Shown here: in pieces, positions 1-40,485 of the stretch
Layout: every line of letters starts with the position of its first letter
Numbering within the stretch: the first letter of the stretch is position 1
From: Hellea sp.
GTDB taxonomy: Bacteria > Pseudomonadota > Alphaproteobacteria > Caulobacterales > Maricaulaceae
Direction of reading: 5' to 3'
Assembly: GCA_020627655.1 (NCBI GenBank)
Contig: JAHDGM010000011.1
Coordinates: forward strand, 1-40,485
Length of the DNA: 40,485 bases
Notes under the pieces: model-generated
Told to the model about the DNA's origin: nothing
Database searches by the model: none
The model's input: only the letters and a program-made list of their open reading frames with translations
Program-made: the position numbers and the translations under genes

Positions 1-54
1 ACCGCTGACCCTCTCGGTGTAAACGAGATGCTCTACCAGCTGAGCTAACCACCC
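1..54 (-). tRNA. tRNA-Val (anticodon TAC), 3' part outside window
   Basis: On the minus strand the sequence begins GGGTGGTTAGCTCAGCTGGT, a canonical acceptor stem and D-arm. An anticodon arm with a TCTCG/CGAGA stem and a loop carrying TAC follows. The 5' end is at base 54. The T-arm and 3' end lie beyond base 1. A valine tRNA downstream of lon is common in alphaproteobacteria, where it often separates lon/hupB from the nuo operon. Confidence 0.93.
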
Positions 55-95
55 TTTAAACCATCGGGAAATTCGCAAGGCGAAAATCGAGCGCC

Positions 96-2492
96 TTAAT
101 GCGCCGAACGTTCGCCAACGTCAACCTTTTCTCCTAAAATAAATCCAGAAAGTGCGGCTTCATCACTGGCAGTCCATGATATTTCTTCAGGACGGCTTAT
201 TAGAGCCGCCTTTAAGACCTCATCCACTGTAGAAACAGGGATAATTTCTAGAGCAGATTTCACATTTTCAGGGATTTCAGCCAGGTCCTTTTCATTATCG
301 ATTGGGATCAACACGGTTTTCACGCCGCCGCGTAAAGCCGCCAATAGCTTCTCTTTGAGCCCCCCAATCGCAAGAACACGCCCTCTTAGTGTAATTTCTC
401 CGGTCATAGCTATATCTTTTCGCACGGGAATACCCGTCAAAACCGAAACCATAGCTGTAATCATAGCTACACCAGCAGACGGTCCATCTTTTGGCGTAGC
501 GCCTTCTGGTACATGGACATGAATATCTCGACTTTGAAACTTCCGTGGACTAATACCCAATTGAGGCGCGCGCGATTGAACAAATGAGTTCGCCGCAGAA
601 ATAGACTCCTTCATTACATCCTTCAAATTACCTGTAACCGTCATTTTGCCCTTACCTGACATGGCAACGGCTTCAATTGTCAAAATGTCACCACCTGCCT
701 CAGTCCAAGCCAGTCCCGTAACAACACCAATCTGGTTTTCTTTGTCAGTTTGGCCAAATCTGAAACGCTGAACACCCAGAAGGTCACCCAGGTTTTTAAC
801 CGTTACTGACACAGCTTCTGTTTCGCCGCCAATAATAAGCTTGATAGCTTTACGGCCAAGTTTTGCCATTTCACGCTTTAAGCTACGGACACCGGCTTCG
901 CGTGTATAATATCGGATCGTATCTCGAATAGCAGCTTCGCTGATTTTAAACTCACCTTTTCTAAGGCCATGATCCTTCAGCATATCTGGAATGAGGTGCC
1001 GCTGTGCGATTTCTACTTTTTCGTCTTCAGTATACCCAGGAATTCGGATGATCTCCATCCGGTCAAGTAGGGGTTGCGACATATTCAAAGAGTTAGCCGT
1101 AGTTATAAACAACACGTCAGATAGATCATAATCAACATCTAGGTAATGATCACTGAAAGTGTCATTTTGCTCTGGATCCAACACCTCTAGCAGGGCCGCT
1201 GACGGATCACCTCGGTGATCATGCCCCATTTTGTCAATTTCATCGAGCAAGAAGAGCGGGTTATTATATTTCGCTTTTTTCATGGACTGAATAATTCGTC
1301 CCGGCATAGAGCCAATATATGTACGTCGATGTCCGCGAATTTCAGATTCGTCTCGAACACCGCCCAACGAAACCCGGACAAATTCACGACCTGTCGCCGA
1401 TGCAATGGAACGCCCCAGTGAAGTCTTACCGACTCCAGGAGGCCCTACCAGGCACAAAATCGGGCCTTTTATTTTTTTTGTCCGTGCCTGTACTGCCAAA
1501 TGCTCAACAATCCGCTCTTTGACCTTATCAAGGCCATAGTGATCGGCGTCTAATATATCCTGAGCCTTCTTAAGATCAGTACGGAGGCGTTTCTTTTTAC
1601 CCCAAGGCACTGAAAGCAACCAATCTAAATAGTTGCGAGACACATTCGCCTCTGCAGACATAGGACTCATTTGTTTCAGACGCTTAAGTTCCGCGTCCGC
1701 TTTTTTCCGAGCTTCTTTGGAGAGCTTGGTATCATCAATCTTTTCCTGAAGCTCAGCAATTTCATCCGGGCCTTCATTACCAAGTTCTGTCTGGATCGCT
1801 TTCATTTGCTCATTGAGATAATATTCGCGCTGCGTTTTCTCCATTTGACGCTTAACACGACCCCGGATTTTCTTTTCCACTTTCATGACAGACAATTCGC
1901 CTTCGATCAGAGACAATATCTCTTCAAGACGAGATGTCACATCAGCCATAGACAATAATGACTGCTTTTGATCAATACGTGCGTTCAAATGCACAGCTAT
2001 GACGTCCGCTAATTTAGAGGGCGCAACAATGTCAGACACGGATGTCACGACCTCTTCAGCAATTTTTTTGTTTTGCTTGGCGTAACGCTTAAATTCACTC
2101 ATTACAGTGTTTATTAAGGGCTTCATTTCAGGGTTATCTGAATTTTGCTCGGCAATATCTTCTGCTTCTGCCTCAAAAAACTCAGAATTTTGCGTAAACT
2201 TAACGGCCTTGGCACGTTTTACGCCCTCTACAAGAACTCGCACGGTTCCATCAGGCAGCTTTAAAAGCTGCAAAATTTTAGCGATACATCCGATAGAATG
2301 AATGTCATCCACGGAAGGCTCATCAACATCGGCCTCTTTTTGTGTCAGCAGGAAAATACGTTTTTCATCCCGCATAACCTCTTCCAAAGCCTTAATCGAC
2401 TTTTCGCGACCCACAAATAAAGGTACAACCATATGTGGAAAGACAACGATATCCCGGAGCGGAAGAACAGGCAGGAGAGTTGCTGCAGACAT
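96..2492 (-). CDS. lon: ATP-dependent endopeptidase La (Lon)
   Basis: Lon degrades misfolded and short-lived regulatory proteins in the cytoplasm. At 798 residues the length is normal. The order is an N-terminal LON substrate-binding domain (about 1-200), a coiled-coil region, an AAA+ module and a C-terminal protease domain. Walker A GPPGVGKTS is at 350-358 and Walker B FLLDE at 414-418. The Ser-Lys dyad is S672 (in KDGPSAG) and K715 (in GGLKEKL). The start is supported by AGAGGT a few bases upstream. It lies 106 bases downstream of clpX on the same strand, with a possible heat-shock promoter in the gap. hupB, which often follows lon in this class, is not present before the tRNA gene. Confidence 0.98.
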   Translation of the reverse strand: MSAATLLPVLPLRDIVVFPHMVVPLFVGREKSIKALEEVMRDEKRIFLLTQKEADVDEPSVDDIHSIGCIAKILQLLKLPDGTVRVLVEGVKRAKAVKFTQNSEFFEAEAEDIAEQNSDNPEMKPLINTVMSEFKRYAKQNKKIAEEVVTSVSDIVAPSKLADVIAVHLNARIDQKQSLLSMADVTSRLEEILSLIEGELSVMKVEKKIRGRVKRQMEKTQREYYLNEQMKAIQTELGNEGPDEIAELQEKIDDTKLSKEARKKADAELKRLKQMSPMSAEANVSRNYLDWLLSVPWGKKKRLRTDLKKAQDILDADHYGLDKVKERIVEHLAVQARTKKIKGPILCLVGPPGVGKTSLGRSIASATGREFVRVSLGGVRDESEIRGHRRTYIGSMPGRIIQSMKKAKYNNPLFLLDEIDKMGHDHRGDPSAALLEVLDPEQNDTFSDHYLDVDYDLSDVLFITTANSLNMSQPLLDRMEIIRIPGYTEDEKVEIAQRHLIPDMLKDHGLRKGEFKISEAAIRDTIRYYTREAGVRSLKREMAKLGRKAIKLIIGGETEAVSVTVKNLGDLLGVQRFRFGQTDKENQIGVVTGLAWTEAGGDILTIEAVAMSGKGKMTVTGNLKDVMKESISAANSFVQSRAPQLGISPRKFQSRDIHVHVPEGATPKDGPSAGVAMITAMVSVLTGIPVRKDIAMTGEITLRGRVLAIGGLKEKLLAALRGGVKTVLIPIDNEKDLAEIPENVKSALEIIPVSTVDEVLKAALISRPEEISWTASDEAALSGFILGEKVDVGERSAH

Positions 2493-2534
2493 TTTTACCT
2501 CTTTATCGGATCGAACCGTTTATTGTTTCATTCT

Positions 2535-2563
2535 AAGTGGGAATACTCAGTCGGAATTCAACC
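2535..2563 (-). promoter_or_regulatory. Possible sigma-32 (heat-shock) promoter of lon
   Basis: Read on the minus strand, GTTGAAT (2556-2562) resembles the -35 box CTTGAAA. CCCACTT (2535-2541) resembles the -10 box CCCCATT, with a 14-base spacer. It lies about 45 bases upstream of the lon start, and lon is a classic heat-shock gene. The match is partial, so this is a suggestion only. Confidence 0.35.
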
Positions 2564-2598
2564 CTGTTTCCCAATTAAAACTCACATATATTGATCGT

Positions 2599-3861
2599 CT
2601 AAGAGGCTTTATCGGATGCTTTCTTGCGTTCCGCGTAAATTAACAAGGGCTGCGCCTGTCCGGCGACAACTTCGCCATTAATAACAACCTCACGAACGCC
2701 TTCAAACGATGGCAAATCATACATGGTATCCAGCAAAATGCCTTCCATAATAGATCGCAATCCACGCGCGCCTGTTTTCCGGACAATTGCCTTCTTAGCA
2801 ATCTCACTCAATGCGTCGTCAGAGAAGCTCAACTGCACCTCTTCCATTTGAAAGAGTGTCTGGTATTGTTTAACCAGAGCATTTTTCGGCTCAGTCAGGA
2901 TTTTAATCAGAGCATTTTCGTCCAAATCTTCCAAAGTTGCGATAACCGGCAATCGTCCGATAAATTCCGGGATTAATCCAAACCGCAACAAGTCATCAGG
3001 CTCTACTTCACGTAGAATGTCCCCAACCCGGCGCTCATCAACATCTTTGATCTTGGCTCCAAAACCGATAGATGAGCCTTCGTCACGGTTAGAAATAACC
3101 TTATCCAGCCCGGCAAACGCACCGCCAACAACAAACAAAATATTGGTTGTATCAACTTGCAAAAATTCCTGTTGCGGATGCTTGCGACCACCTTGGGGCG
3201 GCACAGAAGCAACTGTGCCCTCCATAATCTTCAATAAGGCCTGCTGAACTCCCTCACCTGAAACATCCCGCGTAATCGATGGGTTATCAGATTTACGGCT
3301 GATTTTATCGACTTCGTCAATGTAGACGATACCACGTTGAGCCCGATCAACATTATAATCAGCGGATTGCAGAAGTTTTAGAATAATATTTTCGACATCT
3401 TCGCCGACATAACCAGCTTCAGTCAAAGTGGTCGCATCAGCCATAGTAAATGGAACATCCAAAATGCGCGCCAATGTCTGCGCTAGAAGTGTCTTACCAC
3501 AGCCCGTTGGCCCAATGAGAAGAATATTAGACTTGGCAAGCTCAACTGCAGGATCACTTGTTGCATGGTTAAGGCGCTTATAGTGATTGTGGACAGCTAC
3601 GGATAGAACACGCTTTGCATGGGCTTGACCAATAACGTAATCGTCCAAAATTTCGCAAATTTCCTGAGGCGTAGGGACACCTTCATGAGCTTTAGTGACA
3701 GAGCTTTTGCCTTCTTCACGGATAATATCCATGCAAAGCTCAACACATTCATCGCAGATGAACACCGTTGGCCCAGCAATAAGCTTACGTACTTCATGTT
3801 GGCTTTTGCCGCAAAATGAACAGTAAAGCGTGTTCTTTGAATCGCTGCTGTTTTTACTCAT
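2599..3861 (-). CDS. clpX: ATP-dependent Clp protease ATP-binding subunit ClpX
   Basis: ClpX is the hexameric unfoldase that feeds substrates, including ssrA-tagged proteins, into ClpP. The 420 residues match the family. An N-terminal C4 zinc finger is formed by C14, C17, C36 and C39. Walker A GPTGCGKT is at 117-124. The pore loop GYVGED, the RKH loop (GGRKHPQQ) and the IGF loop (SSIGFGAK) that docks on ClpP are all present. The C-terminal sensor region (FIGRLPV and GARGLRS) is intact. It lies between clpP (173 bases upstream) and lon, the usual alphaproteobacterial order. Confidence 0.98.
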
Positions 3862-4034
3862 CTCGGTTCATCCCGTTATTCTTACGCCCTATCTCTGCAA
3901 AAACGATGCCTAAAACAGAGGTCTATTTTGTCATATATTACGACACATATGTTACATTTGCATTACCAGTACGCTATATGGAACACCTTTTTATGTTGCT
4001 AGCAAGTCTGAAATGCAAACATGGCGCCTAAGTT

Positions 4035-4655
4035 TTAGCCCGCTTCCTCACGATGCGTGTAAACATGGTCCACTAATCCGAAGTCTTTAGCTTCCTGAGC
4101 AGTCATAAAATGATCGCGATCCAGGGTTTTTTCAATGGTCGAATATTTTTGACCTGTATGCTTGACGTAAATTTCATTTAAACGCTTTTTCATAGCCAGA
4201 ATATCTTTTGCGTGACGCTCAATATCTGATGCCTGCCCCCGGAAACCGCCAGATGGCTGATGGACCATGATGCGAGCATTAGGTAAAGCAATACGCATAT
4301 CTTTGTTGCCAGCCGCGAGAAGTAGAGACCCCATAGAGGCAGCTTGCCCCATGCAGACAGTTGAAATGGGGCATTTCACATATTGCATAGTGTCATAAAT
4401 CGCCATCCCAGAGGTAACTACGCCGCCTGGAGAGTTAATATACATGGCAATCTCTTTTTTCGGATTTTCCGACTCCAGAAATAACAGCTGTGCAGAAATT
4501 GTAGCAGCCATATTATCTTCCACTGGGCCGTTTAAAAATATGATGCGGTCACGCAGCAAACGAGAGAACACATCATAGCCACGAATATTATCTGTGGCAC
4601 GTTCAAATACAGTGGGTACGATGAAATCGGTAATTACGTCTTCGGGATGTCTCAT
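4035..4655 (-). CDS. clpP: ATP-dependent Clp protease proteolytic subunit ClpP
   Basis: ClpP is a serine protease that forms the double-heptameric degradation chamber capped by ClpX (or ClpA). It has 206 residues, and the catalytic triad is S107 (in GQAASMGS), H132 (in MVHQPSGG) and D181 (in LDRDHF). The start MRHPEDV is typical of alphaproteobacterial ClpP. It stands upstream of clpX on the same strand. The tig terminator lies about 100 bases upstream, so clpP probably has its own promoter in 4656-4753. Confidence 0.98.
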
Positions 4656-4754
4656 TTTTATGTCCTAAGCTGATATGCAGCGAATCGCTATGATCTTTGT
4701 TTTCATGAAAGTGTTACTTCAATATTGACGCCGTGATGATATTTTCAAGGGGTA

Positions 4755-4784
4755 AATAAAGAAAACCCGGCCAAATTGACCGGG
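4755..4784 (-). terminator. Rho-independent terminator of tig
   Basis: On the minus strand CCCGGTCA pairs with TGGCCGGG across a 3-base loop (4766-4784). This is an 8-bp stem with one G-U pair, followed by TTTTCTTTATT (4755-4765). It lies about 30 bases beyond the tig stop codon and separates tig from clpP. Confidence 0.85.
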
Positions 4785-4814
4785 CTTTACAAATTTTCAT
4801 GAACTAGAAACGAA

Positions 4815-6155
4815 TTAGATCATCTCGTCTTCTTCATAAAGCTTATCTCTTGAAACCTTTTTATCGGTCACTTTGGCTTGCTCGATGATAAAGTCCACAA
4901 CCTTTTCCTCGTAAATCGGAGCACGCAATTGAGCTACTGCATTCGGATTTTTTTGATAAAACTCAATAACCTGTTGCTCCTGCCCTGGATAACGGCGGGC
5001 TTCGGCGATCATAGCTTGCTGAAGCTCTTCATTGGTCACATTGACTTCCGCCTTCTGCCCCATTTCGGCCAGGACAAGACCAAGACGCACCCGGCGCTCG
5101 GCAATTTTACGGTAGTCTTTTTCAAGCTGCTTATCAGACTTCTTGGCATCCTCTTCATCGAGATTGCCAGCTTCTTTCTCTGCCTGCACCTGCGACCAGA
5201 TATTCGAAAATTCAGCCTCTACCATGCCAGGCGGCAAATCAAAGTCATGCTTTTTATCTAACTCATCTAAAATCGCACGTTTTAGCTTTAGGCGGCTTTG
5301 GGCTTCATATTCACCTTCAAGCTGCTCTTTGATAACCTCTTTGAGCTTATCAAGACCTTCAAAACCAAACTTTGAGGCCAATTCATCATCAACCTTGGCA
5401 TCTTGTTCACCTTGAACTTCTAAAACTTCAGTTTCAAAAACAGCTTCTTTGCCAGCCAGTTCCTTAGCGCCATACTCTTCCGGGAAAGTTACCGTCACAT
5501 CGAGCTTATCACCGGCCTTTGCTCCAATGAGCTGGTCTTCAAATCCAGGAATAAACGTACCGGACCCCAATACAAGCTGGTGCTCGTCCATGGCCCCGCC
5601 ATCAAAAGCCTCGCCGTCAATTCGACCAACAAAATTGATCAGAACTGCGTCATCTTTTTTAGCCTTAGCCGTTTTGGCTTTTTTCTTATATGTCTTCTGG
5701 CCCTCAGCCAGTTGCGATAGGCGCTCATCTATATTCTTATCATCAATTTCTGAAGTTAGACGTGTGAACTTCAGCTTGCCTGGTTCAGCAGGCTCAAATT
5801 CAGGGATCATTTCCACTGTCATTTTATATTCAAGATCTGCCTTACCCTTGGTGACTTCTTCGCCATTTGCGCGAAGGTCAATTTTAGGCTGACCAGCTGG
5901 ACGAATGTTATTGTCATTCATTGCTTGCTGGCTGGATGTATTTAAAACATCCTCAACCACATCTTTCATGATAGATTGGCCGAACATCTTACGGATATGC
6001 GACATAGGCACTTTACCCGGGCGAAAGCCTTTCAGGCTTACTTGGGGCTGCATTTCCTTAATTTTTGCCTCTAATTTCTCGGCAAGCTCTTCCTTTGGAA
6101 CTGTAACATTATAGGTACGGCTCAAGCCTTTAGCTTCAACTTCTTTGATCTGCAT
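4815..6155 (-). CDS. tig: Trigger factor, ribosome-associated chaperone
   Basis: Trigger factor binds the ribosomal exit tunnel and protects nascent chains, and it has peptidyl-prolyl isomerase activity. I place the start at MQIKEVEAKG (446 residues). GGAAGA lies 6 bases upstream, and the family normally begins with this beta strand. The frame is open to an ATG at 6212, but that extension has no family-like sequence. The ribosome-docking signature GFRPGKVP is at 43-50. An FKBP-type domain (about 155-240) carries VGRIDGEAFDGG and FIPGFEDQLIGAKAGD. The C-terminal part is the helical arm domain. A terminator follows, and it is transcribed divergently from the DedA gene. Confidence 0.97.
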   Translation of the reverse strand: MQIKEVEAKGLSRTYNVTVPKEELAEKLEAKIKEMQPQVSLKGFRPGKVPMSHIRKMFGQSIMKDVVEDVLNTSSQQAMNDNNIRPAGQPKIDLRANGEEVTKGKADLEYKMTVEMIPEFEPAEPGKLKFTRLTSEIDDKNIDERLSQLAEGQKTYKKKAKTAKAKKDDAVLINFVGRIDGEAFDGGAMDEHQLVLGSGTFIPGFEDQLIGAKAGDKLDVTVTFPEEYGAKELAGKEAVFETEVLEVQGEQDAKVDDELASKFGFEGLDKLKEVIKEQLEGEYEAQSRLKLKRAILDELDKKHDFDLPPGMVEAEFSNIWSQVQAEKEAGNLDEEDAKKSDKQLEKDYRKIAERRVRLGLVLAEMGQKAEVNVTNEELQQAMIAEARRYPGQEQQVIEFYQKNPNAVAQLRAPIYEEKVVDFIIEQAKVTDKKVSRDKLYEEDEMI

Positions 6156-6361
6156 TTTTCGTCTTCCATACGTTATAAAGCCAGACCCCCTATGGCAGAG
6201 TAGGAACATCAAGACTTTACTGGGTAAAATTTGCGCGCCTTATGTCACGGAGTTTTCCAATAGGCAATACGACTTCGCCAGTAATTCACGCGAAAAAACA
6301 ACGCATTGCTTGCAAATGCGGTTTCAAATTGCAACTTTCGACTAAAATAACGTGAAACTAC

Positions 6362-6925
6362 ATGCTCTCAGAAATCTACAACAGCATTTTACCTGATTCT
6401 GCACCATGGGTGATCTATGTAATAATCTTGATTGGCCCGTTCATTCAAGAAGACGCGGCTGTGATCATAGCGGCCAGTCTGTCTGCCACCGGCACAACAC
6501 AAGCTGTTCCAACTTTTATTATAATTCTTATTGGGCTCTTTTTTAGTGATATCTGGAAATACTGGATTGGATGGGCAGCCTTAAAAAACGGAAAAGTCCA
6601 ATCTTTTGCCAATCAGGAGAAAATTTTAAATCTTCAGGAAAACATCCAAAGCAACCCACTCACACTCCTGGTTATAGCTCGCTTTATCCCACTAACCCGT
6701 GTTCCGGCTTTAATAGCCTGTGGCTTTTTTAAAATGTCATATTTTAAATTTTGCCTCATCATCGCAACAACAGCCCTAGTCTATGTTAGTGTTATTTTTG
6801 CAGCATTTCACATAGCCGGCACATTGATAGAAGACAGTATAAAATGGATCTTGCCGTTAATCGGTGTCGCACTGGCAGCTCTAACAATTCTATATCATTT
6901 TTGGCGTCGACGCACCGGCACATAA
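6362..6925 (+). CDS. DedA/SNARE-associated family membrane protein
   Basis: This is an inner-membrane protein of 187 residues with about five hydrophobic segments. The family motif FIQEDAAVIIAA lies near the N-terminus and ARFIPLTRVPALIACG in the middle, matching the conserved F-x-x-x-R-x-x-P block of DedA proteins. Members flip or transport lipids such as undecaprenyl phosphate and influence envelope integrity. The substrate here cannot be told from sequence. It is divergent from tig and convergent with ccmE. At under 190 residues it is slightly short for the family. Confidence 0.85.
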   Translation: MLSEIYNSILPDSAPWVIYVIILIGPFIQEDAAVIIAASLSATGTTQAVPTFIIILIGLFFSDIWKYWIGWAALKNGKVQSFANQEKILNLQENIQSNPLTLLVIARFIPLTRVPALIACGFFKMSYFKFCLIIATTALVYVSVIFAAFHIAGTLIEDSIKWILPLIGVALAALTILYHFWRRRTGT

Positions 6926-7036
6926 GAGAGAATTCACAAGCGGAAAAGCAAAAACATAACTTACCGTTGAACACTCCATAAACTAGACCACCCCTAGTGG
7001 ATTTTCAGACAAAATAAGCATTACTAATATAAAAAT

Positions 7037-7060
7037 AAATGCATGTGGGACTATGCATTT
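7037..7060. other. Inverted repeat, 8-bp stem
   Basis: AAATGCAT (7037-7044) and ATGCATTT (7053-7060) form a perfect 8-bp hairpin with an 8-base loop, in the convergent gap between the DedA gene and ccmE. No T-run follows on either strand, so a terminator role is uncertain. Its function is unknown. Confidence 0.55.
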
Positions 7061-7086
7061 GATTATATCTGGTTATAAAGCGAACG

Positions 7087-7142
7087 TCCTCGAATGAGGA
7101 TGACGGGCGCCCGGTTGCCCCACATCGATTGCGGTGCCCGTC
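7087..7142 (+). other. Structured region, candidate small RNA or 3' UTR element
   Basis: Two hairpins stand side by side. TCCTC/GAGGA (7087-7091 and 7096-7100) has a GAAT loop. GACGGGCGCC (7102-7111) pairs with GGTGCCCGTC (7133-7142) over 10 bp around a 21-base loop. On the plus strand the one imperfect position is a G-U pair. On the minus strand it would be an A-C mismatch, so a plus-strand RNA is favoured. No T-tract follows. I cannot match it to a known RNA family. Confidence 0.45.
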
Positions 7143-7169
7143 TCTAATACTAATCCAATTACCAAGAAG

Positions 7170-7601
7170 CTATTTGACCGGTTGGTAATTCTCATCATGT
7201 TTAGCCAAGACCTCTTCAGCCTGCATACGGTTAAACGCGGTCATACGTCCAGACACCACAACGCCGTCACCTTCTGCAAACAAATCAGGTAGAACTCCCG
7301 TATAACTGACCTCAATTTCACCCCTTGATATGTCCTCATCCGCGTCCTCAGTCGGAAAGTCAGTAATACTGAAACGTGTCGTGACATTCTCCCCCTCTAC
7401 CACTGATCCCGTAACTACGAGGCCGCCAATCTTGATGACCTCTGATTGGGCAATAAAGTCATCAGACAAAACTTCAGACGGATTGTAAAAAAACTGCGTG
7501 CTTTCCCGTAAGGCTGAAAAAACCAACCAGGCACCAAACACAAGCAGTGAACCAAATACGGCTATAAGGGCTAAACGGCTATTCTGATGTTTTGGCGTCA
7601 T
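7170..7601 (-). CDS. ccmE: Cytochrome c maturation heme chaperone CcmE
   Basis: CcmE is a periplasmic, membrane-anchored chaperone that binds heme covalently and hands it to the CcmFH ligation complex. The 143 residues include an N-terminal membrane anchor (about 9-30) and an OB-fold beta domain. The C-terminal motif HDENYQP carries the heme-attaching H135 and axial-ligand Y139. It is transcribed divergently from ccmABCD with a 97-base shared promoter region. In many relatives ccmE sits with ccmF and ccmH instead; those genes are not in this window. Confidence 0.96.
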   Translation of the reverse strand: MTPKHQNSRLALIAVFGSLLVFGAWLVFSALRESTQFFYNPSEVLSDDFIAQSEVIKIGGLVVTGSVVEGENVTTRFSITDFPTEDADEDISRGEIEVSYTGVLPDLFAEGDGVVVSGRMTAFNRMQAEEVLAKHDENYQPVK

Positions 7602-7698
7602 AAAATTGGACTAACAAAGCTATCGCAAAAGTGAAGAGTACGTTTTGCCACGGCTCATCCTATCTTGTCACTGCCTTCCTTCAATGAAATAAGACATT

Positions 7699-8340
7699 AT
7701 GCCTACGCATCTGACACATCAACATCACACACATAAGCTGACCTTTGATCAAGTATCATGCATCAAGGGCGATGCTATATTGTTTGATAAACTATCATTT
7801 GAGCTCCACTCAGGACAAATTTTGTGGATTCAAGGCGACAATGGCATAGGAAAAACGAGCATATTACGAATTGCAGCAGGCCTATCACAACCAAATGAAG
7901 GCAACATCGCCTGGCAGGAAGAGGAAGCACAGGTAAACCCACGTCACCTTATCGCATATCAAGGCCACAATAACGGCCTGCACCATGATTTCACCGTGAA
8001 AGAAGAAGCCGCGTTATGGGCAGAGCTTTATGATAATGCCGTGCCTATTGAAAACTACATTCAGGCTGTTGGCCTTCAGGAAAAGACCGCAGTCAAAACC
8101 GCAGCTCTGTCAGCAGGGCAAAAGAGGCGGCTCGCGCTCTTGCGATTGATGATTAGTGAACGCCCTTTATGGATCATGGATGAGCCAAAGGCGTCCATGG
8201 ACCAGTCAGGACAATCCTTGATAACAAGCCTTATGGACTCCCACCTTGCAGCAGGCGGTAGCATTTTGGCCGCAACCCATGACCAGACGACACCCTTAGG
8301 TCGACATGCGCGGCGGCTAACATTGGAGACAATCCAATGA
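7699..8340 (+). CDS. ccmA: Heme exporter ATP-binding protein CcmA
   Basis: CcmA is the ATPase of the CcmABCD complex, which releases holo-CcmE during cytochrome c biogenesis. It has 213 residues with Walker A GDNGIGKTS (46-54), the ABC signature LSAGQKRRLALLRL and Walker B LWIMDEP. The N-terminus is unusual: five histidines in residues 4-12 (THLTHQHHTHK) precede the first beta strand. No better downstream start is obvious. It overlaps ccmB by 4 bases (ATGA), implying translational coupling. Confidence 0.96.
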   Translation: MPTHLTHQHHTHKLTFDQVSCIKGDAILFDKLSFELHSGQILWIQGDNGIGKTSILRIAAGLSQPNEGNIAWQEEEAQVNPRHLIAYQGHNNGLHHDFTVKEEAALWAELYDNAVPIENYIQAVGLQEKTAVKTAALSAGQKRRLALLRLMISERPLWIMDEPKASMDQSGQSLITSLMDSHLAAGGSILAATHDQTTPLGRHARRLTLETIQ

Positions 8341-8993
8341 ACACTCTTCTTTGGCGCGATCTCAGATTAGCCCTACGCAATCCTCGCGGGTGGGTAATGT
8401 CAGTCATTTTTTTCGTATTATTTTTGAGCGTGATGGCTATTGCTCTAGGAGGTAACACAACTAAACTTCGTCCCCTTGCTCCGCCCCTGATTTGGATGGC
8501 CTTGCTTTTCGGTCAGTTGTTAACATTCCCTACCATCTTCCAGAGAGATATTGTTGATGGCACATATGAGCAGTTACATCTGAGCGGCATTTCAGGACTA
8601 TCCATCACCACAAGTAAAATGATCAGTTGTTTTGTTGTGTCCATCTGCCCGTTATTGTTAGCTATCCCTGCCCTTGGCATAGGATACGGCCTAGATAAAA
8701 CTACACTCGCCGCAATTTTATTATCAGTAATATTAGGAGGTCCGGCCATTATCGCGTACGGTATTTTTTCTGGCTCCATAGTTGCCAAAGAAGGTAATGC
8801 TGGTTTTTTGGTTATTCTAATCGCGCTACCCTTTTTGGTCCCTGTTTTAATTTTTGCTTTAGGAGGAATTGCCTCTTATCGCGAAAACGGTTTATGGAAC
8901 TTAGAGTTTCAAGCACTATCAGGGATTAGTCTTATTGCTATTGCTGCGGCAATACCTGCAACAGCCGCCACCCTTTCGAGTTATCAGGATTAA
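8337..8993 (+). CDS. ccmB: Heme exporter membrane protein CcmB
   Basis: CcmB is an integral membrane component of the CcmABCD complex. It has 218 residues and about six hydrophobic segments, starting with MNTLLWRDLRLALRNP. The conserved family stretch near LAPPLIWMALLFGQLL is present. It starts inside the last codons of ccmA and ends six bases before ccmC. The assignment rests on family-like sequence plus exact operon position. Confidence 0.95.
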   Translation: MNTLLWRDLRLALRNPRGWVMSVIFFVLFLSVMAIALGGNTTKLRPLAPPLIWMALLFGQLLTFPTIFQRDIVDGTYEQLHLSGISGLSITTSKMISCFVVSICPLLLAIPALGIGYGLDKTTLAAILLSVILGGPAIIAYGIFSGSIVAKEGNAGFLVILIALPFLVPVLIFALGGIASYRENGLWNLEFQALSGISLIAIAAAIPATAATLSSYQD

Positions 8994-8999
8994 GTCATT

Positions 9000-9722
9000 A
9001 TGATAAATTACCTGGCCAATCCACAGCGATTTCTACGCTTCGCAAAATGGGCTATTCCCACCTTTATGTCGGCCTTTATCGTCAGTCTTTTGCTTGGGCT
9101 CTGGCAAGCTCTTATCGTGTCGCCGGAAGACGTTAAACATGGCCACGCCGTTCGAATTATGTACGTTCATGTGCCAGCTGCCATGATGTCTATGGGGGCC
9201 TATATTGCACTATTCATGGCAAGCTTCGTCAGTTTTGTATGGCGACACAGTTTAGCGGATTACGGAGCCAGAGCATTCGCCCGTCTCGGTGCAGTATTTA
9301 CGGCTCTATGCCTGATAACAGGGTCCATATGGGGAAAAACAGGATGGGGAACCTGGTGGGAATGGGATGGGCGTATGACATCTGTGTTAGTGCTGCTTTT
9401 TATATACATAGCCTATCTGTTCATTTGGGAATTTACGACGAATAAAAAACAAGCAGCTCGTTTTGCGGCCATATTTGCCATGATTGGCCTGATAAACATT
9501 CCAATTATTAAATACTCGGTTGATTGGTGGAATAGCCTGCACCAACCTGCTACGCGCGATCTGGACACCTCAATGGGATTACCATTTTACCTCATGCTGA
9601 TCGCCTATATGGCCTTATTTGCCTGGCTATCTACATATCAGGTCCGAACAGATATCATGCGCGCTCGGAAAAATCGCGAAAACCGCAAGAAAACAGCCAC
9701 AGCGTCGATTAAGGATATATGA
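9000..9722 (+). CDS. ccmC: Heme exporter protein CcmC (heme-handling protein)
   Basis: CcmC loads heme onto CcmE at the periplasmic face of the inner membrane. It has 240 residues and six predicted membrane spans. The tryptophan-rich WWD-type motif GWGTWWEWDGR is flanked by the two expected histidine regions, VHVPAAMMSM and NSLHQPAT. It ends with a 4-base overlap onto ccmD. Confidence 0.97.
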   Translation: MINYLANPQRFLRFAKWAIPTFMSAFIVSLLLGLWQALIVSPEDVKHGHAVRIMYVHVPAAMMSMGAYIALFMASFVSFVWRHSLADYGARAFARLGAVFTALCLITGSIWGKTGWGTWWEWDGRMTSVLVLLFIYIAYLFIWEFTTNKKQAARFAAIFAMIGLINIPIIKYSVDWWNSLHQPATRDLDTSMGLPFYLMLIAYMALFAWLSTYQVRTDIMRARKNRENRKKTATASIKDI

Positions 9723-9829
9723 TGTTCGAATTTGGGAAACATACCCCCTTCGTTTTATGGTCTTATGGCATCACACTGACGGCTATAACATTACTGATCA
9801 TTTATACTTATCTGCGTGGCCGCAAATGA
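9719..9829 (+). CDS. ccmD: Heme exporter small subunit CcmD
   Basis: This is a 36-residue membrane protein beginning MMFEFGKHTPFVLWSYG. It has one membrane span (about residues 12-31) and a basic tail, YLRGRK. CcmD is a short single-span subunit needed to release holo-CcmE from CcmABC. The start ATG overlaps the ccmC stop (ATGA), and the stop overlaps the mazG start (ATGA). An in-frame ATG one codon later is an equally possible start. Size, topology and position together make the call firm. Confidence 0.92.
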   Translation: MMFEFGKHTPFVLWSYGITLTAITLLIIYTYLRGRK

Positions 9830-10635
9830 CGGATATTACGTTTCTTGGAGACACACCCCTTAAGCGTTTAAAAAAGCTCATGCAGATTTTACGCTCAGAA
9901 AAAGGCTGTCCCTGGGACCGTGAACAAACCTTTGAAACAATTGCCCCTTATACGATTGAAGAAGCCTATGAAGTTCGAGAGGCTATCACTCAAAATGATT
10001 TGCCTGCCTTAAAAGAAGAATTAGGCGACCTGATGTTTCAAGTCATATTCCATTCGCAACTGGCTGATGAGCTGAATGCCTTTTCTCTGGAAGAAGTTTG
10101 CGACTGCCTGACCGAAAAAATGGTACGGCGGCACCCCCATGTATTCTCTCAAGGTGATAACCGCTCAGTCAAGGAACAAACAGACGCTTGGGAAACTTTG
10201 AAAGCAAAAGAACGAGCCGAAAAATCTCAGGACAGTATTCTCGATGATGTACCCTTGGCATTACCTGCTCTTATGCGCGCCGAAAAACTACAAAAACGAG
10301 CAGCACGTGTTGGATTTGATTGGCCTGACCTTGACGGTGTCACTGGAAAAATTTCTGAAGAGGCCGAAGAACTTGCCGAAGCGGCTCGGAGAGGTTCAGC
10401 GGATGATATTGAAGATGAAATGGGAGATTTGCTTTTTGCGCTAACTAATCTTGCGCGGCGCCTTAAAGTCGACCCTGAAAAAGCCCTGCGCCGCACTAAC
10501 GACAAATTCACGTCACGTTTTCAACATATCGAAACTAAGGCAAAACATAGGGGTCACAAATTATCGGATATGTCTCTTGATGCCATGGAGGCCGAATGGC
10601 AGGCTGCCAAGAAAATAAAACTATCCGGCTTTTAA
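9826..10635 (+). CDS. mazG: Nucleoside triphosphate pyrophosphohydrolase MazG
   Basis: MazG hydrolyses (d)NTPs to monophosphates and pyrophosphate, cleaning up aberrant nucleotides. I place the start at MTDITFLGDT (269 residues), whose ATG overlaps the ccmD stop by 4 bases. The frame is open upstream to 9619, but that part overlaps ccmC and ccmD. Two MazG folds are visible. The first has TIEEAYEV and LKEELGDLMFQV (about 43-75); the second has SEEAEELAEAA and DEMGDLLFAL (about 177-206). It is convergent with hflX and shares 15 bases with its 3' end. Confidence 0.95.
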   Translation: MTDITFLGDTPLKRLKKLMQILRSEKGCPWDREQTFETIAPYTIEEAYEVREAITQNDLPALKEELGDLMFQVIFHSQLADELNAFSLEEVCDCLTEKMVRRHPHVFSQGDNRSVKEQTDAWETLKAKERAEKSQDSILDDVPLALPALMRAEKLQKRAARVGFDWPDLDGVTGKISEEAEELAEAARRGSADDIEDEMGDLLFALTNLARRLKVDPEKALRRTNDKFTSRFQHIETKAKHRGHKLSDMSLDAMEAEWQAAKKIKLSGF

Positions 10636-11937
10636 AATATCCGGATATTGCGATCTTAATTTTCCAAGATCAGCGTCGCTGAGCTGTACCTGCATGTGGC
10701 AATGCCCTGTTTCAGCTGTGTCTTCTGCAAGAACATGACCATGTTCATGCAACCAGGCCCGAACCTTAAAATCCTTGGGCGGAATTTCCACTTGAATAAT
10801 GTCGTCCCTTGCAGAGAGCATGGCTTCAACCGCTAGCATCAACTCTGAAATACCGTCTCCGGTATGGCTGCTGATTATATAGGCGTCAGTCTCTTTCTCA
10901 TTATCTCTAGCCGCCACTGCCCGTTGTATAAAACTGACGAGCCCCTCATCATTTAATAGATCAGCCTTATTCCAGACTTCAATGATATCTTGCCCATGTT
11001 CGGGGCCGGCCCCAATCTGATCGAGAACATCTAAAACATTTTGACAGCGCTGCTCTGTCAAAGGATCAGAAATGTCGCGTACATGTAACAACAGATCCGC
11101 TTCGTGAACTTCTTCCAGAGTTGCCCTGAACGCAGTGATCAAATCTGTCGGAAGATCAGCAATAAAGCCAACTGTATCAGATAAAACAGCTGGTTTGCCA
11201 TTGGGCAGTTCCAAAACCCGGTGTGTTGTGTCTAATGTTGCGAAAAGCATATCTTTAGCCAGGACGCCACTATCGGTCAGCCGATTGAACAAGGTAGACT
11301 TACCCGCATTCGTATAACCCACTAGAGCCACAACCCGTTCTGGCGCGCGTTTTCGTTTTTGCCGTTGTAGGCCGCGCGTTCGGCGCACCTGCTCAAGCTG
11401 CTGCCGAATTTTTGTCATTTTTTCGCTCAGAACCCGGCGGTCAGATTCGATCTGCGTTTCGCCTGGACCAGACAGGAAGCCTTGACCACCGCGTTGACGC
11501 TCTAAGTGAGTCCAGGTTCTGACCAATCGAGACCGTTCATAGACCAGTCTCGCCAACTCCACTTGCAGCCGACCTTCTTTCGTAGCGGCCCTTAGCCCGA
11601 ATATTTCCAGTATAAGTCCAGTCCGGTCAATGACCTTTACATTCCATAGGCGTTCAAGATTGCGCTGCTGAATGGGAGAAAGCGCAGCGTTCACGACAAC
11701 CATACTGGCTGTTTTGTTTTTTATGATCGTGGAAATTTCAGAAATCTTACCACCGCCAAGGTAATTCGCAACATGCACTTCCCGTAAAGGCACGACTTCG
11801 TCATGGATCACGTCAACATTAAGCGCTGCCGCTAATCCGACAGCTTCTTCAAGTTCTAAGTCAGCTTGGAAATTCTGGTTACGCCGCCTTGGGTGAAGTA
11901 CAACGCAACGCTCAACGACAGCCTCAAGTTCGATCAT
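10621..11937 (-). CDS. hflX: Ribosome-dissociating GTPase HflX
   Basis: HflX is a translational GTPase that splits stalled or heat-stressed 70S ribosomes. The 438 residues comprise the N-terminal HflX domain with the SGPGETQIE motif, a linking coiled coil, and a G domain. In the G domain, G1 is GYTNAGKS (207-214), G3 is DTVGF and G4 is NKAD. It is 24 bases downstream of hfq, the usual hfq-hflX pairing. No strong ribosome-binding site precedes the ATG, suggesting coupling to hfq. Confidence 0.97.
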   Translation of the reverse strand: MIELEAVVERCVVLHPRRRNQNFQADLELEEAVGLAAALNVDVIHDEVVPLREVHVANYLGGGKISEISTIIKNKTASMVVVNAALSPIQQRNLERLWNVKVIDRTGLILEIFGLRAATKEGRLQVELARLVYERSRLVRTWTHLERQRGGQGFLSGPGETQIESDRRVLSEKMTKIRQQLEQVRRTRGLQRQKRKRAPERVVALVGYTNAGKSTLFNRLTDSGVLAKDMLFATLDTTHRVLELPNGKPAVLSDTVGFIADLPTDLITAFRATLEEVHEADLLLHVRDISDPLTEQRCQNVLDVLDQIGAGPEHGQDIIEVWNKADLLNDEGLVSFIQRAVAARDNEKETDAYIISSHTGDGISELMLAVEAMLSARDDIIQVEIPPKDFKVRAWLHEHGHVLAEDTAETGHCHMQVQLSDADLGKLRSQYPDILKAG

Positions 11938-11961
11938 ATAAAGGCTAACCAGCGAATAGTA

Positions 11962-12210
11962 TTATTCGGCTTCTGCTTCTTCAGCGTCAAACAGCTGAAC
12001 TGGACCAGCAGGCATAATCGTTGAAATCGCATGCTTATAAACTAATTGAATTTGACCATCGCGGCGTAATAACACGCAAAAATTGTCAAACCAGGTCACG
12101 ACGCCTTGTAACTTCACTCCATTGACCAAAAATATGGTCAGTGGCGTTTTTGATTTTCTAACAGAGTTTAAAAAAGCGTCTTGCAAATTTTGTTTTTTTT
12201 CGCCTGACAT
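11962..12210 (-). CDS. hfq: RNA-binding protein Hfq
   Basis: Hfq is an Sm-like hexameric RNA chaperone for small-RNA regulation. It has 82 residues with the Sm1 region ([16 protein letters not shown]) and the Sm2 signature YKHAIST. The short acidic tail (AEEAEAE) is typical of alphaproteobacteria. It lies between trkH and hflX on the same strand, with about 100 bases upstream that could hold its own promoter. Confidence 0.98.
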
Positions 12211-12310
12211 GATGACCCCACTTTTGTTTTTTCGTTTTCATTATGGCCCAGCACGTATTTAGTCAGCTTCGCAGGTAATTGGCAAGTCATAACTTATCTC
12301 ATGATATGTT

Positions 12311-13744
12311 TTAAGAGCGCCATAAACGTGGATAAATCGCGGCAAAAGCTGCTAAAACTTCCATTCGCCCCAACAACATCAAAATGCTGGCCAATATTAG
12401 TTGAAGGTTGGAAAACTCACCATAACTATACTCCGGAAGTGTCATATCCAATAGAGGCCCCATATTAGCCACTGTCGCAGCACTTGTTGTAACTGCCATT
12501 TCAAACTCCATGCCCCCCGCAGCGAGTGCCATGATACCGGCTGCAAAGAGCAAGGTGTAGCCAAAGAAATACATCCAAATGGACAAGAATGCGCTATCAG
12601 GCAATTGCCTGGACCTAAATAGAACAGGAACCACTCTGGATGGGTGCGTTAACCGATCCATGTCAGTCTCTAAATGCCTAAACAGTAACAACATGCGGAT
12701 CAATTTCAGCCCGCCAGTTGTGGAGAGTGCAGAACCCCCAATCAGAGCTAGCGATATAAGTATGACGGGAGGAATCATATCTATGCCGATCACATGGTAA
12801 TCATAGCCCGCTGATGTTGCGAAAAACACAGCTTCAGGAATAACAGTGCCAATGTGCGGCAACTCCGTATAAATGAGCCCAAATAATACCAAAATACCCA
12901 TTATCACAAAGAGGGCCCTATGCTCTACGTTCGAAAAAAGGCGCCTGAATTCCCGCCAGTTTCGACTCCTCATGGCATCCCAAACGACAGCAACGTTAAA
13001 AGCCCCTAATATACAGGAGAGAGAAAGCGCAATCATACCAACCCCGCCGACATATCCTTCCAGCCCGCCGCCTCGTGGCATGAAACCACCCGTAGCAACT
13101 GACGATAAAGATAGGCACAAAGCTTCAAATAAAGGTGTACCTGACGAGGCTAGGCCAATGAAGCAAACTGCAGAAATCAACCCATAAATGGTGGCAATAA
13201 CACGGATAACCCCCGCCAACCTTTGAAACAATTCACCTTTGCGAAATGTGAACAACAAAGAGCGATGCACGCCGGTACCTTTCAAATTCAAGGCTGCTAA
13301 AATGACCACGGCAAATGTTGCAACAACAACGCCGCCCATCCATTGTAATAGGCTACGCCAGACATGCAGTGTTTTTGGCAAAACATCAGGATCCAGCGTG
13401 CTGGCACCGGTTGTCGTTATAGCAGAAACAGACTCGAAATACGCCTGAATCGGATCAGAAACAAAGCCACTTGCCAATAACGGAATAGAAAGGACTATCG
13501 GGACGGCGCTCCAAAATACTATCAGGAATACCAACGCCTCGGTAAATGACTCTCGGGCAGGCATCAGCCTGGTCGAGAAAACAAAAACAAGCCCAAACAG
13601 TCCGACTGCAAGCGCTGTTCCACCAAATATTTGGCCATATTGAAACTCACCTATAACGAGTCCCAAAAGGGCAGTCACAACCATCAATATGGCCGCTATT
13701 AAAAAACTGTAGCCTAGCCACAATATAATTCGATTAATGGCCAC
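12311..13744 (-). CDS. trkH: Trk potassium uptake system membrane subunit TrkH
   Basis: This is the K+-translocating channel-like subunit. It has 477 residues and roughly ten or more membrane spans. Four pore-loop repeats can be seen, with glycine-containing filter segments: TTTGAST, VATGGFM, TSAGYDY and ATVANMGP. It follows trkA by 17 bases on the same strand, so gating subunit and pore are co-transcribed. The arrangement ntrX-trkA-trkH-hfq is common in alphaproteobacteria. Confidence 0.95.
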   Translation of the reverse strand: MAINRIILWLGYSFLIAAILMVVTALLGLVIGEFQYGQIFGGTALAVGLFGLVFVFSTRLMPARESFTEALVFLIVFWSAVPIVLSIPLLASGFVSDPIQAYFESVSAITTTGASTLDPDVLPKTLHVWRSLLQWMGGVVVATFAVVILAALNLKGTGVHRSLLFTFRKGELFQRLAGVIRVIATIYGLISAVCFIGLASSGTPLFEALCLSLSSVATGGFMPRGGGLEGYVGGVGMIALSLSCILGAFNVAVVWDAMRSRNWREFRRLFSNVEHRALFVIMGILVLFGLIYTELPHIGTVIPEAVFFATSAGYDYHVIGIDMIPPVILISLALIGGSALSTTGGLKLIRMLLLFRHLETDMDRLTHPSRVVPVLFRSRQLPDSAFLSIWMYFFGYTLLFAAGIMALAAGGMEFEMAVTTSAATVANMGPLLDMTLPEYSYGEFSNLQLILASILMLLGRMEVLAAFAAIYPRLWRS

Positions 13745-13761
13745 AACCTGATCCGACCTAA

Positions 13762-15132
13762 CTAGAAATATTCAGAACTGACACGGAATATTTCTTCAAC
13801 CTGCCTAAAGCTGGCCTTTTCTGCCATAACGACAAGTGTATCGCCTTTTTTCAATGTCAGGTTACGTTCCAGCGGCAGGACTTGTCCGTCTTGTATGACG
13901 GCTCCAATTGCAATGCCGTCAAGTTCAATATCTTCAAGCTTCTTTCCAACCAACTGGGAAGTTTCTAACACTTCACCTTCAACAATTTCCGCCTGCCAAT
14001 CCGATAGGGCGTAGACATCCAAAATCCGCCCACGTCTAACATGGCGTAAAATGGAAGATACCGTCGTTGCTCTTGGATCAATGACTTTGTCAATCGGCAG
14101 TTCGGAAACTAATTCCTGTATAGATATATCATTGACTAGGGCAACCACATGCCTCGCGCCAAGTTTCTTAGCTAAAACGCCTGTTAAAATATTGGTCTTG
14201 TCATCATTTGTCAGACATAGAACTAACTCAGCTTCGGGAACCCCCGCTTCTTGCTGAATTTCAGAACTCATCGCATCACCATTAAGCACGACAGTTCGCC
14301 TTAAGAGCTCAGCAGCTTTTTCGGCGCGGTCTTTCTTATATTCCACGACACGGCAACGAATACCTTTAACAGCTTCCAGCTCTTTAGCTACAAAGGAGCC
14401 CACATTGCCGCCGCCAATGACCACAATGTGCCTTGCCCGATCTGCGTTGTTTCCAACTATTTCCAATAGGCGATTGGCATGTTCTGACCTGACGATAAAA
14501 TAAGCATCATCACCAACATATAAAGGGTCATCAGGCATAGGCACAAAGATTTGGCCCTCGCGCCGGATCCCGACAATAACGGCTTGAAGTTCTGGAAACA
14601 GATCAGGAATTTGCCTTATGGGGGTCGCTATAATCGGACAATCCTCATGAATTTTCACACCCAATAGCTTAACCGCATTTTCAGCAAACGGAACGACTTC
14701 AAATGCACCGGGCATATTGAGCTGACGTAATATTGACTTACCGATTTCAACTTCTGGAGAAATAATAATGTCTATAGGCATATTTTCGCGGCTATAGAGA
14801 TCGTTCCACTCGCTCTCGAGATAGGCCTGCGCTCGAACACGTGCGACTTTTGTCGGCACATGAAAAAGTGAATGCGCCACCTGACAAGCCATCATATTGA
14901 CCTCATCGGAATGGGTTACCGCGATTATCATATCGGTAGATTCAACACCGGCCTGGCGCAGTACTTCAGGATGAGACCCATGCCCAACAACGCCTCTAAC
15001 GTCGAGTTCAGTAGTGATGTCCCGAATGAGCTCCGCAGACAGATCAACAACTGTCACCGTGTTTTGCTCTCCTGCTAGGCGCGCAGCGATACCAAAACCG
15101 ACTCGCCCTGCCCCGCAAATAATGACCCTCAT
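13762..15132 (-). CDS. trkA: Trk potassium transporter NAD-binding subunit TrkA
   Basis: TrkA is the cytoplasmic gating ring protein of the Trk K+ system. It has 456 residues and two RCK modules. Each begins with a Rossmann glycine motif, GAGRVGFG near residue 7 and GGGNVGSF near residue 240, and is followed by a TrkA-C domain. Its start overlaps the ntrX stop by 4 bases, so K+ uptake and NtrYX signalling share a transcript. Confidence 0.97.
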   Translation of the reverse strand: MRVIICGAGRVGFGIAARLAGEQNTVTVVDLSAELIRDITTELDVRGVVGHGSHPEVLRQAGVESTDMIIAVTHSDEVNMMACQVAHSLFHVPTKVARVRAQAYLESEWNDLYSRENMPIDIIISPEVEIGKSILRQLNMPGAFEVVPFAENAVKLLGVKIHEDCPIIATPIRQIPDLFPELQAVIVGIRREGQIFVPMPDDPLYVGDDAYFIVRSEHANRLLEIVGNNADRARHIVVIGGGNVGSFVAKELEAVKGIRCRVVEYKKDRAEKAAELLRRTVVLNGDAMSSEIQQEAGVPEAELVLCLTNDDKTNILTGVLAKKLGARHVVALVNDISIQELVSELPIDKVIDPRATTVSSILRHVRRGRILDVYALSDWQAEIVEGEVLETSQLVGKKLEDIELDGIAIGAVIQDGQVLPLERNLTLKKGDTLVVMAEKASFRQVEEIFRVSSEYF

Positions 15133-16523
15133 GACTCTAAATCATCCCCTCGTTTCGCGGCATTTACCCCCAAAGACTTTAATTTTCGGTGCAATGCCGA
15201 ACGCTCCATACCGACAAATGCAGCAGTTTTCGAGATATTTCCACCAAACCTTTCAATTTGCGCCTGCAAATAATCACGTTCAAACCGCTCTCTAGCGTCC
15301 CTGAGCGACATGGAAATCATGCGTTCACCACCATCATTATCCGGCGCATTCTTCATAACTGACACTTCTGGAGGCAATGTGTCCAAGGTGATCGGTTTGG
15401 CCGGGTCTCCAGTTGCAAGGATCAGTAACCGCTCAACATTATTTCTGAGTTGGCGCACATTACCGGGCCAATCATGAGCTTGCAAAGCTGCCATGGCGTC
15501 TTCCCCTATTTTGCGAGCTGGAAGTCCGGTTGAGGCAGAAAGTCGATTAATGAAATACTCAACAAGTTCCGGTATATCCTCACGTCTCTCTGACAATGGC
15601 GGCGTTTCCAGAGGCATCACATTTAACCTATGAAACAAGTCTTCACGGAAACGGCCCATTGCTGCCTCTTTTTCCAAATCCCTCGACGTGGACGTTATCA
15701 CACGTATATCAACCTGAACATTGTCTGATCCACCAATACGCTGAAACCTTTGCTCTATTAAAAGGCGTAACAGTTTACCTTGCGTTTCAAGCGGCATGTC
15801 GGCAACTTCATCGATATAAAGTGTTCCGTTATGCGCTTTTTCTAAAAGGCCGGATTTTACGGACGCACCATTATCAGACTCTGTACCAAACAGCTCTGTC
15901 TCTACCCGTTGAGGAACCATTGACGCGGCGTTCACAGCTGTAAAAGGGCCGTCCGAGCGATCAGATAACAAATGCAATTGCCTGGCAATCAGTTCTTTAC
16001 CCGTTCCAGATGGACCTTGAATAAGGACCCGGCTATTTGTAGGCGCTATACGCGCTATTTTGGATCGAAGCTGTGAAATAAATGACGAAGATCCAATGAG
16101 TTCATTGGCTGCCGTCGTACGTCCTTTTAAGTCCTCATTTTCACGCCGCAATCGCGCATTTTCAAGAGCCCTAGTGACTGTGACTAAAAGCTTTTCTGCT
16201 TTGAAAGGTTTGACAATATAATCAAAAGCACCTTTACGGATTGCCGAAACGGCAGTTTCAACAGTTCCATGCCCTGAGATCACAATGACCGGCAAAGTAG
16301 GATGGTCTTTTTTTACAAAGTCGAGCAGCTCAATTCCGTCCATTGAACTGCCTTCAAGCCATACGTCCAGAACCAGTAAAGCCGGCATGCGAGCGCGAAT
16401 AGCGTCCAGCGCCTGTTCACTCGTGGCAGACTGACGAACCGTATATCCTTCATCTTCAAGAATTCCCGCAATCATCATCCGAATATCTTGCTCATCTTCA
16501 ACAATCAGCACATCAGGCTTCAT
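15129..16523 (-). CDS. ntrX: NtrX response regulator (GAFTGA loop not conserved)
   Basis: NtrX is the partner regulator of the NtrY kinase, acting on nitrogen and redox/respiratory genes in alphaproteobacteria. It has 464 residues. The receiver domain has phosphoacceptor D53 and K105 (in VKPF). The AAA+ domain has Walker A GPSGTGKE (170-177) and Walker B GTLYIDE. A Fis-type helix-turn-helix sits at the C-terminus. Where sigma-54 activators have GAFTGA, this protein reads ESDNGASVKSG (215-225), so sigma-54 contact is not expected. NtrX proteins in this class commonly lack the motif. It is 24 bases downstream of ntrY. Confidence 0.95.
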   Translation of the reverse strand: MKPDVLIVEDEQDIRMMIAGILEDEGYTVRQSATSEQALDAIRARMPALLVLDVWLEGSSMDGIELLDFVKKDHPTLPVIVISGHGTVETAVSAIRKGAFDYIVKPFKAEKLLVTVTRALENARLRRENEDLKGRTTAANELIGSSSFISQLRSKIARIAPTNSRVLIQGPSGTGKELIARQLHLLSDRSDGPFTAVNAASMVPQRVETELFGTESDNGASVKSGLLEKAHNGTLYIDEVADMPLETQGKLLRLLIEQRFQRIGGSDNVQVDIRVITSTSRDLEKEAAMGRFREDLFHRLNVMPLETPPLSERREDIPELVEYFINRLSASTGLPARKIGEDAMAALQAHDWPGNVRQLRNNVERLLILATGDPAKPITLDTLPPEVSVMKNAPDNDGGERMISMSLRDARERFERDYLQAQIERFGGNISKTAAFVGMERSALHRKLKSLGVNAAKRGDDLES

Positions 16524-16547
16524 AGTTCCGCACCTTTATTTGTTCCA

Positions 16548-18785
16548 TCATACCGCGTTTTCCTGAACTGGCCGATCTACGATCGGTAGAAATATCTCAA
16601 TATGAGCACCGGACTTTCCATCCGGTCGCTCGGATAATTGCAAGCTTCCTGAATGATCCTCAGCGATCCTCTTTACAATTGCCAACCCTAATCCAGTGCC
16701 GGTTTCCCTCGTCGTAATATAGGGCTCTAACAATCTGTGTTTATCGGGGAACGGCCAACCTTTACCATTGTCTGAAACACCTAAAGCGAGGCGATTACCA
16801 AGTTTCGCCACTGTTGTGGTAATTAGACCATTTGGCTGATCAAGGCCCATAGCATCAACGCGTTCAGAAATAGATTCAGCAGCATTTTTATAAACATTTG
16901 TGAGAGCTTGCGAAATCAATCGTTCATCGCACGAAACCCATAAGTCATCGGTATTTGCTGTATCTTCCAACTCAAATTTCACATCCGGAAAAGCAACGCC
17001 TTGGGCAAATAATATTTTCTCAATGAGCTCTCGAAAATTCAAGTCACGAAATTCAGGTTCCGGCATTCGCGCAAAGCTGGAAAATTCATTGACCATTTGC
17101 TCCAAAGATCCAACCTGCCTGATAATTGTATCCGTACAGTTATCAAAAACATCGCGATCTTTTTTAATGTCAGAGGAATATTTGCGCTTTAATCGCTCCG
17201 CTGACAACAAAATGGGCGTCAGAGGGTTTTTAATTTCGTGAGCAATCCGGCGCGCCACTTCGCGCCACGCCGAGTATCTCTGAGCTGCCACCAGGCGCGT
17301 CATATCATCAAATGTCAGCACCCAACCGGTATCTTGATCATCTGCCTTATAGCTGGAAACTCTAAGGTCAAAATTGCGCATGCCCTCAGAAGTCTCAAAG
17401 TCAATTTGATCTTCTGTTCGTCCCGTCACGCTTTCTCTAGCCGACGCGAACACAGGAGCAAATTCCGGTAAGACGGTTTCCATGGGCTGCCCCAAGAGGT
17501 TATTAGCTGAACGCCCCGTTAAACGTTCAGCCGAGGCATTCATCAACGTGATACGACCTTCTTCAGAAAATCCTATGACGCCAGCAGTAACGCCAGATAG
17601 TACGGCTTCTGAAAACTGCCGCCTCTGCTCAGAAATACTATGTTCTTGAACGAGCTGCTCTCGCTGCGTTCCAAGTTGACGCGTCATTCGATTCAAGGCG
17701 CTACCAAGATCAGACATTTCACCCCATTCGCCCTTAACATCAACACGCGCGCTAAGATCACCACCGCGAATCTTTTCCGCCGTTTCGACCATATGACCAA
17801 GGGGCTCGATAATTCGGTTAGCCAACACAATGCCCAAAGAAATAGCAGCATAAAGAATAAGCAGCGCCGTCTCCAAAAAGGTCAGCAGGAAGATTTTTCG
17901 AAAACGGCCTTGGTCTTTGTTATACTTTTCAAGAGAGACTTCGGCATCAGCAATCCCAGTAATACTTGAAAGTACACCTACATTGGGTTTGAGATAGCGC
18001 CCTCCCATCAGGAACATATCATCATATCCTTTTAACGGAACAACCGCGATCAGATAATCGATATCATCACGGGTCAAAACGAATGTTTGCCCTTCGCCCA
18101 AAACGTTTAAAACGAATGGAGCCGGCATTTCAAATTCAGGGGATATAGGGCTTAAAACACGTGCATATATCCGTCCCTCTTTGTCCAGGATATAAATGCT
18201 ATCAATCTCAAGCGTTCGTGCAAATCGCTGAAGAAACGCATTAAAGGAAATACGCTCTTCAAAAGATGGGCGCGTAGTTTCAAGAAATCTATGAGTTCTT
18301 TCCAGTTCCTGTCCTAATTCGCGCAACTCCTGAGAAAGGTAATCATTTAAAAACCCATCAGCCCTAGAGAGAGTTTCGCGCACATTATTACCAAAAAGGT
18401 CATTAAAATTCTTGGAAATCAGGGACGTGGAAAATCCTCCTACCAAAATCGCAGGCACCAAAGCCGCAAGGCTAAAAATCAAGACAAAACGACGGTGGAG
18501 TAACGGCGCAGCACGCCGGAAAGTTGTTGCAAATAACGTGTTCCACACACGGTATCCCAGCGTGAGGCCCAAAATAACAATGACCCCAAGATTAAACAAC
18601 AATATAGGATAAGCTTGCGCTGACCGGGATGGATTGTCAGAAACAGCGTATAAAGAGCCTAAAACCGTTAAAAAAATAGCAGCGGAGAAAAATATGCCAA
18701 AAGCAGCAGATTGGATAATCTGCGGAGCAGCTGAGAAACGTTCAGGGGTGCGTATATCTGCGCCGGATTGTGGCATTGAATCCAT
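16548..18785 (-). CDS. ntrY: NtrY membrane sensor histidine kinase
   Basis: NtrY is the sensor of the NtrYX pair, with 745 residues. Three N-terminal membrane spans (about 25-125) are followed by an extracytoplasmic region (about 130-295) and a further span (about 298-325). Then come HAMP, a PAS domain (about 390-500), HisKA with H516 in [10 protein letters not shown], and an ATPase domain with the DNGKGW and GTGLGLAIVKRI boxes. It lies 92 bases after ntrC on the same strand; that gap could hold a secondary promoter. Confidence 0.95.
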   Translation of the reverse strand: MDSMPQSGADIRTPERFSAAPQIIQSAAFGIFFSAAIFLTVLGSLYAVSDNPSRSAQAYPILLFNLGVIVILGLTLGYRVWNTLFATTFRRAAPLLHRRFVLIFSLAALVPAILVGGFSTSLISKNFNDLFGNNVRETLSRADGFLNDYLSQELRELGQELERTHRFLETTRPSFEERISFNAFLQRFARTLEIDSIYILDKEGRIYARVLSPISPEFEMPAPFVLNVLGEGQTFVLTRDDIDYLIAVVPLKGYDDMFLMGGRYLKPNVGVLSSITGIADAEVSLEKYNKDQGRFRKIFLLTFLETALLILYAAISLGIVLANRIIEPLGHMVETAEKIRGGDLSARVDVKGEWGEMSDLGSALNRMTRQLGTQREQLVQEHSISEQRRQFSEAVLSGVTAGVIGFSEEGRITLMNASAERLTGRSANNLLGQPMETVLPEFAPVFASARESVTGRTEDQIDFETSEGMRNFDLRVSSYKADDQDTGWVLTFDDMTRLVAAQRYSAWREVARRIAHEIKNPLTPILLSAERLKRKYSSDIKKDRDVFDNCTDTIIRQVGSLEQMVNEFSSFARMPEPEFRDLNFRELIEKILFAQGVAFPDVKFELEDTANTDDLWVSCDERLISQALTNVYKNAAESISERVDAMGLDQPNGLITTTVAKLGNRLALGVSDNGKGWPFPDKHRLLEPYITTRETGTGLGLAIVKRIAEDHSGSLQLSERPDGKSGAHIEIFLPIVDRPVQENAV

Positions 18786-18877
18786 ATGGACTCGTATTAT
18801 TGTTGCATTTTCGTCACTAAACTACATAAGTGTTGCATAAAATCAACTAAATACTCCGTCATATTTGCGTAACGGCA

Positions 18878-20194
18878 TTACTCAATTTCAAGAGATTTGA
18901 TCTTAGTCCTGAGAGTATTGCGGTGAATACCCATTATATCGGCTGCCTTGGCTTTATTGCCGCCAGTAATGCGTAGAGCTTCCTCGATCAGAGGCCTTTC
19001 AACCCATGACAATGCAATTTGATGGGGCGTGTCAGTGTCATCCGCCTTAACATTGGCTAACAATGTCCGACAAACGCTAGCTAACATCTTTGTAAGTTCA
19101 TATTCCGCACCCGCTTCGCGGTTATTCGCCACATCCTTTGAAAGCTCTTCGGACAGCATGGTGGCCGTGATCAGATCATCGGAATATAAAACAGCAAGAC
19201 GCCTCACTAGGTTTTCCAATTCCCTAACATTCCCAACCCACTGATGGCGCTTAAGTAACTCTAACGCCTCAGACTGAAAGCGCCGCGTAACACCACCAGC
19301 TTCCTGAGTCAGAAAATACTCAGCAAGCTCAATCACATCGTCCTCTCTGGCGCTTAGCAGCGGCAAGCGAATTTCAGCAACATTAATTCTATAGAATAAA
19401 TCGTCCCGAAATTGTCCTTCTTCCGATAACTTCCGAAGATCTTTACGCGTTGCAGACAGCACACGAGGACGGTTGGAGGCTTCTATCAGTTCACACTCCG
19501 TCATAAACGCCAATAAAGCGTCTTGTTGCTGAGATGATAGTTCAGCAACTTCATCAATATAGATATCTCCGCCATTGACCTTTTGCAGCGTCAGCGAGAG
19601 ATTTGAAAAATCGGTTGTCCTTAAGAACGGCTTTTCTTTCCGTGTCCCACCATCATGTAGCAACTGCGCAACTACGTCTTTGCCCGTTCCAACGGCACCG
19701 CTTATTAAAACAGGGAGGTCCCCAGCTGCAAAACGAGAAACAGCTCTGTAAATGGGTTGCATCGCTGCGCTACGACCAATCATTGGAAGCTTTCCAAGTT
19801 CTGCACTGATCCGATTACGGCGTGGGTTGACGCTTTGCCCTGCCCTTGAGACTGCTTCAGTCACATCAGCTAAGTCAAATGGCTTTGGAATATATTCAAA
19901 TACTTTATGACTTCCGGATTTAAGCGCTGTGTTGACGGTATTATTGGCACTAATGACAATCACAGGCATCTCTGGACGAGCATCCATAATTTCTGGCAGA
20001 TCATCGAAAACTTCACGCCCCCCCATCATAACATCTGTCAGTATAATATCACCGACACCGCTAATGGCCCATTTGTGTAAGGTTTGAGCATTATCAGTGG
20101 CTTTCACACTATGTCCGGCCCTCGATAACGCCTTACTTAAGACCAGGCGGATGGAGTCATCATCTTCAGCTAATAGAATATCATATTTCACCAT
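18878..20194 (-). CDS. ntrC: NtrC-type response regulator with the GAFTGA loop deleted
   Basis: This is the nitrogen regulator partnered with NtrB. I start it at an ATG giving [12 protein letters not shown] (438 residues). An ATG one codon earlier and a GTG one codon later are alternatives, and AGGGAG lies just upstream. The receiver is intact: D11, D12, phosphoacceptor D54, K104. The AAA+ domain has Walker A GAVGTGKD (166-173), Walker B GGDIYIDE (208-215) and the arginine-finger segment FRDDLFYR. The distance from the Walker A lysine (172) to the Walker B aspartate (214) is 42 residues, against about 62 in NtrX next door. Loop 1 with GAFTGA is simply gone. The C-terminal Fis helix-turn-helix is intact. 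Rhodobacter capsulatus NtrC, which works with sigma-70 polymerase, is the known precedent. Confidence 0.93.
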   Translation of the reverse strand: MVKYDILLAEDDDSIRLVLSKALSRAGHSVKATDNAQTLHKWAISGVGDIILTDVMMGGREVFDDLPEIMDARPEMPVIVISANNTVNTALKSGSHKVFEYIPKPFDLADVTEAVSRAGQSVNPRRNRISAELGKLPMIGRSAAMQPIYRAVSRFAAGDLPVLISGAVGTGKDVVAQLLHDGGTRKEKPFLRTTDFSNLSLTLQKVNGGDIYIDEVAELSSQQQDALLAFMTECELIEASNRPRVLSATRKDLRKLSEEGQFRDDLFYRINVAEIRLPLLSAREDDVIELAEYFLTQEAGGVTRRFQSEALELLKRHQWVGNVRELENLVRRLAVLYSDDLITATMLSEELSKDVANNREAGAEYELTKMLASVCRTLLANVKADDTDTPHQIALSWVERPLIEEALRITGGNKAKAADIMGIHRNTLRTKIKSLEIE

Positions 20195-21221
20195 CATCTC
20201 CCTTAGAATAAGGTAGTAATATTGAGAAAATTGTTTCGCCTGGCCTGGACTGAACCTCAACCACGCCGCCGTGGGCGGCAATCACTTTAGAAACCTGGGC
20301 CAAACCTAACCCCTGCCCATTAGATTTACTGGTTATAAAGGGCTGGAAAATATTGTCACGCAAGTGCTCTGAAATGCCGCTCCCATTGTCCTTGATACAA
20401 ATTTCAATGGGAAGGCCCAGTCGATTACCACTGGATCGGTAATGTGTTTCCAAAGCAATTTGGCAACTTTCAGAACTGTCGGCAAAAGCTTCAACTGCGT
20501 TTTTAATCAGATTCATGACAGCCTGGGTTAAACTATCCGCATGACCGCTTATCAAAGGCAAGGACGGATCATAATTTTCCGAAAACTCGAATTTAGGCGG
20601 TAATCCAGACTGGATCACTTTACGCGCATGTCGTAAAATTTCATGTATATTAATTTGACTGAACTGTAACGGCATCACGTCACCCAACCGCTCCATACGT
20701 TCAGCTAATCGACCAATTCGACCTATCTCAGCTTCAATTAAATCCAGCAAAGACACAGCCTCACCGTCCTTAACATCATGCCTTAAAAGCTGTGCTGCTC
20801 CCTGAATGCCGGCTAGTGGATTTTTAATTTCATGTGCCAAAAGACGCCCTAAAGCGGAAGCACCATCGCCAAACACATCATCTTTCTGTGTCTGTCGACC
20901 ATGACGAACAAAACTCAGCCCAACACTGTCTTCATGTATAAATGCAGTAACACGACATTTTTCTTCACGGGCTAACCTCGGATGAATTACTAATTCCGGC
21001 ACAGTAACTGGCGTCAAATAGCTTTTCGCTTTTTCCGCAGCGTCTACCAAAGATTGGCTTTCTTGAAAAAAAGCAGATAGGGGTTGTCCAGACAGTGTTT
21101 TCAAAGAAACTTTCAGCCACGACTGAGCTGCTTGATTAGCCCATGATACAGATTGCCCTACCCCATCGAGCAAGATCACAGGAATTGGCATGTCATCCGC
21201 AATTTGGGTAGTCTCGATCAC
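20181..21221 (-). CDS. ntrB: Nitrogen regulation sensor kinase NtrB
   Basis: NtrB is a cytoplasmic two-component kinase/phosphatase controlled by PII proteins. It has 346 residues: an N-terminal PAS domain, HisKA with H130 in [10 protein letters not shown], and an ATPase domain with DNGSGI and GQGLGLAQV. There are no membrane spans, as expected. Its start overlaps the dusB stop by 4 bases, and its end overlaps the ntrC start by 14, giving a dusB-ntrB-ntrC operon. Confidence 0.96.
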
Positions 21222-22225
21222 ACCACCACCTCCGCATGTTTCTGATCAAAAATGCGGTGCAATAACTCACGAACCTCATCCGGATTAGTACTCTGACATA
21301 TTCTGGACTTAAGTTTTGCCCGCTTTTCAATACTCATAGCGGGTGTGTTATGATCCACATAACCAGCCAGATGTTTACGGGCTACGCGGAGCCCTTTACC
21401 TTCACCGTAAAAAACGAGCGTATCGTTATAATGCTCCAGTGCTATCGCAAGCCGAGCTTTACTATCTGGTTGTTTTAGAATGGTTCCATCAATTTGGTTT
21501 CTAACCGACAAAATACTCCAAGGCCGACCAACCAAACTGCGCCCCAACATAACACCATCAGCACCCGATTCCGCCATGGCTTGAGCGGCATCCTCAGCCG
21601 TATGGATATCGCCATTTACGAAAACTGGAATTGAGACTGCGTTTTTGGTCTTGGCGACAGCGGCCCAGTCGGCCTTGCCCTTATAAAATTGGCATCGAGT
21701 TCGTCCATGAACCACCAGAAGCTTTATGCCTGCCGCTGCCGCTATCCTAGCAATCTCGGGCGCATTTAAAAGATCATCGTCCCAACCCAGTCTCATTTTT
21801 AGTGTAACAGGTCTTGAAGTTGCGCCAATGACCGCATGAATAATATCGGCTGCGCGGTCAGGATCACGCATTAAAGCTGAACCAGACAGTCCAGTAGTCA
21901 CCTTCCGCGCCGGACATCCCATATTGATATCAATGATATGAGCTCCAGCAGCTTGCGCCATCTGCGCCCCATTTGCCATCCACTGTGGCTCCCGACCAAC
22001 AAGCTGAATTACCAGAGGATCAATGTCTCCAGCCCCTGCGGCCCTTGCCTCAGTTTCTTTATCGCCCTTCATAAGGGTTTCACTAGCTACCATTTCAGAC
22101 ACGACTAATCCTGGTCCAAATTTCTGAAGGACTCTTCGAAAGGGCAGATCAGTCACACCAGACATAGGCGCGGCTAAAACACGCGATGTCAGTGCGTAGT
22201 TGCCAATGGTAATATCAGTCGTCAT
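21218..22225 (-). CDS. dusB: tRNA-dihydrouridine synthase (DusB/NifR3 type)
   Basis: This FMN enzyme reduces uridine to dihydrouridine in tRNA. It is a 335-residue TIM barrel beginning with [14 protein letters not shown]. The catalytic cysteine is C104 in NMGCPARKV. Substrate and FMN motifs are KMRLGWD, VHGRTR and VNGDI. The gene was first called nifR3 in Rhodobacter because it is co-transcribed with ntrBC, as here. It is divergent from ispDF across a 64-base gap. Confidence 0.96.
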
Positions 22226-22289
22226 CGGTTATGCCTATGACTGAAAAAACCATATCGCACAATATTTCATCACTTAATTTTGAGGGCCT

Positions 22290-23456
22290 GTGGGAAAAGT
22301 TGCACAAATTTTAGTCGCCGCAGGCAAAGGAAGTCGTTTTGAGGGCGATATCCCAAAACAATATGCCAGTTTGGGCGGAAAAACCATTCTACGGCAAAGC
22401 TTGGATCACCTAAAACTGGCTTACCCTGAAACTGCGCTTTTCGTCATTGTTCACGCAGAAAATGACTCCAGATTATCATCTAGCCTAGAAGGATTTCCCG
22501 GCAAGACAATCACAACGCCGGGCGGCGCGACACGTAGCCTATCGGTCAAAGCGGGAATGCGTATATTAGCCGATGATCCACCTGACTTTGTTTTCATTCA
22601 CGATGCCGCTCGTCCTTATGTGAGCCAACGGGTAATGCAGGATATGCTCCGCAGTTTGGAGACACACCAGGCCACGGCACCAGTGCTACCTATCGTCGAT
22701 GCTGTTAAAACTATTGATGGGGGAAAATTGGGAGAAGATGTACCGCGATCCCAAATACGGCGAATACAAACGCCGCAAGGATTTCGTTATAAAGATATCT
22801 GGCCTGCTTATAAAGAAATGAGCGGGACTGAAAATCATTCAGATGATATCGCGGTGGCCAGAACGGCTGGATTGTCAATTGGAACAGTTTACGGGGATGA
22901 GAAGGCCTTCAAAATAACCTATCCTGAAGATTTAGAAAAAGCGAGAAACATGCTGACTTCAAAGACTTATATGGCAACGGGATCAGGATATGACGTCCAC
23001 CGTATCGAAAAAGGCAATACGCTTTGGTTATGCGGTATCGAGATCGAAGCTGGGTTTTCGTTAAAAGGACATAGCGATGCTGACGTAGGCCTTCATGCTT
23101 TAACAGACGCCATTTTCGGCGCACTGGCTGAGGGCGATATTGGCGATCATTTCCCTCCGGACGACCCTCAATGGAAAGGCGCCCAAAGCCATGTTTTCTT
23201 GAGCCATGCGAAGGATCGAGTAAAGCACAGAAATGGCCAAATCATGCATGTAGACCTGACGCTCATATGCGAAAAACCCAAAATCAAACCCCACCGCGAG
23301 CAAATGCGAAACCGTATTGCTGACTTGCTTGAAATACCAATTGGGAAAGTAAGCGTCAAAGCAACAACCACAGAACAGCTCGGCTTTACCGGCCGCGGTG
23401 AAGGCATTGCCGCTCAAGCCAGCGCAAGTGTCAGACTGCCTGAATATGATGGATAG
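22290..23456 (+). CDS. ispDF: Bifunctional IspD/IspF isoprenoid enzyme
   Basis: This catalyses two steps of the MEP pathway: MEP cytidylyltransferase (IspD) and MECDP synthase (IspF). It has 388 residues. The IspD half (about 1-225) has AAGKGSRF, PKQY and HDAARPYV. The IspF half (about 228-388) has the metal-binding SGYDVHR, the GHSDADVGLHAL block and the TTTEQLGFTGRGEG end motif. The start is GTG with GAGGG just upstream. Fusion of the two is common in alphaproteobacteria. The 3' end overlaps pncC. Confidence 0.97.
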   Translation: MGKVAQILVAAGKGSRFEGDIPKQYASLGGKTILRQSLDHLKLAYPETALFVIVHAENDSRLSSSLEGFPGKTITTPGGATRSLSVKAGMRILADDPPDFVFIHDAARPYVSQRVMQDMLRSLETHQATAPVLPIVDAVKTIDGGKLGEDVPRSQIRRIQTPQGFRYKDIWPAYKEMSGTENHSDDIAVARTAGLSIGTVYGDEKAFKITYPEDLEKARNMLTSKTYMATGSGYDVHRIEKGNTLWLCGIEIEAGFSLKGHSDADVGLHALTDAIFGALAEGDIGDHFPPDDPQWKGAQSHVFLSHAKDRVKHRNGQIMHVDLTLICEKPKIKPHREQMRNRIADLLEIPIGKVSVKATTTEQLGFTGRGEGIAAQASASVRLPEYDG

Positions 23457-23952
23457 CGACATTTTTCAGAACGCCAGGACCGTTATTAAAACAGCGCGTC
23501 AAAATGGGCTCACGATCGCAACTGCTGAGAGCTGCACAGGTGGATTAGTTGCAAAAGCATTGACCGACATAGCTGGGTCTTCTGCAGTCTACAAAGGCAG
23601 TCTGATTGCTTATTCGAACAGCATAAAAGAGAACCTGCTCGGTGTTGAGAAAAGCATTATGATCAAGCACGGATCAGTGAGTGCGGAAACAGCCCGAGAA
23701 ATGGCTAAAAACTGCGCGCAGTTATTTGGTGTGGATATAGCTCTCTCCGTCACAGGGATCGCGGGCCCAGGCGGTGGATCAACGGAAAAACCAGTCGGAC
23801 TGGTTTATATGGGCGTCTTCACGTTAAGTGAACTTACAACTCACAAGTTTCAATTCTCTAACACAAAACGAACTATGGTCCGGCGCGAGGCCGCGTTGAC
23901 AGCTCTCAAGTTAATGGAAATGGCTTCAAAATTGCATCAACGAGCTGAATAA
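23446..23952 (+). CDS. pncC: Nicotinamide-nucleotide amidohydrolase (CinA C-terminal domain)
   Basis: PncC deamidates NMN to NaMN in pyridine nucleotide recycling. I use the first of two tandem ATGs (MMDSDIFQNA), giving 168 residues, the normal size of a stand-alone CinA-C protein. The frame is open to 23398, but that part lies wholly within ispDF. The catalytic-serine motif AESCTGGL and the conserved YSN and SVTGIAGPGGG blocks are present. It overlaps ispDF by 11 bases, implying coupling. Confidence 0.94.
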   Translation: MMDSDIFQNARTVIKTARQNGLTIATAESCTGGLVAKALTDIAGSSAVYKGSLIAYSNSIKENLLGVEKSIMIKHGSVSAETAREMAKNCAQLFGVDIALSVTGIAGPGGGSTEKPVGLVYMGVFTLSELTTHKFQFSNTKRTMVRREAALTALKLMEMASKLHQRAE

Positions 23953-23992
23953 CGTAACATAGCCCATTATAAATATAAATGGAGGGAACCGC

Positions 23993-25537
23993 ATGCGCAC
24001 TATAACCACACTAGGCTTATCTTTATTAGCTGCAACAGCAATATCAACGAGCGCCACCGCCCATGAAACACCCGCGTTTTCCTTCACTTCTAGCCAGGTC
24101 CCTAATGATGGACATATAGTGCTTTATATGCCTGCCGATGGTGAGCATGGTGCTAAGTTCGATCAAGTCGATGACGCAACAGATGGGCGATTGAGCGAAG
24201 CCTTAGAACAACAAGAATTTAAAGGTGACTTCGGCAATACCGTTACGTTTAAAGCCCTGATGCCATTCAAGCAGGTCACGATAATTGGCACAGGTGATAA
24301 AGAACTTCAAAGCAGAGACTTAAACGATCTCGGTGGATATGCTGCGGCGAAAAACAAAGGCGATGACGTCGCCTTAATCATCGAAGACCTAAATACAGAT
24401 ATAACTGCGCCCGCTGCCCACATGGCCATGGGTTATGCTCTTCGTAGCTATAGCTTTGAAAAATACCAAAAAGACTCCAAGAATGAACACGAACCGAGCC
24501 TAGTAGTCCTTCATACTGATTCACCGCTAAAAGCTGAATCCAAATACTCTAATGACCTCACCCATATCGTTGAGGGCATTAGTATGACACGTGATCTGGG
24601 AACCGAACCAGGCAATAAAATGTGGCCACAAGCGTTTGTAGAGCGCGTAAAACCGACTTTTCGGGGCGTTCCTAATGTGAAAATCCAAGTATTGGACGCC
24701 CCAGCTATTCGCCGCGAAGGGATGGGCGCGCTTATGGGGGTTGGCAAGGGGTCTATAAACGACCCAAGATTGATGGTCATTCAATATAATGGCGATCCAC
24801 AAGGCGGAGCCCCCCTGGCTTTAGTCGGCAAAGGTATAACTTTTGACACAGGCGGCACTAGTCTAAAGTCGAATTCAGGGATGTGGCTAATGAAATCTGA
24901 CCTTTCTGGCGCCGCGGCTGTAGCTGGTACAGTTCTAGCCGCAGCAAAACGCCGTGAAAAAATCAATCTTGTAGGCGTAATGCCACTCGCGGAAAATATG
25001 CCAGCACAAGATGCGATTAGGCCGGGTGATGTATTAGAAACTATGGGGGGAAAAACTATCGAAGTGATATCGACTGATGCCGAAGGCCGCCTGATACTTG
25101 CGGACGGCGTACAATATGCGCAGGAGAAATTTGATCCATATATGCTCATCGACATAGCAACACTTACAGGTTCGGCGTCTAGAGCTTTAGGTGACGATTA
25201 TGCAGCCGTTATTTCAAGAGATATGGAAACCAGTTTGAAGATGATGGATGTAGGCAAGCGATCAGGGGAAGATGTATGGCCCCTACCTCTACACGATACC
25301 CATTTCGATCAAATAAAATCTGATATTGCGAATATTAAGGGGTCTGGTGGATCACCAGGTGCATCTGTTGGCGCTGCTGTTATCGGGACATTTATTGACG
25401 AAGATCTACCCTGGGTCCATTTGGACATCGCCGGCGTTGACTGGATGGATAGCTCCAGGCCAACAATTCCGAAGGGTCATGCCGGCTGGGGCGTAAGATT
25501 TATGGATCAATTAGTAAGGGACGAAGCAAATAAATAA
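23993..25537 (+). CDS. Exported leucyl aminopeptidase family protein (M17)
   Basis: This is a dinuclear metallo-aminopeptidase that removes N-terminal residues from peptides. It has 514 residues. All metal ligands of the family are present: K280 and D285 (GKGITFDTGG), D303 (KSDLSG), and D362 and E364 (STDAEGR). So are catalytic K292 and R366. What is odd is the N-terminus: MRTITT, a hydrophobic run and TSATA before HE. This is a clear Sec signal peptide with cleavage predicted after A23, whereas classical PepA is cytosolic. GGAGGG gives a strong ribosome-binding site. The stop codon is immediately followed by the stop of the convergent glycosyltransferase gene. Confidence 0.93.
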   Translation: MRTITTLGLSLLAATAISTSATAHETPAFSFTSSQVPNDGHIVLYMPADGEHGAKFDQVDDATDGRLSEALEQQEFKGDFGNTVTFKALMPFKQVTIIGTGDKELQSRDLNDLGGYAAAKNKGDDVALIIEDLNTDITAPAAHMAMGYALRSYSFEKYQKDSKNEHEPSLVVLHTDSPLKAESKYSNDLTHIVEGISMTRDLGTEPGNKMWPQAFVERVKPTFRGVPNVKIQVLDAPAIRREGMGALMGVGKGSINDPRLMVIQYNGDPQGGAPLALVGKGITFDTGGTSLKSNSGMWLMKSDLSGAAAVAGTVLAAAKRREKINLVGVMPLAENMPAQDAIRPGDVLETMGGKTIEVISTDAEGRLILADGVQYAQEKFDPYMLIDIATLTGSASRALGDDYAAVISRDMETSLKMMDVGKRSGEDVWPLPLHDTHFDQIKSDIANIKGSGGSPGASVGAAVIGTFIDEDLPWVHLDIAGVDWMDSSRPTIPKGHAGWGVRFMDQLVRDEANK

Positions 25538-26536
25538 CTATTTGGACGCTCTTAGAGCTAACCATAGCTTAGCAAAAGATAATAAATCAGCTCTTTGAAG
25601 GTATTTGTGCAGCAATGCATCAAACCTTATTGGTATATTAGTCTCAAAGGCTCGTTTATAATCTGACAACTCGGCAAAAATACTAGAATCGTCGGTTTTT
25701 TTGCTCGCTTTACGAAAGCGTTTGACAAGCTTAACATACTCCCTTGCCACAAAGTGAGAGAGTATAAAACGGGTGTTATACTCTTCCATTTTTGGGTTGC
25801 GCATACCCAGCAGCAAATTAGGTATAGCTGAAGCAAGGTCATTGTGTTTCTTCGTATCAAATACCTCAGGACTTCGATTAATGGATGACATGATACTGCC
25901 TGCACGCACCCGATAGTTCACAAAAGGCTCTGCACAGTAATAATAGCTATCCGCCTTTAACAGTACCTGAGGCATAATCTCGACATCCTCATATACTCGA
26001 CCTTCAGGGAACCGAAGGTCACGTGGCCAAACCTCACTTTTTATAATTTTCAACCAGCAATATAACTTTCTTGACTGGAACACCCCTCTCATGAAACCTT
26101 CAATATCGTGAGAAAATATATTAGCGGTAACATGGCAACCAGGTTTTGAACTTTTCATATTCTTAACATAATCAAATGCCAGAACATCACAGCTAGTCTT
26201 CCGAATAATCTGTTCCACCCGATCAATAATGTCAGGTAAAATGTAATCATCAGCATCCAAGAACCATAAATACTCGCCATTAACATTATCTAGCAAGGTG
26301 TTGCGAGCCGCACTTACGCCACGATTTTTTACACACGAAAAGACACGGATTGATTCTGGATATTTCTCAACATAGTCGCGACAAATTTCTAACGAGTCAT
26401 CAGTTGACCCGTCATCAGCGAGCAATATCTCTATATGCTCCATATCTGCCTGCTGGATTATGGAATTAAGACAGTCAGATAGATACTCACTGACATTGTA
26501 AACCGGGATTAAGACGCTTAGCCGTGGTGTCAGCAT
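25538..26536 (-). CDS. Family 2 glycosyltransferase
   Basis: This cytoplasmic GT-A-fold glycosyltransferase probably adds a sugar to a surface polysaccharide or lipid-linked glycan. It has 332 residues. LSVLIPVYN opens the nucleotide-binding fold, LADDGSTDDS follows near 39-48, and the metal-binding DADD is at 94-97. The C-terminal 130 residues are helical and basic. Donor and acceptor cannot be told. It sits downstream of the COQ10-like gene with a 10-base gap, so it may ride on the lipA transcript. No glycan cluster surrounds it, which suggests later insertion. Confidence 0.9.
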   Translation of the reverse strand: MLTPRLSVLIPVYNVSEYLSDCLNSIIQQADMEHIEILLADDGSTDDSLEICRDYVEKYPESIRVFSCVKNRGVSAARNTLLDNVNGEYLWFLDADDYILPDIIDRVEQIIRKTSCDVLAFDYVKNMKSSKPGCHVTANIFSHDIEGFMRGVFQSRKLYCWLKIIKSEVWPRDLRFPEGRVYEDVEIMPQVLLKADSYYYCAEPFVNYRVRAGSIMSSINRSPEVFDTKKHNDLASAIPNLLLGMRNPKMEEYNTRFILSHFVAREYVKLVKRFRKASKKTDDSSIFAELSDYKRAFETNIPIRFDALLHKYLQRADLLSFAKLWLALRASK

Positions 26537-26546
26537 AAGATAACAA

Positions 26547-27050
26547 TCACGCTGTTCTTATTTCCGCCTGCCAATCCAAATCCGGATTTCCAACCTTAGG
26601 GAGCGTTTGACTGGCCTTCACTTCAAAAAGCTTCATAATGTGTTTGCCAGCTTTATCGAACTTATCTCGAAGCAGCATATTGAGCGGAAAAGCTTTAAGG
26701 TTCACTGATACATAGAAATCTACTAAGGTCGACCCGTCAGATAGCTCGTGAAAGTCCCACGTATTTTGTAGATTTTTCACTGCCCCGCCTTTGCCGTGTT
26801 TTTTCACTACAACCCGATTATTAACGCGATCAGCTGTTATGTGTGACCGAAAATTTTCTGATATAAATTTGTAACTTACTGTCGCCTCAGCCTCGAAAGT
26901 TTCAACGCCTTCCGAAATTTCTTTTCTGTTAGTCACTCGTAATGCGGATAACAGATTTATAAATTCCGGATATCGCTCAACATCCACAACCAAGTTTAGC
27001 AAATCGGCAGGACTGTGCATTATTCGGTTTTTCAAACGGGTTTCCGGCAT
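26547..27050 (-). CDS. COQ10/RatA-like START-fold protein
   Basis: This is a 167-residue polyketide-cyclase/START-type protein beginning [21 protein letters not shown]. The stretch DVERYPEFINLL is typical of the COQ10/RatA family. Homologues bind ubiquinone and assist respiration; E. coli RatA was described as a ribosome-association toxin. Position directly after lipA favours the ubiquinone-related role, as in other alphaproteobacteria. Its ATG overlaps the lipA stop by one base (TAATG). Confidence 0.88.
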   Translation of the reverse strand: MPETRLKNRIMHSPADLLNLVVDVERYPEFINLLSALRVTNRKEISEGVETFEAEATVSYKFISENFRSHITADRVNNRVVVKKHGKGGAVKNLQNTWDFHELSDGSTLVDFYVSVNLKAFPLNMLLRDKFDKAGKHIMKLFEVKASQTLPKVGNPDLDWQAEIRTA

Positions 27051-27994
27051 TACTGATCACGCCTAGCCATTTGAAGTTTTGCAAAATCCTCATCCGCATG
27101 ATAACTTGAACGCGTTAGCGGCGTTGCCGAAACCAAAAGAAAACCTTTCGCACGCGCAATCGTTTCGTAAGCTTTGAATTCGTCAGGCGTCACAAATCTG
27201 TCAACAGGCGCATGTTTGCGGGTTGGCTGTAGATACTGTCCGATAGTCAGAAAATCGATACCGGCTGAACGCATATCGTCCATCACCTGCATTACCTCTT
27301 CTTTAGTTTCGCCAAGGCCAACCATAAGGCCAGATTTTGTAAATTGCGATGGGTCTTGTTCTTTGACCTTTTCCAGTAGTCGTAAACTATGATAATAACG
27401 AGCACCTGGGCGTATCTTCAAATAAAGCCGTGGCACAGTTTCAAGGTTATGATTGAATACATCCGGCCGCGCGGCAATCACAGTCTCTGCCGCTCCCTCT
27501 TTTCGAAGAAAGTCAGGTGTAAGAATTTCAATAGTCGTTTTAGGGGAAGCGTTGCGAATAGCCTGTATGACGTCTACGAAGTGCTGCGCTCCACCATCAG
27601 CCAAGTCATCCCTATCCACAGAAGTAATGACTACATGAGCCAAAGACATTTCCCGAACAGCTATAGCGATCTTTTCGGCTTCTTCAGCATCAACCGCCGA
27701 AGGTAAACCTGTTTTGACATTACAAAACGCACAAGCCCGGGTACAGGTATCACCCAGGATCATAAAAGTTGCGTGAGACTTCTCCCAACACTCCCCAATA
27801 TTAGGACACGCTGCCTCTTCGCAGACCGTTACCAAGCCTTTATCATGTACAATTTTACGAGTTTCAGCATAGCCTTTTGAAGTCGGAGCCTTAACACGTA
27901 TCCAACTTGGTTTGCGCAGCACCTCACTATCAGGCCGATGGGCCTTTTCTGGGTGGCGAGGCCTAGGTTCTGTTTTGTTAATCAACACCGTCAT
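27050..27994 (-). CDS. lipA: Lipoyl synthase LipA
   Basis: This radical-SAM enzyme inserts two sulfurs into octanoyl groups on lipoyl domains. It has 314 residues. The auxiliary cluster cysteines are C58, C63 and C69 ([12 protein letters not shown]), and the radical-SAM cysteines are C84, C88 and C91 (CTRACAFC). The C-terminal RSSY motif supplies the auxiliary-cluster serine. The products needing lipoylation (PdhB and PdhC) are encoded a few kb away, so the neighbourhood is functionally coherent. Confidence 0.98.
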
Positions 27995-28076
27995 AATGGC
28001 TAAATGAGCGTTATTTCAGATAAATACAATAGGTATTGGCCCGAAATTTGCTTGGAATTAACTCAATACTGATAGC

Positions 28077-29195
28077 ATGTCCCAAAAGAATGGTGATATT
28101 ATGTTTTCCAAAGTGAAAATACGTGAGGGGCATGACAACTTTTTTACACCAATAAGGCTCTTATTTGCTCTTATGGTTCTCATAGGGCACGCTTTTGTTG
28201 TTATTGGCGGGCATTCTGATTTCGAACCTGAAATTTTCTTCGAATACACCCCAAGTTACCTGGCTGTTAATCTTTTCTTTGTGGCGTCTGGATTTCTAGT
28301 TACAAAAAGCATGCTTTACCGAGAGGATTTAGCCGAATATGGAGCAGCTCGGTTCCTTCGGATATTCCCCGCCCTGTTCATTCATGTTCTATTCGTGATG
28401 TTTGCCATTGGTCCATTTGTGACAAATATGCCAATACTTCAATTTTTCGCTGACCCTGCATTTTGGACTCAGCCATTTCAAGTTTTAACTTTTTATCAAA
28501 CCGAAATGATTTTACCGGGCGCGTTTTCAACCAATCATGAGCAAATTGGCTCCGCTGCTCTTTGGACATTACGATACGAAGTCTTGGCCTATATTGGTAC
28601 AGCAATAGCTTTTGCCCTGGGTCTGTTGAAACATCGATGGATGTTAATAGCGCAATTTGTTATATTTGCTTTCGCTTGGCCGTTAGCACATATTCTAGGT
28701 ATCTATGATGACTTGCCCGGCACACTCCAATCAATCTTGCGTTTTGGCCTCGCTTATGGGCTTGGAGCCGCAATTTATGCTTTAAAAGACAAACTTTCAT
28801 TCCATGCACTTGGCATCTTTATTCTTGGCTTAGTAACAGCACTATTCAACAATACGGTCTTCATGGAAGTCTTTGTAACATTATGGCTTGGCTATATTGT
28901 GTTCTGGATGGCTTACGTCAAAATACCAGCTTTAAATGGTCTCAAAAAGCTCAGTGATACATCTTACGGCATCTACATTTATCACTGGGTAGTTCTACAG
29001 ACATTGTATTACTACGCACCGGGTTTAAATATCTGGCAACTCCTCTTGCTGGCCTTACCTGCGACTACAGCCTTTGCTTATGCATCATGGCACCTGGTCG
29101 AATCCCCTATGCTTAGAAAAAAAACAACCTTTGCAAAATTTCTCAAAGCCAGGCTTGGCAAGGCCAATAATGAAATCATATCGCCAGCTGAATAA
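28077..29195 (+). CDS. Acyltransferase family 3 membrane protein
   Basis: This is a polytopic inner-membrane O-acyltransferase of 372 residues with about ten spans. FTPIRLLFALMVLIGHAFV carries the family R and H near the first helix, and FFVASGFLVTKS and ARFLRIFPALF follow. Such enzymes acetylate or otherwise acylate surface glycans; the substrate is unknown. A second ATG at 28101, preceded by GGTGAT, is an alternative start. It stands alone on the plus strand between lipA and lpd, breaking a conserved gene chain, and looks acquired. Confidence 0.9.
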   Translation: MSQKNGDIMFSKVKIREGHDNFFTPIRLLFALMVLIGHAFVVIGGHSDFEPEIFFEYTPSYLAVNLFFVASGFLVTKSMLYREDLAEYGAARFLRIFPALFIHVLFVMFAIGPFVTNMPILQFFADPAFWTQPFQVLTFYQTEMILPGAFSTNHEQIGSAALWTLRYEVLAYIGTAIAFALGLLKHRWMLIAQFVIFAFAWPLAHILGIYDDLPGTLQSILRFGLAYGLGAAIYALKDKLSFHALGIFILGLVTALFNNTVFMEVFVTLWLGYIVFWMAYVKIPALNGLKKLSDTSYGIYIYHWVVLQTLYYYAPGLNIWQLLLLALPATTAFAYASWHLVESPMLRKKTTFAKFLKARLGKANNEIISPAE

Positions 29196-29209
29196 TTAAC
29201 TCCGCATAG

Positions 29210-30610
29210 TTAAATGTGAAGTGCGCGATCGTAAGCGGCTAATACGGCTTCATGCATCATTTCAGATAGAGTTGGGTGAGGGAAAACAGTTTCAATAAGT
29301 TCTGCTTCAGTTGTTTCCAATTGCCGGGCGATAGTGTACCCTTGGATTAATTCAGTGACTTCTGCCCCAATCATATGGGCGCCTAATAGTTCACCCGTTT
29401 TCTTATCAAAGACAGTTTTAATCAGACCATCAGCCTCACCAAGCGCTACAGCTTTACCATTACCAATGAACGGAAACTTACCGACACGAATGTCATGACC
29501 CGCCGACTTCGCTTCGGCTTCTGTATACCCAACACTCGCAATTTGCGGATGGCAATAGGTACATCCAGGGATAGCATTTGCATCAAGAGGATGCGGGTTC
29601 AATCCGGCAATTTTTTCAATACATATAATCCCTTCATGGGACGCTTTATGGGCAAGCCAAGGCGGCGTGGTTACATCGCCAATCGCGTAAAGCCCGGGAA
29701 CTCCTGTGAAACTATAATTATCAACATCAATATGGTTTCGATCAATTTTAACGCCCAAAGTTTCCAGTCCCATATTTTCCACATTCCCGACAATACCAAT
29801 TGCCAGAATTATACGATCAAAGGTTTCGCTGACTTCCCCTGTTGAAGATTTAAGAACAGCAGCAATGTTCGTTGCGCCTGGTTTTACAGATTTCACTTGT
29901 GTGCCTGTGAGAATTTTCATGCCACGTTTTTTAAAAGCTTTTTGCGCGAACGCGGAAACCTCAGCGTCTTCCGCGGGTAAAATTCGATCTACCATTTCCA
30001 CGACTGTGACATCAGTACCAAAGGCATCATAAAAACTGGCAAATTCCATACCGATAGCACCTGATCCAATTACCAGAAGCTTTCCTGGAAGATCCTCTGG
30101 GATCATAGCTTCTTTGGCCGTCCAGATATATTTTCCATCCGGCGCCAGTCCTGCTTGCGGGATGGTACGGGCTCTAGCGCCAGATGCTAGAATAACGTGT
30201 TTGGCCTCATATGTTACATTACTCACATGAACTCTGGGCGCAGGCTTTCCGGGAGTCAGGGTTGCAAACCCTTCAACCACCGTAATTTTGTGCTTCTTCA
30301 TTAAAAATGAGATGCCTTTAGACATCTGCGCGGCAATATCCCGCGACCGCTTGACAATTGCCGATAAATCAAATCCTGTCTGCGCAGTGAGGCCATAATT
30401 GGCAGCGTGCTGCATTTGGGTGTAAACTTCGGCTGACCGCAACAAAGCTTTTGTCGGAATGCATCCCCAATTCAAACAGACACCACCTAGCGCCTCTTTT
30501 TCGATAATGGCCGTTTTATACCCTAATTGAGCAGCCCTGATTGCAGTGACATAACCGCCAGGTCCAGACCCTATTACAACAACATCGAATTTTTGACTTG
30601 TCACAACCAC
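29210..30610 (-). CDS. lpdA: Dihydrolipoyl dehydrogenase (E3)
   Basis: This is the FAD enzyme that re-oxidises dihydrolipoyl groups of the pyruvate dehydrogenase complex. It has 466 residues. The FAD-binding GSGPGG is at 14-19 and the redox-active disulfide is C45/C50 in GGVCLNWGCIPTK. The NAD-binding motif is GSGAIGMEF, and the C-terminal catalytic block is HPTLSEMMHEA. It lies downstream of pdhABC and an uncharacterised envelope gene on the same strand. Confidence 0.98.
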   Translation of the reverse strand: MVVTSQKFDVVVIGSGPGGYVTAIRAAQLGYKTAIIEKEALGGVCLNWGCIPTKALLRSAEVYTQMQHAANYGLTAQTGFDLSAIVKRSRDIAAQMSKGISFLMKKHKITVVEGFATLTPGKPAPRVHVSNVTYEAKHVILASGARARTIPQAGLAPDGKYIWTAKEAMIPEDLPGKLLVIGSGAIGMEFASFYDAFGTDVTVVEMVDRILPAEDAEVSAFAQKAFKKRGMKILTGTQVKSVKPGATNIAAVLKSSTGEVSETFDRIILAIGIVGNVENMGLETLGVKIDRNHIDVDNYSFTGVPGLYAIGDVTTPPWLAHKASHEGIICIEKIAGLNPHPLDANAIPGCTYCHPQIASVGYTEAEAKSAGHDIRVGKFPFIGNGKAVALGEADGLIKTVFDKKTGELLGAHMIGAEVTELIQGYTIARQLETTEAELIETVFPHPTLSEMMHEAVLAAYDRALHI

Positions 30611-30709
30611 CTCTAATATTCACACACGAATTACTTCGCGTGTAGTTTAGACATAGCTATATTAAATGTATTGGAATTTATAGTCTTATTTCGCTCAGAA
30701 AGACCGTCT

Positions 30710-31510
30710 CTATCGTCTAGCTGTAATTCCCAGAAGCGCCTCAATGACGTGTAATCGCATGACATCTTTAAGCTCCCCAACTTCAACATCTTCGATCAAA
30801 GCGAAAGCTTCATTTGCCATACCCTGTTCAGCCATACCCATAGCAATTCGGGAACGTGCCGTATCACGTAATTCAACTTGCTGTATTTTTAGCGCCGCCT
30901 TTTTTGCCTCATCGAACAAACCATATCGTCCTGCATAATCAGAAAGATCAAGATATGCGCGGTCGCGTAAATCAGACTGTTCTATTTTTTTTGCCTGCTC
31001 AAACGCCACATTGATACGGCTTTGAAATGGTGAAACTTTTTTGGGTTGAGTATTATCTGTTAAAGTTGGAATGTTTGAAGGCTCTGTAACAACTACAGGG
31101 CTGGCATTCACAGTCCTATTTTGTGTGCTTGGGCCCGTAGGCCGCGTTGTCGTGGTGATATAACCCTGTTGCACCATGCCTTCTTGTGTTGCAGCAAACT
31201 CAGACTCTTCATCTTGATTAGCTTGAGCAGCGATAACCTCTACTTCAGCCTCGTAAGGATTATCGGGACCGGCTTCAGGCGTCTCCTTAACTTCATTCGG
31301 CGATAAATTACCTGTCCCAAGATATCGCTTAATAAAGCTTTTTTCTGCCTTATCTTCAGCACTTATGTCACCTGCAGCTACAACTGGTTCACTTGCCGTC
31401 AACTTTACAGACCCACCGTTTTCCTGAGACGGGGAGGAAAAATAAATCATGCTCCCAGCTAATGCAGCCGCACAGGTTGCAGCGATAAATGTCTTCAAGG
31501 CCATACTCAC
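30710..31510 (-). CDS. Uncharacterised exported or membrane-anchored protein with helical repeats
   Basis: I do not recognise a named family. The 266 residues begin with a short basic stretch and a hydrophobic segment (about 5-25), a signal peptide or anchor. Residues about 30-150 are low-complexity, acidic and Thr/Pro-rich, probably disordered. The C-terminal 100 residues are helical. They repeat a pattern of about 30 residues (QSDLRDRAYLDL, then QVELRDTARSRI, then VGELKDVMRLHV), like TPR-type solenoids. It sits between pdhC and lpd. A link to pyruvate dehydrogenase is not evident, because the protein should face the periplasm. Confidence 0.7.
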   Translation of the reverse strand: MSMALKTFIAATCAAALAGSMIYFSSPSQENGGSVKLTASEPVVAAGDISAEDKAEKSFIKRYLGTGNLSPNEVKETPEAGPDNPYEAEVEVIAAQANQDEESEFAATQEGMVQQGYITTTTRPTGPSTQNRTVNASPVVVTEPSNIPTLTDNTQPKKVSPFQSRINVAFEQAKKIEQSDLRDRAYLDLSDYAGRYGLFDEAKKAALKIQQVELRDTARSRIAMGMAEQGMANEAFALIEDVEVGELKDVMRLHVIEALLGITARR

Positions 31511-31617
31511 TTTTCCCTTTTACAGGTTTTCACAAGCATAAACTATGCCAGAGCGCAGTAAAATTAAGACATAAATAGCGAGAGACACCATAAAAGTCTC
31601 ACCTATAAAGCGAATTT

Positions 31618-32943
31618 CTAGAGCATCATTGTAATTGGCTGTTCGACGTACCGTTTGAAATGCTGTAGCCATTTCGCGCCTAAGGCACCATCAACAACGC
31701 GGTGATCGCAAGTCAATGAAACGGTCATCAGCGTGGCAACCGCCAATGCACCATCCTTTACAACAGCCCTGGGAGTTCCTGCTCCAACCGATAAAATCAT
31801 TCCATGTGGCTCATTGATAATTGAACCAAACTCACGAATACCCATCATTCCCAAATTCGACATACTAAATGTACCGCCTTGAAACTCCAGAGGCTTCAGC
31901 TTGCGATCTTTTGCACGGATTATCAGATCATCCATTTCCGCAGAAATTGTGGATAGTCCCTTATTTTGCGCCTGGCGTACGATTGGTGTAATCAGGCCGC
32001 CTTCAATGGCAACCGCCACCGCAACATCCGCATTTTTATGAATTGCAATACCATCAGGGGTATAACTGGCATTCGCCTCAGGTACGTGTTTCAAAGCAAG
32101 TGCACAGGCACGGATCAACATATCGTTTACAGATATACGTATCCCTTCAGGCGTTTGGCCATTAAGCTCTTTACGCATAGCCAAAAGTTTGTCTATTTCA
32201 CAATCTACAACCAGAGGGAAATCAGGAACATTTATGTGCGAGTCAAGCAAACGCTTGGCTACAACTTTTTGTATGTTATTCATCGGCAGCAAATCATAGC
32301 TGCCAGGCTCGACCCCTAGCTTTGTGAGGTAATCTGCCCCGCCGCCTAAGGGCATACCAACTTCGCGAGTATCGAGGGCTTGTCGTTCGCGTGGTTCACG
32401 CACCAATCCTGAAGGTTCTTCAGTGGTTGCAGGTCCACTAAGCTTAGCCTTTACAATATCAGCTTTTACTATACGGCCCTGAGGCCCAGTACCTGAAACA
32501 GTAGTCAAATCGAGACCCGCTTCAGCTGCGAGACGTTTGGCCAATGGTGACACTTTAATGCGATCGCCATTATTTTCTTGCACTTTTTCAGGCGTGGTAA
32601 GTGGCGCTACAGTCTCAGATTTAGATTGCTTTGCCTCTTGGCTATTAGGAGGAGTTAAAGCAGAACCAGACTTATAATTAGTCAGTACGCTGTCGTCTTC
32701 GTCATCTTCTAACAATATGGCAATGGGTGCATTGACCATGACCCCTTCTGTTCCTTCAGGAATAAGTATTTTGGCTAGCTTACCCTCCTCAACAGCTTCG
32801 ATTTCCATCGTCGCTTTGTCGGTCTCAATTTCGGCTAACACGTCACCGGAACTCACTATATCGCCCTCTGAGATCAGCCATTTTGACAATGTACCTTCTT
32901 CCATTGTAGGCGACAATGCAGGCATAAGGATTTCAATAGGCAT
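31618..32943 (-). CDS. pdhC: Pyruvate dehydrogenase E2, dihydrolipoamide acetyltransferase
   Basis: E2 is the core of the pyruvate dehydrogenase complex and transfers acetyl groups to CoA. It has 441 residues. One N-terminal lipoyl domain carries the lipoylated K43 (ETDKATME). A Pro/Thr-rich linker and the E3/E1-binding domain ([15 protein letters not shown]) follow. The catalytic domain ends with the active-site motif DHRVVDGA. It follows pdhB by 2 bases. Confidence 0.98.
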
Positions 32944-32945
32944 AT

Positions 32946-34322
32946 CTAGTCCTTATAACACACTTGCTTGGCGGCACGCACCACATCATCGACGCCCGGC
33001 AAAGACATAGCTTCTAAATTAGCCGCATATGGTAACGGCACATCAAGTTGGTGAACCCGGGCTGGCGGCGCATCCAGATAATCAAAAGCTTCCTGTATGA
33101 CCACAGCTGAAATTTCCGCGCCAACGCCATGTTGACCCCAACCTTCTTCCGCGCACACAATTCGGTTAGTTTTCTTGACCGATTGCAATACAGTTTCCGT
33201 ATCAAGTGGCCGAAGCGTTCTAAGGTCGATAATTTCAGCATCAATGCCCTCAGCCGCTAGTATTTCTGCTGCTTCTAATGAGCGGCCGACCATACGAGAG
33301 TGAGCGACAATTGTAACATCTGCACCTTCACGACGGATTTTTGCTTTACCGATTGGGATCAAAAAATCGTCCATGTCGGGAACTTCAAATGTCTCACCAT
33401 ATAATAATTCATGTTCTAAAAATACGACTGGATTAGGGTCCCGAATAGCAGCTTTTAATAAGCCTTTTGCATCCGCTGAATCATATGGCGCTACAACCTT
33501 TAGGCCTGGCACATGAGCATACCATGATGAATAATCCTGTGAGTGTTGAGCGCCAACACGGGATGCTGCGCCGTTTGGTCCGCGAAAGACGATTGGGCAA
33601 CGCATTTGCCCACCAGACATGTAAAGCGTTTTAGCGGCTGAATTTATAATATGATCAATGGCCTGCATGGCAAAATTGAATGTCATAAACTCCACAATAG
33701 GCTTTAAGCCGCCAAAGGCAGCCCCAACACCAATTCCTGCAAACCCATGTTCCGTAATTGGTGTATCAACAACCCGTTTAGAACCAAATTCTTCAAGTAG
33801 GCCCCGCGTGACTTTATAGGCACCCTGATATTCAGCAACTTCTTCACCCATGACGAATACAGTTGGGTCGCGGCGCATCTCTTCAGCCATCGCGTCACGC
33901 AAAGCATCACGTACAGTTAACTCGACCATATTGACGTTAGTCGGTAAAACTGTTTCGGGCGGAAGGTTGCTCTTAGTCGCCACGGGCGGCTTTGCTGTCT
34001 CATGAACTGGCCCAGGCTCTGGCTTCTTAGCAGGTTGCGAGGCAGGCTCTAGAGTAGCAGATAAACTGCTGGCATCCTCACCGTCTTCAAGCAGTTGTAA
34101 AATAACGGCTCCAACTTTTACGTTTTCTGTACCTTCTGCCACAACAATTTTACCGACAACACCTTCATCGATGGATTCAACTTCCATGGTCGCTTTATCA
34201 GTTTCAATTTCCGCTAACACATCACCTGACGAAACAGCATCGCCTTCTTTGACGACCCATTTAGCAAGCGTTCCTTCTTCCATAGTAGGTGACAAGGCAG
34301 GCATTTTAATTTCAATTGGCAT
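32946..34322 (-). CDS. pdhB: Pyruvate dehydrogenase E1 beta with N-terminal lipoyl domain
   Basis: This is the beta subunit of the thiamine-diphosphate-dependent E1 component. I place the start at [10 protein letters not shown] (458 residues), 4 bases after pdhA. The open frame continues 37 codons upstream into pdhA without family sequence. Residues 1-80 form a lipoyl domain with K43 in ETDKATME. An Ala/Pro-rich linker joins this to the E1-beta fold (from about 135), with [25 protein letters not shown] and [11 protein letters not shown]. The lipoyl fusion is known in alphaproteobacteria. Confidence 0.97.
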
Positions 34323-34326
34323 AGCT

Positions 34327-35343
34327 CTAAACCTCAACCAACACGTCGGTATAGAGTTCAGACGGATCTGGCTCAGGTGACTCAAGGGCAAACTCCGCTG
34401 AGTCCGCAACAATTTCTTTAATCTCCTTATCAATCGCCTTCAAACTATCCAAATCCGCCCATTTTTCATCAAGCAATCGAGATTTCACCGCATCAATAGG
34501 ATCTCGCTCTCCACGCATTTCCTTGACCTCATCGCGGGTACGGTACTTAGCCGGGTCGGACATAGAATGCCCGCGATATCGATAGGTTTTCATCTCAAGA
34601 ATCATAGGGCCTTTACCGTCTCGAGCATGTTTTATGGCCTTTAGTCCAGCTTCGCGCACAGCCAGCACATTCATACCGTCCACTTGCACCCCTTCAATGC
34701 CGAAACTAATGCCACGTTTGTAAAGTTCAGTCTCGGCTGAGGACCGCTCGACAGACGTTCCCATGGCATATTGATTATTCTCAATAACAAATATGACTGG
34801 CAGGTCCCATAACTCGGCCATATTAAACGTTTCGTAGACTTGCCCCTGATTGGCCGCCCCGTCCCCAAAGAAAGCCAGGCTAACAGCATTGTTTCCAAGA
34901 TATTTGTTCGCGAATCCTAGACCCGCCCCAATTGGCACTTGGGCACCGACAATACCGTGTCCACCATAGAATTTTTTCTCGACGGAAAACATATGCATGG
35001 AGCCGCCCTTACCTTTAGAATATCCGCCGATCCGCCCAGTAAGCTCAGCCATAACTCCGCGCGGGGACATTCCGCAAGCCAACATATGCCCATGATCCCG
35101 ATATGATGTGATCATTTGATCACCTTCAACCATAGCGTGACGCATACCGACAACAACTGCTTCCTGGCCGATATAAAGGTGACAAAAGCCAGCAATCTGG
35201 CCCATACCGTAAAGCTGTCCCGCTTTTTCTTCAAAGCGGCGGATCAACAACATATCTCGGTAAAGGGTCGTCAGATCATCTTGATCCGTCTTGATCTTCT
35301 TTTGTTTCGCTAATTTTGCGTTACCTTGGAGCTTTTGCGCCAT
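34327..35343 (-). CDS. pdhA: Pyruvate dehydrogenase E1 alpha
   Basis: E1 alpha decarboxylates pyruvate together with PdhB. It has 338 residues. The thiamine-diphosphate motif runs from [14 protein letters not shown] to [13 protein letters not shown], and [14 protein letters not shown] is the conserved loop near the active site. It is the first gene of pdhABC. The 70 bases upstream, after ftsB, probably hold the promoter unless ftsB is co-transcribed. Confidence 0.98.
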
Positions 35344-35413
35344 ATCCCCTCACTTCATTTTGCATATGAATTATATAAGTGATTTCCCAGATAAAGCGTT
35401 ACGGTTTACTAAG

Positions 35414-35716
35414 TTACGGGTCAAGCCAAATCGTTATTTCATTCGGATGCGAATAATAGACTGCTCGACGAGCCTTCATATCCAATAAATCCCGATTGAG
35501 GTCTTGTGCCCTAAGGGCCTCGACTTGAAACTCCAACTCGCTTTTGATCAATTTTATGCCTTCCAGGTCCTCAGAATGGCGCTCTATATCAGCTTCATAG
35601 TCAACCCAACTCATCAAACCCTGCGATCCAGACAAGGCGTGAAAGGCCAGATAAATATAAAACGCACAAATAGCCAAAACGGGCCATGATTTACGGAATT
35701 TCATCAGCTTTTCCAT
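35414..35716 (-). CDS. ftsB: FtsB/DivIC-type septum formation initiator
   Basis: This is a single-span division protein of the FtsQBL type. It has 100 residues: a cytoplasmic tip, a membrane span (about 10-29), the GSQGLMSW turn, a coiled coil (about 40-75) and a short C-terminal beta region (HPNEITIWLDP). A second ATG at codon 5, with GGAAAAG upstream, may be the true start. ftsB next to pdhA is normal in alphaproteobacteria, usually with eno on the other side. Here a phage-like element is on the other side. Confidence 0.85.
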   Translation of the reverse strand: MEKLMKFRKSWPVLAICAFYIYLAFHALSGSQGLMSWVDYEADIERHSEDLEGIKLIKSELEFQVEALRAQDLNRDLLDMKARRAVYYSHPNEITIWLDP

Positions 35717-35820
35717 GAGCCGGACAATGCGCAGAACATGGTTAGCAGACTATTAAATTTGGGAGAGAGAGTCCCGAGAAATGGGAAAATGCACCAGAAC
35801 AGGCGCGGTAAGATAGCAGC

Positions 35821-36177
35821 TTAAAACAAACTGAAGAACTTTTTAGAAGCCTTTTCAGACCTATGCTCAACTGGCAGATCATTAGTGATAAGGACGTCAT
35901 TCACTTTTAAGTGATTTTCTAAGGTCTTCAATTGCCCCTTGCAATCCTCATGGGCCAAAACCAATCGAACCACATAAGTGGCAATATCAGCGTCTGAAGA
36001 CTTACGGGCTGGCACCATGGGAGCTTCTACACAGTTGAACATTTGTCTAGTCATGGTCAGTTTCGGATTGGGTTGCGGCTTCACGCTGGCGCAACCACTC
36101 AAAAGCCCCGTCAATAGGAGGAGACTCATAACAATTATAATTGTCCGGTAAGGATTGAATAAGAACATATGCATCAT
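35821..36177 (-). CDS. Outer-membrane spanin lipoprotein (Rz1-like)
   Basis: The outer spanin joins with the inner spanin to fuse the two membranes at the last step of phage lysis. The 118 residues have a lipoprotein signal (hydrophobic 12-25) and lipobox LLSGC, lipidated C29. A Pro/Lys-rich stretch follows, then the segment CVEAPMVPA ... HEDCKGQL, a pattern seen in Rz1-like proteins of many proteobacterial prophages. AAGGAAC precedes the start. The first 131 bases overlap the end of the inner spanin gene in another frame, the classic Rz/Rz1 arrangement. Confidence 0.85.
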   Translation of the reverse strand: MMHMFLFNPYRTIIIVMSLLLLTGLLSGCASVKPQPNPKLTMTRQMFNCVEAPMVPARKSSDADIATYVVRLVLAHEDCKGQLKTLENHLKVNDVLITNDLPVEHRSEKASKKFFSLF

Positions 36178-36418
36178 CTTGTTCCTTTTTATGCTGCTCG
36201 CGCCGGCTGAATTGTCGGCTCTGAGACGCTATGACAGAGTCTTTTTCGGCCACAACTTTCAAGGCCTGATCACGCTCAGTCTTGATTTCGTCTTTTTGCT
36301 GTTTGAGTGTTTTTACTTGCCAGTTTAAAATCAGAACGCCTGTAAAAAGCGCCATAAAAACATAGGCCGCGCCGCCGCTTAGTAACGTCTTCAAGCCTTG
36401 CGGGACTAGTTTCATCAT
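36047..36418 (-). CDS. Inner-membrane spanin (Rz-like)
   Basis: This 123-residue protein has one N-terminal membrane span (about 17-33). A strongly charged coiled coil (about 35-80) and a C-terminal region with a cysteine (NCYESPPI) follow. This is the topology of an inner spanin, with the coiled coil crossing the periplasm. Its ATG overlaps the stop of the DUF5675 gene (ATGA), and its 3' third encodes the outer spanin start in another frame. Confidence 0.85.
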   Translation of the reverse strand: MMKLVPQGLKTLLSGGAAYVFMALFTGVLILNWQVKTLKQQKDEIKTERDQALKVVAEKDSVIASQSRQFSRREQHKKEQDDAYVLIQSLPDNYNCYESPPIDGAFEWLRQREAATQSETDHD

Positions 36419-36855
36419 AAGTCATTATCCAAAAAATCTATGCAGGCCTCGCTAGCCCTAACAGAGTCAATGACGTGGCTGTAAAACCGGATATAGGTTT
36501 TCTTCGATTGCCAAACCGCCCAACTGTCAAAGTCAGCTCGCCCCAGCAATAGACAACCGGCTGTATCCCGCTCGAAATTACCCACATGAATCAATACCCA
36601 ACGAAAGTCAGGCACATCGACAACCTCAATCATGCCGCGATGAAAGTCCCCAAAAACACTGCTATATCGACTATGAAACCCGCCCGTGCGGCGAAGCCCT
36701 AAGCCATAATGTCCAGCCGGAATTCGCGTCTCGCCCGGGATCTTAAAACGCCGATATTCATCTTCCAGCCCATGACAGAAGAATTTTTCATTCACGTAGA
36801 CACGCGAAATTGTTACGTCGCGATTACTCACAACGCGGTCAACGGTAATTTTCAT
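36415..36855 (-). CDS. DUF5675-like protein, candidate phage endolysin
   Basis: The 146 residues show the features I associate with DUF5675: YVNEKFFCHGLEDEYR, GETRIPAGHYGL, and LIHVGN followed by DTAGCLLLG. There is no signal peptide or membrane span. H90 and C101 are placed much as in Cys/His L,D-transpeptidase-type active sites, which is inference only. The gene is directly upstream of, and overlapping, the spanin pair, where an endolysin is expected, and no other lysozyme, amidase or peptidase is in view. It could instead be a virion or tail-associated protein. Confidence 0.7.
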   Translation of the reverse strand: MKITVDRVVSNRDVTISRVYVNEKFFCHGLEDEYRRFKIPGETRIPAGHYGLGLRRTGGFHSRYSSVFGDFHRGMIEVVDVPDFRWVLIHVGNFERDTAGCLLLGRADFDSWAVWQSKKTYIRFYSHVIDSVRASEACIDFLDNDL

Positions 36856-36895
36856 GAATTAGATCAAATATTATTTATAGACTAATACTCTAAAG

Positions 36896-38806
36896 TCACT
36901 CGATAGGCAACTGGTTCACTACCCACTCAGCCCCAACTGGTGAAAGATGAATTTGGTCACGATAGAGACTTTTGCCCGAAACTAAAAGCTTACATTCTTT
37001 TACATCCTCACAGAAGATATCACTCATAGAAATCGACAATGTGTTTTCTAACTTAAAATATGTGGGTTGAAGGGACTGTATTTCCGAATGAAATTCGTCC
37101 GCATGCGCAAACATATTATCCGCAAGATGATCATAAATTCTCTCATCAACCTTTGTGGGTATATCGCTATATTGCCCCAACAAACGAGGAACAATGTCAT
37201 CTCGAACGTGAGGGCCTAGGAGCATAATTTTCGCCTCACTCTTTTCAAGAAGCTCTAAGGTTCTACCCAAAAATATCCTCGTATTTCTTGAATTGTAAAA
37301 ATTCCCAGCAACAATTATTAAATCAAAACCCCTTGAATTTTGAACAAAGCTAATGGCCCTTAAATTATGCTCTTCACAATCTTTATTTGGACTTTTTTCC
37401 AATATTGGGGAACAAGCACTCTTCGTGATTTGAGAAATTTCCCAATTTTTAGATTTCGCCAGCTCGTTTAATGCAAGGCTATATTGTGCAGCGATACTAT
37501 CCCCGAAAAGGAGCACATTTAATTTCTTAGGCGATGTTTTTAAGCAGCCATTTTCCTTATATCTTTCAATGCTAACAATTTTATCTTCAAAAAAACATCG
37601 ATTTAACGCGTATTGATTCCCATTTTTATTTATAGCATTGCGAAGTTCGAGGGTATATTCAGACGGAGACACGAAGTGCCCCGCTCTATTAACCATATAA
37701 GTCGAAATAACCATATTAAAGATGAACAATATGATCACTGTACTCATAGCTTTCGAACTAAAACTATTGGATTTTTGTTCGCGCAATGGAGTTTCGACAT
37801 ATCGATATAACAGAAAGCCAGAAATCAAGCAGACAACTAACTTTACAACAATTAATATTATCTCATTGGGTGAGAATTTCGGAAATAGAAGTGGCCAAAA
37901 GATAATTATTGGCCAATGAACCAAATAAAGCGAATAAGAAAAATCACCGATTAATTTAAAAGGCTTCAAAAATACAAGTGTAAGGGGTTTAAGTTTTAAA
38001 TCACACGCAAAAGTTATGCTAACAGGTAACAAAACAAATAATGCAATGACTCCAGGAATTTTCGATGAATCGTTCAAAACGAAAAAACACATAGATGTTA
38101 TTAGTATTGAAATAAGAAAGGTAGTTTTTGCCCATCTAGAATTGGTTCCATACTTTCTAACAAGTAATGCAAAGAACCCTCCAATCGCAAACTCAAATAT
38201 ACGAAATGGCAATAGATAAAAAGCCGTGGAAGAGTTAATCCGAACAAAATATTCTGAACTAATAATAGATATCCCAAACAGGCATAAGATCAGAACAAAC
38301 AAGGCTTTTTCGCTCTTAAATATCCTTGAGAAACCAAATAAAATAAGAGGCCAAATTAAGTAGAATTGTTCCTCTACCCCTAGTGACCAAGTATGTAAAA
38401 GGGGGTCAATCGAAGATGATGTATCAAAATAATCCGTAGTACGCCAAAAGAAGAAGTTACTTACCGCGAATATAGCAGCGATGCTAGATTTAGCCGTCGT
38501 CTCAACTCTATCGGGAGGGAAAAATACAATAGCCGCCACTAAAGTCAGTGCTATTACTGTATATAAGGCAGGGAAAAGCCTTTTCACCCTTCGTTTGAAG
38601 AACTTTTGCATTGACCAAGTACCTAATTCGACCTGATCCATAATATGTTTAGTCATAAGATAGCCAGAGACCGCAAAGAATACGTCAACACCAAGATACC
38701 CACCTGGAAGCAATTGAGGCTTTATGTGGAATATGACCACTGCAAGTACAGCAATGCAACGCCATATTTGAATATCAACTCTTTGTCGCTTCTTAACTTC
38801 TAACAT
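36896..38806 (-). CDS. AT3-SGNH surface-glycan O-acyltransferase (OafA-like)
   Basis: This is a 636-residue membrane enzyme expected to acetylate O-antigen or another surface glycan. The N-terminal AT3 domain has about ten spans, with H27 (VIFHIKP), VFFAVSGYL, the RRVKRLFPALY block and LHTWSLGVEEQFYLIWP. An eleventh hydrophobic segment (about 353-372) links to a periplasmic SGNH domain with GDSIA (435-439) and the C-terminal DQIHLSP dyad. Base composition is clearly more AT-rich than neighbours. It lies inside the phage late region, between tail and lysis genes, with 173 bases in front. Confidence 0.93.
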   Translation of the reverse strand: MLEVKKRQRVDIQIWRCIAVLAVVIFHIKPQLLPGGYLGVDVFFAVSGYLMTKHIMDQVELGTWSMQKFFKRRVKRLFPALYTVIALTLVAAIVFFPPDRVETTAKSSIAAIFAVSNFFFWRTTDYFDTSSSIDPLLHTWSLGVEEQFYLIWPLILFGFSRIFKSEKALFVLILCLFGISIISSEYFVRINSSTAFYLLPFRIFEFAIGGFFALLVRKYGTNSRWAKTTFLISILITSMCFFVLNDSSKIPGVIALFVLLPVSITFACDLKLKPLTLVFLKPFKLIGDFSYSLYLVHWPIIIFWPLLFPKFSPNEIILIVVKLVVCLISGFLLYRYVETPLREQKSNSFSSKAMSTVIILFIFNMVISTYMVNRAGHFVSPSEYTLELRNAINKNGNQYALNRCFFEDKIVSIERYKENGCLKTSPKKLNVLLFGDSIAAQYSLALNELAKSKNWEISQITKSACSPILEKSPNKDCEEHNLRAISFVQNSRGFDLIIVAGNFYNSRNTRIFLGRTLELLEKSEAKIMLLGPHVRDDIVPRLLGQYSDIPTKVDERIYDHLADNMFAHADEFHSEIQSLQPTYFKLENTLSISMSDIFCEDVKECKLLVSGKSLYRDQIHLSPVGAEWVVNQLPIE

Positions 38807-38882
38807 ATCAATCGATTTTTGCTTTCTAAATTCTCTAGCCTAACCACAGAGTAATCGTCTCCATCATGCTATGATTGCAAAT

Positions 38883-38909
38883 GGTATAATCAAATTCAAA
38901 TATCAACAA
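38883..38909 (-). promoter_or_regulatory. Weak candidate promoter of the phage acyltransferase gene
   Basis: In the AT-rich 173-base gap 38807-38979, the minus strand reads TTGTTG (38904-38909) and TATACC (38883-38888) with a 15-base spacer, about 75 bases before the acyltransferase ATG. The match is poor, but a gene of this kind would be expected to be expressed in the lysogen. Confidence 0.25.
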
Positions 38910-38979
38910 ATAAAGGCTACAAATATAATAAAATACCACAATAGCTCACGACTTGGCGTATAAGCACCATGAAACATGT

Positions 38980-39687
38980 TTAAATCAATGTAACATTGCT
39001 AGAATACCGATGATGTGAATTTGGATTCGCGCCTGCGGCTACACTATGAAAAGCAATTTCAGAAATGTTGGACAACGAAGTTGCATTTAAGTCCGCATGC
39101 AGACGTGAACCATCTGAAGCAAAAAATAGGCGGGCGGAATTCGTAAGCGACTGTGTAATAGTTGATCCATATATATATATTGCCGCACTCCCTACCCCAT
39201 TCCAGAGTCCAAACATCCCATACGGACCTTTTGAACTGTCCAAATGAATATCCACAGAATTTAAATAGAGGCCGCTGCCGCCACGCATCCAAAACCCACC
39301 AGGCAGACTGCCGTGGTTACTTGAATCCATAACTGTGATTTTTGCATTTGTCGCACCAGTAGCTTTTGAAATATTCAAAAACGTATTGCCTTTCGTCGAT
39401 ACGTAATAATCCATTACCACATCACCTATTACGTAAACATAGTTTTGCTTATTAAACTCCATTAATTCACAGACACGCTGCCATGTTTGCACAGCATTCC
39501 CGACCTGCTTACCATCATTTAAGTCGTTGCCGTTTTCACTCCAATAGATAACGACATTAGTAATCAGTATATCTAAAACCCCATCAACTCGCCCTGTATC
39601 CACAGATGAGTTACCATCATCCCCCTTAACCCCTTGATTGCCTTTCGGACCTCTAGGAACAAATATCACTCTACTTTGCGCTGTCAT
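38980..39687 (-). CDS. Phage tail fibre/spike-like protein with collagen-like repeat
   Basis: The 235 residues open with a short segment (MTAQSRVIFVPR) and then G-x-y triplets (GPKGNQGVKGDDG, about 13-25), a collagen-like trimerising stretch. The rest is rich in Ser, Gly, Asn and beta-branched residues with evenly spaced short strands, consistent with a beta-helix or beta-sandwich receptor-binding domain. It resembles distal tail fibre or spike proteins, though I recognise no exact family. The start overlaps the preceding gene by 4 bases (ATGA). Confidence 0.7.
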   Translation of the reverse strand: MTAQSRVIFVPRGPKGNQGVKGDDGNSSVDTGRVDGVLDILITNVVIYWSENGNDLNDGKQVGNAVQTWQRVCELMEFNKQNYVYVIGDVVMDYYVSTKGNTFLNISKATGATNAKITVMDSSNHGSLPGGFWMRGGSGLYLNSVDIHLDSSKGPYGMFGLWNGVGSAAIYIYGSTITQSLTNSARLFFASDGSRLHADLNATSLSNISEIAFHSVAAGANPNSHHRYSSNVTLI

Positions 39688-40133
39688 TGAGCAGTCTCCG
39701 TCACATGAAAATTGCCTGCCAAAATCACATTTTGATCAGGAGTTGTTTGTCTTAAGGCGTAGTATAGCTGGACACCTTCAATATTATTTTCAGATTTGGG
39801 TAAATTGGCAAACGCCGTTTGCGCCGAAGTTATGTTAATCACTGTAGTCTTGACCGTATCGGTCAAAGCTTTACCACAAGGGAGCCACTCGGCTTGATAA
39901 CGACACTCATCAACCAAATTTTGATAAGTATTTGTCTCGATTGTTTTGCTTACAACCAGACTAGCTACGCGCTCTTCCGCCCCGGGATATAAAGAGACCA
40001 CACATTCCAGCGCCGCGCCGGTAAGATCCAGTTCATGAAAATCCATAGTCGGGCTGTTGAAATCTTCTGAGCGGCAAACGCCCAAGTCAAAAGATGGTAC
40101 TCCGGCAAGTGCCAGTTGATTAGAATAGATCAT
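39684..40133 (-). CDS. Uncharacterised phage tail-associated protein
   Basis: This 149-residue protein of unknown family has no signal peptide or membrane span. It has mixed alpha/beta character, with a stretch (SKTIETNTYQNLVDECRYQ) and a C-terminal region (VILAGNFHVTETAQ). It lies between a beta-rich phage protein and the collagen-like fibre gene, so tail fibre assembly or attachment is the best contextual guess. AAGGAAC, which overlaps the stop of the preceding gene, is its ribosome-binding site. Confidence 0.6.
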   Translation of the reverse strand: MIYSNQLALAGVPSFDLGVCRSEDFNSPTMDFHELDLTGAALECVVSLYPGAEERVASLVVSKTIETNTYQNLVDECRYQAEWLPCGKALTDTVKTTVINITSAQTAFANLPKSENNIEGVQLYYALRQTTPDQNVILAGNFHVTETAQ

Positions 40134-40141
40134 AATGTTCC

Positions 40142-40485
40142 TTAAAGACCGTTATTTTCGTTCATGATGAAAACAGGTATCTGCACTTCGGCTGTATCCC
40201 CGCCATCGGTCACAACAGCCTTATACGTCGCAAACTTCCCATTACCCAATACAGCACTGAATTGCGTTGTAGAACTCGTTGGGTTTGTCACTGTGAAATC
40301 ATCACCGGATATTTTGACATAAGAAATGGTCTCCGCCCCTGATCCATTATTGACGGTCAAAGTAATACTGTTTGTGTAAATGGTTTGGGCCTCAATTACC
40401 CCGTCGCCCCAAGCCGATGCCGGTGAAACCGTAACGCTCAGATTCCCCCCACTGGTGACAACATTTTCAATATTGGCATCCTGAG
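40142..40485 (-). CDS. Phage structural protein, beta-rich C-terminal part (start outside window)
   Basis: The reading frame is open from the window edge to a stop at 40142, giving 113 complete codons. The sequence is beta-rich (for example LTVNNGSGAETISYVKIS and TYKAVVTDGGDTAEVQIPVF), like an immunoglobulin-type or carbohydrate-binding domain of a tail protein. No start is visible; the apparent TTG start at 40360 is internal. Position upstream of the fibre genes supports a tail role. Confidence 0.6.
   Translation of the reverse strand, partial: QDANIENVVTSGGNLSVTVSPASAWGDGVIEAQTIYTNSITLTVNNGSGAETISYVKISGDDFTVTNPTSSTTQFSAVLGNGKFATYKAVVTDGGDTAEVQIPVFIMNENNGL

Follow-up and report, generated by a model that had tools for sequence, protein, structure and literature searches.

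A DUF5675 protein with a predicted YkuD-type L,D-peptidase fold is the probable endolysin of a tailed prophage in Hellea

The stretch of DNA analysed here (the window) comprises the first 40485 bases of the 61267-base contig C9 from the Hellea genome G000 (2.59 Mb, 89 contigs). At positions 36415-36855 of its minus strand, a gene with an ATG start encodes a 146-aa protein, the candidate endolysin and putative YkuD-like cysteine L,D-peptidase, with the residues E31, H90, T98-x-G-C101 and S117. Open reading frames of at least 146 aa were obtained in 8 out of 500 trials with an iid-shuffled stretch of 1200 bases; the length by itself thus arises in shuffled DNA, and the evidence for a gene is therefore the family match. 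The product is a member of the Pfam family DUF5675 (PF18925), with E = 2.3e-24 and 85.9 bits against a curated cut-off of 26.7, and it matches phrog_1501, a PHROG family of 'unknown function', with E = 7.8e-23, in agreement with the DUF5675-type protein of the original prediction. It has no evident signal peptide or transmembrane segment (maximal 19-residue hydropathy of 0.89).

The DUF5675 gene overlaps the following gene by exactly 4 bases, as had been predicted and was measured again here. The latter (36047-36418, minus strand) encodes an Rz-like inner-membrane spanin of 123 aa, in which an N-terminal transmembrane segment with a hydropathy peak of 1.95 at residue 13 precedes a charged helix, and which shows weak matches to phrog_89 (E = 0.0094) and phrog_739 (E = 0.029). 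An Rz1-like outer-membrane spanin lipoprotein of 118 aa (35821-36177, minus strand) begins within the Rz gene in another frame; it contains the lipobox LSGC, matches the Rz-like phrog_456 (E = 6.7e-6), and hits PF23793 (LysC) below the cut-off (E = 0.0041). Judged by sequence, the two genes look like a two-component Rz/Rz1 spanin pair, of which Rz1 has a fair match and Rz a weak one. Both have relatives at the same place in five other genomes (L007, L008, L009, L046 and L050). No recognised holin adjoins the DUF5675 gene of the window in the PHROG and Pfam scans.

Between this lysis cassette and the tail genes, on the side where the relatives possess the holin, there is a gene for an AT3-SGNH acyltransferase of 636 aa, an O-antigen acetylase (36896-38806, minus strand; phrog_6705, E = 4.7e-124; PF01757 and PF19040), which is likely a lysogenic-conversion gene. 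Three further ORFs (38980-40485, minus strand) form the end of a prophage tail module; their own family matches are weak, and their counterparts in the genome G356 follow tape-measure and tail genes of a prophage with Pfam matches to capsid, portal, terminase and tape-measure families. The prophage runs past the window up to the contig end at 61267, which falls within a portal-like gene. On the non-tail side, the cassette adjoins an ftsB-like gene (PF04977 DivIC, E = 5.9e-7), followed by genes that we take to encode pyruvate dehydrogenase. Inside the tail module, a SocA/Panacea antitoxin-like gene (PF13274, E = 2.9e-19; L002 7943-8392, about 48342-48791 of C9) adjoins a gene for a small membrane protein, and the two may represent a toxin-antitoxin pair or a hidden holin. 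Proteins of 141-143 aa without a Pfam match are encoded at L002 1915-2346 and L050 4519-4944; they are presumably acetyltransferase-like, and related tail modules presumably have an NlpC/P60 peptidase at this place.

Four other genomes of the same genus (L007, L008, L009 and L046) carry a DUF5675 gene beside ftsB and pdhA, the contigs L047-L049 being seemingly identical to L007-L009. Among them, L008, L009 and L046 have a holin of the phrog_2359 family directly upstream of DUF5675 (E = 1.4e-9, 2.6e-14 and 3.1e-15, respectively) and share the order holin, DUF5675, Rz and Rz1 at the same site; the 4-base overlap of DUF5675 and Rz is retained in L046, and other membrane genes stand upstream of DUF5675 in L007. 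Downstream of DUF5675, each of the four genomes has relatives of the window's Rz and Rz1, as does G356 (L050), where the tail genes of a related prophage at a different site end in a series of DUF1353, DUF5675, a 66-aa ORF and the spanin pair. The DUF1353 gene of this prophage (L050 8736-9107; one PF07087 match, E = 3.3e-8) may belong to the lysis region; DUF1353 is also annotated under or beside the DUF5675 match in Campylobacter phage PC22 (hit H25).

Within the order, the phrog_2359 holin was detected in four out of 299 genomes, which all belong to one other genus; the genome of the window is not among them. Behind this holin in the other genus, with one or two small genes in between, lies an N-acetylmuramidase (PF11860; E = 3.7e-54 in L269 and 3.3e-54 in L270). 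The corresponding place is occupied by a Peptidase_M15_3 protein (PF08291, E = 8.4e-17) in L268 and, with matches under the cut-off, by a GH19-like protein (E = 0.0018) in L266 and a CHAP/NlpC-like protein (E = 4e-5) in L267. Classical Gram-negative phage endolysins (PF11860, M15, GH19 and CHAP/NlpC) have families and folds other than those of DUF5675 and cut bonds other than the one predicted for it; what they share with it is the position after a phrog_2359 holin. Endolysin genes appear to replace one another at this position, and DUF5675 is one more of its occupants. The endolysin position assigned in the original prediction is thereby strengthened from two sides, namely the shared cassette, with spanins in the window and with holin and spanins in L008, L009 and L046, and the exchangeability with known endolysins that is seen through the phrog_2359 slot. 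Relatives of the holin of the window's genus and of the G356 portal were not found in the viral contigs.

A recognised endolysin elsewhere in the same element would speak against this assignment. Among 40 prophage ORFs (30 from G356 and 10 from the window contig; 19 Pfam families), we identified no established peptidoglycan hydrolase, DUF5675 being the sole candidate. The Pfam scan of eight window ORFs likewise revealed no other peptidoglycan hydrolase, and that of ten ORFs from the rest of the contig gave the SocA-like match only. The earlier observation that no other such enzyme is in view holds for all three sets, within an element that is cut by contig ends and was scanned in part: the hydrolase scan of the window's contig, which is 61267 bases long, reached to about 54000, and the left part of the G356 prophage and the right part of the window prophage lie beyond the contig ends. 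Outside the order, 99 ORFs of at least 75 aa from Vibrio phage Virtus (OK381870) yielded no established hydrolase family among the matches listed (25 of 26 families), the scan covering the genome apart from six named proteins, the tape measure, the DNA polymerase and short ORFs. For a Thiohalocapsa phage, scanned apart from four named proteins, the primase and ORFs under 80 aa, 53 ORFs (24 families) contained no established endolysin, besides one Peptidase_C93 match below the cut-off that lies four genes from DUF5675.

On a larger scale, Phage_lysozyme or Amidase_2 was matched in none of 38 viral contigs with DUF5675 (0 and 0, respectively) vs 13 of 46 control contigs (2 and 11; p = 1.6e-4, one-sided), a difference that is indicative only, the controls being unmatched for host and many contigs of either set being possibly fragments. 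Contigs of at least 30 kb held 41 non-redundant DUF5675 loci, of which 38 (all except L157, L201 and L214) made up the DUF5675 set. The control set comprised 46 loci on contigs of 30-120 kb, out of 80 listed, that carry a PolA-motif DNA pattern, which was used instead of the DNA polymerase route since the latter gave two loci.

The original prediction had also singled out H90 and C101 as a conserved-looking pair, and both residues occur at these positions and are near-universal in the family. Among 180 distinct DUF5675 proteins, H90 is present in all and C101 in 178, i.e., in every protein with a residue at that column (L152 and L202 have a gap there). Thr or Ser occupies the position of T98 in 174 of the 180 proteins, and G100, S117 and E31 are retained in 177, 178 and 174, respectively. 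The invariant positions across 27 diverse members also include H90 and C101. It should be noted that the counts for this pair are somewhat biased because part of the set was found by patterns containing H or C; such patterns were used in one of the two viral-contig scans feeding it, and the other scan used neither residue.

The AlphaFold2 model of the protein, built from an alignment of 83 DUF5675 members (the window protein and loci from viral and genome collections), has a mean pLDDT of 96.8 and a pTM of 0.90. Its comparison by VIA-align with 998 of 1000 chains gave Z >= 2 in 44 cases and Z >= 8 in six. Among the 34 entries listed, 27 have titles naming L,D-transpeptidase, many of which are the same LdtMt2, and six further entries are Pgp2 (Z = 9.4), Tlde1a (8.3), Csd6 (7.8) and DpaA (6.7); 33 of the 34 thus represent one enzyme class, that of the YkuD fold, and 4xxt is ambiguous by title. 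A Z under 8 can reflect a common arrangement, and the YkuD-fold reading is persuasive, despite middling Z values, because the list is so uniform. Foldseek gave no PDB match at E of 0.001 or better, with RNase E and acetyltransferases in the top rows, and 13 such matches among viral models, several of them named DUF5675 and one being cr116_1, 'L,D-carboxypeptidase/transpeptidase'. The fold search suggested with the original prediction was therefore favourable with VIA-align, which returned the YkuD class with Z up to 9.4, and not with Foldseek alone, which had no significant match in the PDB.

Profile comparisons point in the same direction. We collected YkuD domains from alphaproteobacterial genomes (25 out of 31 loci were usable) and split them into subsets by motif. 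As single comparisons with hhalign, DUF5675 matched a YkuD subset of five sequences at 86% (E = 5.1e-6) and five Tlde1_dom sequences, taken from 7 loci, at 81.7% (E = 1.1e-5); the match was weak with two other YkuD subsets (3.6% and 1.8%) and reached 56.6% with all YkuD. As a yardstick, Tlde1_dom matched the same YkuD subset at 15.8% and all YkuD at 91.6%, and reversed-profile controls gave at most 0.2%. In both good alignments, IP-x-G falls on (T)P-x-G, H90 coincides with the catalytic His and T-x-G-C101 with [ST]-x-G-C, so that the catalytic His is followed by [ST]-x-G-C in the order required for the YkuD superfamily. The spacing between His and Cys is shorter than in the motif HXX14-17-(S/T)HGC given in the accessible text of PMC9638812, where the motif residues of Tlde1a are H121, H129 and C131. 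The second His of S-H-G-C is absent from the window protein, which has A99, and likewise from all five Tlde1_dom sequences compared, although Tlde1a itself has H129.

At the level of single sequences, the window protein does not reach the curated cut-offs of Pfam YkuD (PF03734) and Tlde1_dom (PF10908) and had no match to either in the Pfam scan. Pfam scans of 27 single DUF5675 members gave Tlde1_dom in three (best E = 0.002) and YkuD in one (0.039), matches that count for little because unrelated families score equally well, among them DUF3189 in two members (E = 0.0016). A profile of 27 diverse members against PDB sequences produced chance-level matches only. Taking the model, the uniform VIA-align list and the residue placement by hhalign together, the assignment of the DUF5675 protein as a predicted YkuD-fold enzyme with an invariant Cys/His pair is computationally well supported, in line with the L,D-transpeptidase-like active site that had been suggested for the segment around H90 and C101. 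Enzymes of the YkuD type are described as having L,D-transpeptidase, L,D-carboxypeptidase or L,D-endopeptidase activity in the available part of a review (PMC12729407).

Among characterised proteins, Pgp2 (6xj6) and Csd6 (4xzz) share the predicted fold (Z = 9.4 and 7.8; 111-112 residues aligned) and the Cys/His class with DUF5675, but they are longer and have 11-15% identity to it, whereas the phage protein amounts to the domain alone, 146 aa in length, with no signal peptide apparent. Both are presumably host cell-shape proteins, as the PDB titles say for Pgp2, and we take the activity of Pgp2 to be that of an L,D-carboxypeptidase. Csd6 is an L,D-carboxypeptidase as well, according to the text available for PMC9638812. 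The same source covers Tlde1 (PF10908), an antibacterial L,D-carboxypeptidase/transpeptidase that shares the predicted fold (Z = 8.3) and the aligned P-x-G, H and [ST]-x-G-C but, unlike DUF5675, is a secretion-system effector with an immunity protein; Tlde1a is reported there to have L,D-carboxypeptidase and D-Ala exchange activity and to make cells swell and lyse when expressed in the periplasm.

Part of the DUF5675 family has been annotated before. In GenBank, gp30 of crAss001 and many crAss-like relatives are already labelled L,D-carboxypeptidase/transpeptidase, and the DUF5675 gene of these phages lies two genes downstream of, or next to, an annotated 'lysis regulatory protein/holin'; gp30 comes from different phages than the protein studied here, and its label is a sequence annotation. 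The view that the family has no accepted function is hence correct for Pfam and PHROGs and does not extend to these GenBank records. The 2018 crAss001 paper relied on HHpred annotation and assigned three genes to lytic functions, this enzyme not being named in the text accessible (PMC6235969). Within PhaLP, a database of phage lytic proteins, YkuD is a rare catalytic class of 10 proteins, and PF18925 does not occur in the main text accessible for the PhaLP paper (PMC8310338); compared with this category, DUF5675 would add a far larger family. The depositors of the Thiohalocapsa phage label its DUF5675 gene 'peptidoglycan hydrolase' and place an Rz-like spanin two genes away, for which PHROGs give no match, the next gene having a weak Rz-like match (0.0085). 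The record of Campylobacter phage CJIE4-1 consists mostly of hypothetical proteins. Virtus lyses its host, and its ORF1 is DUF5675, followed by ORF2 with a TM helix; the available text of the Virtus paper names no lysin (PMC9229204). In phage R21Y, ORF73 is likewise DUF5675, and ORF74 is listed with the proteins that have TM helices, as far as the accessible text goes (PMC10671443). The literature accessible under the family name contains neither a discussion of DUF5675 function nor an assay of any member.

The family is sporadic in bacterial genomes, with PF18925 in 13 of 299 genomes of the order and relatives of the window protein in 13 of 137 genomes of the family, including five of the ten same-genus genomes listed, a pattern that fits a mobile gene. 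Two viral-contig scans, which may overlap, gave at least 577 and at least 576 DUF5675 relatives. Among 50,697 phage records, 182 match DUF5675, mostly from Vibrio, Bacteroides/crAss-like and Campylobacter phages, with a few microviruses.

We surveyed the neighbours of DUF5675 at 30 of 33 and 36 of 46 non-redundant loci; the simple gene caller missed the others. Two same-strand genes were considered on either side of DUF5675, and they include one for a small membrane protein at 20 of the 30 and 33 of the 36 loci; for control genes of 100-250 aa on the same contigs, the counts are 21 of 95 and 11 of 73. No such neighbour is present at 13 of the 66 scored loci. Recognised holins directly after DUF5675 include those of L003, L067 and L101 (phrog_3427), and the other small neighbours belong to families of unknown function, have weak matches or have none. 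The PHROG scan, which covered neighbours other than those upstream and those of the crAss-like set, gave at least seven holin matches among 91 ORFs (25 of 89 PHROG families listed). An association mainly with tail genes and without lysis genes, which would have counted against the original prediction, is thus not what the survey revealed. Exceptions are Pseudomonas phage Cygsa01 and Vibrio phage Kuja, where DUF5675 belongs to the head module, overlaps the portal gene at the end of the latter and has no annotated lysis gene within 5 kb. These portal-adjacent copies led us to drop the generalisation that DUF5675 always adjoins lysis genes. The annotation of Kuja, in which most features are hypothetical, names a baseplate tail lysozyme as the sole lysozyme, and the DUF5675 gene may still be the endolysin of this phage.

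Since the predicted fold, the alignment of catalytic residues, the cassette order and the slot swap agree, we consider it likely, with about three chances in four, that the product of the gene at 36415-36855 is a YkuD-type L,D-peptidase which serves a tailed prophage as its endolysin. With neither a signal peptide nor a TM segment in evidence, the protein would remain cytoplasmic and reach the periplasm once a holin has opened the inner membrane. Its predicted target there is the L,D amide bond that links diaminopimelate-3 to D-Ala-4 in a stem peptide, which YkuD-fold L,D-carboxypeptidases and L,D-endopeptidases also attack; C101 would carry out the attack, with H90 as its activator. Cutting of this Dap-D-Ala bond inside a 4-3 crosslink would sever the crosslink and weaken the sacculus, whereupon the spanin pair would disrupt the outer membrane. 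We infer the bond cut from the fold and the motif, and the lytic action is likewise an inference. To our knowledge, L,D-endopeptidase is an unusual bond specificity for phage lysis.

Among the points against an endolysin are that the enzymes nearest in fold are mainly carboxypeptidases, and that trimming alone need not lyse a cell. In one alternative, DUF5675 would be an enzyme of the YkuD fold that acts as an L,D-carboxypeptidase or exchanges amino acids and so alters the wall of the host, either late in infection or to counter superinfection, lysis being left to an unrecognised protein. The presence of L,D-carboxypeptidases (Pgp2 and Csd6) among the best fold matches, the trimming and exchange of D-Ala by Tlde1a (available text of PMC9638812) and the weak Peptidase_C93 match near DUF5675 in the Thiohalocapsa phage are in favour of such a role. 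We nevertheless regard it as unlikely, as DUF5675 occupies the place that recognised endolysins have after a phrog_2359 holin, no established hydrolase family occurs among the proteins scanned in three phages, and Tlde1a in the periplasm is itself lytic in the same source. A virion or assembly enzyme of the head or tail, adjoining lysis genes incidentally in some phages, would account for the overlap with the portal gene in Cygsa01 and Kuja; the enrichment of small membrane-protein neighbours, the joint presence of holin and spanins in the cassette of the window's genus and the restriction of named lysozymes in Kuja to a tail lysozyme, which leaves DUF5675 free to be the endolysin there, make this role very improbable. 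Least probable of all, with hardly any weight, is that the YkuD likeness reflects a common beta arrangement and that DUF5675 is not an enzyme of this class: the lack of a significant Foldseek match in the PDB, the middling Z values and the weak, mixed Pfam scans would be expected then, whereas the convergence of 33 of 34 VIA-align entries on one enzyme class and the match of the invariant residues H90 and C101 with the catalytic pair in two profile alignments would not.

Beyond the endolysin reading for the window gene, we tentatively propose, at somewhat less than even odds, that DUF5675 is a large unnamed class of endolysins, namely cysteine L,D-endopeptidases of YkuD descent that cut Dap-D-Ala in crosslinks and so lyse Gram-negative cells, and that alphaproteobacterial prophages, lytic vibriophages, crAss-like phages and perhaps microviruses adopted it in place of lysozymes and amidases. 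The job of an endolysin is known, as is the YkuD enzyme class from hosts and a handful of phage proteins; what looks new is the assignment of the DUF5675 family to this class and its scale, which we did not find in the literature accessible. If true, the hundreds of relatives from the viral-contig scans would gain a function where Pfam and PHROGs call it unknown, phages published without a lysin, such as Virtus, would gain a candidate for the missing one, and a possible enzyme to study or attack Dap-type walls would become available.

Some members of the family are found in other contexts. At L027 5581-9200 (G108), a DUF5675 gene 55% identical to that of the window, seemingly outside a phage region as judged by eye, lies upstream of genes for a 686-aa protein and a 308-aa hydrolase-like protein on the same strand. 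The 686-aa protein, which has no PDB sequence match, is presumably caspase/peptidase C14-like, and the locus may represent a lysin recruited to a defence or cell-death operon. L026 8142-8918 (G223), by eye also outside a phage region, encodes a 258-aa protein that combines DUF5675 with an apparent N-terminal signal peptide and a C-terminal extension and is perhaps a periplasmic host protein. Finally, microviruses, ssDNA phages of about 5 kb, also encode DUF5675 (L058 206-640, hits H106 and H116). Small inhibitors of wall synthesis are known from phiX174, and the microviruses with DUF5675 would carry an enzyme instead.
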